A stretch of 64,000 bases of DNA from Pleodorina starrii (Eukaryota > Chlorophyta > Chlorophyceae > Chlamydomonadales > Volvocaceae). The position numbers were made by a program, and so were the translations under genes. Below the pieces are notes generated by a model. It did not search any database. It was not told the DNA's origin and saw only the letters and a program-made list of their open reading frames with translations. The stretch is from positions 248,001 through 312,000 of the forward strand of contig BRXU01000048.1 in assembly GCA_030267565.1 (NCBI GenBank), given 5' to 3'. Shown here one piece after another: positions 1 to 64,000 of the stretch (positions within the stretch are counted from its first letter, which is position 1; each line of letters starts with the position of its first letter).

Positions 1-2483
1 TCCGGTGCCCAGCCCCCTTACCTGCCCAACCCCCGGCCTTCAACCACCCCCCGGCCCCCGCAGCTGTCCCGGCCCGGCCTGCCCACCGCCCGCCAAACGG
101 TGCTGGTGGCGGCAAGCACGCAGACCCAGACCCATGGGTCGGCCGCATCGCCCGCTCCATTGGCGTCAACAAACCGGGAGGCGCAGTCAGGCTCTGGCTC
201 TGCTTCCGGCTCCGGCTCGGGTTCGAACTCGGGTTCGGGTCTGAAGGCCGCTGCCGCTGAGCTGCTGAGGGACTGGTTGGCGGTTGAGGTGGGGGATGGC
301 AGCGGAACCAGCGCCGTGGTACGACAGGTGCGTGTGTGTGTATGTGTATGCTGCGTGTCCTGGGAGGGGGGTCGGGGGAGGCGGGAGGTGGGTGGGCTCT
401 CCGGGGCTGAGTGGGAGGGGGAATGGTGAATGGGCGCGAAGAGGGCCGCGGATGGGGTTGGTTGATGAGAGCACATGATCATGCGGGAATGGGGGCGTGA
501 GGGCGACCGCCTATCGATGGGTGATCGGTGGGTCTAAGACAATCCCTCCCGCCCCCTCTCCCTCTCCCTCTCCCTCTCCCCTCCTCTTTCCAATACACAC
601 GCATACACATACACACTCGTACAGCACGTGGAGCTGGTATCCCATGAGGACAAGCTCACCCGCCTCACGGAGCTTCTGGCGCCGGCGGCGGCGTCGGGGG
701 TGGCGGCCAGGCCGCCGCCCGCCGCCGCCGCTGCTGCTGCTGCTGCTGCCGCCCGCTCTCTTGCCCCCGGTGGCGGCGGCTCCCCGCACCTGGCCCCCGC
801 CCCGGTTCCTCCCCCCGGCTCCCCCAGTGTTGTGTTTACTCGCAACCTGGTTCGTGCCGAGGAGGTGGCCCGGCACCTGGCTGGAAAGGGGGTCAGTGTG
901 GCGCTGCTGCACCGCGACCTGTCCCAGGTGTGGGTGGGCGGGGGTGTGGGTGGGGGCGTGGGTGGGGGTGGGTTTTAGGGTTCGGGGTGAGAACGGAAGA
1001 GGGGAAGGAGGGAGGGAGGGAGGGGTGATTTCGCACAGCTGTAACAGAAGAAGAAGAAGAGAAAGAACGGGTATTGATGCTTCCTTCTGGTTTTAGCAGG
1101 CGTTGGAATCCTCTGCACGCACTTCCGCATGAACCCCCACGGCCCCTCGCTCCGCTCCAACTTTGCACACTGGACACTCTAAACCCAACCCATCCACCTC
1201 CACCTCCCCTTCCACCTCCCTCCCCTCCACCTCCACCTCCCTCCCCTCCACCTCCACCTCCCCCACCTCCCTCCACCTCCCTCCCCCCCTTCAGGACCAG
1301 CGCGACGAGGCTCTGCAGTGCTTCCGTTTCGGTGTCACCTCTGTGCTGGTGGCCACCGCCCTGGCCTCCCGGGGACTCAACTTCCCGGATGTGGCCCACG
1401 TCATCAATTACGATGTGCCAGAGTCGGTGAGCAGCCGGTCCCCTCCTCCCCAACCCCTCCTTTCTATCCGCATCCTCGCAATTCTTTTGAGGCCCTGAAT
1501 AGGTAGACCAGACCAGACCGCCGGTTTGTACTGCGTTCGGCTTCTTGTGTCTGTCAGTCAGCCAGCCAATAGGCCTATTTGGATTTGTCTTTCCTACCCC
1601 CTTTCCCCCCTCACCCTCCCCCACTCACCCACCCACCCATCCACAGGCCAGCGTGTACATGCACCAGGTGGGTCGCACCGGTCGCGGCGGCCGCCCCGGC
1701 CTGGCCACCACCCTGATCACCCGCTCCAACCGTCCCTCAGCCCCCTGGCTCCTCGACTCACTGCGCCGATCCGGGAGCCCCGTGCCGTCCTGGCTGGAGG
1801 ACTTGGCGGCGGAGGCGCACGCCAAGGGCGCGGCGCTGGCGGCAGCGGCCAGGAGGAAGGCAGCGGCGGCAGCAGCCGCAGCGGCGGCGGGAGCCGGGGA
1901 GGACGCCGACGGCGGCCGGTCGCCGCCGCGGCAGCAGCGCACGGTGGTGGCGTTGGACGACCCCGCCGCCGCTGGCTCCGTCAGGTTCGGCAGCTATCTG
2001 GGCAGGCAGCGATCTGGGTCTGCAGCGGGCGGCGGCGGCGCGGCGGCGCCTTCGGCGCCGGGTACCGCCGGCTCCGCCGGCGCTCTCGAAGGCTCTGTCC
2101 TGGCGGCTGCGCCGACTCTCCCTTCCCAGCCTGATGCACAACAGCCGGTGGTGGTTGACAGGCGCCATGACGCGGAGTACTGGCAGGCGGTCTTTGAAGC
2201 CGCCATCAGCCAGCCACTGCAGCAGCAGCAGGAGCAGCAGGAGCGACAGCAGGGGCGGCAGCGGCAAGGCAGGGCGGCGGCGGGCGCGGGGGCTGGGGAG
2301 AAGGGGGAGGGGGGGTCGCGTGGGGGCCGGGTGGGCGTGGGAGCTGCGGCGGCTGCGGGGCCGCCGGGTCGGGGTCGGCGGGGGCGGTTGGTGTACTCGG
2401 ATGCGGGGGTGCAGATGGAGGCGAGGCCGGGGGAAGGGCTGACGGTTGGGCCGGGGGAGGCGGGGCGAGGGCGGCGGAGGTGA
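1..2483 (+). CDS. DEAD-box RNA helicase, C-terminal part (5' end outside window)
   Basis: Exons 1-327 (open from the window edge), 625-927, 1295-1426 and 1647-2483, all joined in phase 0 with GT-AG introns; stop TGA at 2481. The product is the C-terminal RecA-like domain of an ATP-dependent RNA helicase that unwinds or remodels RNA. Visible motifs: a motif III-like RQTVLVAAST (about codons 31-40), motif IV SVVFTRNL, motif V VATALASRGLNFPDVAHVIN and motif VI YMHQVGRTGRGG. A tail of about 220 residues, rich in Ala, Gln and Gly, follows and looks disordered. Two Ala/Gly/Ser-rich insertions lie between motifs III and IV. The N-terminal domain (Q, Walker A and DEAD motifs) must lie upstream. PSWLEDLA just after the domain recalls DDX3-like proteins, and RQTVLV recalls plant RH39-like ones; I cannot choose the subfamily. 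Confidence 0.85.
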
Positions 2484-2958
2484 TGAGGACGGCGGAGGTA
2501 CGGCGGGTAGTTGTGGTGGTTGGGTCGAGACTACGGAGAGGCGCGGCGGGTGGAGGATGGGGATGAGGATGAGGATGGGTGGGTTGAGGGCGCTTTGGGG
2601 TTTGGGGCAGGCGGGAGCCGGGGAGGCGGGAACAGCCGAGGGGAGGAGGGGTGTGGGTGGCGGGTGGCGGGGTGGGGTTTGTGCAGCAGTAGCATGCAGG
2701 GAGCGGCACCATCCTGTCAGCCGGGATGACGAGACTGCTGCTGTGATCTAAGTTCAGGGTCGTCGCCTGACGTTGAGTTTCTGAAGGTTGCGTTTAGCGC
2801 GCGATGTGGAACGTGGCGACGGTCGTTTATTTTGCGGTTGTGGTTGTTGCGGGCTTGCGACAGTGCAGCTCAATCTTTCAAGGCTGCGCACGAAAGGTGT
2901 CACCCTCATGCAAGGGTAACGTAAAGGATACCGGTAGCAGAAGTCTCCCGCTAAGTGC

Positions 2959-3007
2959 CCTTACATGTAAACGTGAGGTAAAAGTTACCTCACGTTTACA
3001 TGTAAGG
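2959..3007. repeat. Perfect inverted repeat, 23-bp arms, 3-nt loop
   Basis: Arms 2959-2981 and 2985-3007 are exact reverse complements around the loop AAG. The arms contain the palindromic hexamer ACATGT and the core ACGTGAGGTA. It could be an extruding cruciform, a foldback-element end or a transcript hairpin. Confidence 0.9.
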
Positions 3008-3419
3008 TGGCAGGCCCAAACGGATCCCAATTTACATGGGCTGTTTTGGGGACGTTATGTCTGTTGGCGCGAGGTCCGTACGCACCAGCCCTGGTACGCA
3101 CTATGTTTTGAGGCGGTAACGTCAAAGCGCCCATGTCATATCACTTCAGCACGATGTAAAACCCTTAGGACGAAGCCTGCGAGCGTCGTTGCCCATAATG
3201 GAACACGACGCGCTGAGGTCGGCCTCATCGCGCGAGAGCTCGTTCTCAGAGTACGCCAAGCCCTCCATGGCGGTCTCATCGCGCTCATTGTTTGCACATT
3301 GATTTTACTAAAGTTGTGCGGCGTCGGCGAGCGGCTGCGACCGCGGCCGGCCCTGCGCGGCGTCGGCATGGCTCTCGGAAGCTCGGCCTGACCGACCACT
3401 GTGTCTTGTCGAGAAGCAG

Positions 3420-4349
3420 CAGCGCCTTGTCAAGATCCATGTTGACTTTATGCAGAACTAGCCGGCAGAGAAACTCATTCGCGAGTGCCGACCGTGGTGA
3501 GGGACCGGTGCGCTTGTAGGTCGTACTATTTCGGAAAATAGTACGGCACGCATGCTCAAGCGGACCAGCGCTATTCCCGCGCACATAAAAGGTATTCACA
3601 TAACTGCATGGCCTTGTATCGGTTCGTTATATGTGCCCCAGCAGCTTTGGTCACTTAGGCAGCTATTCATAAATGGACATGACCACGCAATTCTCAGAGC
3701 AATTACGCGTAGCACGGGGTTGCATTTAACAGCGCCTTGTCAAGATCCATGTTGACTTTATGCAGAACTAGCCGGCAGAGAAACTCATTCGGGAGTGCCG
3801 ACCGTGGTGAGGGACCTGTGCGCTTGTAGGTCGTACTATTTCGGAAAATAGTACGGCACGCATGCTCAAGCGGACCAGCGCTATTCCCGCGCACATAAAA
3901 GGTATTCACATAACTGCATGGCCTTGTATCGGTTCGTTATATGTGCCCCAGCAGCTTTGGTCACTTAGGCAGCTATTCATAAATGGACATGACCACGCAA
4001 TTCTCAGAGCAATTACGCGTAGCACGGGGTTGCATTTAACAGCGCCTTGTCAAGATCCATGTTGACTTTATGCAGAACTAGCCGGCAGAGAAACTCATTC
4101 GGGAGTGCCGACCGTGGTGAGGGACCTGTGCGCTTGTAGGTCGTACTATTTCGGAAAATAGTACGGCACACATGCTCAAGCGGACCAGCGCTATTCCCGC
4201 GCACATAGAAGGTATTCACATAACTGCATGGCCTTGTATCGGTTCGTTATATGTGCCCCAGCAGCTTTGGTCACTTAGGCAGCTATTCATAAATGGACAT
4301 GACCACGCAATTCTCAGAGCAATTACGCGTAGCACGGGATTGCATTTAA
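3420..4349. repeat. Three tandem copies of a 310-bp repeat
   Basis: Units 3420-3729, 3730-4039 and 4040-4349 are nearly identical, with a few substitutions such as gcgagtgcc to gggagtgcc in copies 2 and 3. Each unit contains a small hairpin with 9-bp arms GTACTATTT / AAATAGTAC around CGGA. Short 67-68 aa frames on both strands are a by-product of the repeat and show no domain. Confidence 0.95.
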
Positions 4350-4422
4350 CAAGCAGAGGACATCAAGACCGTGCGTGATATAGCACTCTTCGAGCTCGCG
4401 CGCTATGTTGCAGATTAGAAAG

Positions 4423-5034
4423 TCAATTCGGTGATAATGTTGAGTGATGGCCCCAACGAATGCTTCCCTGAACGCGATACTCAGCATGACACGTGGGAGC
4501 CTTGATTCCGGACACATGCCTGGCTTGAGCATAGTGCATAGGAGCAGTTTTTGTTGCCGTCGATGGCGGAGCTGGGCCCTTGAACATGGCGTCGACCACG
4601 GGGCCCAGCTCCGCCATCGACGGCAACAAAAACTTTGCAGCGTGCCAGGCCGCGTAGATGTTGGAGCCAACGTCCCGAGCGAAGCCCGCCACGAACTTGA
4701 CCGAAGCGGGGCATGTTGCGTTAAACTGTCCGCCCAGCTCCGTGAACCTCTGCCTCAGAGCCTCGTCCCTGCCGAAGGAAATGTTGGCAACAACTGCCGC
4801 ATGGTTTTGGTGCTGAGGGAGCTGCAACAACTGCGGCTGGATCGCAGCCTGCGCCGGTGGCTGCTGCGCCGGAATCACGACACCCGGTCCCGCTGGGTTA
4901 GCAGGAGGATTGTTGCCATTCCCGGCCTGAGCAGCAAGGCCGGCAGGCTGGTGCTGCAGGTTAGCCTGCTGCTGGACGCCCATTAGGTAATAGAGTGATT
5001 GTAAAACAAAACAAAAGGATGAACCTAAAGTCAC
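4423..5034 (-). CDS. Hypothetical Gln/Pro/Ala-rich protein, possible transposon fragment
   Basis: Open frame of 203 codons with no recognised domain. The first half is Gln/Asn/Pro/Ala-rich; the middle (about residues 85-145) looks like folded sequence with a regular helical pattern. The frame runs straight through the 34-bp inverted repeat at 4546-4634, so one part of the protein is encoded by both arms, which suggests a rearranged or decayed copy. It borders the 310-bp triplicate, which fits mobile-element debris. Splicing and expression are unknown. Confidence 0.25.
   Translation of the reverse strand: MTLGSSFCFVLQSLYYLMGVQQQANLQHQPAGLAAQAGNGNNPPANPAGPGVVIPAQQPPAQAAIQPQLLQLPQHQNHAAVVANISFGRDEALRQRFTELGGQFNATCPASVKFVAGFARDVGSNIYAAWHAAKFLLPSMAELGPVVDAMFKGPAPPSTATKTAPMHYAQARHVSGIKAPTCHAEYRVQGSIRWGHHSTLSPN
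4546..4634. repeat. Perfect inverted repeat, 34-bp arms, 21-bp spacer
   Basis: Arms 4546-4579 and 4601-4634 are exact reverse complements separated by 4580-4600. The arms run from AGTTTTTGTTGCC to GCTGGGCCC. Perfect identity over 34 bp implies a recent inverted duplication or a foldback terminus. Confidence 0.95.
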
Positions 5035-5722
5035 AACACGGCGAATGGTGGTTGAGAGCCTAGGTCACGGCCGGCCACTGGTCCAACTTGAAAATGTTTT
5101 TTTGGGGGTATTTGGGAGACGAGTTGAGGTCGAGCCGATCAGCGGGGAGACCGGGTTCATCGCCAAGCCGATCAGCGGGGCGGCGAAGGGTTGGTTGGTC
5201 TGGTTTGGCAACGGTTGGAGTCGGTTGCATTGTAAGGGTACAGCGTCGTTAATAGCGGTGTTTCGAGACTCGGCTCTGGTGGCATCGCCGCTGGGGCTCT
5301 ATCTAGCGTTATCATAATTAAGTGTAACGAATGAGGACAAGGACAGTGGTATATCAGTGGTATGGCCAGGGTATGGCGGATACTTGCATGGCGTACAACT
5401 TCAGCTATGCATTAAAATGTAAGCCTTCGGAGAGAGAGAGGTGCTTGCGCCATTGCGTCGCTGCTTCTGCGGCGTTTCACGCGCCGCACGTACCGTACGC
5501 GACACGCCACGGAGACACAGAAAGTAGTGCACAGAAAGTAGAAGCCCTGCAAGTATTACCGCGGTTACCAATTTGTTATATGTATACGGATTGTAAGCTA
5601 CGAACCGGCATGCCCGACGCCACGCCTCTTCTTTGAGAGACAAGATACCAGAAATTTATAAGCAAACCTCCTTCCATCTGGGAATCCCGGACAATTGACT
5701 TTAGTGGCTAATAGTACCATCA

Positions 5723-6839
5723 ATGACGGTATTTAAGGCGTCGCTGTTGGCGCCGGAGCAGCTCGGCAGGGCGAATGCCAGCCGCCACCTCAACGGAGCG
5801 CCGCGTGTGGGGATTAACAATGTGCGACAGGTGAGGAACTCAACCTGCTTGAAAAACGTATGCATGAGGCTGCTATCGTAAGGGGCTGCGTCTCCGCCAC
5901 AACTGGCCTTGGGATACGCAAAATTGAAACCACCAGCCACAACTTGAGGTGTGTAAACGCAGGCGCGCATGGTAATCGTCTGCATGGGCCGCAACGACGG
6001 CGCTTCCGGCAGAAAACGCCGGAGCAGCAACCACAGTCGCCGCAAGCCGGACTTTGAAGGCCCCGCAACGGACGGTGGGCAGTGGTACGAGGAAGACAGC
6101 GCCCAGCCGGGGCCAACCACCAGCCAGAACGGGGTGGGTGGCGCTGACGTTGCCAGAACGATGCAGCCGCAGCCCTCCACCTCAGCTTCGGCCGTCGGCA
6201 GCAGCAGCCCGAGCGCCCGGGGCGGTGCGCGGCAGGGCCGGCGGGGTCGCTCTCGTAAGGTCGACGACGAGGACGACGAGCAGGAGGACGTGCGAGGCTG
6301 GTGGGAGCGGCCCGAGGAGCGGTCCCTGCAGGTGAGCTTTGAGCTGCGGTGCGCAGGTACCGGCAGACAGAGGAGCGAGAGAGAGAGGAGAGAGAGCAGG
6401 CCATGGCCGCGGAAGAAGGAATACACACACTCACACACGCACACCCCCACACACACCCCACAAACGCAGGGTCGGACAACACAGCACATCGGCACCGTGT
6501 AGCGAAGGTGTTGACCCCCCCAGCGCCTATCACGTCGTGCGGCCGCCGCTCTCCACCTCGCCCCCACCCCACTTGCATCCGTTGAAACCCCACAAAACCT
6601 GCCCCCTTTCCCCCGACCGCTGTCCCCCCCACCCCTCACCCCCGCCGTGACAGGCCTACGCCGCACCCTCCCTGGAGCCCTGGCAAGAGGAGCGCCTGCA
6701 GAGGGCCGCGGCAGGGGGCAGGAGGAAGGCGCAGGTGTGCGGGCGGGGGGGCGGGGAGGGCGGGGATCCCGGTGTGCTGTGGGGGTGCCGTGTGCGGAGC
6801 GCCGGAATGTAGAAGAGCCGGACGTACCTCACACACATG

Positions 6840-6870
<31 letters not shown>

Positions 6871-9800
6871 ACCGCTCACGGGACCCGGGTTTGCCCCACT
6901 CCTCCGCCCCCACTCCTCCGCCCGTCCCTCCCTCCTCCCTCTCCGCCCATCCCCTCCCCCCCACTCCTCCCCCTCCACCCCCCAGATCCAGGACCTGGCT
7001 TGCGAGCTGGATGTGGATCGGTCGGTGGTTCTGGGCTGGTTCAAAGAGTTTGCGCTGAAGCCGCAGAGGTGGGTCCCGCGGAGGCCTGGCCCCCCGGGGT
7101 GGGGCTGGCCTCTGGACTCAGACTCAGACTGGACTCGATTGGATTCGACTGGCCTGGACTCAGACTGCCCTCTGGACTCGATTCGACTGGATTCGACTGG
7201 ATTCGACTGGCCTGGACTCAGACTGCCCTCTGGACTCGATTCGACTGGATTCGACTGGACTGGACTGGACTGGACTGGACTGGACTGGACTTCGGGAATA
7301 CAGCCATCATGCTCTTTGTTCCCTTCCTTCTCTTCGTTGTCTTTGTTCGGTACTGTTAGCCTGGGTGGCTTCGGTGCTATGCGCGTATAGTCTTAACAAC
7401 ACTGGACTCACCAACAACGCTGTGAACGAATTGGAACGCGTGTCCTTCCCAGAACTGCCACTCCCGAATGAGCTCAAATACCGGTGTGCCAACCCCTCCC
7501 CCCCCCCCTCCCCTCCGCCGTCTCCGTCTCCGCTGCGGTACCTTCTTTTTACCCCCCTCCCCCCCCTCAGCGAGCGGGATGCCATCGTGGCTTCGAGACG
7601 GGCTGAGCTGGACAGGGAGAAGCAGGGGGAGAGGGAGAGGGAGCAGGAGCGGGAGAGGGAGCAGCAGAGGGAGCAGGAGCGGGAGGGGGCATGGAGGGAG
7701 GCGGGAGGCCGCAAGGGGGGCAGGAGCGCAGCGGAGGCGGCTGTCGAGGCGCGGCCGGGTGCGGCCCCCTCCTCGTCCGCCCCGGGGGCAAATGCAAAGG
7801 CGGCAGCGGACGCACCGACCGGTTTCATCCCCTTTTACCGTGAGTACAGCTGGAAGAGGGCAGGGCAGGAGAGACGGGCGGGCAGGGGGAGAGGGAGGGA
7901 GGGAGGAAGGGCAGGGCAGGGCACTCTCGATTCGGCTCAGGTGGGGCGGGATGAGGTGGGGCGGGGCGGGGCGGCCAAGTTGGTGTGGGTCGGGTCGGGT
8001 CGGGTCGGGTCGACCGGTCAGGTCACGTCCCGCCTGACCAGGGGTTGGGGCCTTAGGGTTGGATGTCCATGCGAGTGGGGGTGGGGGGGGGAAGCGGGGC
8101 GGTACCGCTGCTGTCCTCTGCTCCCCTGCCCCCCTCCCCTCCGTCGTATGACCGATGACGCATCGCACCCCAACCTCACCCCCACCTCCACCCTCCGCCA
8201 TTCCCGCCGGGTCGCAGTCCGCAAACAGGGTCTTGACCAGCAGCCGCACCAGAGGCGGATCAAGGGGGAGGTGCTGCGCACATTGGAGTCCATCTACGAC
8301 CGAACGCCCTTCCCATCAGCGGACGTCATGCGGTGGGGTGGGGTGGGGGGATATGTGTGTGTGTGGCGGGCTGCTGGGCGGGCGGGGCTGCTGGGCGGGC
8401 AGGGCTGCAGGGGTGCGGGGACGGGCGCGTGGTAGCGCGTGGGATGCGGGTAGGGTACTGGCAGCAGCAACCAGTGACCAGCGCCAGCCCCAGTCTGAGT
8501 CGGGTGGGTGGATGGGTGGGTGGGAGCGGGGGCCGTGCCTGGTGCGGTCAGGGGACAGCAACTGCCGTACTCTGCATACTTTTGCCGCACTGCCTCTGCA
8601 CGTTTTGAGCTCTTCTGCGCCCCTCTCCCCTCCGTCCCCTGCCTCTCTCCCCTCTTGTCACCCCGCCCTCTCCCCTCTCCGTCACCCGTCTCCCCTCCCC
8701 CCTCCCCTCCTCCTCCCCCCCTAGCGGCCTGTATGAGCTGCACCGACTGCCCCGGGAGGCCGCTGCCGAGTGGTTCGCTGCGCGGAGGGCGGCGGACGGC
8801 ATCGCCTCCTCCACTCAGAAGCGGGCGGGTCGGAGCAGTCTGAGGGAGCGAGACAGGGACCTGCAGGTGGGGGGGGATTGGGGGGGGGAGGGGGGCTGGG
8901 GGGAGGGGACTGGGGGAGGGGGCGGGGGGGAGGGAGGCCGCGTCTCGCGCTTGCGCTTGCGCTTGCACTCGCTCTCGCTTGTCTCTTGCATAGAAGAGGG
9001 GAAGGCGAGTGGGGCAGGGTGAGGAGAGGACTGGAGGCTGCAAGGGGACTGCGAGTAGGAGGCCCTCACCCTCAGTCTCGCTCACACAGAAAAGAGACCC
9101 GCAACGCACCGCACCTCGTCTGGTCAAGCATGCTGCTGCGGCATACCGAAACCCTAAAACCCTTAAACCCTGAATTTTCTTCACAATACCAGACATCCGA
9201 CCTAACCCAATCATCAAATCGCCTTTCTGATGTCCGCCACTTGCTTTGAACTGATTCCCCCGATGCGAATGTCAGCTGGCTGTCAGCCTGCCCGGTGGGG
9301 CCGCTCGTCATTGCGTGTGTGCGGTTCAGTTCGCGGTACACCCCTCCTCGCCCGTCGTGTTGCCTGGGCGTGTTGCAGGGAGCCTTCGGCGGCTCCGAGG
9401 CCGGGGACGACGGCGACGACAACGCCGGCATCCCGTCCTCCTCCTCCTCCTCTGCTGCCGCTGCTGCCGGGGGTCCCTCGGGCTCCGGAACCGGTCCCGT
9501 CAGTTTGTTGTCACAATTGGGGGCGGCCGCCGCTGAGGAGGCCGACCAGACCAAGGTACGCTGGGGCTGAGGGGTGGGGTTAGGGGTTCGAAACCTGGGG
9601 TCCTGGGGTCGGGTCCTGGGGTCGGGTCCTGGGGTCGGGAGAATGGGTGAAGGAGGGAAGGGAGAGGTGCGAGCCGCAGCGAAGGGACGCAGGCGACGGT
9701 TACGAGATGGGAGGGTCGACGAGAGGTGTGTGGGGTCTTGGGGTGGTGCGGAGGAGATGCGCTTTGCTTGCTTTTGCTCGTGCGCCGGCGAGGCAGGAGC

Positions 9801-10963
9801 AGAGCGCCTGTTTCGATTTCCCCAAGTTGCCCCATGTCTCTGGGCTGGCGCTCCCCGCTGTGCGCCCGCTGGCTGACTCCCCGCCCCGCCCCGCCACCTG
9901 CCACCCACCACCCGCTACTGCCCCTCGTCCGCCGTGTCCCGCCCCGGCCATACCCCCACCTGCCCCTGGCCCCTGCCCCCGACTCACTCCACTCCCTCCC
10001 GCCCCACTCCCCTCCCTCCCCATTCCCCTCCCTCCCCACTCCCCACTCTCCTCAACCCCACTCCTGTCCTCCACACCCACTCAATCCCACTCCTCCACAC
10101 CCACTCACACCCACGCCCTCTCCTCCCAGGTGGTGACGCTGAGCCGTCGCGAGATGGCTGCTCTGCGCTCCTCCCTGCCCAGCCCCAACAAACACAAGGG
10201 CCGTCAGATGGCGGAGAAGATGATCATCAAGACGGGTGGGTGGCGGGCAGGCTTGAGCGGCTGAGAGGCTGCGTCGGGGTTAGGGAGGGGTAGGGTCAGT
10301 GAAGGGCAAGGGCGAGCGGGCAGGGACGTCTCTGCCTGTCTGCCCTTCACTCGGCGGCGGTGCGTGTGCTGCCCTCCTCCCGCCATTGGCTGACGTCCGG
10401 CCTCCCTCCCATTCCCCCTGGAGCTCTGCCCCCCCCCCGGGTGCTCACATCTCACCACCACACCGCTGCGCTCTCATCTTCAGCAACACCACCCCGTGAT
10501 CCACCCCGACCTCCCCACACCCAACCAGCAACCAACTACCCTCGACCCGATAGCCACCCTGACGCAAACCCAAGTCAACCCAAATCAACCCAGATCCCGA
10601 ACCAACCCAGATCCTGGACCCCCATTCGCTCCGCCATCACTCGCTCCGAAACCCCCCCTCCCGCCCCCCCCCCTCGCAGCTCCCGGTGCCGCAGCCACCC
10701 AGATTGGCAACGTGCAGTACGTACAGGAGGTTCCTGTCGTACAGGCGAGCGACCGGATGCGTGCGTCCTGGCGCCACCGGGCGTCCTCCGCCTCCTCCGC
10801 AACGGCGGCCGGAGACGGCGGCGGCGGCGGCGAGTCCGGGGCGGCGGCGACGGGGGGGCCCGGGCGGCGGCTGCGCCTGCGGGCGCGGGGCGGTGCCGGC
10901 GGCGGGCGGCGCAGCGGCGGTGCGGAGGCGGGTGTTGGCGAGGAGCGGGACGAGGAGAAGTAG
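5723..10963 (+). CDS. OCP3-like homeodomain protein with chloroplast transit peptide
   Basis: Eleven exons: 5723-5830, 5963-6331, 6654-6734, 6986-7068, 7391-7483, 7571-7839, 8218-8332, 8725-8866, 9379-9555, 10130-10235, 10680-10963. All phases agree and give 608 aa. The first exon (MTVFKASLLAPEQLG...) with its Arg-rich continuation and VIVCM looks like an algal chloroplast transit peptide. A first helix-turn-helix-like stretch (residues about 165-213) ends in VVLGWFKEF. A second (about 345-405) contains LESIYDRTPFPS and ends LPREAAAEWFAARRA, a homeodomain recognition helix. Between them lies a charged Glu/Arg/Gln coiled-coil-like segment. Arabidopsis OCP3 has such a C-terminal homeodomain and has been linked to stress signalling and plastid RNA editing. 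The assignment rests on motif resemblance only. Exon 5 is the weakest call: it is 93 bp, keeps phase if skipped, and has a poor acceptor. Confidence 0.7.
7111..7290. repeat. GACTGGACT-type tandem repeat in intron 4 of the OCP3-like gene
   Basis: Mixed 5-, 6- and about 45-bp repeats built on CTGGACTC, GATTCGACTG and GGACT fill much of the intron 7069-7390. The end is a run of GGACT units. Confidence 0.85.
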
Positions 10964-11809
10964 ACGAATGTGGCTGTCTCCTGTACCGACCAACCTGTCC
11001 TGAAGGAGCAGCGGGTGGTGGCGGCGGCGGTGGTGGTGGTGGTGGCGGTGTCAATCCCGCGGTGTGAGGGTGCATGGCTCGTGGCGGCGGGCGGAGGAGC
11101 CTTGGCCAGTGTGGGTTTTGCTTTGCTTTGCTGTCCTTTGCATTTCCTCTGACGGAGCTGAACGGAGCGGAGCGGGTCGGGTCGGATGTGTCTGGTCCTG
11201 TGCCGGAGCCGTGATGCCGCCGTTGGGTCGTTTGCAGTTTACAGGTCGGTCCGTGTTCGTTTCCCGAGGGCTTTACCGGAGGGACGCATTTCAGAGCGGC
11301 AGTCCTACCTCGCAATGGTGGCGGCCGCAGCAGTAGCGGTGACGGCGGCGGCTGCCCGTGTCGCGGTCCCCGGGGCCCGGGCGGTCCGTCCGTCCCTGGA
11401 GCTTGGCAGCGCAGGAGAGTGTGGCGCAGGAGGGAGTGGCGAGTGGGTGGGCCGCATTGATGCAAGCGGCGAGCGAGACGCGTTGGACTGGGCTGGGTTG
11501 GGCTGGGCCGGGCTGCACGGCGGCAGCCTCACTCGGGGCCCCCATCCTTCACGCCGTCCACTGGGCTGTATCACACACAGCGTACCGGTATGCTCTCAAA
11601 TAAGGAAGGGCCCCCGCTAAAGCCGGACATCTGGCATCACAAGGGCTTACCGCACCTTCATCATTGTCGGGCCCAGCGGCTGCGGAGCGAGCCTCCACTC
11701 TAGAGCTGTGCAGCGGAAGGGGGGGCAGTGCTTTGGTTGGCCCGCTGCTGTTGGTGCTGCTGCCGCTGTGTTACTTGAGCCTTCCAGCCTCCAACCAGCG
11801 CTCAGAGGG
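10964..11809. other. 3' flank of the OCP3-like gene; nothing else seen
   Basis: GC-rich sequence with GGT/GGC runs and TTTGC repeats. It is presumably 3' UTR and spacer. No domain, RNA gene or long repeat was recognised. Confidence 0.5.
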
Positions 11810-11816
11810 GTGTCTT

Positions 11817-11841
11817 GGGGTATCGAAGCCCTCCGACTCCA
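11817..11841 (+). pseudogene. 3' remnant of tRNA-Ala at the array edge
   Basis: Matches only the T arm and 3' acceptor strand (CCCTCCGACTCCA) of the tRNA-Ala copies downstream. It marks the left boundary of the array. Confidence 0.75.
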
Positions 11842-11902
11842 GAACTGCATTTACCGATTCGGTCGCTATGTCCTGGCGAGGCATGTGCAGATTATGTGTA
11901 CG

Positions 11903-11982
11903 GCTCGGCTAGCTCAGTAGGTAGCTGAAGAGCGTACGGCAGTTTCGTGTAACATCATCATCTCAAAGATGGCCATCAAGTG
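11903..11982 (+). pseudogene. Decayed tRNA-Asn, copy 1
   Basis: Begins GCTCGGCTAGCTCAGTAGG, like the intact tRNA-Asn genes near the right end, but has four extra bases in the D-loop and a broken anticodon stem around CAGTTTC. The T arm has lost its pairing. It ends 3 nt before a tRNA-Ala 5' half, the same layout as the 761-bp array. Confidence 0.7.
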
Positions 11983-11985
11983 TAC

Positions 11986-12045
11986 GGGGTCGTAGCTCAA
12001 ATGGTAGAGCGCCCGCTTAGCATGCGAAGCTGAGCGCCGCAGTAC
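11986..12045 (+). pseudogene. tRNA-Ala(AGC) 5' half, interrupted in the intron by minisatellite
   Basis: Has the tRNA-Ala acceptor 5' strand, D arm, anticodon loop TTAGCA and the first part of the intron. It then runs into the 14-bp minisatellite and never reaches its own 3' half. Confidence 0.85.
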
Positions 12046-13575
12046 ACACGCGCACGTACACACGCACACGTGCACACGCACACGTACACACGCACACGTA
12101 CACACGCACACGTACACACGCACGTGTACACACGCACACGTACACACGCACACGTACACACGCACACGTACACACGCACACGTACACACGCACACGTACA
12201 CACGCACGTGTACCCACGCACGTGTACACACGCACACGTACACACGCACACGTACACACGCACACGTACACACGCACACGTACACACGCACACGCGCACA
12301 CGCACACGTACACACGCACACGTACACACGCACACGTACACGCGCACACGTACAAACGCACACGTACACACGCACACGTACACACGCACACGTACACACG
12401 CACACGTACACACGCACACGTACACACGCACACGTACACACGCACACGTACACACGCACACGTACACACGCACACGTACACACGCACACGTACACACGCA
12501 CACGTACACACGCACGTGTACACACGCACACGCACACACGCACACGTACACACGCACACGTACACACGCACACGTACACACGCACACGTACACACGCACA
12601 CGTACACACGCACACGTACACACGCACACGTACACACGCACACGTACACACGCACACGTACACACGCACACGTACACACGCACACGTACACACGCACGTG
12701 TACACACGCACACGCACACACGCACACGTACACACGCACACGTACACACGCACGTGTACACACGCACACGTACACACGCACACGTACACACGCACACGTA
12801 CACACGCACGTGTACACACGCACACGTACACACGCACACGTACACACGCACACGTACACACGCACACGTACACACGCACACGTACACACGCACGTGTACC
12901 CACGCACGTGTACACACGCACACGTACACACGCACACGTACACACGCACACGTACACGCGCACACGCGCACACGCACACGTACACACGCACACGTACACA
13001 CGCACACGTACACGCGCACACGTACAAACGCACACGTACACACGCACACGTACACACGCACACGTACACACGCACACGTACACACGCACACGTACACACG
13101 CACACGTACACACGCACACGTACACACGCACACGTACACACGCACACGTACACACGCACACGTACACACGCACGTGTACACACGCACACGTACACACGCA
13201 CACGTACACACGCACACGTACACACGCACACGTACACACGCACACGTACACACGCACACGTACACACGCACACGTACACACGCACACGTACACACGCACA
13301 CGTACACACGCACACGTACACACGCACACGTACACACGCACACGTACACACGCACGTGTACACACGCACACGCACACAAACACGTGTACACACGCACACG
13401 TACACACGCACGTGTACACACGCACACGTACACACGCACGTGTACACACGCACACGTACACACGCACACGTACACACGCACACGTACACACGCACACGTA
13501 CACACGCACACGTACACACGCACACGTACACACGCACACGTACACACGCACACGTACACACGCACGTGTACACAC
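12045..13575. repeat. 14-bp minisatellite, array 1 (about 109 units)
   Basis: Unit CGCACACGTACACA, with variant CGCACGTGTACACA and rare CCC, CGCG or AAA changes. Almost every base step alternates pyrimidine-purine. Open frames of around 500 codons on both strands are artefacts of the repeat. The pattern gtgtaccc recurs at 12208 and 12894, exactly 49 units apart, which shows higher-order structure. Confidence 0.98.
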
Positions 13576-13610
13576 TTACGCATCATCTCAAAGGTGGCCA
13601 TCAAGTGTAC

Positions 13611-13711
13611 GGGGTCGTAGCTCAAATGGTAGAGCGCCCGCTTAGCATGCGAAGCTGAGCGCCGCAGTACAAACTTGCGGGAGGTAGGGGGATTGATGCC
13701 CTCCGACTCCA
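13611..13711 (+). tRNA. tRNA-Ala(AGC) with 28-nt intron
   Basis: Complete cloverleaf: acceptor GGGGTCG/CGACTCC with one G-U, D stem GCTC/GAGC, anticodon stem CCCGC/GCGGG, loop TTAGCAT with anticodon AGC, T stem GGGGG/CCCTC and discriminator A. The intron sits at the canonical 37/38 position. The T-loop reads ATTGATG. No CCA is encoded. Confidence 0.9.
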
Positions 13712-13772
13712 GAACTGCATTGAACGATTTGCTCGCTATGTCCTGTCGAGGCATGTGCAGATTATGTGTACG

Positions 13773-13853
13773 GCTCGGCTAGCTCAGTCGGTAGCTGAAG
13801 AGCGTACGGCAGTTTCGTGTAACATCATCATCTCAATTATCGGCCATCAAGTG
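13773..13853 (+). pseudogene. Decayed tRNA-Asn, copy 2
   Basis: Starts GCTCGGCTAGCTCAGTCGG; enlarged D-loop and disrupted anticodon and T arms. Sits 3 nt before the tRNA-Ala 5' half at 13857. Confidence 0.7.
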
Positions 13854-13856
13854 TAC

Positions 13857-13916
13857 GGGGTCGTAGCTCAAATGGTAGAGCGCCCGCTTAGCATGCGAAG
13901 CTGAGCGCCGCAGTAC
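13857..13916 (+). pseudogene. tRNA-Ala(AGC) 5' half, interrupted by second minisatellite
   Basis: Same structure as the half at 11986: tRNA-Ala through the anticodon loop and part of the intron, then the minisatellite. Confidence 0.85.
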
Positions 13917-15406
13917 ACACGCGCACGTACACACGCACACGTGCACACGCACACGTACACACGCACACGTACACACGCACACGTACACACGCACGTGTAC
14001 ACACGCACACGTACACACGCACACGTACACACGCACACGTACACACGCACACGTACACACGCACACGTACACACGCACGTGTACCCACGCACGTGTACAC
14101 ACGCACACGTACACACGCACACGTACACACGCACACGTACACACGCACACGTACACACGCACACGCGCACACGCACACGTACACACGCACACGTACACAC
14201 GCACACGTACACGCGCACACGTACAAACGCACACGTACACACGCACACGTACACACGCACACGTACACACGCACACGTACACACGCACACGTACACACGC
14301 ACACGTACACACGCACACGTACACACGCACACGTACACACGCACACGTACACACGCACACGTACACACGCACACGTACACACGCACGAGTACACACGCAC
14401 ACGCACACACGCACACGTACACACGCACACGTACACACGCACACGTACACACGCACACGTACACACGCACACGTACACACGCACACGTACACACGCACAC
14501 GTACACACGCACACGTACACACGCACACGTACACACGCACACGTACACACGCACGTGTACACACGCACACGCACACACGCACACGTACACACGCACACGT
14601 ACACACGCACGTGTACACACGCACACGTACACACGCACACGTACACACGCACACGTACACACGCACGTGTACACACGCACACGTACACACGCACACGTAC
14701 ACACGCACACGTACACACGCACACGTACACACGCACACGTACACACGCACGTGTACCCACGCACGTGTACACACGCACACGTACACACGCACACGTACAC
14801 ACGCACACGTACACGCGCACACGCGCACACGCACACGTACACACGCACACGTACACACGCACACGTACACGCGCACACGTACAAACGCACACGTACACAC
14901 GCACACGTACACACGCACACGTACACACGCACACGTACACACGCACACGTACACACGCACACGTACACACGCACACGTACACACGCACACGTACACACGC
15001 ACACGTACACACGCACACGTACACACGCACGTGTACACACGCACACGTACACACGCACACGTACACACGCACACGTACACACGCACACGTACACACGCAC
15101 ACGTACACACGCACACGTACACACGCACACGTACACACGCACACGTACACACGCACACGTACACACGCACACGTACACACGCACACGTACACACGCACAC
15201 GTACACACGCACGTGTACACACGCACACGCACACAAACACGTGTACACACGCACACGTACACACGCACGTGTACACACGCACACGTACACACGCACGTGT
15301 ACACACGCACACGTACACACGCACACGTACACACGCACACGTACACACGCACACGTACACACGCACACGTACACACGCACACGTACACACGCACGTGTAC
15401 ACACTT
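13916..15406. repeat. 14-bp minisatellite, array 2 (about 106 units)
   Basis: Same unit and same order of variant units as array 1: gtgtaccc lies 222 bp from the tRNA start in both arrays. The internal recurrence is at 14079 and 14751, 48 units apart. It therefore arose by duplication of a whole inflated block and has since changed by only a few units. Confidence 0.98.
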
Positions 15407-15439
15407 ACGCATCATCTCAAAGGTGGCCATCAAGTGTAC

Positions 15440-15540
15440 GGGGTCGTAGCTCAAATGGTAGAGCGCCCGCTTAGCATGCGAAGCTGAGCGCCGCAGTACA
15501 AACTTGCGGGAGGTAGGGGGATTGATGCCCTCCGACTCCA
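15440..15540 (+). tRNA. tRNA-Ala(AGC) with 28-nt intron
   Basis: Complete and identical in structure to the copy at 13611, T-loop ATTGATG. Confidence 0.9.
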
Positions 15541-15601
15541 GAACTGCATTGAACGATTTGCTCGCTATGTCCTGTCGAGGCATGTGCAGATTATGTGTAC
15601 G

Positions 15602-15682
15602 GCTCGGCTAGCTCAGTCGGTAGCTGAAGAGCGTACGGCAGTTTCGTGTAACATCATCATCTCAATTATCGGCCATCAAGTG
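15602..15682 (+). pseudogene. Decayed tRNA-Asn, copy 3
   Basis: Same decayed form as copy 2, 3 nt upstream of the next tRNA-Ala. Confidence 0.7.
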
Positions 15683-15685
15683 TAC

Positions 15686-15786
15686 GGGGTCGTAGCTCAA
15701 ATGGTAGAGCGCCCGCTTAGCATGCGAAGCTGAGCGCCGCAGTATAAACTTGCGGGAGGTAGGGGGATCGATGCCCTCCGACTCCA
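15686..15786 (+). tRNA. tRNA-Ala(AGC) with 28-nt intron (15723-15750)
   Basis: Complete cloverleaf with T-loop ATCGATG as in the right-hand array; one base change inside the intron (GTATAAACT). Confidence 0.9.
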
Positions 15787-15847
15787 GAACTGCATTGAAC
15801 GATTCGCTCGCTATGTCCTGTCGAGGCATGTGCAGATTATGTGTACG

Positions 15848-15928
15848 GCTCGGCTAGCTCAGTCGGTAGCTGAAGAGCTTACGGCAGTTTCGTGTAACAT
15901 CATCATCTCAATTATTGGCCATCAAGTG
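15848..15928 (+). pseudogene. Decayed tRNA-Asn, copy 4
   Basis: As copy 2, with one further change (agagctt in place of agagcgt). Confidence 0.7.
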
Positions 15929-15931
15929 TAC

Positions 15932-16032
15932 GGGGTCGTAGCTCAAATGGTAGAGCGCCCGCTTAGCATGCGAAGCTGAGCGCCGCAGTACAAACTTGCG
16001 GGAGGTAGGGGGATCGATGCCCTCCGACTCCA
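15932..16032 (+). tRNA. tRNA-Ala(AGC) with 28-nt intron
   Basis: Complete cloverleaf, T-loop ATCGATG, discriminator A. The flanking sequence just downstream has changed slightly (aaaacttca). Confidence 0.9.
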
Positions 16033-16093
16033 AAACTTCATTGAACGATTTGCTCGCTATGTCCTGTCGAGGCATGTGCAGATTATGTGTACG

Positions 16094-16174
16094 GCTCGGC
16101 TAGCTCAGTCGGTAGCTGAAGAGCGTACGGCAGTTTCGTGTAACATCATCATCTCAATTATTGGCCATCAAGTG
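16094..16174 (+). pseudogene. Decayed tRNA-Asn, copy 5
   Basis: As copy 2; last one in this array. Confidence 0.7.
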
Positions 16175-16177
16175 TAC

Positions 16178-16261
16178 GGGGTCGTAGCTCAAATGGTAGA
16201 GCGCCCGCTTAGCATGCGAAGCTGAGCGCCGCAGTACAAACATGCGGGAGGTAGGGGGATC
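16178..16261 (+). pseudogene. tRNA-Ala(AGC) truncated at the T-loop
   Basis: Intact through the intron and 3' anticodon stem, then breaks off inside the T-loop (ggggatc followed by unrelated sequence). It marks the right edge of the array. Confidence 0.85.
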
Positions 16262-16556
16262 ACACCCTTCATCATTAACTACCCGATCGTCGGGACCCTT
16301 AGGGTTCAGCATCGCCACCAATCAAGTGTGCCAATCGTATCTAGCGTAACAACTGCGACCTCAATTCTACTAAGAATCTGGACAGCTAAAATAAACTCAT
16401 GTAGCCACTTGCACCGTGTCCACAGCTCTATTCTACAAGGCAGTCAGCAGCATCCCACTGGCTGCTTGTGAAGCTCACTGCCGATTACAAGGCCAAGAAA
16501 CCGGCACCTAGCTGCTGCTGCTGCATGCTGATGCTGCTCCTGATAGATCCGATGCT
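16262..16556. other. Spacer between tRNA array and FSH gene; nothing seen
   Basis: Unique sequence, lower in GC than the genes. It probably includes the 3' UTR of the minus-strand hydrolase gene. Confidence 0.5.
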
Positions 16557-19500
16557 TCAGCAATCCCTTACTCTGCAATGCGCCGCCGCTTCCTGCTCTT
16601 GCTGCGCTGCGTGCAGAGGTGCCGGTGGTACACGATGACTTGCTGGCCCGTTCACGTTTTCCAGGAATGCCGCCATTGCAATCTTGAACTGGCCACTGCG
16701 TGTATATCATGCACACAGCCATGCACATACATACATACATACATACACGTGGAGACACGCATACCGATAGAGAAGGTAGGACGGAGGTAGGGGTGGGGTA
16801 AGCAAGGTAACCCTCAATCAAGCCCTTCGTTTCATGCACCAACCAGGTTATTGCAACCAGGACGACAAGATGTGTGGACTCTCGGCTGTATATTTAGTCT
16901 CTATCGATCTTGCGTGGATGGCATTGAAAACTCTCTCTCCCCTGCTCTGTCCTCAGTGCTGTCTTCCACATACTTGATTGATTGCCCAGTGCTCACACAA
17001 GCGAGTACGTAAGCGAGCGAGCAAGCACTTGCTTGCACACATGCTTGCATGCATGCAGACTCTCGAACACCCACCCACACACCGACCTGCATGTGGGGAC
17101 CAGATGTGCACCTCCATGGGTGTACGATGACACAGTGGGTGGATTGAAGCATTCCCACAGCTTGGCGGTGCTCTCGGGGGGAACCTGGGATGGTACGGTA
17201 GATGCAAGGCAGGCATCAAGCGAGCGATGATGACGGCGGGACCACCCCGACATGCATGCAGACACGCAGTACCATATATATGCACATATATACTCGCTGT
17301 CGGTTGATCCAGCATATATAGAAATCAAAAAACAAGGCCATACGTGGAGTACAGATATCCCAGCGGTTGTATGTAGGTAAACGAGCGAGACAGGTGACAA
17401 CGACGGAGCTGGACCCGTCCATCAATCGGTGGAAGCTGGAACATGGAACATAGACATCAAAACATGGATTTGGAACAATGCACAGGTGTGTGCTATGAAT
17501 AATTGCCTTCGTGGCCAATATCTACACGCACCCACCGACGTACGCATACGTACCAGCGTGTCTGATGTTCCTGTCACGAAGAGCAATGGCACTGTGTTTC
17601 TGCGGCCGCCATCTTGCAACAGTGCTGCTGCTGCAGGGTCACGAGGGAGGAAGCCAGCCACCTGCAGGCAGGCAGGCATGCTCAGCAGCAGTGTGTAGGT
17701 ATATGCATACCGGCAGCAGCATCAGGCCGCAGCAGGTAGATATCTAGCTAAGTGAGGGTGGCGCGCGCGCGTACATACATACATCACGAGGGCCAGCGCC
17801 GGCTTTTCAGATCACTGTGCTTGTTTACGTACGTGTACTTGCACATACATACATATATGTACATACCAGGATGGAACACTTGAGGCGATATGATGATGCC
17901 TCTTGCGTAGAGGCGGCACTTGTGCCGCTGTCAGCCTCCTCCTCGGCAGCCTTGGCGGCCAAGTGAGACAACAGCAGCGCCGCTGCGGTGGCACCCTGGC
18001 TGAATCCCAACAGTCCTGCGGGTAATAAGCGAGATATATAATAAGCACCTACATTATGGCTGGGTAGCTATGTACCGGAAATGCATGCACGCCGGCCGGA
18101 GATGGAATCATCAGAGAACGAAGCAGCATTAAGCATGTATGCAGCCCTAAATGAATGTGGTCTTCGAAAATCGCGCACCCCACGGCTTCCTGGAAAGAAG
18201 TATTCCGGAGTCGTGCAACCCTACCTACTGGGATTATTAGTGAATTTCGTTAGTTGAAGTCGTTTTTCACGTCGCCACCGCTCTCCCCATCACTGTCCAT
18301 GTCGTCTCCGCCACTCTATATACACCTCCCCTGCCACTGCCACCACATTCCCCATGCATCTCTAACCCAGTCCGTCGGTCGTCAGCATCATGCCATCATC
18401 CCCCTCCGTCACGGGCCCCTGCCCGCTGCTGCCGCGCGCCCTCGCTAGCTGTCTCTCACTGCATGCCCCATTGGCCAACGAACCAACCACATCAACCGGA
18501 CTATCTCACCATCTGGCTGGTGCTCCCGCAGAGCCGCCAACAGAGAGGATTGGGCCACCTCCCAACCTGAAGGAAGCTCACGTCACACGCATGCAGGGCA
18601 GCAGTGGAGACGTATCATCATGTATGCATGTGTGCATTAAACCGGAACGGGAGGAAAACCGTCTGTCTGTGAATTGTTAGTTTGTGCGCATCGATCGATA
18701 CATGCAGTGTCGACGGTGGCGTAGCATTCCTGGGCAGCCGATCGAGAATCATTCTCGTGTCGTTTTTATTATCTGTCTGCTGGATGGCTGGGCGGATGGA
18801 CATCCAGTACATATATACCATACATGTAATCCCGCAGTATGTAGCCGGCCATCTACGTACTCGGTTCTTATCCGCCGGTTCCTACCCTGTTACTACGTTG
18901 CAGCAGCCAGGTGAATGGACAAGCGAGTAAGGCAGGGCTCGTGCACAAAGCAATGCCCCCACGCACCCACTCACCCATGTAAGCGGTTGCCCTGGAGGGC
19001 CGCCCATTGGGGCCGGTGTCCGTGTACTGCCACCAGGACCGCCCTCCCTGGACTCCCTGCACCGCCTCATCGGGCTCGTCACTACTGCCCGGCAGACCCT
19101 GCGGAAGGACGGACGCGGCGCAAGTATGAATGCGTGCGTGCGTGTGCACGGTGCGTGGAGCATTCATGCATGTCTTAAGGACCTATTGATGGCTGGCCCT
19201 GTGTGTATGGGGGTTTTATGTCGTACGGGTGTGATGATGATGGACACACACACATGTGCGTGTGCATACAGACAGACATGCATGCGTATGTAGGCACATA
19301 TACCCGTATATGTACAGGTGTACGTGTACACACATAACAGTATTGATGAGCAATTTCCGTCATTTCGATCGCATCCATGAACATGCGACAAACCCCTGCC
19401 TCCGCTCTCCCCGCCGACCCCAGCCAGCCTATCCGTGGATATGATAACCCCCCGCGAGCAACCTCGGTCCTTACACGCACTGCAGTTTCATCTGTATGAA

Positions 19501-20038
19501 CGTACCCCCTGCCCATCCATGCAAGCATCCCTAATCGAACCGCCCAGCCACGCACTCCCTCCCTCGCGCGCCCACCTGAGCCTCAAAGGGCGCATCCACG
19601 AACACGAACTCGACACGGCTCTTGAGGGCCTTGCGCATGGATCCCAGCCGGTTGCGGAAGATCTGCAACCACCCAGCCAGCCATCCCCCCCGAGGGCGGC
19701 CATACATCCAGCAGCCAGTCAGCCACACATACAGCCAGACAACCAGATCACCAAATCGATGCGCAGACATGTGAACATACAGCAGGCGGTCATGCAGCAT
19801 ACGCTCGCTAGGGTTGACGGTCCAGCGCAAAAATGAAGATGATACCGGTAAGATGATCGACATACCCGCCGGCCGGCCGGGCTTGAAACGGTGTACTACT
19901 GCGTATGTAAAGCAGCCAGCCCCGCAACACGCGCACGCACGCACACGCGCTCACGCAACTCGTCTACCGTACCTACCTCGGCGTTCTGCATGTAGCCGTG
20001 CAGGCAGAGCAGCTTGAGCTTGGGGGTGGCACCCGCCA
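16557..20038 (-). CDS. FSH1/OVCA2-type serine hydrolase (N-terminus unresolved)
   Basis: Eight exons on the minus strand: 19977-20038, 19576-19662, 18975-19098, 18510-18566, 17867-18015, 17554-17661, 17087-17184, 16557-16695. Every junction is in phase and the stop is TGA at 16559-16557. The product (about 273 aa seen) is an alpha/beta hydrolase of the FSH1 family. It begins KLKLLCLHGYMQN, has the nucleophile elbow GLLGFSQGA (Ser), VAGFLPRDP, then GTSDTL (Asp) and HGGAHLVPT (His), so the catalytic triad is complete. The C-terminus is SGQFKIAMAAFLENV plus a Gln/Ala-rich tail. Two 5' models are possible: an intron ending at 20039 with a split start codon, or an unspliced start at 20357 that would translate the (CCTG)n repeat. 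The family hydrolyses small esters; the substrate cannot be predicted. Confidence 0.85.
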
Positions 20039-20049
20039 CTGCATGCGTG

Positions 20050-20075
20050 TTGGCATGCAGGCAGGCAGCAGGCAG

Positions 20076-20114
<39 letters not shown>

Positions 20115-20126
20115 CAGGCAGGCATG

Positions 20127-20157
<31 letters not shown>

Positions 20158-20245
20158 CAGCATGCAGGCAGGCATGCAGGCAGGCAGGCAGGCAGGCAGG
20201 CAGCAGCAGGCAGGCAGGCAGGCAGGCAGGCAGGCGGGTAGGCGG
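20050..20245. repeat. (CAGG)n tetranucleotide tract
   Basis: Runs of CAGG with occasional CAG and CATG interruptions, immediately 5' of the first secure FSH exon. On the minus strand one frame stays open through it, reading Ala-Cys-Leu-Pro repeats. Confidence 0.95.
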
Positions 20246-21723
20246 GTAGAAGATTTGCTTGGCTGAGCGACCTGAACCAGATCAGACAAGCGAGGTGCGT
20301 CGCGACATGTATGGCTATGCAGCAGTGAGGCCTTTCGGAGACACACCCAGGTAGCATTCCGGGCCGGGCAGAAATATACCGGTATATGTGCGTGGTACAG
20401 AAGCTTGCTAGCTAGCTGGCAGGGGAGGGCATAGCGCGCAGCAGCATGCAGCAATAAAGCCCCTTATGCATAATAAGACCGATAGAGCGGGCGGGCGAGG
20501 ACGCCAACGGTGCACATACGATACATCCGTATGAATGCATGGATGCGCGCGAGCGATCGAGCGAGGGACGGAGAACAATGGAGTCTCGCAGCGGCCGCTG
20601 TGTGGTTGAGGTTGGGGGGGCAGCAACAGCTGCGTAGCAGAGGCGCCATTCAGCCGCGTGCGCAGCACCTACCCAGCACGCAGGCGGGGGTAAGTCGGGG
20701 GGCGAGATTTTTGGCGTGGATTGCCCCACCGACCGCATTTTAGCTTTCAGGCAGCTCCGCTCCGCAGACTCACTTTTTTCGCCCTTACTGCCCGTCTTCT
20801 CTCGGCGCCGGGCGTCGCGGCTTGTGCTGCTGACGTTGCTGCTGCTGTCGCCGTTCGCAGGACCGTCGCTGCTGGTGGTTTGTAGTGGCTTAGCGAGCGC
20901 ACGAGCCGGCTTCAAGATCTTTGATGGCAACCATCCGATTCTTGGTGTTAGCTGCCTCCATGCACTGCAGCCTGCTGCCGCCGCACGAGATTCGCTGCTG
21001 ACTGCAGTGCAAAGCATACATACCACAGCCAAGCGCGCCTGAGTGCCAACGGCGCGCGCCGTTCGTGCAATAACGCCTGAATGGTTAGACAAGGTTTTAT
21101 TTGGGACGCAAAGTGGTGGCGCTGAAGGGCAGAGCAGGCATGTAGGCCGTCGGTCGTACAAACTTGTAACCGAAGCCGAATCCCATAACGGTTCACTGTC
21201 ATTTCTTTTGAAAGATGCTTTGCTAAGTGGCGTGTCAAATTTGCAATGCTCATTCAGGTCGCTGCCGTGTAAATTTAAACACGCTCGTGCATTTTCCCCG
21301 TGATTACATTCTGTAGGCGTTAAATAGGCATTTATTTCAACGTTAAGTGGACATATATTTTTAAATTGTTGTGTCGAGGTTTTGCTTACGCACTGGCCGC
21401 GCGCCCGCCGCTGGTCGCGTCTTGGCATGGTGGTGGCGTTCGGGACACCCCTTCCGCGCACGATCACGCTTCGTAATGGAGTTGAGCTGCCGGTGAGCTT
21501 AGCGATGTGACATCATCATTCATTAAACGGCTTTAGTAACACAACCGTGGCTCGGGCCCAATTCACCAGGGCGCCCAAACCCGACTCGCAAATGTCCTAC
21601 CGTAAGCAACCACCAGCCCTAGGCCCGTTCACACCGCCTGCCTTGACACAAAAACGTCGGTCTCGTCACGAGTTTCTAATTTGACGATGGCGCGCGCTCG
21701 GCTCGGCTCGGCTTGCATGGATA
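20246..21723. other. Divergent spacer between the FSH gene (-) and the aldo-keto reductase gene (+)
   Basis: Should hold both promoters and any FSH first exon. A 351-codon minus frame (20412-21467) spans it, Ser/Thr/Ala-rich without a recognised domain; I do not accept it as a gene. The part 21040-21680 is lower in GC. Confidence 0.4.
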
Positions 21724-24700
21724 ATGCCTCAGGCCGTGGGGCTGGGCACGTTTCGGGCACAGGGCGATGACGCGCGGACTGCAGTTCTGGCAGCTCTGAA
21801 AGTAGGGCTTCGCCACATCGACACTGCGTCCATTTATAAGGTGGGCGCGGGGACGGGGGGACCGGGGTGAAACGCGGGGACGAGGTGAGCTGGACGCCGC
21901 CCTGGTGTATACATTTCTTTTTTTCCCGGGGGCCTGTCGTCGATTCACTTCCCCAACACGTCTTTTACACACCGAACGGGAGCCTGCAGAGCCTGCATGC
22001 TACATTCCGCCTTGCTTGCTATGCGTCCTTTTTCTGTTCGGTTCTCTTTCGCCTTCTTTCGTGAGGGTTGGCCAGCGGAGGTCACAGGAGGTTCACATTA
22101 ACCAGAGGGCAAGAGGTGGCAAGATTTGCCCAAATGCCAAAATAAAAGCAAACAGATGCCAAAATAAAAATAAACGCCACGCCCCCCTGGACCCTAAATC
22201 CAAACCAACCCAACCAACCCAACAGAACGAGGGCCCTATCCGGGAGGCCCTGGTCGCCAGTGGGGTGCCCCGGGGAGAGGTCTTTGTGACGAGCAAGGTG
22301 TCGCCGTACGAGCAGGGCGCGGGACGAGCCCGTACAGCGGTGGAGGGCATCCTGGAGCGCCTCGGCCTGGAGTACCTGGTACGGTACAGTGCGGTACGGC
22401 ACGGTGCCAACGAACCAACCCATGGTTAGGCGTGACTAACCACATGTGCCACCTTCCCTCTTTGCGGAGTGTTGGACATGTCGCGGGGAGGCGGGGAGGG
22501 AGGGAGGGAGGGAGGCGGGGAGGGAGGGAGGGAGGCGGGGAGGGAGGGAGGGGGGGAGGGAGGGAGGGAGGGAGGGAGGGAGGGAGGGAGGCGGGGAGGG
22601 AGGGAGGGAGGCGGGGAGGGAGGGAGGCGGGGAGGGAGTCGGGGAGGGAGGGAGGGAGGCGGGGAGGGAGGGAGGCGGGGAGGGAGGGAGGGAGGCGGGG
22701 AGGGAGGGAGGCGGGGAGGGAGGGAGGGAGGCGGGGAGGGAGGGAGGGAGGCGGGGAAATGGGGTACAGGGTTACTGTGACGCGGCCCAGCCAGCGAATG
22801 CGCGGTGCCCCCTGGCTCCCTTTTGACGGATAATCGCCCTCTCCGGAGCCTGAGGCCGCCCCCAGCCGAGATGGAACCAACCTGCAGTGCCCTGGCCGCC
22901 CCTGTCTCCTGGCCTGGCCTGGCCTGGCCTGTCACCTTCTCTACTCCACCCCCCCCCACCACCACCACGCACCCACTCCCTTGTGCCTCCCCTCAGGATC
23001 TGGTTCTGGTCCACTGGCCCGGTGTGTCTCGAGTGGCGCCCGACAGTCCCACCAACGGCCTGAAGCGGTGGGAGACCTGGACTGAGCTGGAGAGGTTGTA
23101 CGGCGAGGTGAGGTGAGGTGGGGTGGGGCGGGGTGAGGGCCTTTCATTCCTGTGCGTGTCCAGGGAGGGACCTTCTCCAGGGAGGGGAGGGGAAGGGAAG
23201 GGAGGGGACGGGAGGGCCGTTCGTTCCAGGGGAAGGGCAGGGAGGGTCAGGCGGGAGGGCGGGAGGGATGGGAGGGGGGATGGAAGGCGCTCATTTCCGA
23301 AAGGGAGGGGAAGCTGCCGCCGTGCTGTTGCTGCTGCTGCTGCCACTCGCCCTGTCTGTTTGTTGTCGCCGTACATACATACACATACCCCTACACTCGT
23401 GCAGGGCCGGGTTCGCGCCATCGGTGTGAGCAACTATGAGGAGGCGCACGTGAGGGAGCTGGTGCGGAGGGCGGCAGTCAAGCCCATGGTGGGGTGGGGT
23501 GGGGGAGTGGGGTGGGGTGGGGTGGGGTGGGGTGGGGTGGGGTGGGGTTGGGGGGGTGGTAAGGAACACTTCAACGCAGCGAAGGGACGGAGGCGACGGA
23601 AGCAAATCCAGGCCCTACACTACGTATATCGACGCACCCCCCAGAGCCTGACAGCTCAGGTCAGGTCAGGTCAGGTCAGGTCAGGTCAGGTCAGGTCAGG
23701 TCAGGTCAGGTCAGGTCAGGTCAGGGGACCGTTTGAGTTCTATCCACCTCCCCTCTACCTCTACCTCTACCTCCCCCTCCCCCAATATTGCCATCTCTTT
23801 TCCCCTCCACCTCGAATTGCAACCAGGCCTGGTCGTCAGCCCACCGCTTTGACTGGACTGTCGTACTCTCCACCGCCCTCCCATCCCCCCCCCCCACCCC
23901 CCACCCCCCCCACCCGCAGGTGAACCAGTTCGAGGTGCACCCCCGCAGACAGCGAATGGAGCTACGGAGGCTGTGCGCGCAGGAGGGTGGGTGCCTGGGG
24001 GGGTGCCTGGATGGCTGGGGGGGCGAGGGGGCGGGTGGGTGGGTGGGTGGGTGGGTGGCTGGGTGGCTGGGTGGCTGGGGGGGCGAGGGGGCGGGGGGGT
24101 GGGTGGGTGGCTGGGTGGCTGGGTGGGTGGGTGGGTGGCTGGGTGGGTGGCTGGGTGGGTGGGTGGAGTCTAAACCCAAAGTTGTGTGGGTGGGTGGGTG
24201 GAATCTAAGTTGTGTGGGCGGGTGGCCGAATCTTGGGCTGGTTGGGGTTTGCCTCTCACCGCCTCCCCCGCCTCACCCCGCCCTCGGCCCCCTGCGCAGG
24301 TATCGCCGTTGTGTCGTACGCCTCCCTGGGCTGCTCCGACCTGCTGAGCCACCCCACGGTGACCCGGCTGGCGGAGGAGGTGGGGCGCTCCCCCGCTCAG
24401 CTGCTGCTGCGGTGGGCGCTGCAGGTGGGGGGGGGGGCAGGAGGTGGGGGAGGAGGTGCGGCAGGGGGACCTGACTGACTGACTGACTGACTGGGGGTGT
24501 GGAGGGTGGCGCTCGCCCAGGTCCTCGCGGCTCCTGGTGCATAATGCGGCAACGAGGCCACCACTTTGGCCGTGTTGTCGGTACTTTCCTGCGCTGCATC
24601 GAGGTTCGCCTGCTGCCGGTGCTGCGCTTGCTCCCCTCCTGCCACCCTCGCTCCGGACCCTCCACTCTCCACGCCTCCCACTCGACCTGGCATCGTCATC

Positions 24701-25133
24701 GCCCCCGTCTCCTCTCTCCCTCCCTCCCTCCCTCCCCCCTTCCCTCCGTATCTACCACCCGCGCTCCCTGCCCTCCTTCCTGCGTTCCCCTGCCTGGTCT
24801 ACGCTCCTCTCCCCCAAACCTCCGCCGTCGATCCGCCCGCCTCGGTTTCGTAACCGAGGCGGTTTACCCAAATTACTCCCCCGAGCCTATCAGCTGATTG
24901 CCTGTATGGGCTGTCGTACCCTACCCGCAACCCCCCACCCCACCCGCACCCGCACCCCACCCCAGGAGGGCTGCGCCGTGATCCCCAAGAGCATCCGCCC
25001 CGAGCGGATCTCGGAGTGGCGGGAGGAGGCACTGCTGGGGCCCGAGTGGGGTCTGGTTCCGGAGCAGGTGGCGGCGCTGCGGGCGCTGGAGGACGGACAC
25101 AAGTACTGCTGGGATCCGGCGGGGGTGGCGTGA
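21724..25133 (+). CDS. Aldo-keto reductase
   Basis: Seven exons: 21724-21840, 22226-22378, 22997-23107, 23405-23488, 23920-23986, 24300-24424, 24966-25133. Phases agree and give 274 aa, the usual size of small single-domain AKRs. The start MPQAVGLGTFRAQ is the first in-frame ATG and gives the standard N-terminus. The catalytic tetrad is complete: D33 and Y38 in DTASIY, K63 in VFVTSKV, H96 in LVLVHWPG. Also seen: RAIGVSNYEE, NQFEVHP, IAVVSYASLG and the NADPH-binding IPKSIRPERISEW. It should be a cytosolic NAD(P)H-dependent (beta/alpha)8-barrel enzyme that reduces aldehydes or ketones. The layout resembles 2,5-diketogluconate / methylglyoxal reductase types; the substrate is unknown. No transit peptide is visible. 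Introns are packed with simple repeats. Confidence 0.93.
22489..22756. repeat. (GGGA)n / GGCGGGGA repeat in intron 2 of the AKR gene
   Basis: About 270 bp of GGGAGGGAGGC units, nearly pure purine on the + strand. Confidence 0.95.
23488..23552. repeat. (GGGGT)n tract in intron 4 of the AKR gene
   Basis: Consecutive GGGGT units directly after the donor of exon 4; potential G-quadruplex. Confidence 0.85.
23656..23725. repeat. (TCAGG)14 pentanucleotide repeat in intron 4 of the AKR gene
   Basis: Fourteen perfect TCAGG units. Each junction reads CAGGTCAGG, so the tract presents repeated splice-site-like sequences. Confidence 0.97.
24013..24210. repeat. (GGGT/GGCT)n tract in intron 5 of the AKR gene
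   Basis: Tetranucleotide units GGGT and GGCT alternate over about 200 bp, interrupted by two GGGGGGCGAGGGGGCGGG blocks. Confidence 0.9.
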
Positions 25134-26144
25134 GTCCGAGTCCGTGAGGGGAAGTAGTGGCAACGAGGGGGCCAAGAGACGGGGGTGGGGAGGAGCGTGG
25201 AATGGGACGCGGCGTGCGGAATGAATGGATAGGGACCCGGAGCATCACAGTTTGTGCGTGAGAACCACGAGCATGTGCCTGGAGGGGGTCAGGGAGTGAC
25301 TTTGGTCTTAGTACCTCTGCTGGGAGTTGTTGCGATCTGGGGGTTTGCCGCTAATGGGGTTGTTGGCTTGGCTGGTTGTTCCGGGTGGAGTCTGTTCCGC
25401 TGGTCGGTTGGGGCCCCACTGACCGACCTTCCGCGGTTGGTTGGGGGCCTCATTCGGCCGCAGCGGGGTGTCGGGGGGTGTGGTGTACAGCATTTACCTT
25501 GATCCACTGTAAAACGGTATTTATCATGTGTCTTATTTAACGGTACCAACCGTCGCCAACTGTCAGCCAACCGGTCGAGGGATGCCGGGAGTCGGCAACC
25601 CCTCCTCGCAAGTCACCAACTGTCAGCCGGGTCGGGTTGTCCTCCTTCACCCCTCTCCTCTCACTCCAGGCAGGCAGGCGGGCAGGCTGGCTCCCGAAGG
25701 CCGCTTTCGGGACAACGCTGAGCCCACCCGCCCGCCCCCACGCGCTTTCCCACCCGCTTTCCCACCAGCAGCAGCAGCAGCAGCAGCCTACCGCCGCTTC
25801 TTCCGCTGGCTGGCTGAGCAGACCTCCCTCTGCGCACGCGACCACAGAAGCGCACACACGTCTGGGGGCCTTGGGCCGCAGCTTGAGTGGGCTTGTCACG
25901 TGTCTCTGACCCATGGGTCGGTTTTCACTCGTGCGCAGCACCGGCAAACCAAACGCGACATACAGCCCTCTGCTATCTTCACCTCTTTCCAGATCTCACT
26001 CGCCGGGCCTTCCCCCATCTTGCCCTTACCCGCCCCACCCCATCGCTGCGGTCTTATACTTGTTACCCTCCCCACGGCGCCTCCGCTTCCTCCCTGCGGT
26101 TTCGTCTTTAATATTACCACCACCACCACCACCCACCTCTTCAC
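25134..26144. other. Convergent spacer (AKR 3' end / helical-repeat gene 3' end)
   Basis: Presumed 3' UTRs of both genes. No further gene seen. Contains a CAG run near 25768 and a CAC/ACC run near 26120. Confidence 0.5.
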
Positions 26145-29100
26145 CTAGCTGGCCTCCGCCGGGGCGCCTCCCGCCCGCCAGGCTGCGGCCGCCGCCGCCC
26201 CGAAACCGCCCGGCACCTGCCGCACCAGTCCCGCCGCCTCCAGGCCCCACAGCACATCCCGCACACAGGCAGCCCACGCAGCCGAGTTCCCAATGGCCGC
26301 CACCTCATCGCCCGGGGCATCCCCCCCGGCACCCACACTCCCCCTGACAGCCCTGGCACCTGCCCGGTGGACAGCGGCGGCGGAACCCGCCTCTCCCACA
26401 CACGGACGATCCCCCTCCCCCTCCCCCTCCCCCTCCACAAGGGCCCCCGCAGACCCAGTCGATGTTCCACCGCCCGCCGCCGCTGCCGCCGCTGCCGCCG
26501 CCGTTGCCCTGGCGGAGGCGCCATCCGCCGACCCCTCCAGCCCCCACGCCGCCACCGCCGTCAGCGCAGCGCCGAACACCCGTCGCCGGTGCTCCCGCAT
26601 CCGCCGCCGTGCGACAGCGCGCGCTGCGGCCGCCGAGCCCGCCGCCGCCGCCTCTCGCGGCGGCGGTAGCGGACACGCCGCCGCCAGCGCGCCGACCGCC
26701 CAAGCCAGCTGCACCAACGTGAGCAGCGGCAGAGGGACACACTGGACCCCGGGTGGTGGTGGTGGTGGCGGTGAGGGGGCCCGCGGCGGTGACGGCCCAG
26801 CGCCGCTTTCAGAACCGCCCGGGTTCAAGTTCCAATCCGACGCCGATTGCACCGACTGCAACGCCGCCTCCGACTGCTGCACCGCCTCCGCCAGCGGCTC
26901 CCGCTCCGCTTCCAGATGGGGCTGCAGAGGCAGCGGCTGCAGGGGCAGGGGCTGCAGGGGCAGCGGCGGTGGTTGTGGCGGCTGTGGCTCTGGTGCCATT
27001 GCCCACTCCCGGGTGGGCGGGTCCACCTCCCCCGCCAGCTGCAGCCAGGGACCCAGCCCCGGCTGCACCGCCGCCAGGGCAGCCGCCTCCCAGGGCTCCG
27101 GAGGCACGTACTGCAGACACGGAGAAGCGAGATTGGGCAGTGGGGTTGGGGAGTGGCGGCTGGGGTGGGTGGGAGGTGAGCTGGGGGCCGCACCCTCCCC
27201 AATGACAAATGTGACCGGTTTTTTTAGCGGTGCTGGGTGTTTTAGCGGCGCTCCGCCCACACAGAGCCTTCCCCCCACTTGGTCACACATGCATACCGGT
27301 ACCAGTCATGCAGTCAGCCATGCACCCCCACGCATGCACCCCATGAACGCATCCCCCCACCGACACCCCACACACGCATGCACGCATGCACGCACGCACC
27401 TGCAGCGTCGCCAGGCAGTACAGGATCTCAGCGACCGCTGCCGAGTGCCTGGGCTCCGAATCCATTTGCAGATGCGGACCTTCATCTGCAGCCGCCGTAC
27501 CCTCGGCGCGGAGCGACCCGGCCGCCAGCCGGGCCCCCAGTGTCTCCACAGCTGTAGGCCCTGACCCGTGGGTCAGCTCTGACCCGTGGATCGGCTCTGA
27601 CCCGTGGGTCGGTGCCGGGCTCAGGTGCTGCTGGTATGCTGCGCACCAGTCCGCCAGCCAGGCCTCCCCGGGGTACGCCCCGTCCACCGCAGCTACCGCC
27701 AGCAGGAGCTTCCGAAGCTGCACCTCAGATAAAGCTCCGCCAGCGCCGAAACCAGGGCCAGCACCGGCAGCAGCCGTCACGTGGGGCCACATGGCGGGCG
27801 GGGAGCTGGAAGAGGAAGGTCGTGGCGGGGGCGGGGCCAGGGGCGGGGGCGGGGCCGGGGCGGGGGAAGGCGGTCCCCAGCGCCAGCCCCGGAAGGCCGC
27901 CCCCGCCGCCCCCACCAGCAGTCGGGCACAGGGCCGTGGAGGTGTACGGCGGAAGGTCGCCACAGAGGACAGCAGACGTACGGCGTCCGCGGGGCCTATC
28001 GGGGGACCGGGGGAGGGGGGGTGGCAGCAGCGGGGGTCGTCAGGAGTGGGTCAGGAGCCGAGGGGGTGGGTCAGGAGTCGAGGGGGTGGGTCAGGAGTCG
28101 AGGGGGTGGGTCAGGAGTCGAGGGGGTGGGTCGGGAGTCGAGGGGAGGGGAGAGGAGAGGGTGGACCCGTCTCCTGGTTGGCCGGTTGGCACTTGCAGCG
28201 GGCGAGCGAGCGTAGAGGGGGAGTGCGATTGATGGCGGGAGGGCATCCCAAAGAGCCAAACGCACCCTTCGTGGCGAGAGCCGCCAACACAGTCCTGGCC
28301 CGTCTCCTCGCCCTCCTCGCCCTTCTCCCCTCTGGAGGGCACCCTCTGGAAACCCTAAGCCCAGCACGTAGCTCCCGCCCACCCTTCCCCCACCCCTGCA
28401 TGCACCGGGGGCGGTCCGGCGGCGATGCGGCTGCGCCGGCGATGCAGAGCGGGAGTGGGAGGGACGCAGAGAGGTTCGCTACCCCTACCCGGTAGGTAAG
28501 TAGGCACCGGTACCGCCCAGTTCGCCCGGATAAGCCTGGTCTTAGGCTTTCTGCAACCCACCTACCGTACTCCCATACCACCACCCCCCCCCGGATCTCA
28601 CCGATGCAGTGGCCGCACTCCATCAGCCGCTCCTCAGCCGCCGCCAACCACGAGAACCCCACCACCGCTGCCGGGGACATGTCGCCGCCGCCGCCGCCCC
28701 TGCCGGTGCCGCCGCTGCCGCTGCCCCTGCCGGTGCTAGGGCTGAGGCCAGGACCCGGGGGGAGGCAGCCGGCGGCGGCTTCCAACAGGGCCGCAATCTG
28801 GCGGGCGGGGGTACATTAGAACAGTCAAGAGTAAGCCGGAATGGGCTGAGTTGGCGGAGATGAGGAGGCTGGGGTCGACACGCGGGGATGAGCAAAGCGA
28901 GAGCATGGCCTCAAACTGACCCTCTGCCGACTCATGCAAGCAATTCGGCTGACGCTCTCGGCGCGCGTCCCCGGCACTGTCCTCCTCACAGCAACCAAGT
29001 CATTTGCCGCCCACATACAAGCCCCCCTCCCCCACCAACGATGCTCCCAGCGCTCCCCCCCGACCTAGTTTCCCGGCGACTTTCCCCTCTGGCCCCTTCC

Positions 29101-31201
29101 GGCCCCGCCCAGAAAGCAGCGTCTCTCCGGCCCCCCCCCACCGCCCCCCACCCGCCCTCACCCCCTCCGCCGCGCTCACCTCGTGGGGCTGCAGGGAGGG
29201 CAGGTCCGCCCGCGCAGCCGCCAGCAGCTGTCTCCAGAACCACGGGTCGCTGCAGCGCAATCGGCCCCACAACAACCCCGCCAGCTCGCCGTACGCCGCC
29301 CCGCCCAGCAGACCCGCGGAGGCGGAGCGGAGGACCTCCCCGCACAACACCGACACGGGATCCAGATCCAGATCCGGATCCAAATCCAGATCCAGATTCG
29401 GATCCAGATCCAGCATCCTCCCCTCCCGGGGCCCCTCCAGCAAGTAGACCATCCGCCTGCATGCTAGCAGCAGCGGCCGCTGGCTCCAGGGGCGGGGGGC
29501 GGCAGTGGGATCGGAGTGAAGGGAGGGGCTGGGGACAGCGCGTGTGGAGCGGCTGGCACTGCCGCCTGGGGTGACAGAGCTGCTGCTGCTGCTGCTGGCC
29601 TGGTTCTCGCCTCCCTGCTGCTGCTGTTGCAACCGCTGTAGGGGCTGCTGCTGCTGCTGGTGGTGATGATGTGTTGGCGGCAGCTGTGGTGGCCGCGACG
29701 GTGGTGGCTGGAGCAGCAGACGGGCCAGGGCCTGGTGGGCAAACGAGAGCAGCAGATGGGCGTGAGGGAGGGAGGGAGGTGGGCCCCGGGAGGGGGAATG
29801 GCGGCAACCGAGGCGACGGACGGGGACGGGCTGAGATTGAGGTGGGAGGCGGAAAGGGGGCAGTCGGGCAGGACTGCCGGCACGCGGCACTGCCCGCCGT
29901 GAACCCACAGAACCGCGACGCGCCCGGCCACCTTCCGGCTGCCAGCCCGCTCCAGGCCCCGAAACCAGACCCGCCCCCGCCCCTTCCCTTCCTGACCCCC
30001 AAGCTGACCCCTCGGGGCCCTCAGCCGCACAGCCAGTCAGCCAGCCAGCCAGGCAGGTAATCCGTCCACACGCAAGACGCAACACATCCATCTCCCCATC
30101 CGCGCATGTTATCTGCGCAAACAGCGCCGACCCCAGGAGAGGGTCACAACCAACCACTAACCGCCAACCACTAACCGTCAACCACCAACCAACCTGCGCC
30201 GAGTCCGCCTCCTCGATGCATCGCTCCAGGGCACTCCGGTACGGCATCCAGGCCCCGGAGGCCGCTCCGGGGCCATACCCTGCGGAAGCCGTTGCTGCTG
30301 CCGCCACCCCGGATGTCTCCAACAGGCGATGGTGGGAACCGACGCCGCCGCCGCCGCTGCTGCTGGAATTGCCACCGCCGCTGCTGGTGCTGGTGCCGCC
30401 CCTGATGCGGGCGCTGCGTTCACCCTCCGATTCAGCTTGACCCTGGCCCTGGCCCTGCCCCTGGTTCGCACTCGCACATGGAAAAGGCGAGGCCGCCGAA
30501 GAGGCGGCGAATTCCATGGCGGCTGTGGCCGTGGCTGTGGCTGCTGTGACGGCGGGTGGCTGCAGCATTAGGGGCGGCCTGAGCAGGTGGCGCAGCTCCC
30601 CCGCGGCGTCACCCTGGCCCGCATCATCACCATCATTATCATCATCATCGTCGTCGGCCTGTTCGCCGTCCGTGTTGTCATTACCAGCGGTGGCGGCGGA
30701 GGTGGAAGTCGGTTCAGACCTCCGATCGAGAGCAGGCGCATCTGCCCTTGAGCGGTCTGGCGGCCGCTGCTGCTGCTGCCTCGGATGCTGCTGCAGCTGC
30801 CGCTGTGATGGACGCGTGCGGCTTGGGTGCCGCTGCCCCGGACCCGGCCCTCGCGGCCCCGGCCCTCGCGGCGGCGCAGGCGCAGCAGGGAGTGGCGAGG
30901 GTGGTGCGGCTGCAGGCCGCGGCGCCGGTGATGAGGGAAGCCGCTGCACTGCTGCGGCGGAGGGGGGCCGTGCGCCGTGCTGTCTGGCTGCTGCTGCAGC
31001 GGCAGTGTGGTGACGTCTGCAGCCCGCTGATGTGTTCCGATACGACAGACGGCGCTGGAGCGACGGCGGCAGATTGCTCCGCAGCGCCAGGAGCTGCGCG
31101 TCGTGGGGCCGCCACTGAGGTGTCGACTGCCCTGCGGCTAGCTGGCCGGTGGTGGGGCACCTGCTGCTGCTCGCAGCATTTGCAATCGCCCCTGGTGTCA
31201 T
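26145..31201 (-). CDS. Large helical-repeat protein, possibly an organelle RNA factor
   Basis: Five minus-strand exons: 30194-31201, 29180-29731, 28602-28797, 27400-27995, 26145-27110. All phases match and give 1105 aa. The start ATG at 31201 gives an Ala/Ser/Arg/Gln-rich N-terminus that could target an organelle. An acidic Asp run lies near residues 175-195. From about residue 420 the sequence shows degenerate helical repeats of about 35-40 aa, for example YGELAGLLWGRLRCSDPWFW, SAAVAEILYCLATLQ, LLTLVQLAWAVGALAA and AACVRDVLWGLEAAGL. This Leu/Ala/Trp pattern is typical of algal OPR- and FAST/RAP-type proteins that bind chloroplast or mitochondrial RNA. No C-terminal RAP domain was recognised, so the family call is an inference. 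Exon 2 contains a GATCCA-type repeat encoding Asp-Leu-Asp-Pro. Confidence 0.65.
28048..28144. repeat. 20-bp tandem repeat in intron 3 of the helical-repeat gene
   Basis: About five copies of GGGTCAGGAGTCGAGGGGGT. Confidence 0.95.
29350..29416. repeat. GATCCA/GATCCG coding repeat
   Basis: Hexanucleotide repeat inside exon 2 of the minus-strand helical-repeat gene, read as alternating Asp-Leu and Asp-Pro pairs. Confidence 0.9.
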
Positions 31202-31605
31202 ATTTTTATGATCAACACACTGCTCGCGATATTGGTGAACTCAACGCAGCGCCCGGGCCATAGGTCCAGTACAATTATGAACTGCCTTGCACGTATCGCT
31301 TCCGAAGAGTTTGCCACAAATATTCCAGGAGCAATGAGTTATCACTAATTTGCAGGGACATTGTATCCGCAAGCCTAAAGGTAGAATTCGATGACAGAAA
31401 GCGGTTGGTACGACGCGTGTGGTTTCGGGCGAAAGAAAGCAAAAACGCGTGACGTGATGAGGCCGTACTGTGCACTGCCATTCTGTCTTAGAGAGCAAGT
31501 CGGAGCTTAATTGTGCCCATTGCAGCCGCCACAACTGACATTCTGCACTGTCGGAACAACCCCAACAATTTCGCCGCGCACTTCGAACTAGTATTCTCAT
31601 TGACC
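31202..31605. promoter_or_regulatory. Divergent promoter region
   Basis: The 404 bp between two head-to-head start codons (31201 minus, 31606 plus). It is lower in GC than either gene, as expected of a promoter. No TATA box or other motif can be fixed. Confidence 0.5.
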
Positions 31606-34600
31606 ATGCCCAAACGTAAGGCAGAAGCCCCGCTGAAGCGTGACGAGGAGGAGGAGGAACAGCAGCCCGATGCCGCTGAGGACGGCGACGGCAGCGACAG
31701 CGACGGAGCCGGCGAGACTGTTCCTGAGGGCGATGACGACAGCGGCTCAGGCAGTAGCGACGACGAGGACGAGGGCGAGGACGACGACGACGATGACAGC
31801 GACGACGATGGCAGCGATGACGACTCATGCCCGGAGGCCTCCTCCAGCGAGGCAGAATCGGAGGACGACGAAGATGGCGAGGCTTACAAGGAGGTCAACG
31901 TGCAGTTTGAATTCTTTGACCCGCAAGAGCGCGACGTCCTGGGTCTCAAGGCACTGCTCAACACCTACCTAGACGGACAGCAGTACGACTGCAGCGGCCT
32001 GGTTGACGCCATCATACGACAGGTGGGCACCGTATCCCGCATGTCGTACACCGGGTGGGCTCTGGGGTGGGATGCATGGGTGCGATGGGATTACAAGCCT
32101 CTGGTGCTGCGGAAGGGGGACGTCACGGCTGGGGGTACGCAAACCACCGGGCCCGGCAAACCCTTACCTCCGAGTTGGGGGATTCGGGCAGAGTCGGGCT
32201 CTCGCCACACTCTCGAACCTGAGCCCTCCCTCCCTCCCTGGACTGTGCGAGGCCCCCTCCCCCAGTCACCTGTTTCCCCGCAACCCTGCCCGCCTCCCCT
32301 TTCCCCTCCTCCTCCTCCTCCTCCTGCTTCCCCAGACCGCCGTGGGTACGGTGGTCAAGTCGTCTGAGGAGGACGACCCCTTCGCCCTCCTCACCGCCTT
32401 CAACACCGCCCGGGGACCCGCCGCCTCGTCTCCCTGGCTGGCTCAGCTGCGGGACTACCTGGCGGCCAGGTGCCCCGATGCCGCCACCAAGACCAAGTTG
32501 GAGCAGGTGCAGACACCCCTCCCCCTCACCGCCGCGGGGGGGTACAGTCCTGGTCCGGGTCCGCTTGTGTCGCCTCCCTGATTGTGTCCCATCGTTGCGG
32601 TTTCGTTTTTACTTTCCCTCCTTGGGCCGCGTGTGCGGCATGGAGTGCGGGAGCCTTTAGGGTGTGCGGGAAGCGGCGGAGGTAGAGGCACCACAGCGGT
32701 AGCGCCCACATCCTTGTCAGCGCATCCAGCCAGAGACCCCGTCGCGGCCCTCCCTCCCTTCCTCTCGCTGCTGCTGCTGCTGCGGCGGCGGCGGCGGCTG
32801 CAGTGCGCGCCTCAGCTTATGTCCTTGGCTCGTCGACCGGCCGGCCATCATCCCCCCCACACACAATGCCCGCAGCCAACCCCCGCGACCTGCCCCTTTC
32901 CCTCCTCTCTCCCAGGCCTTGGCCGGTCCCGGTACGGCGTTGCTGGTTTCGGAGCGGTTGATCAACTGCCCCCCGCAGCTGGCGCCGCCGCTGGTGCAGA
33001 TGCTTATGGAGGTAAGCTGATCAGATCAGAGCAGATTACATGAGATGGGGGCCGGAGGGCTGTGCGTGTGAGGTGGGTACTTCAGCGGTGTGCGTGTGGG
33101 GGGGGGGGTAGTTCAGCTGTGTGGGGTTGGGGTTGAGCCGAGGGGCTGAGGGGCTGAGGAGCTGAGCTGCTGGGTGAGGCTGCTGGGGTGCGTGAGCGGG
33201 AGGTGAGGAAGGCGGGCGCGCCCGCTCCGATGTGGATCCGATTTTCTGGATATGAGCCTGGTTTTGGATTTGGATCTGGATCCCGCTGGGCCTATCTGCC
33301 GTTGCCCCTGTTTGGGGTTGGGCCCTCCCTCCCTCCCGGCGTGTGGCGCTGATGCTGCTCTGGTTGCGGTTGCGGTTGCGGTGCTGCTGTCCCCTCCACC
33401 CGTATCCCGCCCCGTCTCGTCCCGCCCCGCCCCGCCCCGCCCCCCTCAGGAGATTGAGGGCGCCGCCACCGATGAGGACTACCCCAAGGTGGGTCGGTGG
33501 GGGTGTCTTGGTGTGCAGTACGGCGGGAAGAGGGTCGGTGGGTCGGTGGGTCCTTTCCAAAATTTCCAATGAGGTTGGGGTCGGGGCTGAGCTCCGCCTC
33601 CTCCTCCTCCTCCGGGGGTTGGGGCTACCGGGTCCGGGAAGCCCTCTGGAGGCTGAGGCCAGCTTACATAGAGCCTGAGAGCGGGATCGCCGCTTCCCTC
33701 TCCCCCTCCCTCTCTCCCTTATCCTCCCTCCCTCCCTCCCTCTCCCTTATCCTCCCTACCTCCCTCCCCCTCTCTCCTCCTTTCAGGAGGAGCGAGAGGA
33801 GTTCTCCTTCCAGCGCTACCTGCACGTCACCCGCGTGTACACGGACCCGGGAGAGGAGGCGGAGGGAGACCAGGTGGGGGGCGGGCGGGCTGGGCGGGCT
33901 GGGTGGGTGCGAGGCAAACTTGTGGGTGTGGGTGTGTGTGGGTTGGGGTGGGGTGGTGGGGGTGTTTGAGGGCGCTCGTGAGGCCATTCATCCACGTCCA
34001 CGTCCAGCTACAGCCAGGGGGGTGCGGCCAGGGGGGGTTGCGAGGAGGGGGTGGCGAGGAGCGAGATGGAGATGCAGAGGGTCGGTTTTCGGGGCGGTGT
34101 CGGGGCAGTGGCTGCGCGGGAGGACCTACCCCGGGAGGGGGCGAGAGAGGAGGGGGAGGGGGCGAGAGAGGAGGGGGAGTACGGCAGTCCGGAGTTGCAG
34201 GGGGAGTGACAGGGGAGGGGAGGTGGAGGGGAGAGGAGGGGGGGGTGGAGCGCAGTGCAGGGGAGGGGAGGCGGTCAGAGCCGCCGCAGAGGTCCTTAGA
34301 GAGGCCTAGCGGGCCGCTGCAGCTGCCAGGCTCCAGGGGGGGCTGTGGGGGGCTGTCTGTCCTTCGCAGATTGTCCCACCGACCCACCGGCTTGTCGGGC
34401 CCCAATGCAGGACGCCGAGGGGGAGGCGGGTGCGGCTGCGGGCGGTGCCGGGCCCAGCTCCTCCAAACCGCCGCCGGCCCCGGCCCCGGGCGCGGGTCGG
34501 AAGGGCGGCAAGGGCAAGGTGAGGCAGGGGAAGGGGGATGGCCAGGGCAAGCGCCTCGCCGAGCCGCGGTGGAGGGGCGCGCTTTGGCGGTGCCGACGCC

Positions 34601-35940
34601 GCCGGCCCGGGGGGGACTGTCAGTGGTCAGTGGTGCTGCCAGTGAGCGGAGACTTGTGCGCACCGGCACAGGCCACGGCACCTGCCCGCCTGCCTGCCTG
34701 CCCGCCTGCCTACCCGCCTGCCTACCCGCCTGCCTGCCTGCCTGCCTGGCTCCTCCGTCCCATCCCCCCGGTGGACCCGTCCCTCGAGTCCTGGTCCATC
34801 GCTTCCCTGCCCCCTCGCCCTGACCTTGCCCTCGCCCTGACCTTGACCTTGATTGACGCCCTCCACCGAGCACCCGCCTGGCTTTCCCGTTCGGACGCTG
34901 TCAGTCCGCCAGCCTGCCTGCCTGCCCACTCGCCGGGTGTTCCTTTTTGCCCCCCCCTGCCACCCACCTCCTGCCACCCACCCCTCACCTCACCTCACTG
35001 TGTGCGCCCCCTCGCCTCACCTCACCCGCCCCCGCCTCAGGATCCGCTCATCATATATGTGCGGCCCGAGGACGAGTACCTGTACCAGGTGGGTGGGTGG
35101 GGGGTGGATGGGGGGAGTCGGGAGCACATGGGGGATAAGAGGGATGATGGTTGGGGATTGGGTTGGTTTCTGTGGGACCTGGGTGGGGCCTTTGCGTGGA
35201 CGCCGCGTGTCCGAGGGGGCCAGTAGGTCGCAGTAAAGGGTGTTTTGCTTTGCTTTGCTGTGGAGTCCGGCGGCGTGGTGGTTGCGATGTGGTGGTGGGG
35301 GGGGGCGGGAAAACGAGGAGCTTGTGTGAAGGCGGGTGCGCGTTGGTGTAATGGGTCGTTCTTTCGCCACCCCCACACCGCACCACACCACACCACACCG
35401 CTGAGGGGCCGCGTCGATGAGGGTTCGCGTCATCCCATTGCCACGCCATGACACGTAACTGGCCACGCGTCCTTGCTCTCCCAAGACCAGTCCTCCGTGC
35501 ACCTCCCTCACTCCCTCCCACCTCCCCCCGTCATCACTCCCTGACCCCCCGTTTCGCATCGGTATCGTGGCTATCTCCCTCCCTGCCTGCCTGCCTCCCT
35601 GTCTATCTGCCTGCCTGCCCCCCTGCCTGCCTGCCTCCCCCCCCCCGCCCAGGTCTGCTCCTGGAGCTTTACGTTTCCGGTGGAGGGCCGGCCGGTGGCC
35701 AAGGGGGACCTGCGGCCGCTGCGAGCGGTCATGTGTGTGGAGGCGGGGCGGGTGGCGGAGGCGCGGGCCATGATGGACCTGGTGGTGGGCAACATGATGG
35801 CGGAGGAGGAGGGGGAGGGGCAGGAGGCGGCGGCGGGGGCGGCGGCGGCGGGGGGCAAGGGGAGAGGGGAGGGGGGTAAGGGCAAGGCGGGGAAGGCGGC
35901 AGGGCAGGGCAAGGCGGGGAGCAAGGGTTCGGGGCGGTAG
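31606..35940 (+). CDS. BCCIP/BCP1 family protein
   Basis: Eight exons: 31606-32022, 32336-32506, 32916-33011, 33450-33488, 33787-33873, 34411-34518, 35041-35088, 35653-35940. All are phase 0 and give 417 aa. After MPKRKAEAPLKR comes an Asp/Glu/Ser-rich stretch (residues about 13-93). The BCCIP domain starts at VNVQFEFFDP (about residue 97) and includes LVSERLINCPPQLAPPLVQ, FSFQRYLHVTRVY and CSWSFTFPVEG. The tail is Gly/Lys/Ala-rich. Family members are nuclear: human BCCIP binds BRCA2 and p21, and yeast Bcp1 acts in ribosomal protein Rpl23 handling and nuclear export. A house-keeping role in ribosome assembly is the safest inference. The 32- and 13-codon exons were found by motif and phase. 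Confidence 0.9.
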
Positions 35941-37130
35941 CGTCGCGCGCTCGGGGGGGGGGGAGTTCGTTGGGGCCGTCGGGGGCCCTGGGGGGCGCAG
36001 GAGGAGAGGATCTTGGAAGGGCCCGGGTCCGGGAAGGGAGGGAGCTCCGCGTGGGTCCTGGCTCCGGCTCTCTTGGCTTGTCATGCGTGGGCGGCGGCAG
36101 TGGCGATGACGTTGACACAAATTGCGATGAGGGGGGATCGATAATGGCCCCACTGCACTGCACTGCTGGCTCTAGCCTTCCGAGGAGCCCTCCGAGGGGC
36201 CCACTGACCGACACAACAACAACAGCAGAAGCAGCAGCAGCAGTAGGGAACTGCGGGCGAAGGGGCGCAGCAGATGACGAGGTTGCCGTACTGACAAACC
36301 GGGGGGCTGCAGATGGGGCTGATTCCTCCGGAGTCCGGACAACGACCTCGGGGTGGGAGGAGGGCTGTGTGCACCTGTTGCGGGGGGTGGGGGGCAGGGG
36401 AGGGGGGACTCTACCTGTGGTGCGTAGTCCAGTTCGTGTGGGACTGGGGAGAAGGGTGGGGCTGGTACGGGCTGTCTGGGCGCTCGTGTACGGTAGTTGA
36501 TGTGCTGTCGCTCGTACCGGTATTTGTCCGACTGGGTTGGTCTGGCGGCGACGTGGAAGGCTACATGCGGCTACGTCGGTCCCAGTCACATCAGGGTCCG
36601 GGACTGCGTGTGTCGCCTCCGCCCCCTTCGCTGCGGGTCCTCCTCTACCTATCACGACCTCCCAGTCAGTCAGTCCCGGTGTGCCCTTGGCTCATAACAC
36701 GTCGACCGAGCTGCGAGGGGGGCTGTGAGGGGGCTGGCATCTTGTGCAATGTACACTGATCTCGTCCGTCTGTCCACATTTCGTGAGCCGTACGTCCCCT
36801 CTCTCTCCCTCTCTTGCGCGCGGGGTCCCGAATTTTACATCGCCGGTGCCGAGGGGGACCTTTGCCGGCGATGGTCGTGGGGGTGCGTGCGGGGAGGCGA
36901 GGGGAGGGGAGGTGGTGTGACAGCAGTAGGAGGGTGACCAGCGCCGGAGCCCCAGTCCCCCAGACCCAGCGCAGACCCGGACGGACATCCAAGCGGCGCA
37001 AGAGCTCCGCGATCAAAGCCACACACCGGGGTACCGGTACCAGTAGGGGCCCGCAAGGGATACAGACCCGACGCTCAGCACCTCACAGACCCGACTGACG
37101 CCGCCGTCGCCGTCGCCGCCAGTCCAGTTC

Positions 37131-37167
<37 letters not shown>

Positions 37168-37468
37168 GGAAGCCGCCCGCGCTTTCCCGCCATTGCCCTC
37201 CATTGCCCTGCCGCCAGCCATTTCCCGCCCTGACTCAACGTCGGCTCGGTCCCACTCGACAGACAGGCAGGCAGGCTTTGCGTTCGGCCACCGCAACCCG
37301 TCGCCTGACCCCCAACCCCCCTGGATACGTGTGAGCCCTCAGCGGCCTCCAGCCCCCCCTCATGATGAGAGACCCTCCGTTGGAATGCGCCGGGTGGGCA
37401 GGGAAGCACACAGACAGAGCTGTCACCCCCCTCAGCCCCTTCTGCCACCATCTCGCCTCGCACAACCC
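35941..37468. other. Convergent spacer (BCCIP 3' end / DEG protease 3' end)
   Basis: Presumed 3' UTRs. Contains a CAG run at 37135-37165. Open frames here are low-complexity and lack domains; no gene accepted. Confidence 0.5.
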
Positions 37469-40400
37469 TCACGCCCGCCCGCCATTGCTCGGGGCAACCG
37501 CAGCACCGGCGCCGCTCACGCCTGCTGCCACCGGTCCGGATCCGGATCCGGACCCATCCGCCGCCGATGCCGCCAGCGCCGCTCGGATGTCGGGGGACAT
37601 GTCGTGGGGTATGGAGTGGGCGCGCATCACCTCCGGGGTCACCCGCAGCACATCTACCCGGGGGGGGGGCGGGAGGGAGGGAGAGGGGGCAACAGGTGAC
37701 GGGGGCGGGAAACACAGTCGAGTTGGCGGTCGAGTGCTGACTTCGGCTGGTGTGAGCGCAATCGCAAAGAGCCCGGAAAGCAACATCACATGGTAGCAGG
37801 AGGTGTGGGGGGAAGGGGAGGGGAAGGGGAGGGTGAGGGGGGAAGGGAAACCCACAGTAAGCCTTTCCTTTCCGGGAGGTGCAGCTCTGTGTGATGCGGC
37901 TTTGTAGCATGCCTGCGTGTGCGTGTGTCTGGAGTGTGGGCAGCGGGGGCGTAGGAACATTGGGAAAGAAGGGGGAAACACGGGGTGAAGCTCACCAACA
38001 CCCGTGAACGTTGCTGCCAAGTTTGTGAAGCCCAATGAACCTGACCGGGCTTTAAAGGCCCAGCTCCCATATCAAACAAAAAAACGTCGAATACCGTCAG
38101 GAAGTGCACAAGCCAGCCGGTGTAATGACAAAGGCCCCCGCCCCCAACCGCCTCTTCCCTCCCTCCCTCCCATCCTCTCCCGTCCACTCACCCCGCGCCT
38201 CCACCACCACCATCTCATTATAGTCCAGGTCGAACCGCAGAAAGCCGCCACCGCCCGCCGCACCCCCGTCACTGCTGCCGCTGCCGCCCTCCCCCTCTGT
38301 GGCTGAGGCCTGCTGCAGCGCCTGCCGCACCCGCTCCGCTAGCTGAGCCAGGTTGGTTACCGGTTGACCGTTGAAGCGCAGCAGTTGGACGTTGTACACG
38401 TCCTCGTAGCCCAGCGTGGCGTCGCAGGCCAGAACCTGCGGCAGAGGGAGGGGGGTCGGGTACAGGGAGGGAGAGGGGAGGGTCGCATACGGATCACTAC
38501 GCTTGGGGAATGTCGTCAAAACCCTCCCCGAGCTGTTCCCACCCACCCAGCACCCACCCAGCCACCCAGCCACCCACCCACCCACCCACCTGTGACAGCA
38601 CAACGACCTCCTCATCGGCCGACTTGGGGAAGCCGTGGTACAGCCGGTCCAGCAGCTTCACGGGCGCGTCGCTGCCGTACTCGCTGCCGTACTCTGACTG
38701 CAGGTACGGCTCGCTGGCTGTGGTGAAGACCAGTCCCCCCACGATGAGGTAGGGCGGGTCGCGGTTGGAGAGGTGGGGCGGCACCAGCGCGGCGGGCTTG
38801 GACAGGCTGCGGGGGGAGGGATGGAGGTGGAGGGGGGGGATGGAGAGGGATGGAGGGGGATATCCACGTATAGGGAGGGGGGATGGAGGGGGAGCGAGAG
38901 GGGGAGTGAGAAGGGGGAGAGTGGGGAGGGGAAGGGGAAGGGGAAGCGCAGTCCAACGGGGGAGGGGAGGCGGGAACATGCGGGCGGAGCTTGCGAGGAG
39001 GTGGGGTGTGGTTGCAGCTGGGGGGTGTGAAGGGCCCCGGAGGGACGCAGCCCCGGCCCCCTCCCTGCTGCCCTCTCCCCTCTCTCCCCCCCTGGACCTC
39101 CCCCCTCCCTGGACTCACGTGACGTTGAGCTCCATCCGCTGCCCCCCCCTCAGCACTTCCAGTCGGGCGCTGTCCCCCACGAACTTGGACGTGATCAGGT
39201 GCGAGAAGGCGATGCGCTCCCCCGTACGGAAGGGCACTGTGCCGTCGTTGGAGATGGGGGTACCGTCGAAAGACAGCAACACGTCATCGGGGCGGAGCAG
39301 CGCGGCGGCGGCACTGCGGGGAGGGGGGCAGAGGAGGGGAGGGGAAGGCGCAGGGGAGGGAAGGGTACGTAACAGCAGGGGAGGGGAGGGGAGGGGCAGG
39401 GGGTTAGACAAGCGGGGCAGGTGCTGGTGGTGGTGCTGGTGTGTGTATGTGTGTGTGTGTGGGGGGGGGTGAGTGGGTGAGGGGGGTGTTAAAAAAAGAT
39501 ACTGCAGCAGCGAAGGGACGTAGAGACGGCGTTAGCGAGGAGCGGACCCTGAACTCCCGGGGGGGGGGCAAGGCTTACCGAACACGTAACTGGCACGAGC
39601 GCCGTACACCGGACACCACCAGCCCACCGGACACCGCACCTGGTGGGGTTGAGGCCACGCACCAGCACACCCTTCTGCCCCGGCGCCATGCCGTACGCCC
39701 GGCGCAGCGCGTCGCTCTCCATCCGCTGCCACTGCAGTCCCAATGCGGGGAAGCCCGAGAAGGTGCGAGTGCGCAGGTAGTCCTCCAGGAAGTGAGTCAC
39801 CACGGGGGTGGGGATGACGTAACCCACGTTCTCAACGTCGCTGCCGACCAGGGCCTGGAGGGAGGGAGGGAGGGAGGCAGGATATGATACAATATCAGAT
39901 ACGTTATCAGATCCGAGCGGACCGACCGGACTCCCACCCTGGCCTTACTCGGCACCCCCGCTATCCGCCGCACCGCCTCTCCTGTTGCCCCGAAACCCCC
40001 GCACGCCCCAGCTCCGGGACCCTGCCCCCCTCCCCTTCCCCCACCTGGAACGCAATGCCCACACACTGACATGCCCTGTTGAACACGGGTCCTCCGCTGT
40101 TCCCCCCGTTGATCGCCGCATCGATCTGAATGGCCAACAGGTCGGTGGAGCCCTGAGAGGGGGGGGAAGGGGTGGGGGGGGAGAGGGGGGAGGGGGCGAC
40201 ACGGCAGCGGGAAGGTTGTGTGTTTGTTAGGTTGGGAGGTGCTTCGCAACAGGACACTGCGCATGGTATGTGTGTGATGTGATGTGATGTGAGCATGTGG
40301 TGTGATGTGATGTGGGGCCGCAAGGCAGAGACAGGCCTTAACTCGTGAAGTAAAGCGGCAGATCCCCCTGAGGCAGCAGCAGCACTGCAGCAGCAGCATA

Positions 40401-42577
40401 AACCGCCCCCTCCTCCTGAATGCATGCATTTGGCCGCATGTGGCCCCAACGCTGCACCCCCACTGCCGTACCCGTGTGCCAGCAAGTAACCGCCTGACAG
40501 ACCTCCCCACCCCCCGGAAGGACACGGCCCCTCTTCATCAATCCGCCACACTGCCCCCCCTCCCTCCCTCCCTCCCTCCCTCTCCGTACCCACGTACGGC
40601 ACACCGTACTCACGTGGCTGTAATCGGTGACCTCTATGCGGCTAACCACCCCCGCCGTGACGGAGATGGTATCGCCGCCGATGGGGTAACCCACCACCGC
40701 CACTCCGTCTTGCAGCCGAGGCAGCGGACCCAGCTCCAGAAGCGGCGGAGGGCCGCGCTGCGGACCCGCCTCCGCTGCCGCCTCCGCTGCCGCCTCCGCT
40801 GCCGCTGCTCCGGAACCAGCTGTCGTACCCGGCTCCGCCCCCCAGAACTCCGGGTCATCCACCTCCAACGCGGCGATATCGCAGTCCACCCCCACACTGA
40901 TAACCCGGGCCAGGAACTTGCGGTCATCACCGCGCCGCTTCACCTTGACCTGAGTGGGGGTGGGGGAGCGGGGTTGGGGGCGGGGTTGGGGATGGGGGCG
41001 GAGGTGGGGGCGGGGGCGGGGCGAGATTAAAGGTAATCCCGCAGCGAAGGGACGGAGACGGCTGGGCCATCCATCCATCCTCCCCTTTCCCTCAACCCCA
41101 GCCCCTACTGCCGACTGCCAAGCCAGCCCTCCCTTCAACCCGCAACCCCGCCCTCTGCAGCCGCCCTCCTCGTCATCCCCCCCCCAACGTCCACCCCGGC
41201 CTCCACAACGAGGCCCCCCCATTGTGCCCCCCCTATCCAAGGGGCCGCGGTGGCTCCGAAACCTGCCTGCGTGTGGTAGTCCACGGAGTGGGCATTGGTC
41301 AGCAGCCAGTTGCGGCCGCCGTACCGTACGACAAACCCAGAGGACGAGCTGCTGTACTGCCGCTTGCGCTGCCAGGGCAGGGAGTAGTTGGGCTCCGTGT
41401 GCATGCAGTACACCTTGACCACGGCATCCATGTACGGCGCCTGAGGTACGACATGTCGCGGAAGGGCGTGCCGCGGCTTGTTAGGACCGTTGGGGGTTGA
41501 AGCTTCGAGTTACGGGGATGAGTCACTCGCAACGTGACCCGTTTCTCAGTCGAGTGGATTAATCGGAACGTGCAGGTGACGCACTGGCTGGCTGGCTGGC
41601 TGGCTGGAGGAGCGATACCCCGCTGGGGGGTCAGGGAGTGATATGCTCCTTTACGGCCCCGGACCGGCGCCCCGGATGGGGCGCCGGTCCGGGGCCGTAA
41701 AGGACGGGGCCCCACACGCCCGGGCCCGCGCCCGTGTGGGGCGCCCGTGTGGGGCGTCCGGGGCCGGTCCGGGTCCATCCTTCCCCGTCACCCCACCCTG
41801 TGGGGTGACGGGGAAGGCATCAAGCTGCATGCCGCCCCGCCCCTCCCCTCCCCGCCCCTCCCCGCCCCGCCCCGCCCCGCCCCGCCCTCCCCTGGGGGGC
41901 TTGGGGGCCATACGCCCATGCCGGTATCCCTCTCCCTCTGGGACCAACAACGCAACACAACACAGCCCAGCTCAGCCCCGCCCCGCCCCGCCCCCACCCT
42001 AGCCACCCACCAGCTGCTGCCCCGCCTCCTCATCCAGCTCCTCCAGGGGGGGCTCATCAGCGAACATCGCAGCAGCAGCAGACTCCGTCAACGGAGCGGC
42101 GGAAGGCGCCACCGCCACCGCCGCCGCCGAGGAGCCGGACCCCGGGCCCGCCGCTGCCTTGTCGCCGCCCTTGGCGCCACCGCCCTTGTGGGGCTTACGC
42201 GGCGGCGGGGGGCCCACCTGGCCATTGGCGGCGGAAGAGCGCGGGGGCGCGGGGGCCGGGGTGGGACGCCGCCGGGAGCCACGTCGTGGGGCGGCAGCCC
42301 CCAGCGCTGCAGGACACCAGCTGCTGGGGGTGGCGGGGGTGGCGGGGCCGCCTCCGATGGTGCTGCTGGTGCTGCTGGTGCAGAAGGGGGTGATGCTGCT
42401 GCTGGTGCTGCTGCTGATGGTGGTGCTGCTGGCGGCTAGGCAAGCGACGCTGGGGCCGAGGAGGCGGCCGCGGGAGAAGGTGCTGCAGGGTTGGGTGAGT
42501 GGTGCCGGCGGCGGCGCCAGGGCAGCGAAGGGGGAGGCTGGGCAGGCGGCTGCTGCCGCCGAGGCCGTTGCGGGCAT
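37469..42577 (-). CDS. DEG-type (HtrA-like) serine protease, DEG2/DEG9-related
   Basis: Nine minus-strand exons: 42011-42577, 41267-41440, 40614-40949, 40045-40152, 39640-39854, 39119-39313, 38590-38806, 38192-38435, 37469-37653. All phases agree and give 746 aa. The first exon is Ala/Ser/Pro-rich and may be an organelle-targeting peptide. The protease domain starts [20 protein letters not shown]. The catalytic triad is complete: H240 in LTNAHSV, D271 in DCDIAAL, S378 in [10 protein letters not shown]. Also seen: [20 protein letters not shown] and [16 protein letters not shown]-like region follows ([16 protein letters not shown]) and a C-terminal region with [18 protein letters not shown] and [11 protein letters not shown], as in plant DEG2/DEG9. 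It should be an ATP-independent endopeptidase for damaged proteins in plastid or nucleus. The intron after exon 2 appears to be GC-AG. Confidence 0.93.
41647..41817. repeat. Cluster of perfect hairpins in intron 1 of the DEG gene
   Basis: Hairpin 1: arms 41647-41673 and 41678-41704 (27 bp, loop GGAT). Hairpin 2: arms 41779-41796 and 41800-41817 (18 bp, 3-nt loop). Between them GCCCCACACG pairs with two direct copies of CGTGTGGGGC. All arms are perfect. Confidence 0.95.
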
Positions 42578-44804
42578 GCCTGTGGGTGAGTCGCCGGGGA
42601 TTGGGGGGGTTTGAGTTCTGTGGGGCGGGGTGTGTGTGATAGTGGTGCTCGGCAGGGCGGTGGCGGTGGCACAGGGCAGCTACGAGCGGTCAGGACGGCG
42701 GGAAGTGCAATGATGTTGACATACCAAGTGCGCATTTGAATATTATTGTAGCGCGAAAAGGGGCTAAATGCAGTCACGGAGCTCGTCGCAAGCTGGCGAC
42801 TCGCGAGCCCAGCATTGAGACGCTCTGTTCTGACCTGCCGCTCCAGTCCTGGCGAGCGTTCGTAACATGATTGTCATTAACCCTGAAGAGCGGAATACAA
42901 TGTGTGCCTGCGTTGTTGCTTCACGCTGTTAACCCTTATGGCCACAAGTTTAACTAATCCTCAACTGTAAGCTATTTTTCGGGGGCTACGAGCCTAAACG
43001 AAAGAAAATGTCCTTGCATCAGGTCATGAAAGCATGTAGGGAGGATCGCCGCGTTACCGAGTGACTGCGAAACTGTGCGATATCCTCCCGGCGCGCAGTG
43101 AGAAGCACCGTTGCCACAAGAACAGTGCTTTGTACGTCGAATGTTCCCGAAACAATTACGCCTGCTAGATCACACGTCCATGCATGCCGTCCATGCTGCC
43201 AACCGGGTGGTGAAGTTGGTTGTCATCACGAGCAAAAGAAAGAAGATAACTGATAAGTCCGATCTCCCGACACGAGATGATTTGTGCATTTTGGCAGCTG
43301 CTGTTACTCATGCGCACACATTTCAACACGCCGATGACAGCTTTTCTCCTGTCGGGTGCCGTCGGGCGTCCGTTCGCGCCTGTAAAGGGTCACCTCGTGC
43401 ATTAAGCCTTTGCGCAATGCGTTCGCTCCTAGCAAAAACAGAGGCATGGTACTTACTACAAGAGTGCAACCGCGCAGCAAACCCGAATGAATGGGGTTTC
43501 ACCCACGAGCAGGGGTGGCTACCCAGGTGGGTGGGCGGGTGCATGATACTTGGAAGACGCCGGACCGGGATACAACAGCTGGGACTGCTGGGGGAGCCCT
43601 TGGCCTTGAACGTTTGCTCAATAAAACTGTCGCCTACATTGTTAACCCCTGAATTCCGCAATCCCGCCGCCCTTAGCCACGGCGTTCCTCTGCGCAAAAA
43701 GGTTATGGTTGAGGGAGAATGCGTCTGCGCAGGATACCAGACGCACGAGGAGTCGAGGACCTGGCGCGCTCTGGTCCACGTAAGAATTGCTAAGCAGGCA
43801 AGGTGATGCTAAGGTGTGCTAAGGTGATGCTCACGACGCAGAATCCGGGTGCGTACGGCATGAGGCGGCACAGCGGAGATCGAGCCGGGCCTCTACGCCT
43901 GGTCAGCTGATCGTACAGTCAACAGCCGGTCGAGGGAGCTGCAGGAGGCTGCTGTACGGACGACTCGTACTGGGCGCACAACAGCGTGGCCGTCGGCAAC
44001 CCTTTGTGTCAATGCGACATTGTATGCATACTCCGCAGACCCGGCTGCCCGCCACGACCACTATGCTGAACGTTGTCAACTGGTTGCCAGCCAGGGCTGT
44101 CGGGGGTTTTGTCAGATAGGAGTCAAGCGCGTTGCAGCGCATCTCGTGGGAGGTTTAAAACCCTAATCACCTCTCAGACTTGATTGATCACTCCGTTCTC
44201 ACTTCAACGAATGGCTTACGCTGTCGAATTTTCGGCATGTAGAATGCTGGCCATGATGCGCCGCTCGCTGCGGCTAGGCGTCTCTCACGGCTATCCGCAA
44301 GATCCGCGGAGGGCCGGCCAGGCTGCCGGCAGCGAGTGGTTGGTCAGGTTGCGTGAACGTGTTGGGCAGTGGAAACAAATGTATATCACAAAGTTATGAG
44401 TCCACAAACATGGCTGTGGGGACTTATGCGCCTTGGCCGCTTGGATTACCGCTTACTGGTGGAGTCGTTGGCTAGGTGGTTATCACGACAAAACGCTTAC
44501 CAGCATTCAAAAAGGCTCTTTGCTGTTGTCTACGTTCGTCACAGTCTTGTAGTATGTATTGTCATCGCGTACTCGTCACATATCCTTGCGTCGCCACGGA
44601 ACCCTTGCACGCCGGCGCTGACGTCTACCTACCTTGATCGCAAATGCCCATGATGCTTTTCAGCTAATTCCACTCTAACTTTTTGACTCCAAATAATCTC
44701 ACCAACTCTGCAGTGGGAGCCGCCCCTTTTGGGGCTCTAGTGTTCCGGAAGCGAGGGCATCTGCTCACAAGGCTAGCATAGCAGGTCATTGCACGCAAGC
44801 AGCC
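42578..44804. other. Divergent spacer between DEG (-) and carrier (+) genes
   Basis: Promoter regions of both genes plus unassigned DNA of lower GC. A 231-codon + frame at 43111-43806 has no recognisable domain and is not accepted as a gene, though its composition is less biased than most chance frames here. No RNA gene or repeat recognised. Confidence 0.4.
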
Positions 44805-47800
44805 ATGGTGCACATATCCAGCGGTGATGACAAAAAGGAAAAGGGGAAGCATCGGGTGATTATCGACGCCACGGCGGGCGCCATCGCGGGCTGCATCGCA
44901 CGCGTCATCACCGGGCCTCTGGACGTAATCAAAATTCGGTTCCAAGTCCAGTTGGAGCCAATCATCGGCGCCCCGCCCCAGGCCGCGCAGCGGTCCAAGT
45001 ACACAGGCTTCGGCCAGGCGTTAACCACCATCGTGCGCGAGGAGGGCGTGCAGGTGCGGGAACGAGCGGCGCGCAATCTGGGGAGGGAGCGAGGGAGGAT
45101 GAGATCGGGGCAGCAAGGGGGAGGAGAGGGGTATGAATAGCGCGGGTGCGGTGGAGGCAGTGGAGGCAAAAGTCGATTTGCGCGTCCAAAAGTGCTTGTT
45201 GGTGGAAGTGTGTTGAGCGACTAATAAAGCGGCAGGGCCTCCGCTTTCGCCACTTGCGTCGCCTAACCTCTGGACATCCAGTGCATGCGGCAACTTTCAA
45301 GGCGGCAGGGGCAGGAGACACAAACAGACCAGGTCAAGCCATGACGCGGCGGTGTGCCCACCCACATCCTGTCCCTCTTCTCCCGACGCTGTCTGGCTGC
45401 CTCGCTCCTGAATGCCGCGGCGCGCAGGGCCTGTGGCGCGGCACGGTGCCCGGCCTCCTGCTCACAGTGCCGTACACCGCCGTGCAATTCGTGGCGCTGC
45501 AGCAAGTACGGCAGGCGGCCGCGGCATACGGCTTCACGGGTACGTCTTTCCCCCCGGCCCCCACCCCAGGTCGCCCCACCCACCGGGGCTACCCACCGGG
45601 GCTACCGGGGCTGCCCCGCTATCCGTCCGATTCAAAGCTTTGAGGGACGTATGCAGGTGCACGTGCAAGTGCTCTCCGTCCATTGGCCACTGGATGTAAA
45701 CGGGAGCCTTCGACTCCCCCTGCCCCCGCCCCTGAGGCCCTCCACACAAGGACCCCACCCCGGCCCATGCCTGGTCTGCCCCCCCCTCATGTCGCACCGC
45801 ATGTCCCGTAGCCCCGCTTGCGTCCGCCCCCACACCCCCGTAAGCGCCCCGCCCCCGAGCACAGGGGCAAACTCCGACCCCAACCAATCCCCATCCCGCC
45901 CGCCTCCTCCTCCCCCACCCCCGCCCCCCCGGCCGCTGCAGCCAACCCCGGCGCTGCACCGTTCCTCTCCCTGGCCAGTGGGGCTCTTGCGGGTGCTGCC
46001 GCCACTGTGGCCTCCTACCCCTTCGACCTGCTGAGGACAACACTGGCGGCGCAGGGGGAGCCGCGGGTGGGGGAGGGAGAGGGAGAGGGAGGGAGAGGGT
46101 GGGGGAGGGAGAGGGAGGGGGAGGGAGAGGGAGGGAGGGAGAGGGAGGGAGAGGGTGGGGGAGGGAAAGGGAGGGAGAGGGAGGGAGAGGGGAGGGAGGG
46201 AGAGGGGAGGGAGAGGGAGGGAGAGGGGAGAGGGAGGGAGAGGGAGGGAGAGGGGAGGGAGAGGGGAGGGAGAGGGGAGGGAGAGGGAGGGAGAGGGAGG
46301 GAGAGGGGAGGGAGAGGGGAGGGAGAGGGAGAGGGAGGGAGAGGGAGGGTGGGGCGGGGGGAGGGGGGGAGGGGGGGGGGAGGGGGGGGGGAGGGTGGGG
46401 GGCGGGAGGGGGGTGGGTGTGGGGTGGGCGAGGGGGGGGAGAGGGGAGGGAGAGGGGAGGGAGAGGGGAGGGAGAGGGGAGGGAGAGGGGAGGGAGAGGG
46501 AGGGAGAGGGAGGGAGAGGGAGGGAGAGGGAGGGAGGGGGAGGGAGAGGGGAGGGAGAGGGGAGGGAGAGGGGAGGGAGAGGGGAGGGAGAGGGGAGGGA
46601 GAGGGGAGGGAGAGGGGAGGGAGAGGGGAGGGAGAGGGAGGGAGAGGGAGGGAGAGGGAGGGAGAGGGAGGGGAGGGCTTCAGGCGGGCTAGGGAGAAGA
46701 TGGGGGATCTGCGAAGGGCAATGTCGGAGGCATCATCGGGCCCTGTCCTTCAGCCAAATGCTCGCACACTGACGTTTCTCCAGACAGGTGACCGAACGCT
46801 CCCTCCCCGGCCCTCCCCGGCCCTCCCCCTTCCCCTCCCCGACCCTCCCCGGCCCTCCCCGGCCCTCCTCGACCCTCCCCGGCCCTCCCCGGCCCTCCCC
46901 GGCGGCATCCCCATCCCCATCCCCATCCCCATCCCCATCCCCATCCCCATCCCCATCCCCATCCCCATCCCCATCCAGGTGTACCGCAACATGTGGGATG
47001 CGGCCCGCGGTATCGTGTCTCAGCGCGGACCCGCGGGTCTGTACAGCGGCCTGGGGGTGACGCTGGTGGAGATCATGCCGTACGCCGCCCTCCAGTTCGG
47101 ACTGTACGACACGCTCAACGCTCTCGTTGACGACGCGCGGCACCGCTACCAGCGAGACATGGCCGAGGCGGCGGCGGCGGCGGCGGCAGCGGCGACGGGG
47201 ACGAGCAGCAGCAGCAGCGGGAGAGACGCAACCCAAGCCGCGCCCTCGCCTTCCCCTGCCCCGTCCCCGGCCGTTTCCCTTCCTGGAGTGCAGTCCAGCC
47301 GTCTGCAGGCGTTTGCGTGCGGCCTGCTGGCGGGTCTGTTGGCCAAGTTGGTCACTCACCCGCTGGATGTGGCTAAGAAGCGGTACCAGGTGGCGGGGCT
47401 GCAGAGGTCCCTCAGGTGGGGGCAAGGGGGGGGGGGGCGGGAGATGGGGGCGAGGGCCGCTGTATGGGGTAGGTTGTTGGTTGTATGGGTGAAATATGGA
47501 ATGTTCGGATCCGGTGGGGGTTACTTACGTGTGTGTGTTGGGGGAGTGGTGGGAGGAAGATGCGAGGGGATTTGGGGTGTTCCGCTTCTCTTTCCTCTGT
47601 TGAGCTGTGTGGTGGTTGGGTGGGCTTTTCAGGTGTACTGATGTACCGGGCGACCCTTCCGTGCCTCAACCCCTCCCTATCTCGCCCACTCGACCAAGCA
47701 TTGTCTCCTCCTCTCGCCTCCTCCCTCCCCTCCCCTCCTCTCTCCCCCCCCCCCTTCCAAAGGTACGGTGCCCGGGTGGAGGCGGGTTTCGCGATGCGCT

Positions 47801-48359
47801 CCCTGGCTCACAGCCTGGTGCACATATATCGCACGGAGGGACTGATGGGGCTGTGGAAGGGGAGCGTGCCGTCCATCGTCAAGGTGGGTGGATTGGGGGG
47901 CGGAGTGAGGAATGGCAGGCCAGCGTGGGTGGACGCGTGGGTGCTTGTACACCCTGGGGTCGGGCTCGCGAAGAGGCGTGGTTGAAAAAGAGAAAGAGAT
48001 AGATGGGAGATAGATATAAGTAGATAGAGAGATAAAAGAGAGGGAGAGAACAGGGTGAGGGAGGGTTCGGAGAGAGAGAGAGAGAGGGAGCGCTATATCG
48101 TCCGGATCGATGCACTGTTTGACGATATACTCACCATTGGCAACTCTCCCCAAAAACCTCAAAAACCTCAAAATCCTCCGCCCACCCCACTTCGCAGGCT
48201 GCCCCGTCGGCGGCCATCACCTTTGCTGCATACGATGCGGTGCTCGCCTGGCTGCTGGTGGTGGCGGGGGAGCAACAGAGCAAGGAGCGACAGAAGCAGC
48301 AACAACAACAGCAGCAAGTGCAAGTGCAGGTGCAGGTGCAGCAGCGGGGCAAGTCGTGA
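44805..48359 (+). CDS. Mitochondrial carrier (SLC25), thiamine-pyrophosphate type
   Basis: Six exons: 44805-45053, 45428-45539, 45942-46066, 46979-47415, 47763-47883, 48198-48359. Phases agree and give 401 aa. Three carrier repeats each show the P-x-D/E-x-x-K/R signature: PLDVIK (38-43), PFDLLR (147-152) and PLDVAK (290-295), with [26 protein letters not shown] and GLMGLWKGS in the matching positions. DVIKIRFQ and DVAKKRYQV closely recall the TPP carrier Tpc1/SLC25A19, so the likely role is import of thiamine pyrophosphate across the inner mitochondrial membrane. An Ala/Ser/Pro-rich insertion (about 230-265) lengthens the loop before repeat 3, and the C-terminus has Gln and Val-Gln runs. Substrate is inferred from resemblance, not proven. 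Confidence 0.9.
46065..46674. repeat. (GGGAGA)n homopurine tract in intron 3 of the carrier gene
   Basis: About 600 bp almost wholly G and A on the + strand, made of GGGAGA and GGGAGAGG units with a central G-rich block near 46350-46435. Confidence 0.97.
46906..46976. repeat. (CCCCAT)n repeat directly before the exon 4 acceptor
   Basis: Twelve near-perfect CCCCAT units ending 2 bp from the splice-site AG of the carrier gene. The repeat serves as the pyrimidine-rich tract. Confidence 0.95.
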
Positions 48360-49566
48360 TCGAGAGGGACAGCGCTCCCGCGGAAGGCATACCGCGTGCG
48401 TGCGTTGGTTCACCCGTCGTCACTCTCATGCATCGGCCCGCCGGGTTATCGGTTACTGGTGCCCCAGGCTGCGCCACGTTTCCGTAGCTTCCGAGCAATG
48501 GCCGCAACTTCAGAAGCATGCTTCATCAGGGTTCAGAGTTCGATTCCCTCATCACGCAGCATGTGGCTTCGTCTTCATCCTCCCAAGAGCGGCGCCCTGC
48601 CTCATTAGCCACGGCTCACACCCACCCGAGCAGCAACGCAACCCTGTCCATGCATCCGCCGGGGCCATCCCGGCCGGGTGTGGGGCTGGGTGGGGCCGGG
48701 TGGGGCCGGGTACAGTGCGCACTGGGGCCGGCAGGGGATTCGTTTTTGTTGTTGTTGCTGTTGTTACGTGTTGTGGTTGATGCATGACGTGGGATGCAGA
48801 CCCTCGTTGGGCGGCATGTTGTTCGTGATTTCATGTGACCGCCCGGGAAGGATCGGCGAAGGGAAATGCGCTGGATTTCGGATAATAATGCATGTGGCAT
48901 GCGGCGTGGCATGTGGCGTGGCGTGTCGAAAGCTGATTGAATCCGCGGCTATGATAACCCGTTTCGTTTCGTTCAGGCGGAGGGGGAATGTGTGCACCGA
49001 CCAGAAGCCGCGGGCCTGTGTCTTGTGTTGGCGCGTGCGAGCATTCTGTGTTTTGCCTCTAGGGCCTTCGTGGTGCTGCCGTGAGAACTGCGGGGAGCGG
49101 GGCCTGACCGCAGGATGTGTGTATTTCTGCTCGTTGTGAGAGACGGGGTCTGGGGCGGCGGGACAGTGGCAATCGTTTACTGCAGCGAGCCGCGGAACTG
49201 TGCTGGAGGCTGGCGGGCCGTCCTCCCTCCCCTTCCCTCCCCTCCATTCCATCTCCGTCCCTTGGCTGCGATATCTTGTCTCTCACTGCACCCCTCCCCG
49301 GATACTTCGCTACTGCGGTGCTTCTTCATACCCCCGCCCCTCCACTGTCTCAACCCCGAACGGTGTCCGTCATTCCAGCGAGTGCCACTGCACGAGCCCC
49401 TGGCCACCCGCATGTCCGTGCTCGGTCCGACCGGCTGCAACCTGGCCTCGCCTAGTCCCTGTGCGTTGCGGTGTGCGGTGTGTGTCATTCTGACCTGCGA
49501 ATAACGTCGTGAGTTACGTGGCAGGTGCTCTAGTGCATTTGAGCACAATAATTGTGCCGAGAACAA
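48360..49566. other. Spacer between carrier gene and 761-bp tRNA array
   Basis: Carrier 3' UTR and unique sequence. No gene, and only a lone B-box-like AGTTCGATTCC at 48537. The tRNA array starts abruptly at 49567. Confidence 0.5.
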
Positions 49567-49648
49567 CATGTGAAACCCAGCCGCTCGATTGAGGCTGCTG
49601 TCGGTATTTGCTGCTTGCATCATGACCAATACAAGTATCCATCGGTCT

Positions 49649-49749
49649 TGGAGTCGGAGGGCATCGATCCCCCTACCTCCCGCATATTGTAACTGCGGCG
49701 CTCAGCTTCGCATGCTAAGCGGGCGCTCCACCATTTGAGCTACGACCCC
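49649..49749 (-). tRNA. tRNA-Ala(AGC), array copy 1
   Basis: 73-nt cloverleaf plus a 28-nt intron between positions 37 and 38. Stems as in the copy at 13611; intron differs slightly (ends TTACAATA). D-loop has A21G relative to the intact copies. Confidence 0.8.
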
Positions 49750-49752
49750 ATA

Positions 49753-49825
49753 CGCTCGATGACAGGTTCGAACTGTCGACCTTACGGTTAACAGCCGTAC
49801 GCTCTTCCGACTGAGATAACCGAGC
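49753..49825 (-). tRNA. tRNA-Asn(GTT), array copy 1, D-arm variant
   Basis: Intronless 73 nt: acceptor GCTCGGT/ATCGAGC, anticodon stem TACGG/CCGTA, loop CTGTTAA with anticodon GTT, T stem GACAG/CTGTC, loop TTCGAAC. G10U breaks the first D-stem pair and alters the A box; U20A also present. May be non-functional. Confidence 0.7.
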
Positions 49826-50409
49826 TCGACTGATGGGCCTCGACAGCACCCTCTCCAACCCTGCCCCGGCCCCGTATCAAGGAAACCCCGCCCACCAGCA
49901 GCAATCCGGGTTTCATTTCGTTGAGAGCCACATGCACGCAGGTCCCCACCGGCCGGTGATCTCATGACCATCCACACACAAGCAGCTACTTTTGAGAGTC
50001 GCACTGCTGCAACTGACATGCAGCAGTGAGTGGGCCCCGGGTAGACAACCGAAGCTGTGTCCAGCAAGCCAAACATCACAGGGGCCGGCCCGCTTGAGAA
50101 AGCAAGCAAGTATTTATATATGCAAAGCCAGGTTTGCAAAGCCAGGTTGCTTCTCGCGCATGAAAGTGCCAGCTGGATGGAGGTGATGGAGAACCACGCA
50201 TGTAAACGACGGAGCACATTTCATATGTTTTCGTGATGAATGACAGTAATAGCCATAGTGTGCAAACATGTGTCCAGGGCACAGCTTGAAAGTTCATCCC
50301 ATGTCAAGCACGTCCCATGTGAAACCCAGCCGCTCGATCGATCATCACTTGCAGGCTGCTGTCGGTATTTGCTGCTTGCATCATGACCAATACAAGTATC
50401 CATCGGTCT

Positions 50410-50510
50410 TGGAGTCGGAGGGCATCGATCCCCCTACCTCCCGCATATTGTAACTGCGGCGCTCAGCTTCGCATGCTAAGCGGGCGCTCTACCATTTGAG
50501 CTGCGACCCC
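50410..50510 (-). tRNA. tRNA-Ala(AGC), array copy 2
   Basis: 28-nt intron; U8C is the only change. Confidence 0.8.
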
Positions 50511-50513
50511 ATA

Positions 50514-50586
50514 CGCTCGATGACAGGTTCGAACTGTCGACCTTACGGTTAACAGCCGTACGCTCTACCGACTGAGCTAACCGAGC
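50514..50586 (-). tRNA. tRNA-Asn(GTT), array copy 2, intact
   Basis: All stems paired and A box TAGCTCAGTCGG intact; the only fully intact Asn copy in the left half. Confidence 0.92.
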
Positions 50587-51170
50587 TCGACTGATGGGCC
50601 TCGACAGCACCCTCTCCAACCCTGCCCCGGCCCCGTATCAAGGAAACCCCGCCCACCAGCAGCAATCCGGGTTTCATTTCGTTGAGAGCCACATGCACGC
50701 AGGTCCCCACCGGCCGGTGATCTCATGACCATCCACACACAAGCAGCTACTTTTGAGAGTCGCACTGCTGCAACTGACATGCAGCAGTGAGTGGGCCCCG
50801 GGTAGACAACCGAAGCTGTGTCCAGCAAGCCAAACATCACAGGGGCCGGCCCGCTTGAGAAAGCAAGCAAGTATTTATATATGCAAAGCCAGGTTTGCAA
50901 AGCCAGGTTGCTTCTCGCGCATGAAAGTGCCAGCTGGATGGAGGTGATGGAGAACCACGCATGTAAACGACGGAGCACATTTCATATGTTTTCGTGATGA
51001 ATGACAGTAATAGCCATAGTGTGCAAACATGTGTCCAGGGCACAGCTTGAAAGTTCATCCCATGTCAAGCACGTCCCATGTGAAACCCAGCCGCTCGATC
51101 GATCATCACTTGCAGGCTGCTGTCGGTATTTGCTGCTTGCATCATGACCAATACAAGTATCCATCGGTCT

Positions 51171-51271
51171 TGGAGTCGGAGGGCATCGATCCCCCTACCT
51201 CCCGCATATTGTAACTGCGGCGCTCAGCTTCGCATGCTAAGCGGGCGCTCCACCATTTGAGCTACGACCCC
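51171..51271 (-). tRNA. tRNA-Ala(AGC), array copy 3
   Basis: 28-nt intron; A21G. Confidence 0.8.
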
Positions 51272-51274
51272 ATA

Positions 51275-51347
51275 CGCTCGATGACAGGTTCGAACTGTCG
51301 ACCTTACGGTTAACAGCCGTACGCTCTTCCGACTGAGATAACCGAGC
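51275..51347 (-). tRNA. tRNA-Asn(GTT), array copy 3, D-arm variant
   Basis: G10U and U20A. Confidence 0.7.
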
Positions 51348-51931
51348 TCGACTGATGGGCCTCGACAGCACCCTCTCCAACCCTGCCCCGGCCCCGTATC
51401 AAGGAAACCCCGCCCACCAGCAGCAATCCGGGTTTCATTTCGTTGAGAGCCACATGCACGCAGGTCCCCACCGGCCGGTGATCTCATGACCATCCACACA
51501 CAAGCAGCTACTTTTGAGAGTCGCACTGCTGCAACTGACATGCAGCAGTGAGTGGGCCCCGGGTAGACAACCGAAGCTGTGTCCAGCAAGCCAAACATCA
51601 CAGGGGCCGGCCCGCTTGAGAAAGCAAGCAAGTATTTATATATGCAAAGCCAGGTTTGCAAAGCCAGGTTGCTTCTCGCGCATGAAAGTGCCAGCTGGAT
51701 GGAGGTGATGGAGAACCACGCATGTAAACGACGGAGCACATTTCATATGTTTTCGTGATGAATGACAGTAATAGCCATAGTGTGCAAACATGTGTCCAGG
51801 GCACAGCTTGAAAGTTCATCCCATGTCAAGCACGTCCCATGTGAAACCCAGCCGCTCGATCGATCATCACTTGCAGGCTGCTGTCGGTATTTGCTGCTTG
51901 CATCATGACCAATACAAGTATCCATCGGTCT

Positions 51932-52032
51932 TGGAGTCGGAGGGCATCGATCCCCCTACCTCCCGCATATTGTAACTGCGGCGCTCAGCTTCGCATGCTA
52001 AGCGGGCGCTCCACCATTTGAGCTACGACCCC
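51932..52032 (-). tRNA. tRNA-Ala(AGC), array copy 4
   Basis: 28-nt intron; A21G. Confidence 0.8.
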
Positions 52033-52035
52033 ATA

Positions 52036-52108
52036 CGCTCGATGACAGGTTCGAACTGTCGACCTTACGGTTAACAGCCGTACGCTCTTCCGACTGAGAT
52101 AACCGAGC
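52036..52108 (-). tRNA. tRNA-Asn(GTT), array copy 4, D-arm variant
   Basis: G10U and U20A. Confidence 0.7.
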
Positions 52109-52692
52109 TCGACTGATGGGCCTCGACAGCACCCTCTCCAACCCTGCCCCGGCCCCGTATCAAGGAAACCCCGCCCACCAGCAGCAATCCGGGTTTCATT
52201 TCGTTGAGAGCCACATGCACGCAGGTCCCCACCGGCCGGTGATCTCATGACCATCCACACACAAGCAGCTACTTTTGAGAGTCACACTGCTGCAACTGAC
52301 ATGCAGCAGTGAGTGGGCCCCGGGTAGACAACCGAAGCTGTGTCCAGCAAGCCAAACATCACAGGGGCCGGCCCGCTTGAGAAAGCAAGCAAGTATTTAT
52401 ATATGCAAAGCCAGGTTTGCAAAGCCAGGTTGCTTCTCGCGCATGAAAGTGCCAGCTGGATGGAGGTGATGGAGAACCACGCATGTAAACGACGGAGCAC
52501 ATTTCATATGTTTTCGTGATGAATGACAGTAATAGCCATAGTGTGCAAACATGTGTCCAGGGCACAGCTTGAAAGTTCATCCCATGTCAAGCACGTCCCA
52601 TGTGAAACCCAGCCGCTCGATCGATCATCACTTGCAGGCTGCTGTCGGTATTTGCTGCTTGCATCATGACCAATACAAGTATCCATCGGTCT

Positions 52693-52793
52693 TGGAGTCG
52701 GAGGGCATCGATCCCCCTACCTCCCGCATATTGTAACTGCGGCGCTCAGCTTCGCATGCTAAGCGGGCGCTCCACCATTTGAGCTACGACCCC
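52693..52793 (-). tRNA. tRNA-Ala(AGC), array copy 5
   Basis: 28-nt intron; A21G. Confidence 0.8.
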
Positions 52794-52796
52794 ATA

Positions 52797-52869
52797 CGCT
52801 CGATGACAGGTTCGAACTGTCGACCTTACGGTTAACAGCCGTACGCTCTTCCGACTGAGATAACCGAGC
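52797..52869 (-). tRNA. tRNA-Asn(GTT), array copy 5, D-arm variant
   Basis: G10U and U20A. Confidence 0.7.
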
Positions 52870-53453
52870 TCGACTGATGGGCCTCGACAGCACCCTCTCC
52901 AACCCTGCCCCGGCCCCGTATCAAGGAAACCCCGCCCACCAGCAGCAATCCGGGTTTCATTTCGTTGAGAGCCACATGCACGCAGGTCCCCACCGGCCGG
53001 TGATCTCATGACCATCCACACACAAGCAGCTACTTTTGAGAGTCGCACTGCTGCAACTGACATGCAGCAGTGAGTGGGCCCCGGGTAGACAACCGAAGCT
53101 GTGTCCAGCAAGCCAAACATCACAGGGGCCGGCCCGCTTGAGAAAGCAAGCAAGTATTTATATATGCAAAGCCAGGTTTGCAAAGCCAGGTTGCTTCTCG
53201 CGCATGAAAGTGCCAGCTGGATGGAGGTGATGGAGAACCACGCATGTAAACGACGGAGCACATTTCATATGTTTTCGTGATGAATGACAGTAATAGCCAT
53301 AGTGTGCAAACATGTGTCCAGGGCACAGCTTGAAAGTTCATCCCATGTCAAGCACGTCCCATGTGAAACCCAGCCGCTCGATCGATCATCACTTGCAGGC
53401 TGCTGTCGGTATTTGCTGCTTGCATCATGACCAATACAAGTATCCATCGGTCT

Positions 53454-53554
53454 TGGAGTCGGAGGGCATTGATCCCCCTACCTCCCGCATATTGTAACTG
53501 CGGCGCTCAGCTTCGCATGCTAAGCGGGCGCTCTACCATTTGAGCTACGACCCC
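53454..53554 (-). tRNA. tRNA-Ala(AGC), array copy 6
   Basis: 28-nt intron; D arm intact; T-loop G57A. Confidence 0.82.
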
Positions 53555-53557
53555 ATA

Positions 53558-53630
53558 CGCTCGATGACAGGTTCGAACTGTCGACCTTACGGTTAACAGC
53601 CGTACGCTCTACCGACTGAGATAACCGAGC
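53558..53630 (-). tRNA. tRNA-Asn(GTT), array copy 6, D-arm variant
   Basis: G10U only. Confidence 0.72.
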
Positions 53631-54214
53631 TCGACTGATGGGCCTCGACAGCACCCTCTCCAACCCTGCCCCGGCCCCGTATCAAGGAAACCCCGCCCAC
53701 CAGCAGCAATCCGGGTTTCATTTCGTTGAGAGCCACATGCACGCAGGTCCCCACCGGCCGGTGATCTCATGACCATCCACACACAAGCAGCTACTTTTGA
53801 GAGTCGCACTGCTGCAACTGACATGCAGCAGTGAGTGGGCCCCGGGTAGACAACCGAAGCTGTGTCCAGCAAGCCAAACATCACAGGGGCCGGCCCGCTT
53901 GAGAAAGCAAGCAAGTATTTATATGTGCAAAGCCAGGTTTGCAAAGCCAGGTTGCTTCTCGCGCATGAAAGTGCCAGCTGGATGGAGGTGATGGAGAACC
54001 ACGCATGTAAACGACGGAGCACATTTCATATGTTTTCGTGATGAATGACAGTAATAGCCATAGTGTGCAAACATGTGTCCAGGGCACAGCTTGAAAGTTC
54101 ATCCCATGTCAAGCACGTCCCATGTGAAACCCAGCCGCTCGATCGATCATCACTTGCAGGCTGCTGTCGGTATTTGCTGCTTGCATCATGACCAATACAA
54201 GTATCCATCGGTCT

Positions 54215-54315
54215 TGGAGTCGGAGGGCATCGATCCCCCTACCTCCCGCATATTGTAACTGCGGCGCTCAGCTTCGCATGCTAAGCGGGCGCTCCACCAT
54301 TTGATCTACGACCCC
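54215..54315 (-). tRNA. tRNA-Ala(AGC), array copy 7, D-arm variant
   Basis: 28-nt intron; A21G and C11A, the latter breaking a D-stem pair. Confidence 0.7.
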
Positions 54316-54318
54316 ATA

Positions 54319-54391
54319 CGCTCGATGACAGGTTCGAACTGTCGACCTTACGGTTAACAGCCATACGCTCTACCGACTGAGATAACCGAGC
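54319..54391 (-). tRNA. tRNA-Asn(GTT), array copy 7, variant
   Basis: G10U, plus C29U leaving a U-G pair in the anticodon stem. Confidence 0.7.
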
Positions 54392-54975
54392 TCGACTGAT
54401 GGGCCTCGACAGCACCCTCTCCAACCCTGCCCCGGCCCCGTATCAAGGAAACCCCGCCCACCAGCAGCAATCCGGGTTTCATTTCGTTGAGAGCCACATG
54501 CACGCAGGTCCCCACCGGCCGGTGATCTCATGACCATCCACACACAAGCAGCTACTTTTGAGAGTCGCACTGCTGCAACTGACATGCAGCAGTGAGTGGG
54601 CCCCGGGTAGACAACCGAAGCTGTGTCCAGCAAGCCAAACATCACAGGGGCCGGCCCGCTTGAGAAAGCAAGCAAGTATTTATATATGCAAAGCCAGGTT
54701 TGCAAAGCCAGGTTGCTTCTCGCGCATGAAAGTGCCAGCTGGATGGAGGTGATGGAGAACCACGCATGTAAACGACGGAGCACATTTCATATGTTTTCGT
54801 GATGAATGACAGTAATAGCCATAGTGTGCAAACATGTGTCCAGGGCACAGCTTGAAAGTTCATCCCATGTCAAGCACGTCCCATGTGAAACCCAGCCGCT
54901 CGATCGATCATCACTTGCAGGCTGCTGTCGGTATTTGCTGCTTGCATCATGACCAATACAAGTATCCATCGGTCT

Positions 54976-55076
54976 TGGAGTCGGAGGGCATCGATCCCCC
55001 TACCTCCCGCATATTGTAACTGCGGCGCTCAGCTTCGCATGCTAAGCGGGCGCTCTACCATTTGAGCTACGACCCC
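54976..55076 (-). tRNA. tRNA-Ala(AGC), array copy 8, intact
   Basis: 28-nt intron; no change from the consensus copy. Confidence 0.92.
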
Positions 55077-55079
55077 ATA

Positions 55080-55152
55080 CGCTCGATGACAGGTTCGAAC
55101 TGTCGACCTTACGGTTAACAGCCGTACGCTCTACCGACTGAGATAACCGAGC
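55080..55152 (-). tRNA. tRNA-Asn(GTT), array copy 8, D-arm variant
   Basis: G10U only. Confidence 0.72.
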
Positions 55153-55736
55153 TCGACTGATGGGCCTCGACAGCACCCTCTCCAACCCTGCCCCGGCCCC
55201 GTATCAAGGAAACCCCGCCCACCAGCAGCAATCCGGGTTTCATTTCGTTGAGAGCCACATGCACGCAGGTCCCCACCGGCCGGTGATCTCATGACCATCC
55301 ACACACAAGCAGCTACTTTTGAGAGTCGCACTGCTGCAACTGACATGCAGCAGTGAGTGGGCCCCGGGTAGACAACCGAAGCTGTGTCCAGCAAGCCAAA
55401 CATCACAGGGGCCGGCCCGCTTGAGAAAGCAAGCAAGTATTTATATGTGCAAAGCCAGGTTTGCAAAGCCAGGTTGCTTCTCGCGCATGAAAGTGCCAGC
55501 TGGATGGAGGTGATGGAGAACCACGCATGTAAACGACGGAGCACATTTCATATGTTTTCGTGATGAATGACAGTAATAGCCATAGTGTGCAAACATGTGT
55601 CCAGGGCACAGCTTGAAAGTTCATCCCATGTCAAGCACGTCCCATGTGAAACCCAGCCGCTCGATCGATCATCACTTGCAGGCTGCTGTCGGTATTTGCT
55701 GCTTGCATCATGACCAATACAAGTATCCATCGGTCT

Positions 55737-55837
55737 TGGAGTCGGAGGGCATCGATCCCCCTACCTCCCGCATATTGTAACTGCGGCGCTCAGCTTCGCA
55801 TGCTAAGCGGGCGCTCTACCATTTGAGCTACGACCCC
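55737..55837 (-). tRNA. tRNA-Ala(AGC), array copy 9, intact
   Basis: 28-nt intron; consensus sequence. Confidence 0.92.
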
Positions 55838-55840
55838 ATA

Positions 55841-55913
55841 CGCTCGATGACAGGTTCGAACTGTCGACCTTACGGTTAACAGCCATACGCTCTACCGACT
55901 GAGATAACCGAGC
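55841..55913 (-). tRNA. tRNA-Asn(GTT), array copy 9, variant
   Basis: G10U and C29U, the same combination as copy 7. Confidence 0.7.
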
Positions 55914-56497
55914 TCGACTGATGGGCCTCGACAGCACCCTCTCCAACCCTGCCCCGGCCCCGTATCAAGGAAACCCCGCCCACCAGCAGCAATCCGGGTT
56001 TCATTTCGTTGAGAGCCACATGCACGCAGGTCCCCACCGGCCGGTGATCTCATGACCATCCACACACAAGCAGCTACTTTTGAGAGTCGCACTGCTGCAA
56101 CTGACATGCAGCAGTGAGTGGGCCCCGGGTAGACAACCGAAGCTGTGTCCAGCAAGCCAAACATCACAGGGGCCGGCCCGCTTGAGAAAGCAAGCAAGTA
56201 TTTATATATGCAAAGCCAGGTTTGCAAAGCCAGGTTGCTTCTCGCGCATGAAAGTGCCAGCTGGATGGAGGTGATGGAGAACCACGCATGTAAACGACGG
56301 AGCACATTTCATATGTTTTCGTGATGAATGACAGTAATAGCCATAGTGTGCAAACATGTGTCCAGGGCACAGCTTGAAAGTTCATCCCATGTCAAGCACG
56401 TCCCATGTGAAACCCAGCCGCTCGATCGATCATCACTTGCAGGCTGCTGTCGGTATTTGCTGCTTGCATCATGACCAATACAAGTATCCATCGGTCT

Positions 56498-56598
56498 TGG
56501 AGTCGGAGGGCATCGATCCCCCTACCTCCCGCATATTGTAACTGCGGCGCTCAGCTTCGCATGCTAAGCGGGCGCTCCACCATTTGAGCTACGACCCC
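56498..56598 (-). tRNA. tRNA-Ala(AGC), array copy 10
   Basis: 28-nt intron; A21G. Confidence 0.8.
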
Positions 56599-56601
56599 AT
56601 A

Positions 56602-56674
56602 CGCTCGATGACAGGTTCGAACTGTCGACCTTACGGTTAACAGCCGTACGCTCTTCCGACTGAGATAACCGAGC
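56602..56674 (-). tRNA. tRNA-Asn(GTT), array copy 10, D-arm variant
   Basis: G10U and U20A. Confidence 0.7.
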
Positions 56675-57258
56675 TCGACTGATGGGCCTCGACAGCACCC
56701 TCTCCAACCCTGCCCCGGCCCCGTATCAAGGAAACCCCGCCCACCAGCAGCAATCCGGGTTTCATTTCGTTGAGAGCCACATGCACGCAGGTCCCCACCG
56801 GCCGGTGATCTCATGACCATCCACACACAAGCAGCTACTTTTGAGAGTCGCACTGCTGCAACTGACATGCAGCAGTGAGTGGGCCCCGGGTAGACAACCG
56901 AAGCTGTGTCCAGCAAGCCAAACATCACAGGGGCCGGCCCGCTTGAGAAAGCAAGCAAGTATTTATATATGCAAAGCCAGGTTTGCAAAGCCAGGTTGCT
57001 TCTCGCGCATGAAAGTGCCAGCTGGATGGAGGTGATGGAGAACCACGCATGTAAACGACGGAGCACATTTCATATGTTTTCGTGATGAATGACAGTAATA
57101 GCCATAGTGTGCAAACATGTGTCCAGGGCACAGCTTGAAAGTTCATCCCATGTCAAGCACGTCCCATGTGAAACCCAGCCGCTCGATCGATCATCACTTG
57201 CAGGCTGCTGTCGGTATTTGCTGCTTGCATCATGACCAATACAAGTATCCATCGGTCT

Positions 57259-57359
57259 TGGAGTCGGAGGGCATCGATCCCCCTACCTCCCGCATATTGT
57301 AACTGCGGCGCTCAGCTTCGCATGCTAAGCGGGCGCTCTACCATTTGAGCTACGACCCC
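57259..57359 (-). tRNA. tRNA-Ala(AGC), array copy 11, intact
   Basis: 28-nt intron; consensus sequence. Confidence 0.92.
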
Positions 57360-57362
57360 ATA

Positions 57363-57435
57363 CGCTCGATGACAGGTTCGAACTGTCGACCTTACGGTTA
57401 ACAGCCGTACGCTCTACCGACTGAGATAACCGAGC
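57363..57435 (-). tRNA. tRNA-Asn(GTT), array copy 11, D-arm variant
   Basis: G10U only. Confidence 0.72.
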
Positions 57436-58019
57436 TCGACTGATGGGCCTCGACAGCACCCTCTCCAACCCTGCCCCGGCCCCGTATCAAGGAAACCCCG
57501 CCCACCAGCAGCAATCCGGGTTTCATTTCGTTGAGAGCCACATGCACGCAGGTCCCCACCGGCCGGTGATCTCATGACCATCCACACACAAGCAGCTACT
57601 TTTGAGAGTCGCACTGCTGCAACTGACATGCAGCAGTGAGTGGGCCCCGGGTAGACAACCGAAGCTGTGTCCAGCAAGCCAAACATCACAGGGGCCGGCC
57701 CGCTTGAGAAAGCAAGCAAGTATTTATATATGCAAAGCCAGGTTTGCAAAGCCAGGTTGCTTCTCGCGCATGAAAGTGCCAGCTGGATGGAGGTGATGGA
57801 GAACCACGCATGTAAACGACGGAGCACATTTCATATGTTTTCGTGATGAATGACAGTAATAGCCATAGTGTGCAAACATGTGTCCAGGGCACAGCTTGAA
57901 AGTTCATCCCATGTCAAGCACGTCCCATGTGAAACCCAGCCGCTCGATCGATCATCACTTGCAGGCTGCTGTCGGTATTTGCTGCTTGCATCATGACCAA
58001 TACAAGTATCCATCGGTCT

Positions 58020-58120
58020 TGGAGTCGGAGGGCATCGATCCCCCTACCTCCCGCATATTGTAACTGCGGCGCTCAGCTTCGCATGCTAAGCGGGCGCTCT
58101 ACCATTTGAGCTACGACCCC
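58020..58120 (-). tRNA. tRNA-Ala(AGC), array copy 12, intact
   Basis: 28-nt intron; consensus sequence. Confidence 0.92.
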
Positions 58121-58123
58121 ATA

Positions 58124-58196
58124 CGCTCGATGACAGGTTCGAACTGTCGACCTTACGGTTAACAGCCGTACGCTCTACCGACTGAGATAACCGAGC
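58124..58196 (-). tRNA. tRNA-Asn(GTT), array copy 12, D-arm variant
   Basis: G10U only. Confidence 0.72.
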
Positions 58197-58780
58197 TCGA
58201 CTGATGGGCCTCGACAGCACCCTCTCCAACCCTGCCCCGGCCCCGTATCAAGGAAACCCCGCCCACCAGCAGCAATCCGGGTTTCATTTCGTTGAGAGCC
58301 ACATGCACGCAGGTCCCCACCGGCCGGTGATCTCATGACCATCCACACACAAGCAGCTACTTTTGAGAGTCGCACTGCTGCAACTGACATGCAGCAGTGA
58401 GTGGGCCCCGGGTAGACAACCGAAGCTGTGTCCAGCAAGCCAAACATCACAGGGGCCGGCCCGCTTGAGAAAGCAAGCAAGTATTTATATATGCAAAGCC
58501 AGGTTTGCAAAGCCAGGTTGCTTCTCGCGCATGAAAGTGCCAGCTGGATGGAGGTGATGGAGAACCACGCATGTAAACGACGGAGCACATTTCATATGTT
58601 TTCGTGATGAATGACAGTAATAGCCATAGTGTGCAAACATGTGTCCAGGGCACAGCTTGAAAGTTCATCCCATGTCAAGCACGTCCCATGTGAAACCCAG
58701 CCGCTCGATCGATCATCACTTGCAGGCTGCTGTCGGTATTTGCTGCTTGCATCATGACCAATACAAGTATCCATCGGTCT

Positions 58781-58881
58781 TGGAGTCGGAGGGCATCGAT
58801 CCCCCTACCTCCCGCATATTGTAACTGCGGCGCTCAGCTTCGCATGCTAAGCGGGCGCTCTACCATTTGAGCTACGACCCC
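58781..58881 (-). tRNA. tRNA-Ala(AGC), array copy 13, intact
   Basis: 28-nt intron; consensus. From this copy on both tRNAs are intact. Confidence 0.93.
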
Positions 58882-58884
58882 ATA

Positions 58885-58957
58885 CGCTCGATGACAGGTT
58901 CGAACTGTCGACCTTACGGTTAACAGCCGTACGCTCTACCGACTGAGCTAACCGAGC
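58885..58957 (-). tRNA. tRNA-Asn(GTT), array copy 13, intact
   Basis: All stems paired, A and B boxes intact. Confidence 0.94.
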
Positions 58958-59541
58958 TCGACTGATGGGCCTCGACAGCACCCTCTCCAACCCTGCCCCG
59001 GCCCCGTATCAAGGAAACCCCGCCCACCAGCAGCAATCCGGGTTTCATTTCGTTGAGAGCCACATGCACGCAGGTCCCCACCGGCCGGTGATCTCATGAC
59101 CATCCACACACAAGCAGCTACTTTTGAGAGTCGCACTGCTGCAACTGACATGCAGCAGTGAGTGGGCCCCGGGTAGACAACCGAAGCTGTGTCCAGCAAG
59201 CCAAACATCACAGGGGCCGGCCCGCTTGAGAAAGCAAGCAAGTATTTATATATGCAAAGCCAGGTTTGCAAAGCCAGGTTGCTTCTCGCGCATGAAAGTG
59301 CCAGCTGGATGGAGGTGATGGAGAACCACGCATGTAAACGACGGAGCACATTTCATATGTTTTCGTGATGAATGACAGTAATAGCCATAGTGTGCAAACA
59401 TGTGTCCAGGGCACAGCTTGAAAGTTCATCCCATGTCAAGCACGTCCCATGTGAAACCCAGCCGCTCGATCGATCATCACTTGCAGGCTGCTGTCGGTAT
59501 TTGCTGCTTGCATCATGACCAATACAAGTATCCATCGGTCT

Positions 59542-59642
59542 TGGAGTCGGAGGGCATCGATCCCCCTACCTCCCGCATATTGTAACTGCGGCGCTCAGCT
59601 TCGCATGCTAAGCGGGCGCTCTACCATTTGAGCTACGACCCC
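59542..59642 (-). tRNA. tRNA-Ala(AGC), array copy 14, intact
   Basis: 28-nt intron; consensus sequence. Confidence 0.93.
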
Positions 59643-59645
59643 ATA

Positions 59646-59718
59646 CGCTCGATGACAGGTTCGAACTGTCGACCTTACGGTTAACAGCCGTACGCTCTAC
59701 CGACTGAGCTAACCGAGC
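59646..59718 (-). tRNA. tRNA-Asn(GTT), array copy 14, intact
   Basis: Consensus sequence. Confidence 0.94.
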
Positions 59719-60302
59719 TCGACTGATGGGCCTCGACAGCACCCTCTCCAACCCTGCCCCGGCCCCGTATCAAGGAAACCCCGCCCACCAGCAGCAATCC
59801 GGGTTTCATTTCGTTGAGAGCCACATGCACGCAGGTCCCCACCGGCCGGTGATCTCATGACCATCCACACACAAGCAGCTACTTTTGAGAGTCGCACTGC
59901 TGCAACTGACATGCAGCAGTGAGTGGGCCCCGGGTAGACAACCGAAGCTGTGTCCAGCAAGCCAAACATCACAGGGGCCGGCCCGCTTGAGAAAGCAAGC
60001 AAGTATTTATATATGCAAAGCCAGGTTTGCAAAGCCAGGTTGCTTCTCGCGCATGAAAGTGCCAGCTGGATGGAGGTGATGGAGAACCACGCATGTAAAC
60101 GACGGAGCACATTTCATATGTTTTCGTGATGAATGACAGTAATAGCCATAGTGTGCAAACATGTGTCCAGGGCACAGCTTGAAAGTTCATCCCATGTCAA
60201 GCACGTCCCATGTGAAACCCAGCCGCTCGATCGATCATCACTTGCAGGCTGCTGTCGGTATTTGCTGCTTGCATCATGACCAATACAAGTATCCATCGGT
60301 CT

Positions 60303-60403
60303 TGGAGTCGGAGGGCATCGATCCCCCTACCTCCCGCATATTGTAACTGCGGCGCTCAGCTTCGCATGCTAAGCGGGCGCTCTACCATTTGAGCTACGAC
60401 CCC
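60303..60403 (-). tRNA. tRNA-Ala(AGC), array copy 15, intact
   Basis: 28-nt intron; consensus sequence. Confidence 0.93.
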
Positions 60404-60406
60404 ATA

Positions 60407-60479
60407 CGCTCGATGACAGGTTCGAACTGTCGACCTTACGGTTAACAGCCGTACGCTCTACCGACTGAGCTAACCGAGC
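60407..60479 (-). tRNA. tRNA-Asn(GTT), array copy 15, intact
   Basis: Consensus sequence. Confidence 0.94.
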
Positions 60480-61063
60480 TCGACTGATGGGCCTCGACAG
60501 CACCCTCTCCAACCCTGCCCCGGCCCCGTATCAAGGAAACCCCGCCCACCAGCAGCAATCCGGGTTTCATTTCGTTGAGAGCCACATGCACGCAGGTCCC
60601 CACCGGCCGGTGATCTCATGACCATCCACACACAAGCAGCTACTTTTGAGAGTCGCACTGCTGCAACTGACATGCAGCAGTGAGTGGGCCCCGGGTAGAC
60701 AACCGAAGCTGTGTCCAGCAAGCCAAACATCACAGGGGCCGGCCCGCTTGAGAAAGCAAGCAAGTATTTATATATGCAAAGCCAGGTTTGCAAAGCCAGG
60801 TTGCTTCTCGCGCATGAAAGTGCCAGCTGGATGGAGGTGATGGAGAACCACGCATGTAAACGACGGAGCACATTTCATATGTTTTCGTGATGAATGACAG
60901 TAATAGCCATAGTGTGCAAACATGTGTCCAGGGCACAGCTTGAAAGTTCATCCCATGTCAAGCACGTCCCATGTGAAACCCAGCCGCTCGATCGATCATC
61001 ACTTGCAGGCTGCTGTCGGTATTTGCTGCTTGCATCATGACCAATACAAGTATCCATCGGTCT

Positions 61064-61164
61064 TGGAGTCGGAGGGCATCGATCCCCCTACCTCCCGCAT
61101 ATTGTAACTGCGGCGCTCAGCTTCGCATGCTAAGCGGGCGCTCTACCATTTGAGCTACGACCCC
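61064..61164 (-). tRNA. tRNA-Ala(AGC), array copy 16, intact
   Basis: 28-nt intron; consensus sequence. Confidence 0.93.
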
Positions 61165-61167
61165 ATA

Positions 61168-61240
61168 CGCTCGATGACAGGTTCGAACTGTCGACCTTAC
61201 GGTTAACAGCCGTACGCTCTACCGACTGAGCTAACCGAGC
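61168..61240 (-). tRNA. tRNA-Asn(GTT), array copy 16, intact
   Basis: Consensus sequence. Confidence 0.94.
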
Positions 61241-61824
61241 TCGACTGATGGGCCTCGACAGCACCCTCTCCAACCCTGCCCCGGCCCCGTATCAAGGAAA
61301 CCCCGCCCACCAGCAGCAATCCGGGTTTCATTTCGTTGAGAGCCACATGCACGCAGGTCCCCACCGGCCGGTGATCTCATGACCATCCACACACAAGCAG
61401 CTACTTTTGAGAGTCGCACTGCTGCAACTGACATGCAGCAGTGAGTGGGCCCCGGGTAGACAACCGAAGCTGTGTCCAGCAAGCCAAACATCACAGGGGC
61501 CGGCCCGCTTGAGAAAGCAAGCAAGTATTTATATATGCAAAGCCAGGTTTGCAAAGCCAGGTTGCTTCTCGCGCATGAAAGTGCCAGCTGGATGGAGGTG
61601 ATGGAGAACCACGCATGTAAACGACGGAGCACATTTCATATGTTTTCGTGATGAATGACAGTAATAGCCATAGTGTGCAAACATGTGTCCAGGGCACAGC
61701 TTGAAAGTTCATCCCATGTCAAGCACGTCCCATGTGAAACCCAGCCGCTCGATCGATCATCACTTGCAGGCTGCTGTCGGTATTTGCTGCTTGCATCATG
61801 ACCAATACAAGTATCCATCGGTCT

Positions 61825-61925
61825 TGGAGTCGGAGGGCATCGATCCCCCTACCTCCCGCATATTGTAACTGCGGCGCTCAGCTTCGCATGCTAAGCGGGC
61901 GCTCTACCATTTGAGCTACGACCCC
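61825..61925 (-). tRNA. tRNA-Ala(AGC), array copy 17, intact
   Basis: 28-nt intron; consensus sequence. Confidence 0.93.
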
Positions 61926-61928
61926 ATA

Positions 61929-62001
61929 CGCTCGATGACAGGTTCGAACTGTCGACCTTACGGTTAACAGCCGTACGCTCTACCGACTGAGCTAACCGAG
62001 C
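61929..62001 (-). tRNA. tRNA-Asn(GTT), array copy 17, intact
   Basis: Consensus sequence. Confidence 0.94.
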
Positions 62002-62585
62002 TCGACTGATGGGCCTCGACAGCACCCTCTCCAACCCTGCCCCGGCCCCGTATCAAGGAAACCCCGCCCACCAGCAGCAATCCGGGTTTCATTTCGTTGA
62101 GAGCCACATGCACGCAGGTCCCCACCGGCCGGTGATCTCATGACCATCCACACACAAGCAGCTACTTTTGAGAGTCGCACTGCTGCAACTGACATGCAGC
62201 AGTGAGTGGGCCCCGGGTAGACAACCGAAGCTGTGTCCAGCAAGCCAAACATCACAGGGGCCGGCCCGCTTGAGAAAGCAAGCAAGTATTTATATATGCA
62301 AAGCCAGGTTTGCAAAGCCAGGTTGCTTCTCGCGCATGAAAGTGCCAGCTGGATGGAGGTGATGGAGAACCACGCATGTAAACGACGGAGCACATTTCAT
62401 ATGTTTTCGTGATGAATGACAGTAATAGCCATAGTGTGCAAACATGTGTCCAGGGCACAGCTTGAAAGTTCATCCCATGTCAAGCACGTCCCATGTGAAA
62501 CCCAGCCGCTCGATCGATCATCACTTGCAGGCTGCTGTCGGTATTTGCTGCTTGCATCATGACCAATACAAGTATCCATCGGTCT

Positions 62586-62686
62586 TGGAGTCGGAGGGCA
62601 TCGATCCCCCTACCTCCCGCATATTGTAACTGCGGCGCTCAGCTTCGCATGCTAAGCGGGCGCTCTACCATTTGAGCTACGACCCC
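62586..62686 (-). tRNA. tRNA-Ala(AGC), array copy 18, intact
   Basis: 28-nt intron; consensus sequence. Confidence 0.93.
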
Positions 62687-62689
62687 ATA

Positions 62690-62762
62690 CGCTCGATGAC
62701 AGGTTCGAACTGTCGACCTTACGGTTAACAGCCGTACGCTCTACCGACTGAGCTAACCGAGC
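62690..62762 (-). tRNA. tRNA-Asn(GTT), array copy 18, intact
   Basis: Consensus sequence. Confidence 0.94.
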
Positions 62763-63346
62763 TCGACTGATGGGCCTCGACAGCACCCTCTCCAACCCTG
62801 CCCCGGCCCCGTATCAAGGAAACCCCGCCCACCAGCAGCAATCCGGGTTTCATTTCGTTGAGAGCCACATGCACGCAGGTCCCCACCGGCCGGTGATCTC
62901 ATGACCATCCACACACAAGCAGCTACTTTTGAGAGTCGCACTGCTGCAACTGACATGCAGCAGTGAGTGGGCCCCGGGTAGACAACCGAAGCTGTGTCCA
63001 GCAAGCCAAACATCACAGGGGCCGGCCCGCTTGAGAAAGCAAGCAAGTATTTATATATGCAAAGCCAGGTTTGCAAAGCCAGGTTGCTTCTCGCGCATGA
63101 AAGTGCCAGCTGGATGGAGGTGATGGAGAACCACGCATGTAAACGACGGAGCACATTTCATATGTTTTCGTGATGAATGACAGTAATAGCCATAGTGTGC
63201 AAACATGTGTCCAGGGCACAGCTTGAAAGTTCATCCCATGTCAAGCACGTCCCATGTGAAACCCAGCCGCTCGATCGATCATCACTTGCAGGCTGCTGTC
63301 GGTATTTGCTGCTTGCATCATGACCAATACAAGTATCCATCGGTCT

Positions 63347-63447
63347 TGGAGTCGGAGGGCATCGATCCCCCTACCTCCCGCATATTGTAACTGCGGCGCT
63401 CAGCTTCGCATGCTAAGCGGGCGCTCTACCATTTGAGCTACGACCCC
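63347..63447 (-). tRNA. tRNA-Ala(AGC), array copy 19, intact
   Basis: 28-nt intron; consensus sequence. Confidence 0.93.
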
Positions 63448-63450
63448 ATA

Positions 63451-63523
63451 CGCTCGATGACAGGTTCGAACTGTCGACCTTACGGTTAACAGCCGTACGC
63501 TCTACCGACTGAGCTAACCGAGC
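63451..63523 (-). tRNA. tRNA-Asn(GTT), array copy 19, intact
   Basis: Consensus sequence. The unit continues past the end of the window. Confidence 0.94.
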
Positions 63524-64000
63524 TCGACTGATGGGCCTCGACAGCACCCTCTCCAACCCTGCCCCGGCCCCGTATCAAGGAAACCCCGCCCACCAGCAGC
63601 AATCCGGGTTTCATTTCGTTGAGAGCCACATGCACGCAGGTCCCCACCGGCCGGTGATCTCATGACCATCCACACACAAGCAGCTACTTTTGAGAGTCGC
63701 ACTGCTGCAACTGACATGCAGCAGTGAGTGGGCCCCGGGTAGACAACCGAAGCTGTGTCCAGCAAGCCAAACATCACAGGGGCCGGCCCGCTTGAGAAAG
63801 CAAGCAAGGATTTATATATGCAAAGCCAGGTTTGCAAAGCCAGGTTGCTTCTCGCGCATGAAAGTGCCAGCTGGATGGAGGTGATGGAGAACCACGCATG
63901 TAAACGACGGAGCACATTTCATATGTTTTCGTGATGAATGACAGTAATAGCCATAGTGTGCAAACATGTGTCCAGGGCACAGCTTGAAAGTTCATCCCAT

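Follow-up and report, generated by a model that had tools for sequence, protein, structure and literature searches.

Tandem arrays of tRNA genes are a known kind of locus, and several described systems can be compared, as presented in the portions of the source papers covered here. The SYY cluster on Arabidopsis chromosome 1 consists of tRNA-Ser/Tyr/Tyr repeats and is silent in most tissues and active in root-cap cells; its tandem multi-tRNA unit has an intron-bearing member, its core is enriched in the major copy, its variable flanks hold more minor copies and pseudogenes, and introns tie the cluster to dispersed genes (PMC12308677). In Entamoeba, tandem multi-tRNA units are mostly uniform within an isolate and concerted evolution has been proposed; almost all tRNA genes of E. 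histolytica are arrayed, short repeats lie between the genes in both E. histolytica and E. dispar, and tRNA genes are discussed as recombination hot spots via replication barriers (PMC2652664). The human tRNA variable repeat at 1q23.3 is a tandem, tRNA-bearing array of 9-43 units per allele, whose 7.3-kb unit binds CTCF; conservation of the CTCF site led to the proposal that it acts as a boundary (PMC4041453). Clusters in Ath, Cre and Cpu (the codes of that paper) repeat two to five isotypes (PMC12652284), and 41% of tDNAs in Volvox and 56% in Chlamydomonas lie in clusters (PMC2888827).

The DNA analyzed here (the window, 64,000 nucleotides, C48:248001-312000) belongs to the Pleodorina starrii assembly, which has 136,057,477 bp in 95 contigs. 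At its right end the window enters a tandem array of paired tRNA genes, with the following features (window positions unless a contig is given):

49567..64000, onward to ~C48:323116, minus strand: tandem tRNA-Asn/tRNA-Ala array with a 761-bp period, 19 of its 33 units starting in the window
49567..58686, minus strand: left block, 12 units in all of which one tRNA or both are changed (unit alignment)
49649..49749, minus strand: tRNA-Ala of the leftmost unit, the nearest TTTT on its own strand lying 1,476 nt downstream (Rfam)
49753..49825, minus strand: tRNA-Asn of the leftmost unit, carrying the changes G10U and U20A (Rfam, sequence comparison)
58687..64000, minus strand: start of a homogeneous block of 21 canonical units, 7 starting in the window and 14 beyond (unit alignment)
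58781..58881, minus strand: intact example of tRNA-Ala, following tRNA-Asn after 3 nt and read as Ala(AGC) interrupted by a 28-nt intron (Rfam)
58885..58957, minus strand: intact example of tRNA-Asn(GTT) (ARAGORN, Rfam)

The near-identical 761-bp repeat described in the first-pass annotation was borne out: 19 units start in the window (49567-63253, at steps of 761 bp except for a first step of 749 bp), and 13,619 of 13,673 positions are identical at a shift of 761 bp, far above chance. The array is in fact larger, comprising 33 head-to-tail units between C48:297567 and ~323116, with ~11 kb beyond the window end. Unit starts span C48:297567-321907 (the first step being 749 bp and the other 31 each 761 bp); one unit measures 749 bp and 31 measure 761 bp, while the final unit is split by an inserted element (C48:322445-323026, with three copies of a 62-bp palindrome), after which unit sequence continues to ~323116. 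Non-repeat sequence borders the array on either side. When the 581-bp spacer was used as a genome-wide query, all 35 matches, from 34 scored candidates, fell inside the array (the search tool skips very common words). In contrast to the short intergenic repeats of E. histolytica and E. dispar, the only internal repeat that Tandem Repeats Finder reported in the spacer was a 14-bp repeat in two copies. The observed/expected CpG ratio of the spacer (0.65, compared with 0.73 for the left and 0.90 for the right comparison stretch) is a weak hint that the array may be silenced with DNA methylation.

Every unit carries, on the minus strand, tRNA-Asn(GTT) (unit positions 199-271), a gap of 3 nt, as had been noted, and an intron-bearing tRNA-Ala(AGC) (95-195). 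Of the 38 tRNA genes originally counted in the window, all on one strand, ARAGORN recovered all 19 tRNA-Asn(GTT) on the minus strand, whereas the Rfam gathering score was passed by 36 genes (Asn 19/19, Ala 17/19), the two Ala copies below it both having point changes. In our reading, the array Ala genes are Ala(AGC), show a G3-U70 pair and are interrupted after position 37 by an intron of 28 nt. In intron mode, ARAGORN called some of them Ile(AAT) and missed others; a tRNA-Ile(AAT) identity was rejected as an artefact of that mode, dispersed Ala genes likewise being called Ile, Val, Leu or Ala. For two copies of a sister cluster in the window (15686 and 15932), the same program gave Ala(agc) with a 28-nt intron. 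The canonical array Asn recurs unchanged in all three dispersed Asn-Ala pairs of the genome, as does the Ala 3' exon, and the Ala 5' exon string recurs in one of the three. With its tandem multi-tRNA unit, its intron-bearing member and introns linking it to dispersed genes, the locus resembles SYY. It differs from SYY in its tRNAs and in pairing just two genes, 3 nt apart; its array is also free of TTTT.

Variation within the array is low but ordered. Across the 31 complete units (first and last left out), 12 sites vary and each unit differs from the consensus at 0-4 positions per 761 bp; neighboring units have variants in common, and these form ordered blocks. Both tRNAs keep their canonical form in 21 of 33 units, and 12 have at least one changed tRNA. 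A homogeneous core beside a variable edge with damaged genes again recalls SYY, although here decay is seen on the left edge only. One change, G10U in tRNA-Asn, is common to 11 units, all in the left block; by our own assignment of positions, it would remove the G10-C25 pair of the D stem as well as a conserved box A base. When folded computationally, the G10U form has no D arm, but the fold computed for canonical Asn also falls short of a full cloverleaf. The tRNA genes (174 bp, 23% of the unit) hold 7 of the 12 variable sites (P = 0.009, binomial; the sites are few and some are common by descent), so purifying selection is not visible inside the array. Five of these seven fall at gene positions 8-21, around box A (a post hoc observation). 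Transcription-linked mutation could alternatively account for the excess and, if it did, would imply that the array is active. Dispersed copies were considered as gene-conversion donors of the tRNA variants, and no donor was seen among the copies compared by eye (not an exhaustive comparison).

T-tracts are the normal stop sites of RNA polymerase III; the minimum length reported is four T for human and five or six for yeast (PMC4937561). No TTTT was found on the transcribed strand of the array (C48:297567-322444), nor in the 1,475 nt beyond its last Ala gene. Among 28 sampled non-array terminal tRNA genes, 20 have a T4 within 40 nt (11/15 and 9/13) and 8 do not, in a count that omits L018, L019, the first gene of each pair, the Thr gene in the Trp array (L045) and the sister cluster, and that takes genes met twice at L015 and L017 once; random 40-nt stretches from C48 contain a T4 in 5% of cases. 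In each of the three dispersed Asn-Ala pairs (gaps 2, 3 and 5 nt), a T-run follows Ala at a distance of 3-6 nt and no T-run separates Asn from Ala, an arrangement that makes a dicistronic origin likely. The array shares the very short, T-free gap with these pairs and lacks the T-run after the second gene. The annotation had proposed a dicistronic precursor served by the Asn boxes; dicistronic origin is supported, while sole use of the Asn boxes is not, since in our reading Ala would have A- and B-box-like sequence of its own. Since 16% of shuffled spacers of the same composition also contain no T4, what counts is that the proximal T-run is missing, a single ancestral condition that was copied into all 33 units.

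Absence of a proximal T-run is not confined to this locus. Sampled genes of a Lys array have no T4 within 40 nt (0/10; first T4 at 117 or 329 nt), whereas dispersed Lys genes have one within 38 nt in 9 of 9 cases, so termination loss could be a recurrent step from tRNA genes to satellite DNA. Other array genes have a T4 starting within 8 nt (Arg 5/5, Trp 12/12, Glu-type 9/9 sampled). This retention of T-runs in the Arg, Trp and Glu arrays goes against termination loss as a general rule. No description of the terminator-less state of the Asn-Ala and Lys arrays was found in the literature covered, although other known arrays may share it. For Chlamydomonas, Cognat in 2008 reportedly found that most tRNA genes are followed by short T-runs and that close ones are cotranscribed; no claim here rests on this.

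To place the array among other tRNA loci, gene cores were counted with up to three mismatches allowed, all counts being lower bounds. At least 39 Asn cores were detected, 33 of them in the array and 6 outside, and at least 51 Ala cores, of which 33 belong to the array, 7 to the sister cluster close by and 11 to other loci. Ile-Ala and Gly-Ala pairs with short gaps are also present. Trp-Glu arrays on C3 and C59 account for 56 of at least 59 Trp and 54 of at least 60 Glu cores, and a Lys array on C2 for 35 of at least 44 Lys cores; five Arg genes are arrayed at C2:6.519 Mb. A Thr gene sits inside the Trp array. Candidate Asn arrays on C2 were rejected, ARAGORN giving tRNA-Lys(CTT) and tRNA-Arg(TCG) instead. 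Unlike in E. histolytica, dispersed copies remain: the detected cores outside arrays and clusters number 6/39 for Asn, 11/51 for Ala, 9/44 for Lys, 6/60 for Glu and 3/59 for Trp, so that near-complete arraying was not found among these five. Weaker constraint in tRNA genes was rejected as a general rule of arrays, the outcome being mixed: in six Trp-Glu units the genes tend to be more variable (8/145 gene versus 40/1630 other sites; P = 0.053), whereas in six Lys units they are less variable than the spacer (4/73 versus 167/1340; P = 0.09), with three Trp units and one Lys unit dropped for length. The existence of other arrays, including that of 56 of 59 detected Trp cores, suggests a process that is not tuned to codon demand.

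The sister cluster lies in the window, 33 kb from the array and in the opposite orientation:

11903..15404, plus strand: Asn/Ala pair split by two 14-bp minisatellite blocks starting inside the tRNA-Ala intron (repeat analysis)
15410..16261, plus strand: 246-bp cluster of tRNA-Ala with a broken tRNA-Asn (intron similarity, Rfam)

Among the introns aligned, that of the cluster Ala is closest to the array intron (scores of 20-22, the next being 17.5). In some copies a 14-bp minisatellite, starting within the Ala intron, breaks up the sequence, and the 246-bp cluster contains no TTTT. A neighboring cluster with the most similar intron and with interrupted copies points to a local origin of the array and to repeated rounds of amplification.

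The observed anatomy, homogeneity, missing T-runs and edge decay of the array probably reflect a tRNA pair that lacked a terminator and expanded locally in the manner of a satellite, leaving a homogeneous block beside an edge in decay, rather than selection for dosage. Expansion would have begun when a 761-bp segment took in an ancestral dicistronic Asn-Ala pair, of the kind still dispersed in the genome with terminators, but left its terminator out. Unequal exchange, gene conversion, or slippage and recombination at stalled forks may then have amplified the segment in place; the block from C48:306687 onward would have been homogenized recently, while the left edge drifts and decays. We infer this mode of growth, and likewise a low output: the array may be mostly silent or yield read-through precursors, and the dispersed genes found (6 Asn, 11 Ala) could supply the cell. 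The idea of a tRNA unit spreading as a satellite, raised in the first-pass annotation, is thereby narrowed to local expansion, the unit being detected nowhere else. SINE-like mobile spread was rejected because the spacer matched this array only (very common words skipped), and the same query found no dispersed copies of the whole unit such as a SINE or Helenus, a tRNA-derived mobile element used for comparison (PMC10886601), would leave. That 21 units keep both tRNAs canonical counts against expansion, but the low divergence implies little time for drift and tempers the weight of those units. Also on the opposing side are the 8 of 28 non-array genes and the 16% of shuffled spacers that have no such T4, the small number and partly common descent of the variable sites, the possible transcription-linked origin of the excess, the Lys genes that vary less than their spacer, and the T-runs retained by the Arg, Trp and Glu arrays.

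Selection of many copies for tRNA-Asn and tRNA-Ala supply, perhaps in certain cells or stages only, would fit an array that accounts for 33 of the 39 Asn cores and 33 of the 51 Ala cores detected, and in which 21 units encode canonical tRNAs. The reactivation of SYY in root tips is a precedent (PMC12308677), and by analogy silence of the Pleodorina array should not be assumed to be absolute. Such a dosage role, which the annotation had offered, is nevertheless unlikely: every unit is without a proximal T-run and the transcribed strand is without TTTT, 12 of 33 units are changed, and tRNA sites are more variable than the spacer. Trp codons are generally rare and yet a Trp array also exists. If transcription does enter at the Asn promoters, the array might act as a terminator-less Pol III landscape, with no T4 for up to 26 kb, giving multi-unit read-through RNA or having a role only via TFIIIC/Pol III binding, a scenario that we consider distinctly unlikely.

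A chromatin or replication element, the boundary part of which the annotation had also raised, would have its dense A and B boxes bind TFIIIC or Pol III and so form a boundary or hold up replication forks, regardless of tRNA output. Such a role would be little affected by the absence of terminators, and 66 tRNA genes (33 pairs, changed ones included) are packed into 25 kb; a boundary role has likewise been proposed for the human tRNA repeat (PMC4041453). With box A damaged in 11 of 33 Asn copies, we regard this as very unlikely. Highly improbable is an assembly artefact, whether false copy number through collapse or expansion or copies altered by polishing. The published NIES-4479 assembly does merge two assemblies and was polished with Illumina short reads (PMC10256686), and a 25-kb array may be longer than many reads, but PacBio high-fidelity long reads underlie it (PMC10256686), the unit variants form ordered blocks and both array ends run into non-repeat sequence.

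No paper on the Pleodorina array was found in the literature on the Pleodorina genome, Volvox carteri tRNA genes and green-algal tandem tRNA arrays (most subscription papers being outside this scope), and the main text of the Pleodorina starrii assembly paper does not contain the word “tRNA” (PMC10256686). Local expansion would let a single genome show how essential tRNA genes may turn satellite-like, through tandem growth, a missing terminator and edge decay. Gene counts could consequently overstate the supply of Asn, Ala, Trp, Glu and Lys tRNAs in Pleodorina starrii, and the marked array variants allow a direct test of array expression. Elsewhere in the window, a Pfam scan of eight open frames found no family in seven, and a mitochondrial-carrier gene is present, 24% of its frame matching PLESTB_001774000 of Pleodorina starrii at 99%.

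Beyond the tRNA-Asn/tRNA-Ala array itself, the following features were recorded on P. starrii contigs and in the window:

C3:1-125 kb, long tRNA-Trp(CCA)+Glu(CTC) array, ~1.78-kb units, with gaps
C2:6.651-6.736 Mb, tRNA-Lys(CTT) array, units of ~1.4-1.55 kb
C48:322445-323026, element inserted in the last Asn-Ala array unit, three 62-bp palindromes
Window 3420-4351, 310-bp repeat unit, three copies, 99% matches

The sequence GGCCC is repeated on both flanks of the inserted element, possibly as a target-site duplication. Within the element, a candidate B-box-like sequence (GGTTCGATTCC) was picked out by eye. In the window, a 14-bp minisatellite (GTACACACGCACAC) forms two similar blocks (12042-15404), both of which start within a tRNA-Ala intron, so that the gene is broken.

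The Trp-Glu array on contig C3 lies at the contig start, where the chromosome may end or the assembly may have broken off. On contig C59, two neighboring Trp-Glu units (C59:21483 and C59:23260) carry a Glu-like tRNA with a CTA (amber) anticodon, each followed 3′ by a T6 or T7 run; this form accounts for 2 of the 60 Glu-type cores detected in the genome (both counts being lower bounds). The tRNA-Lys(CTT) array has no proximal T-run, whereas dispersed Lys genes have one.
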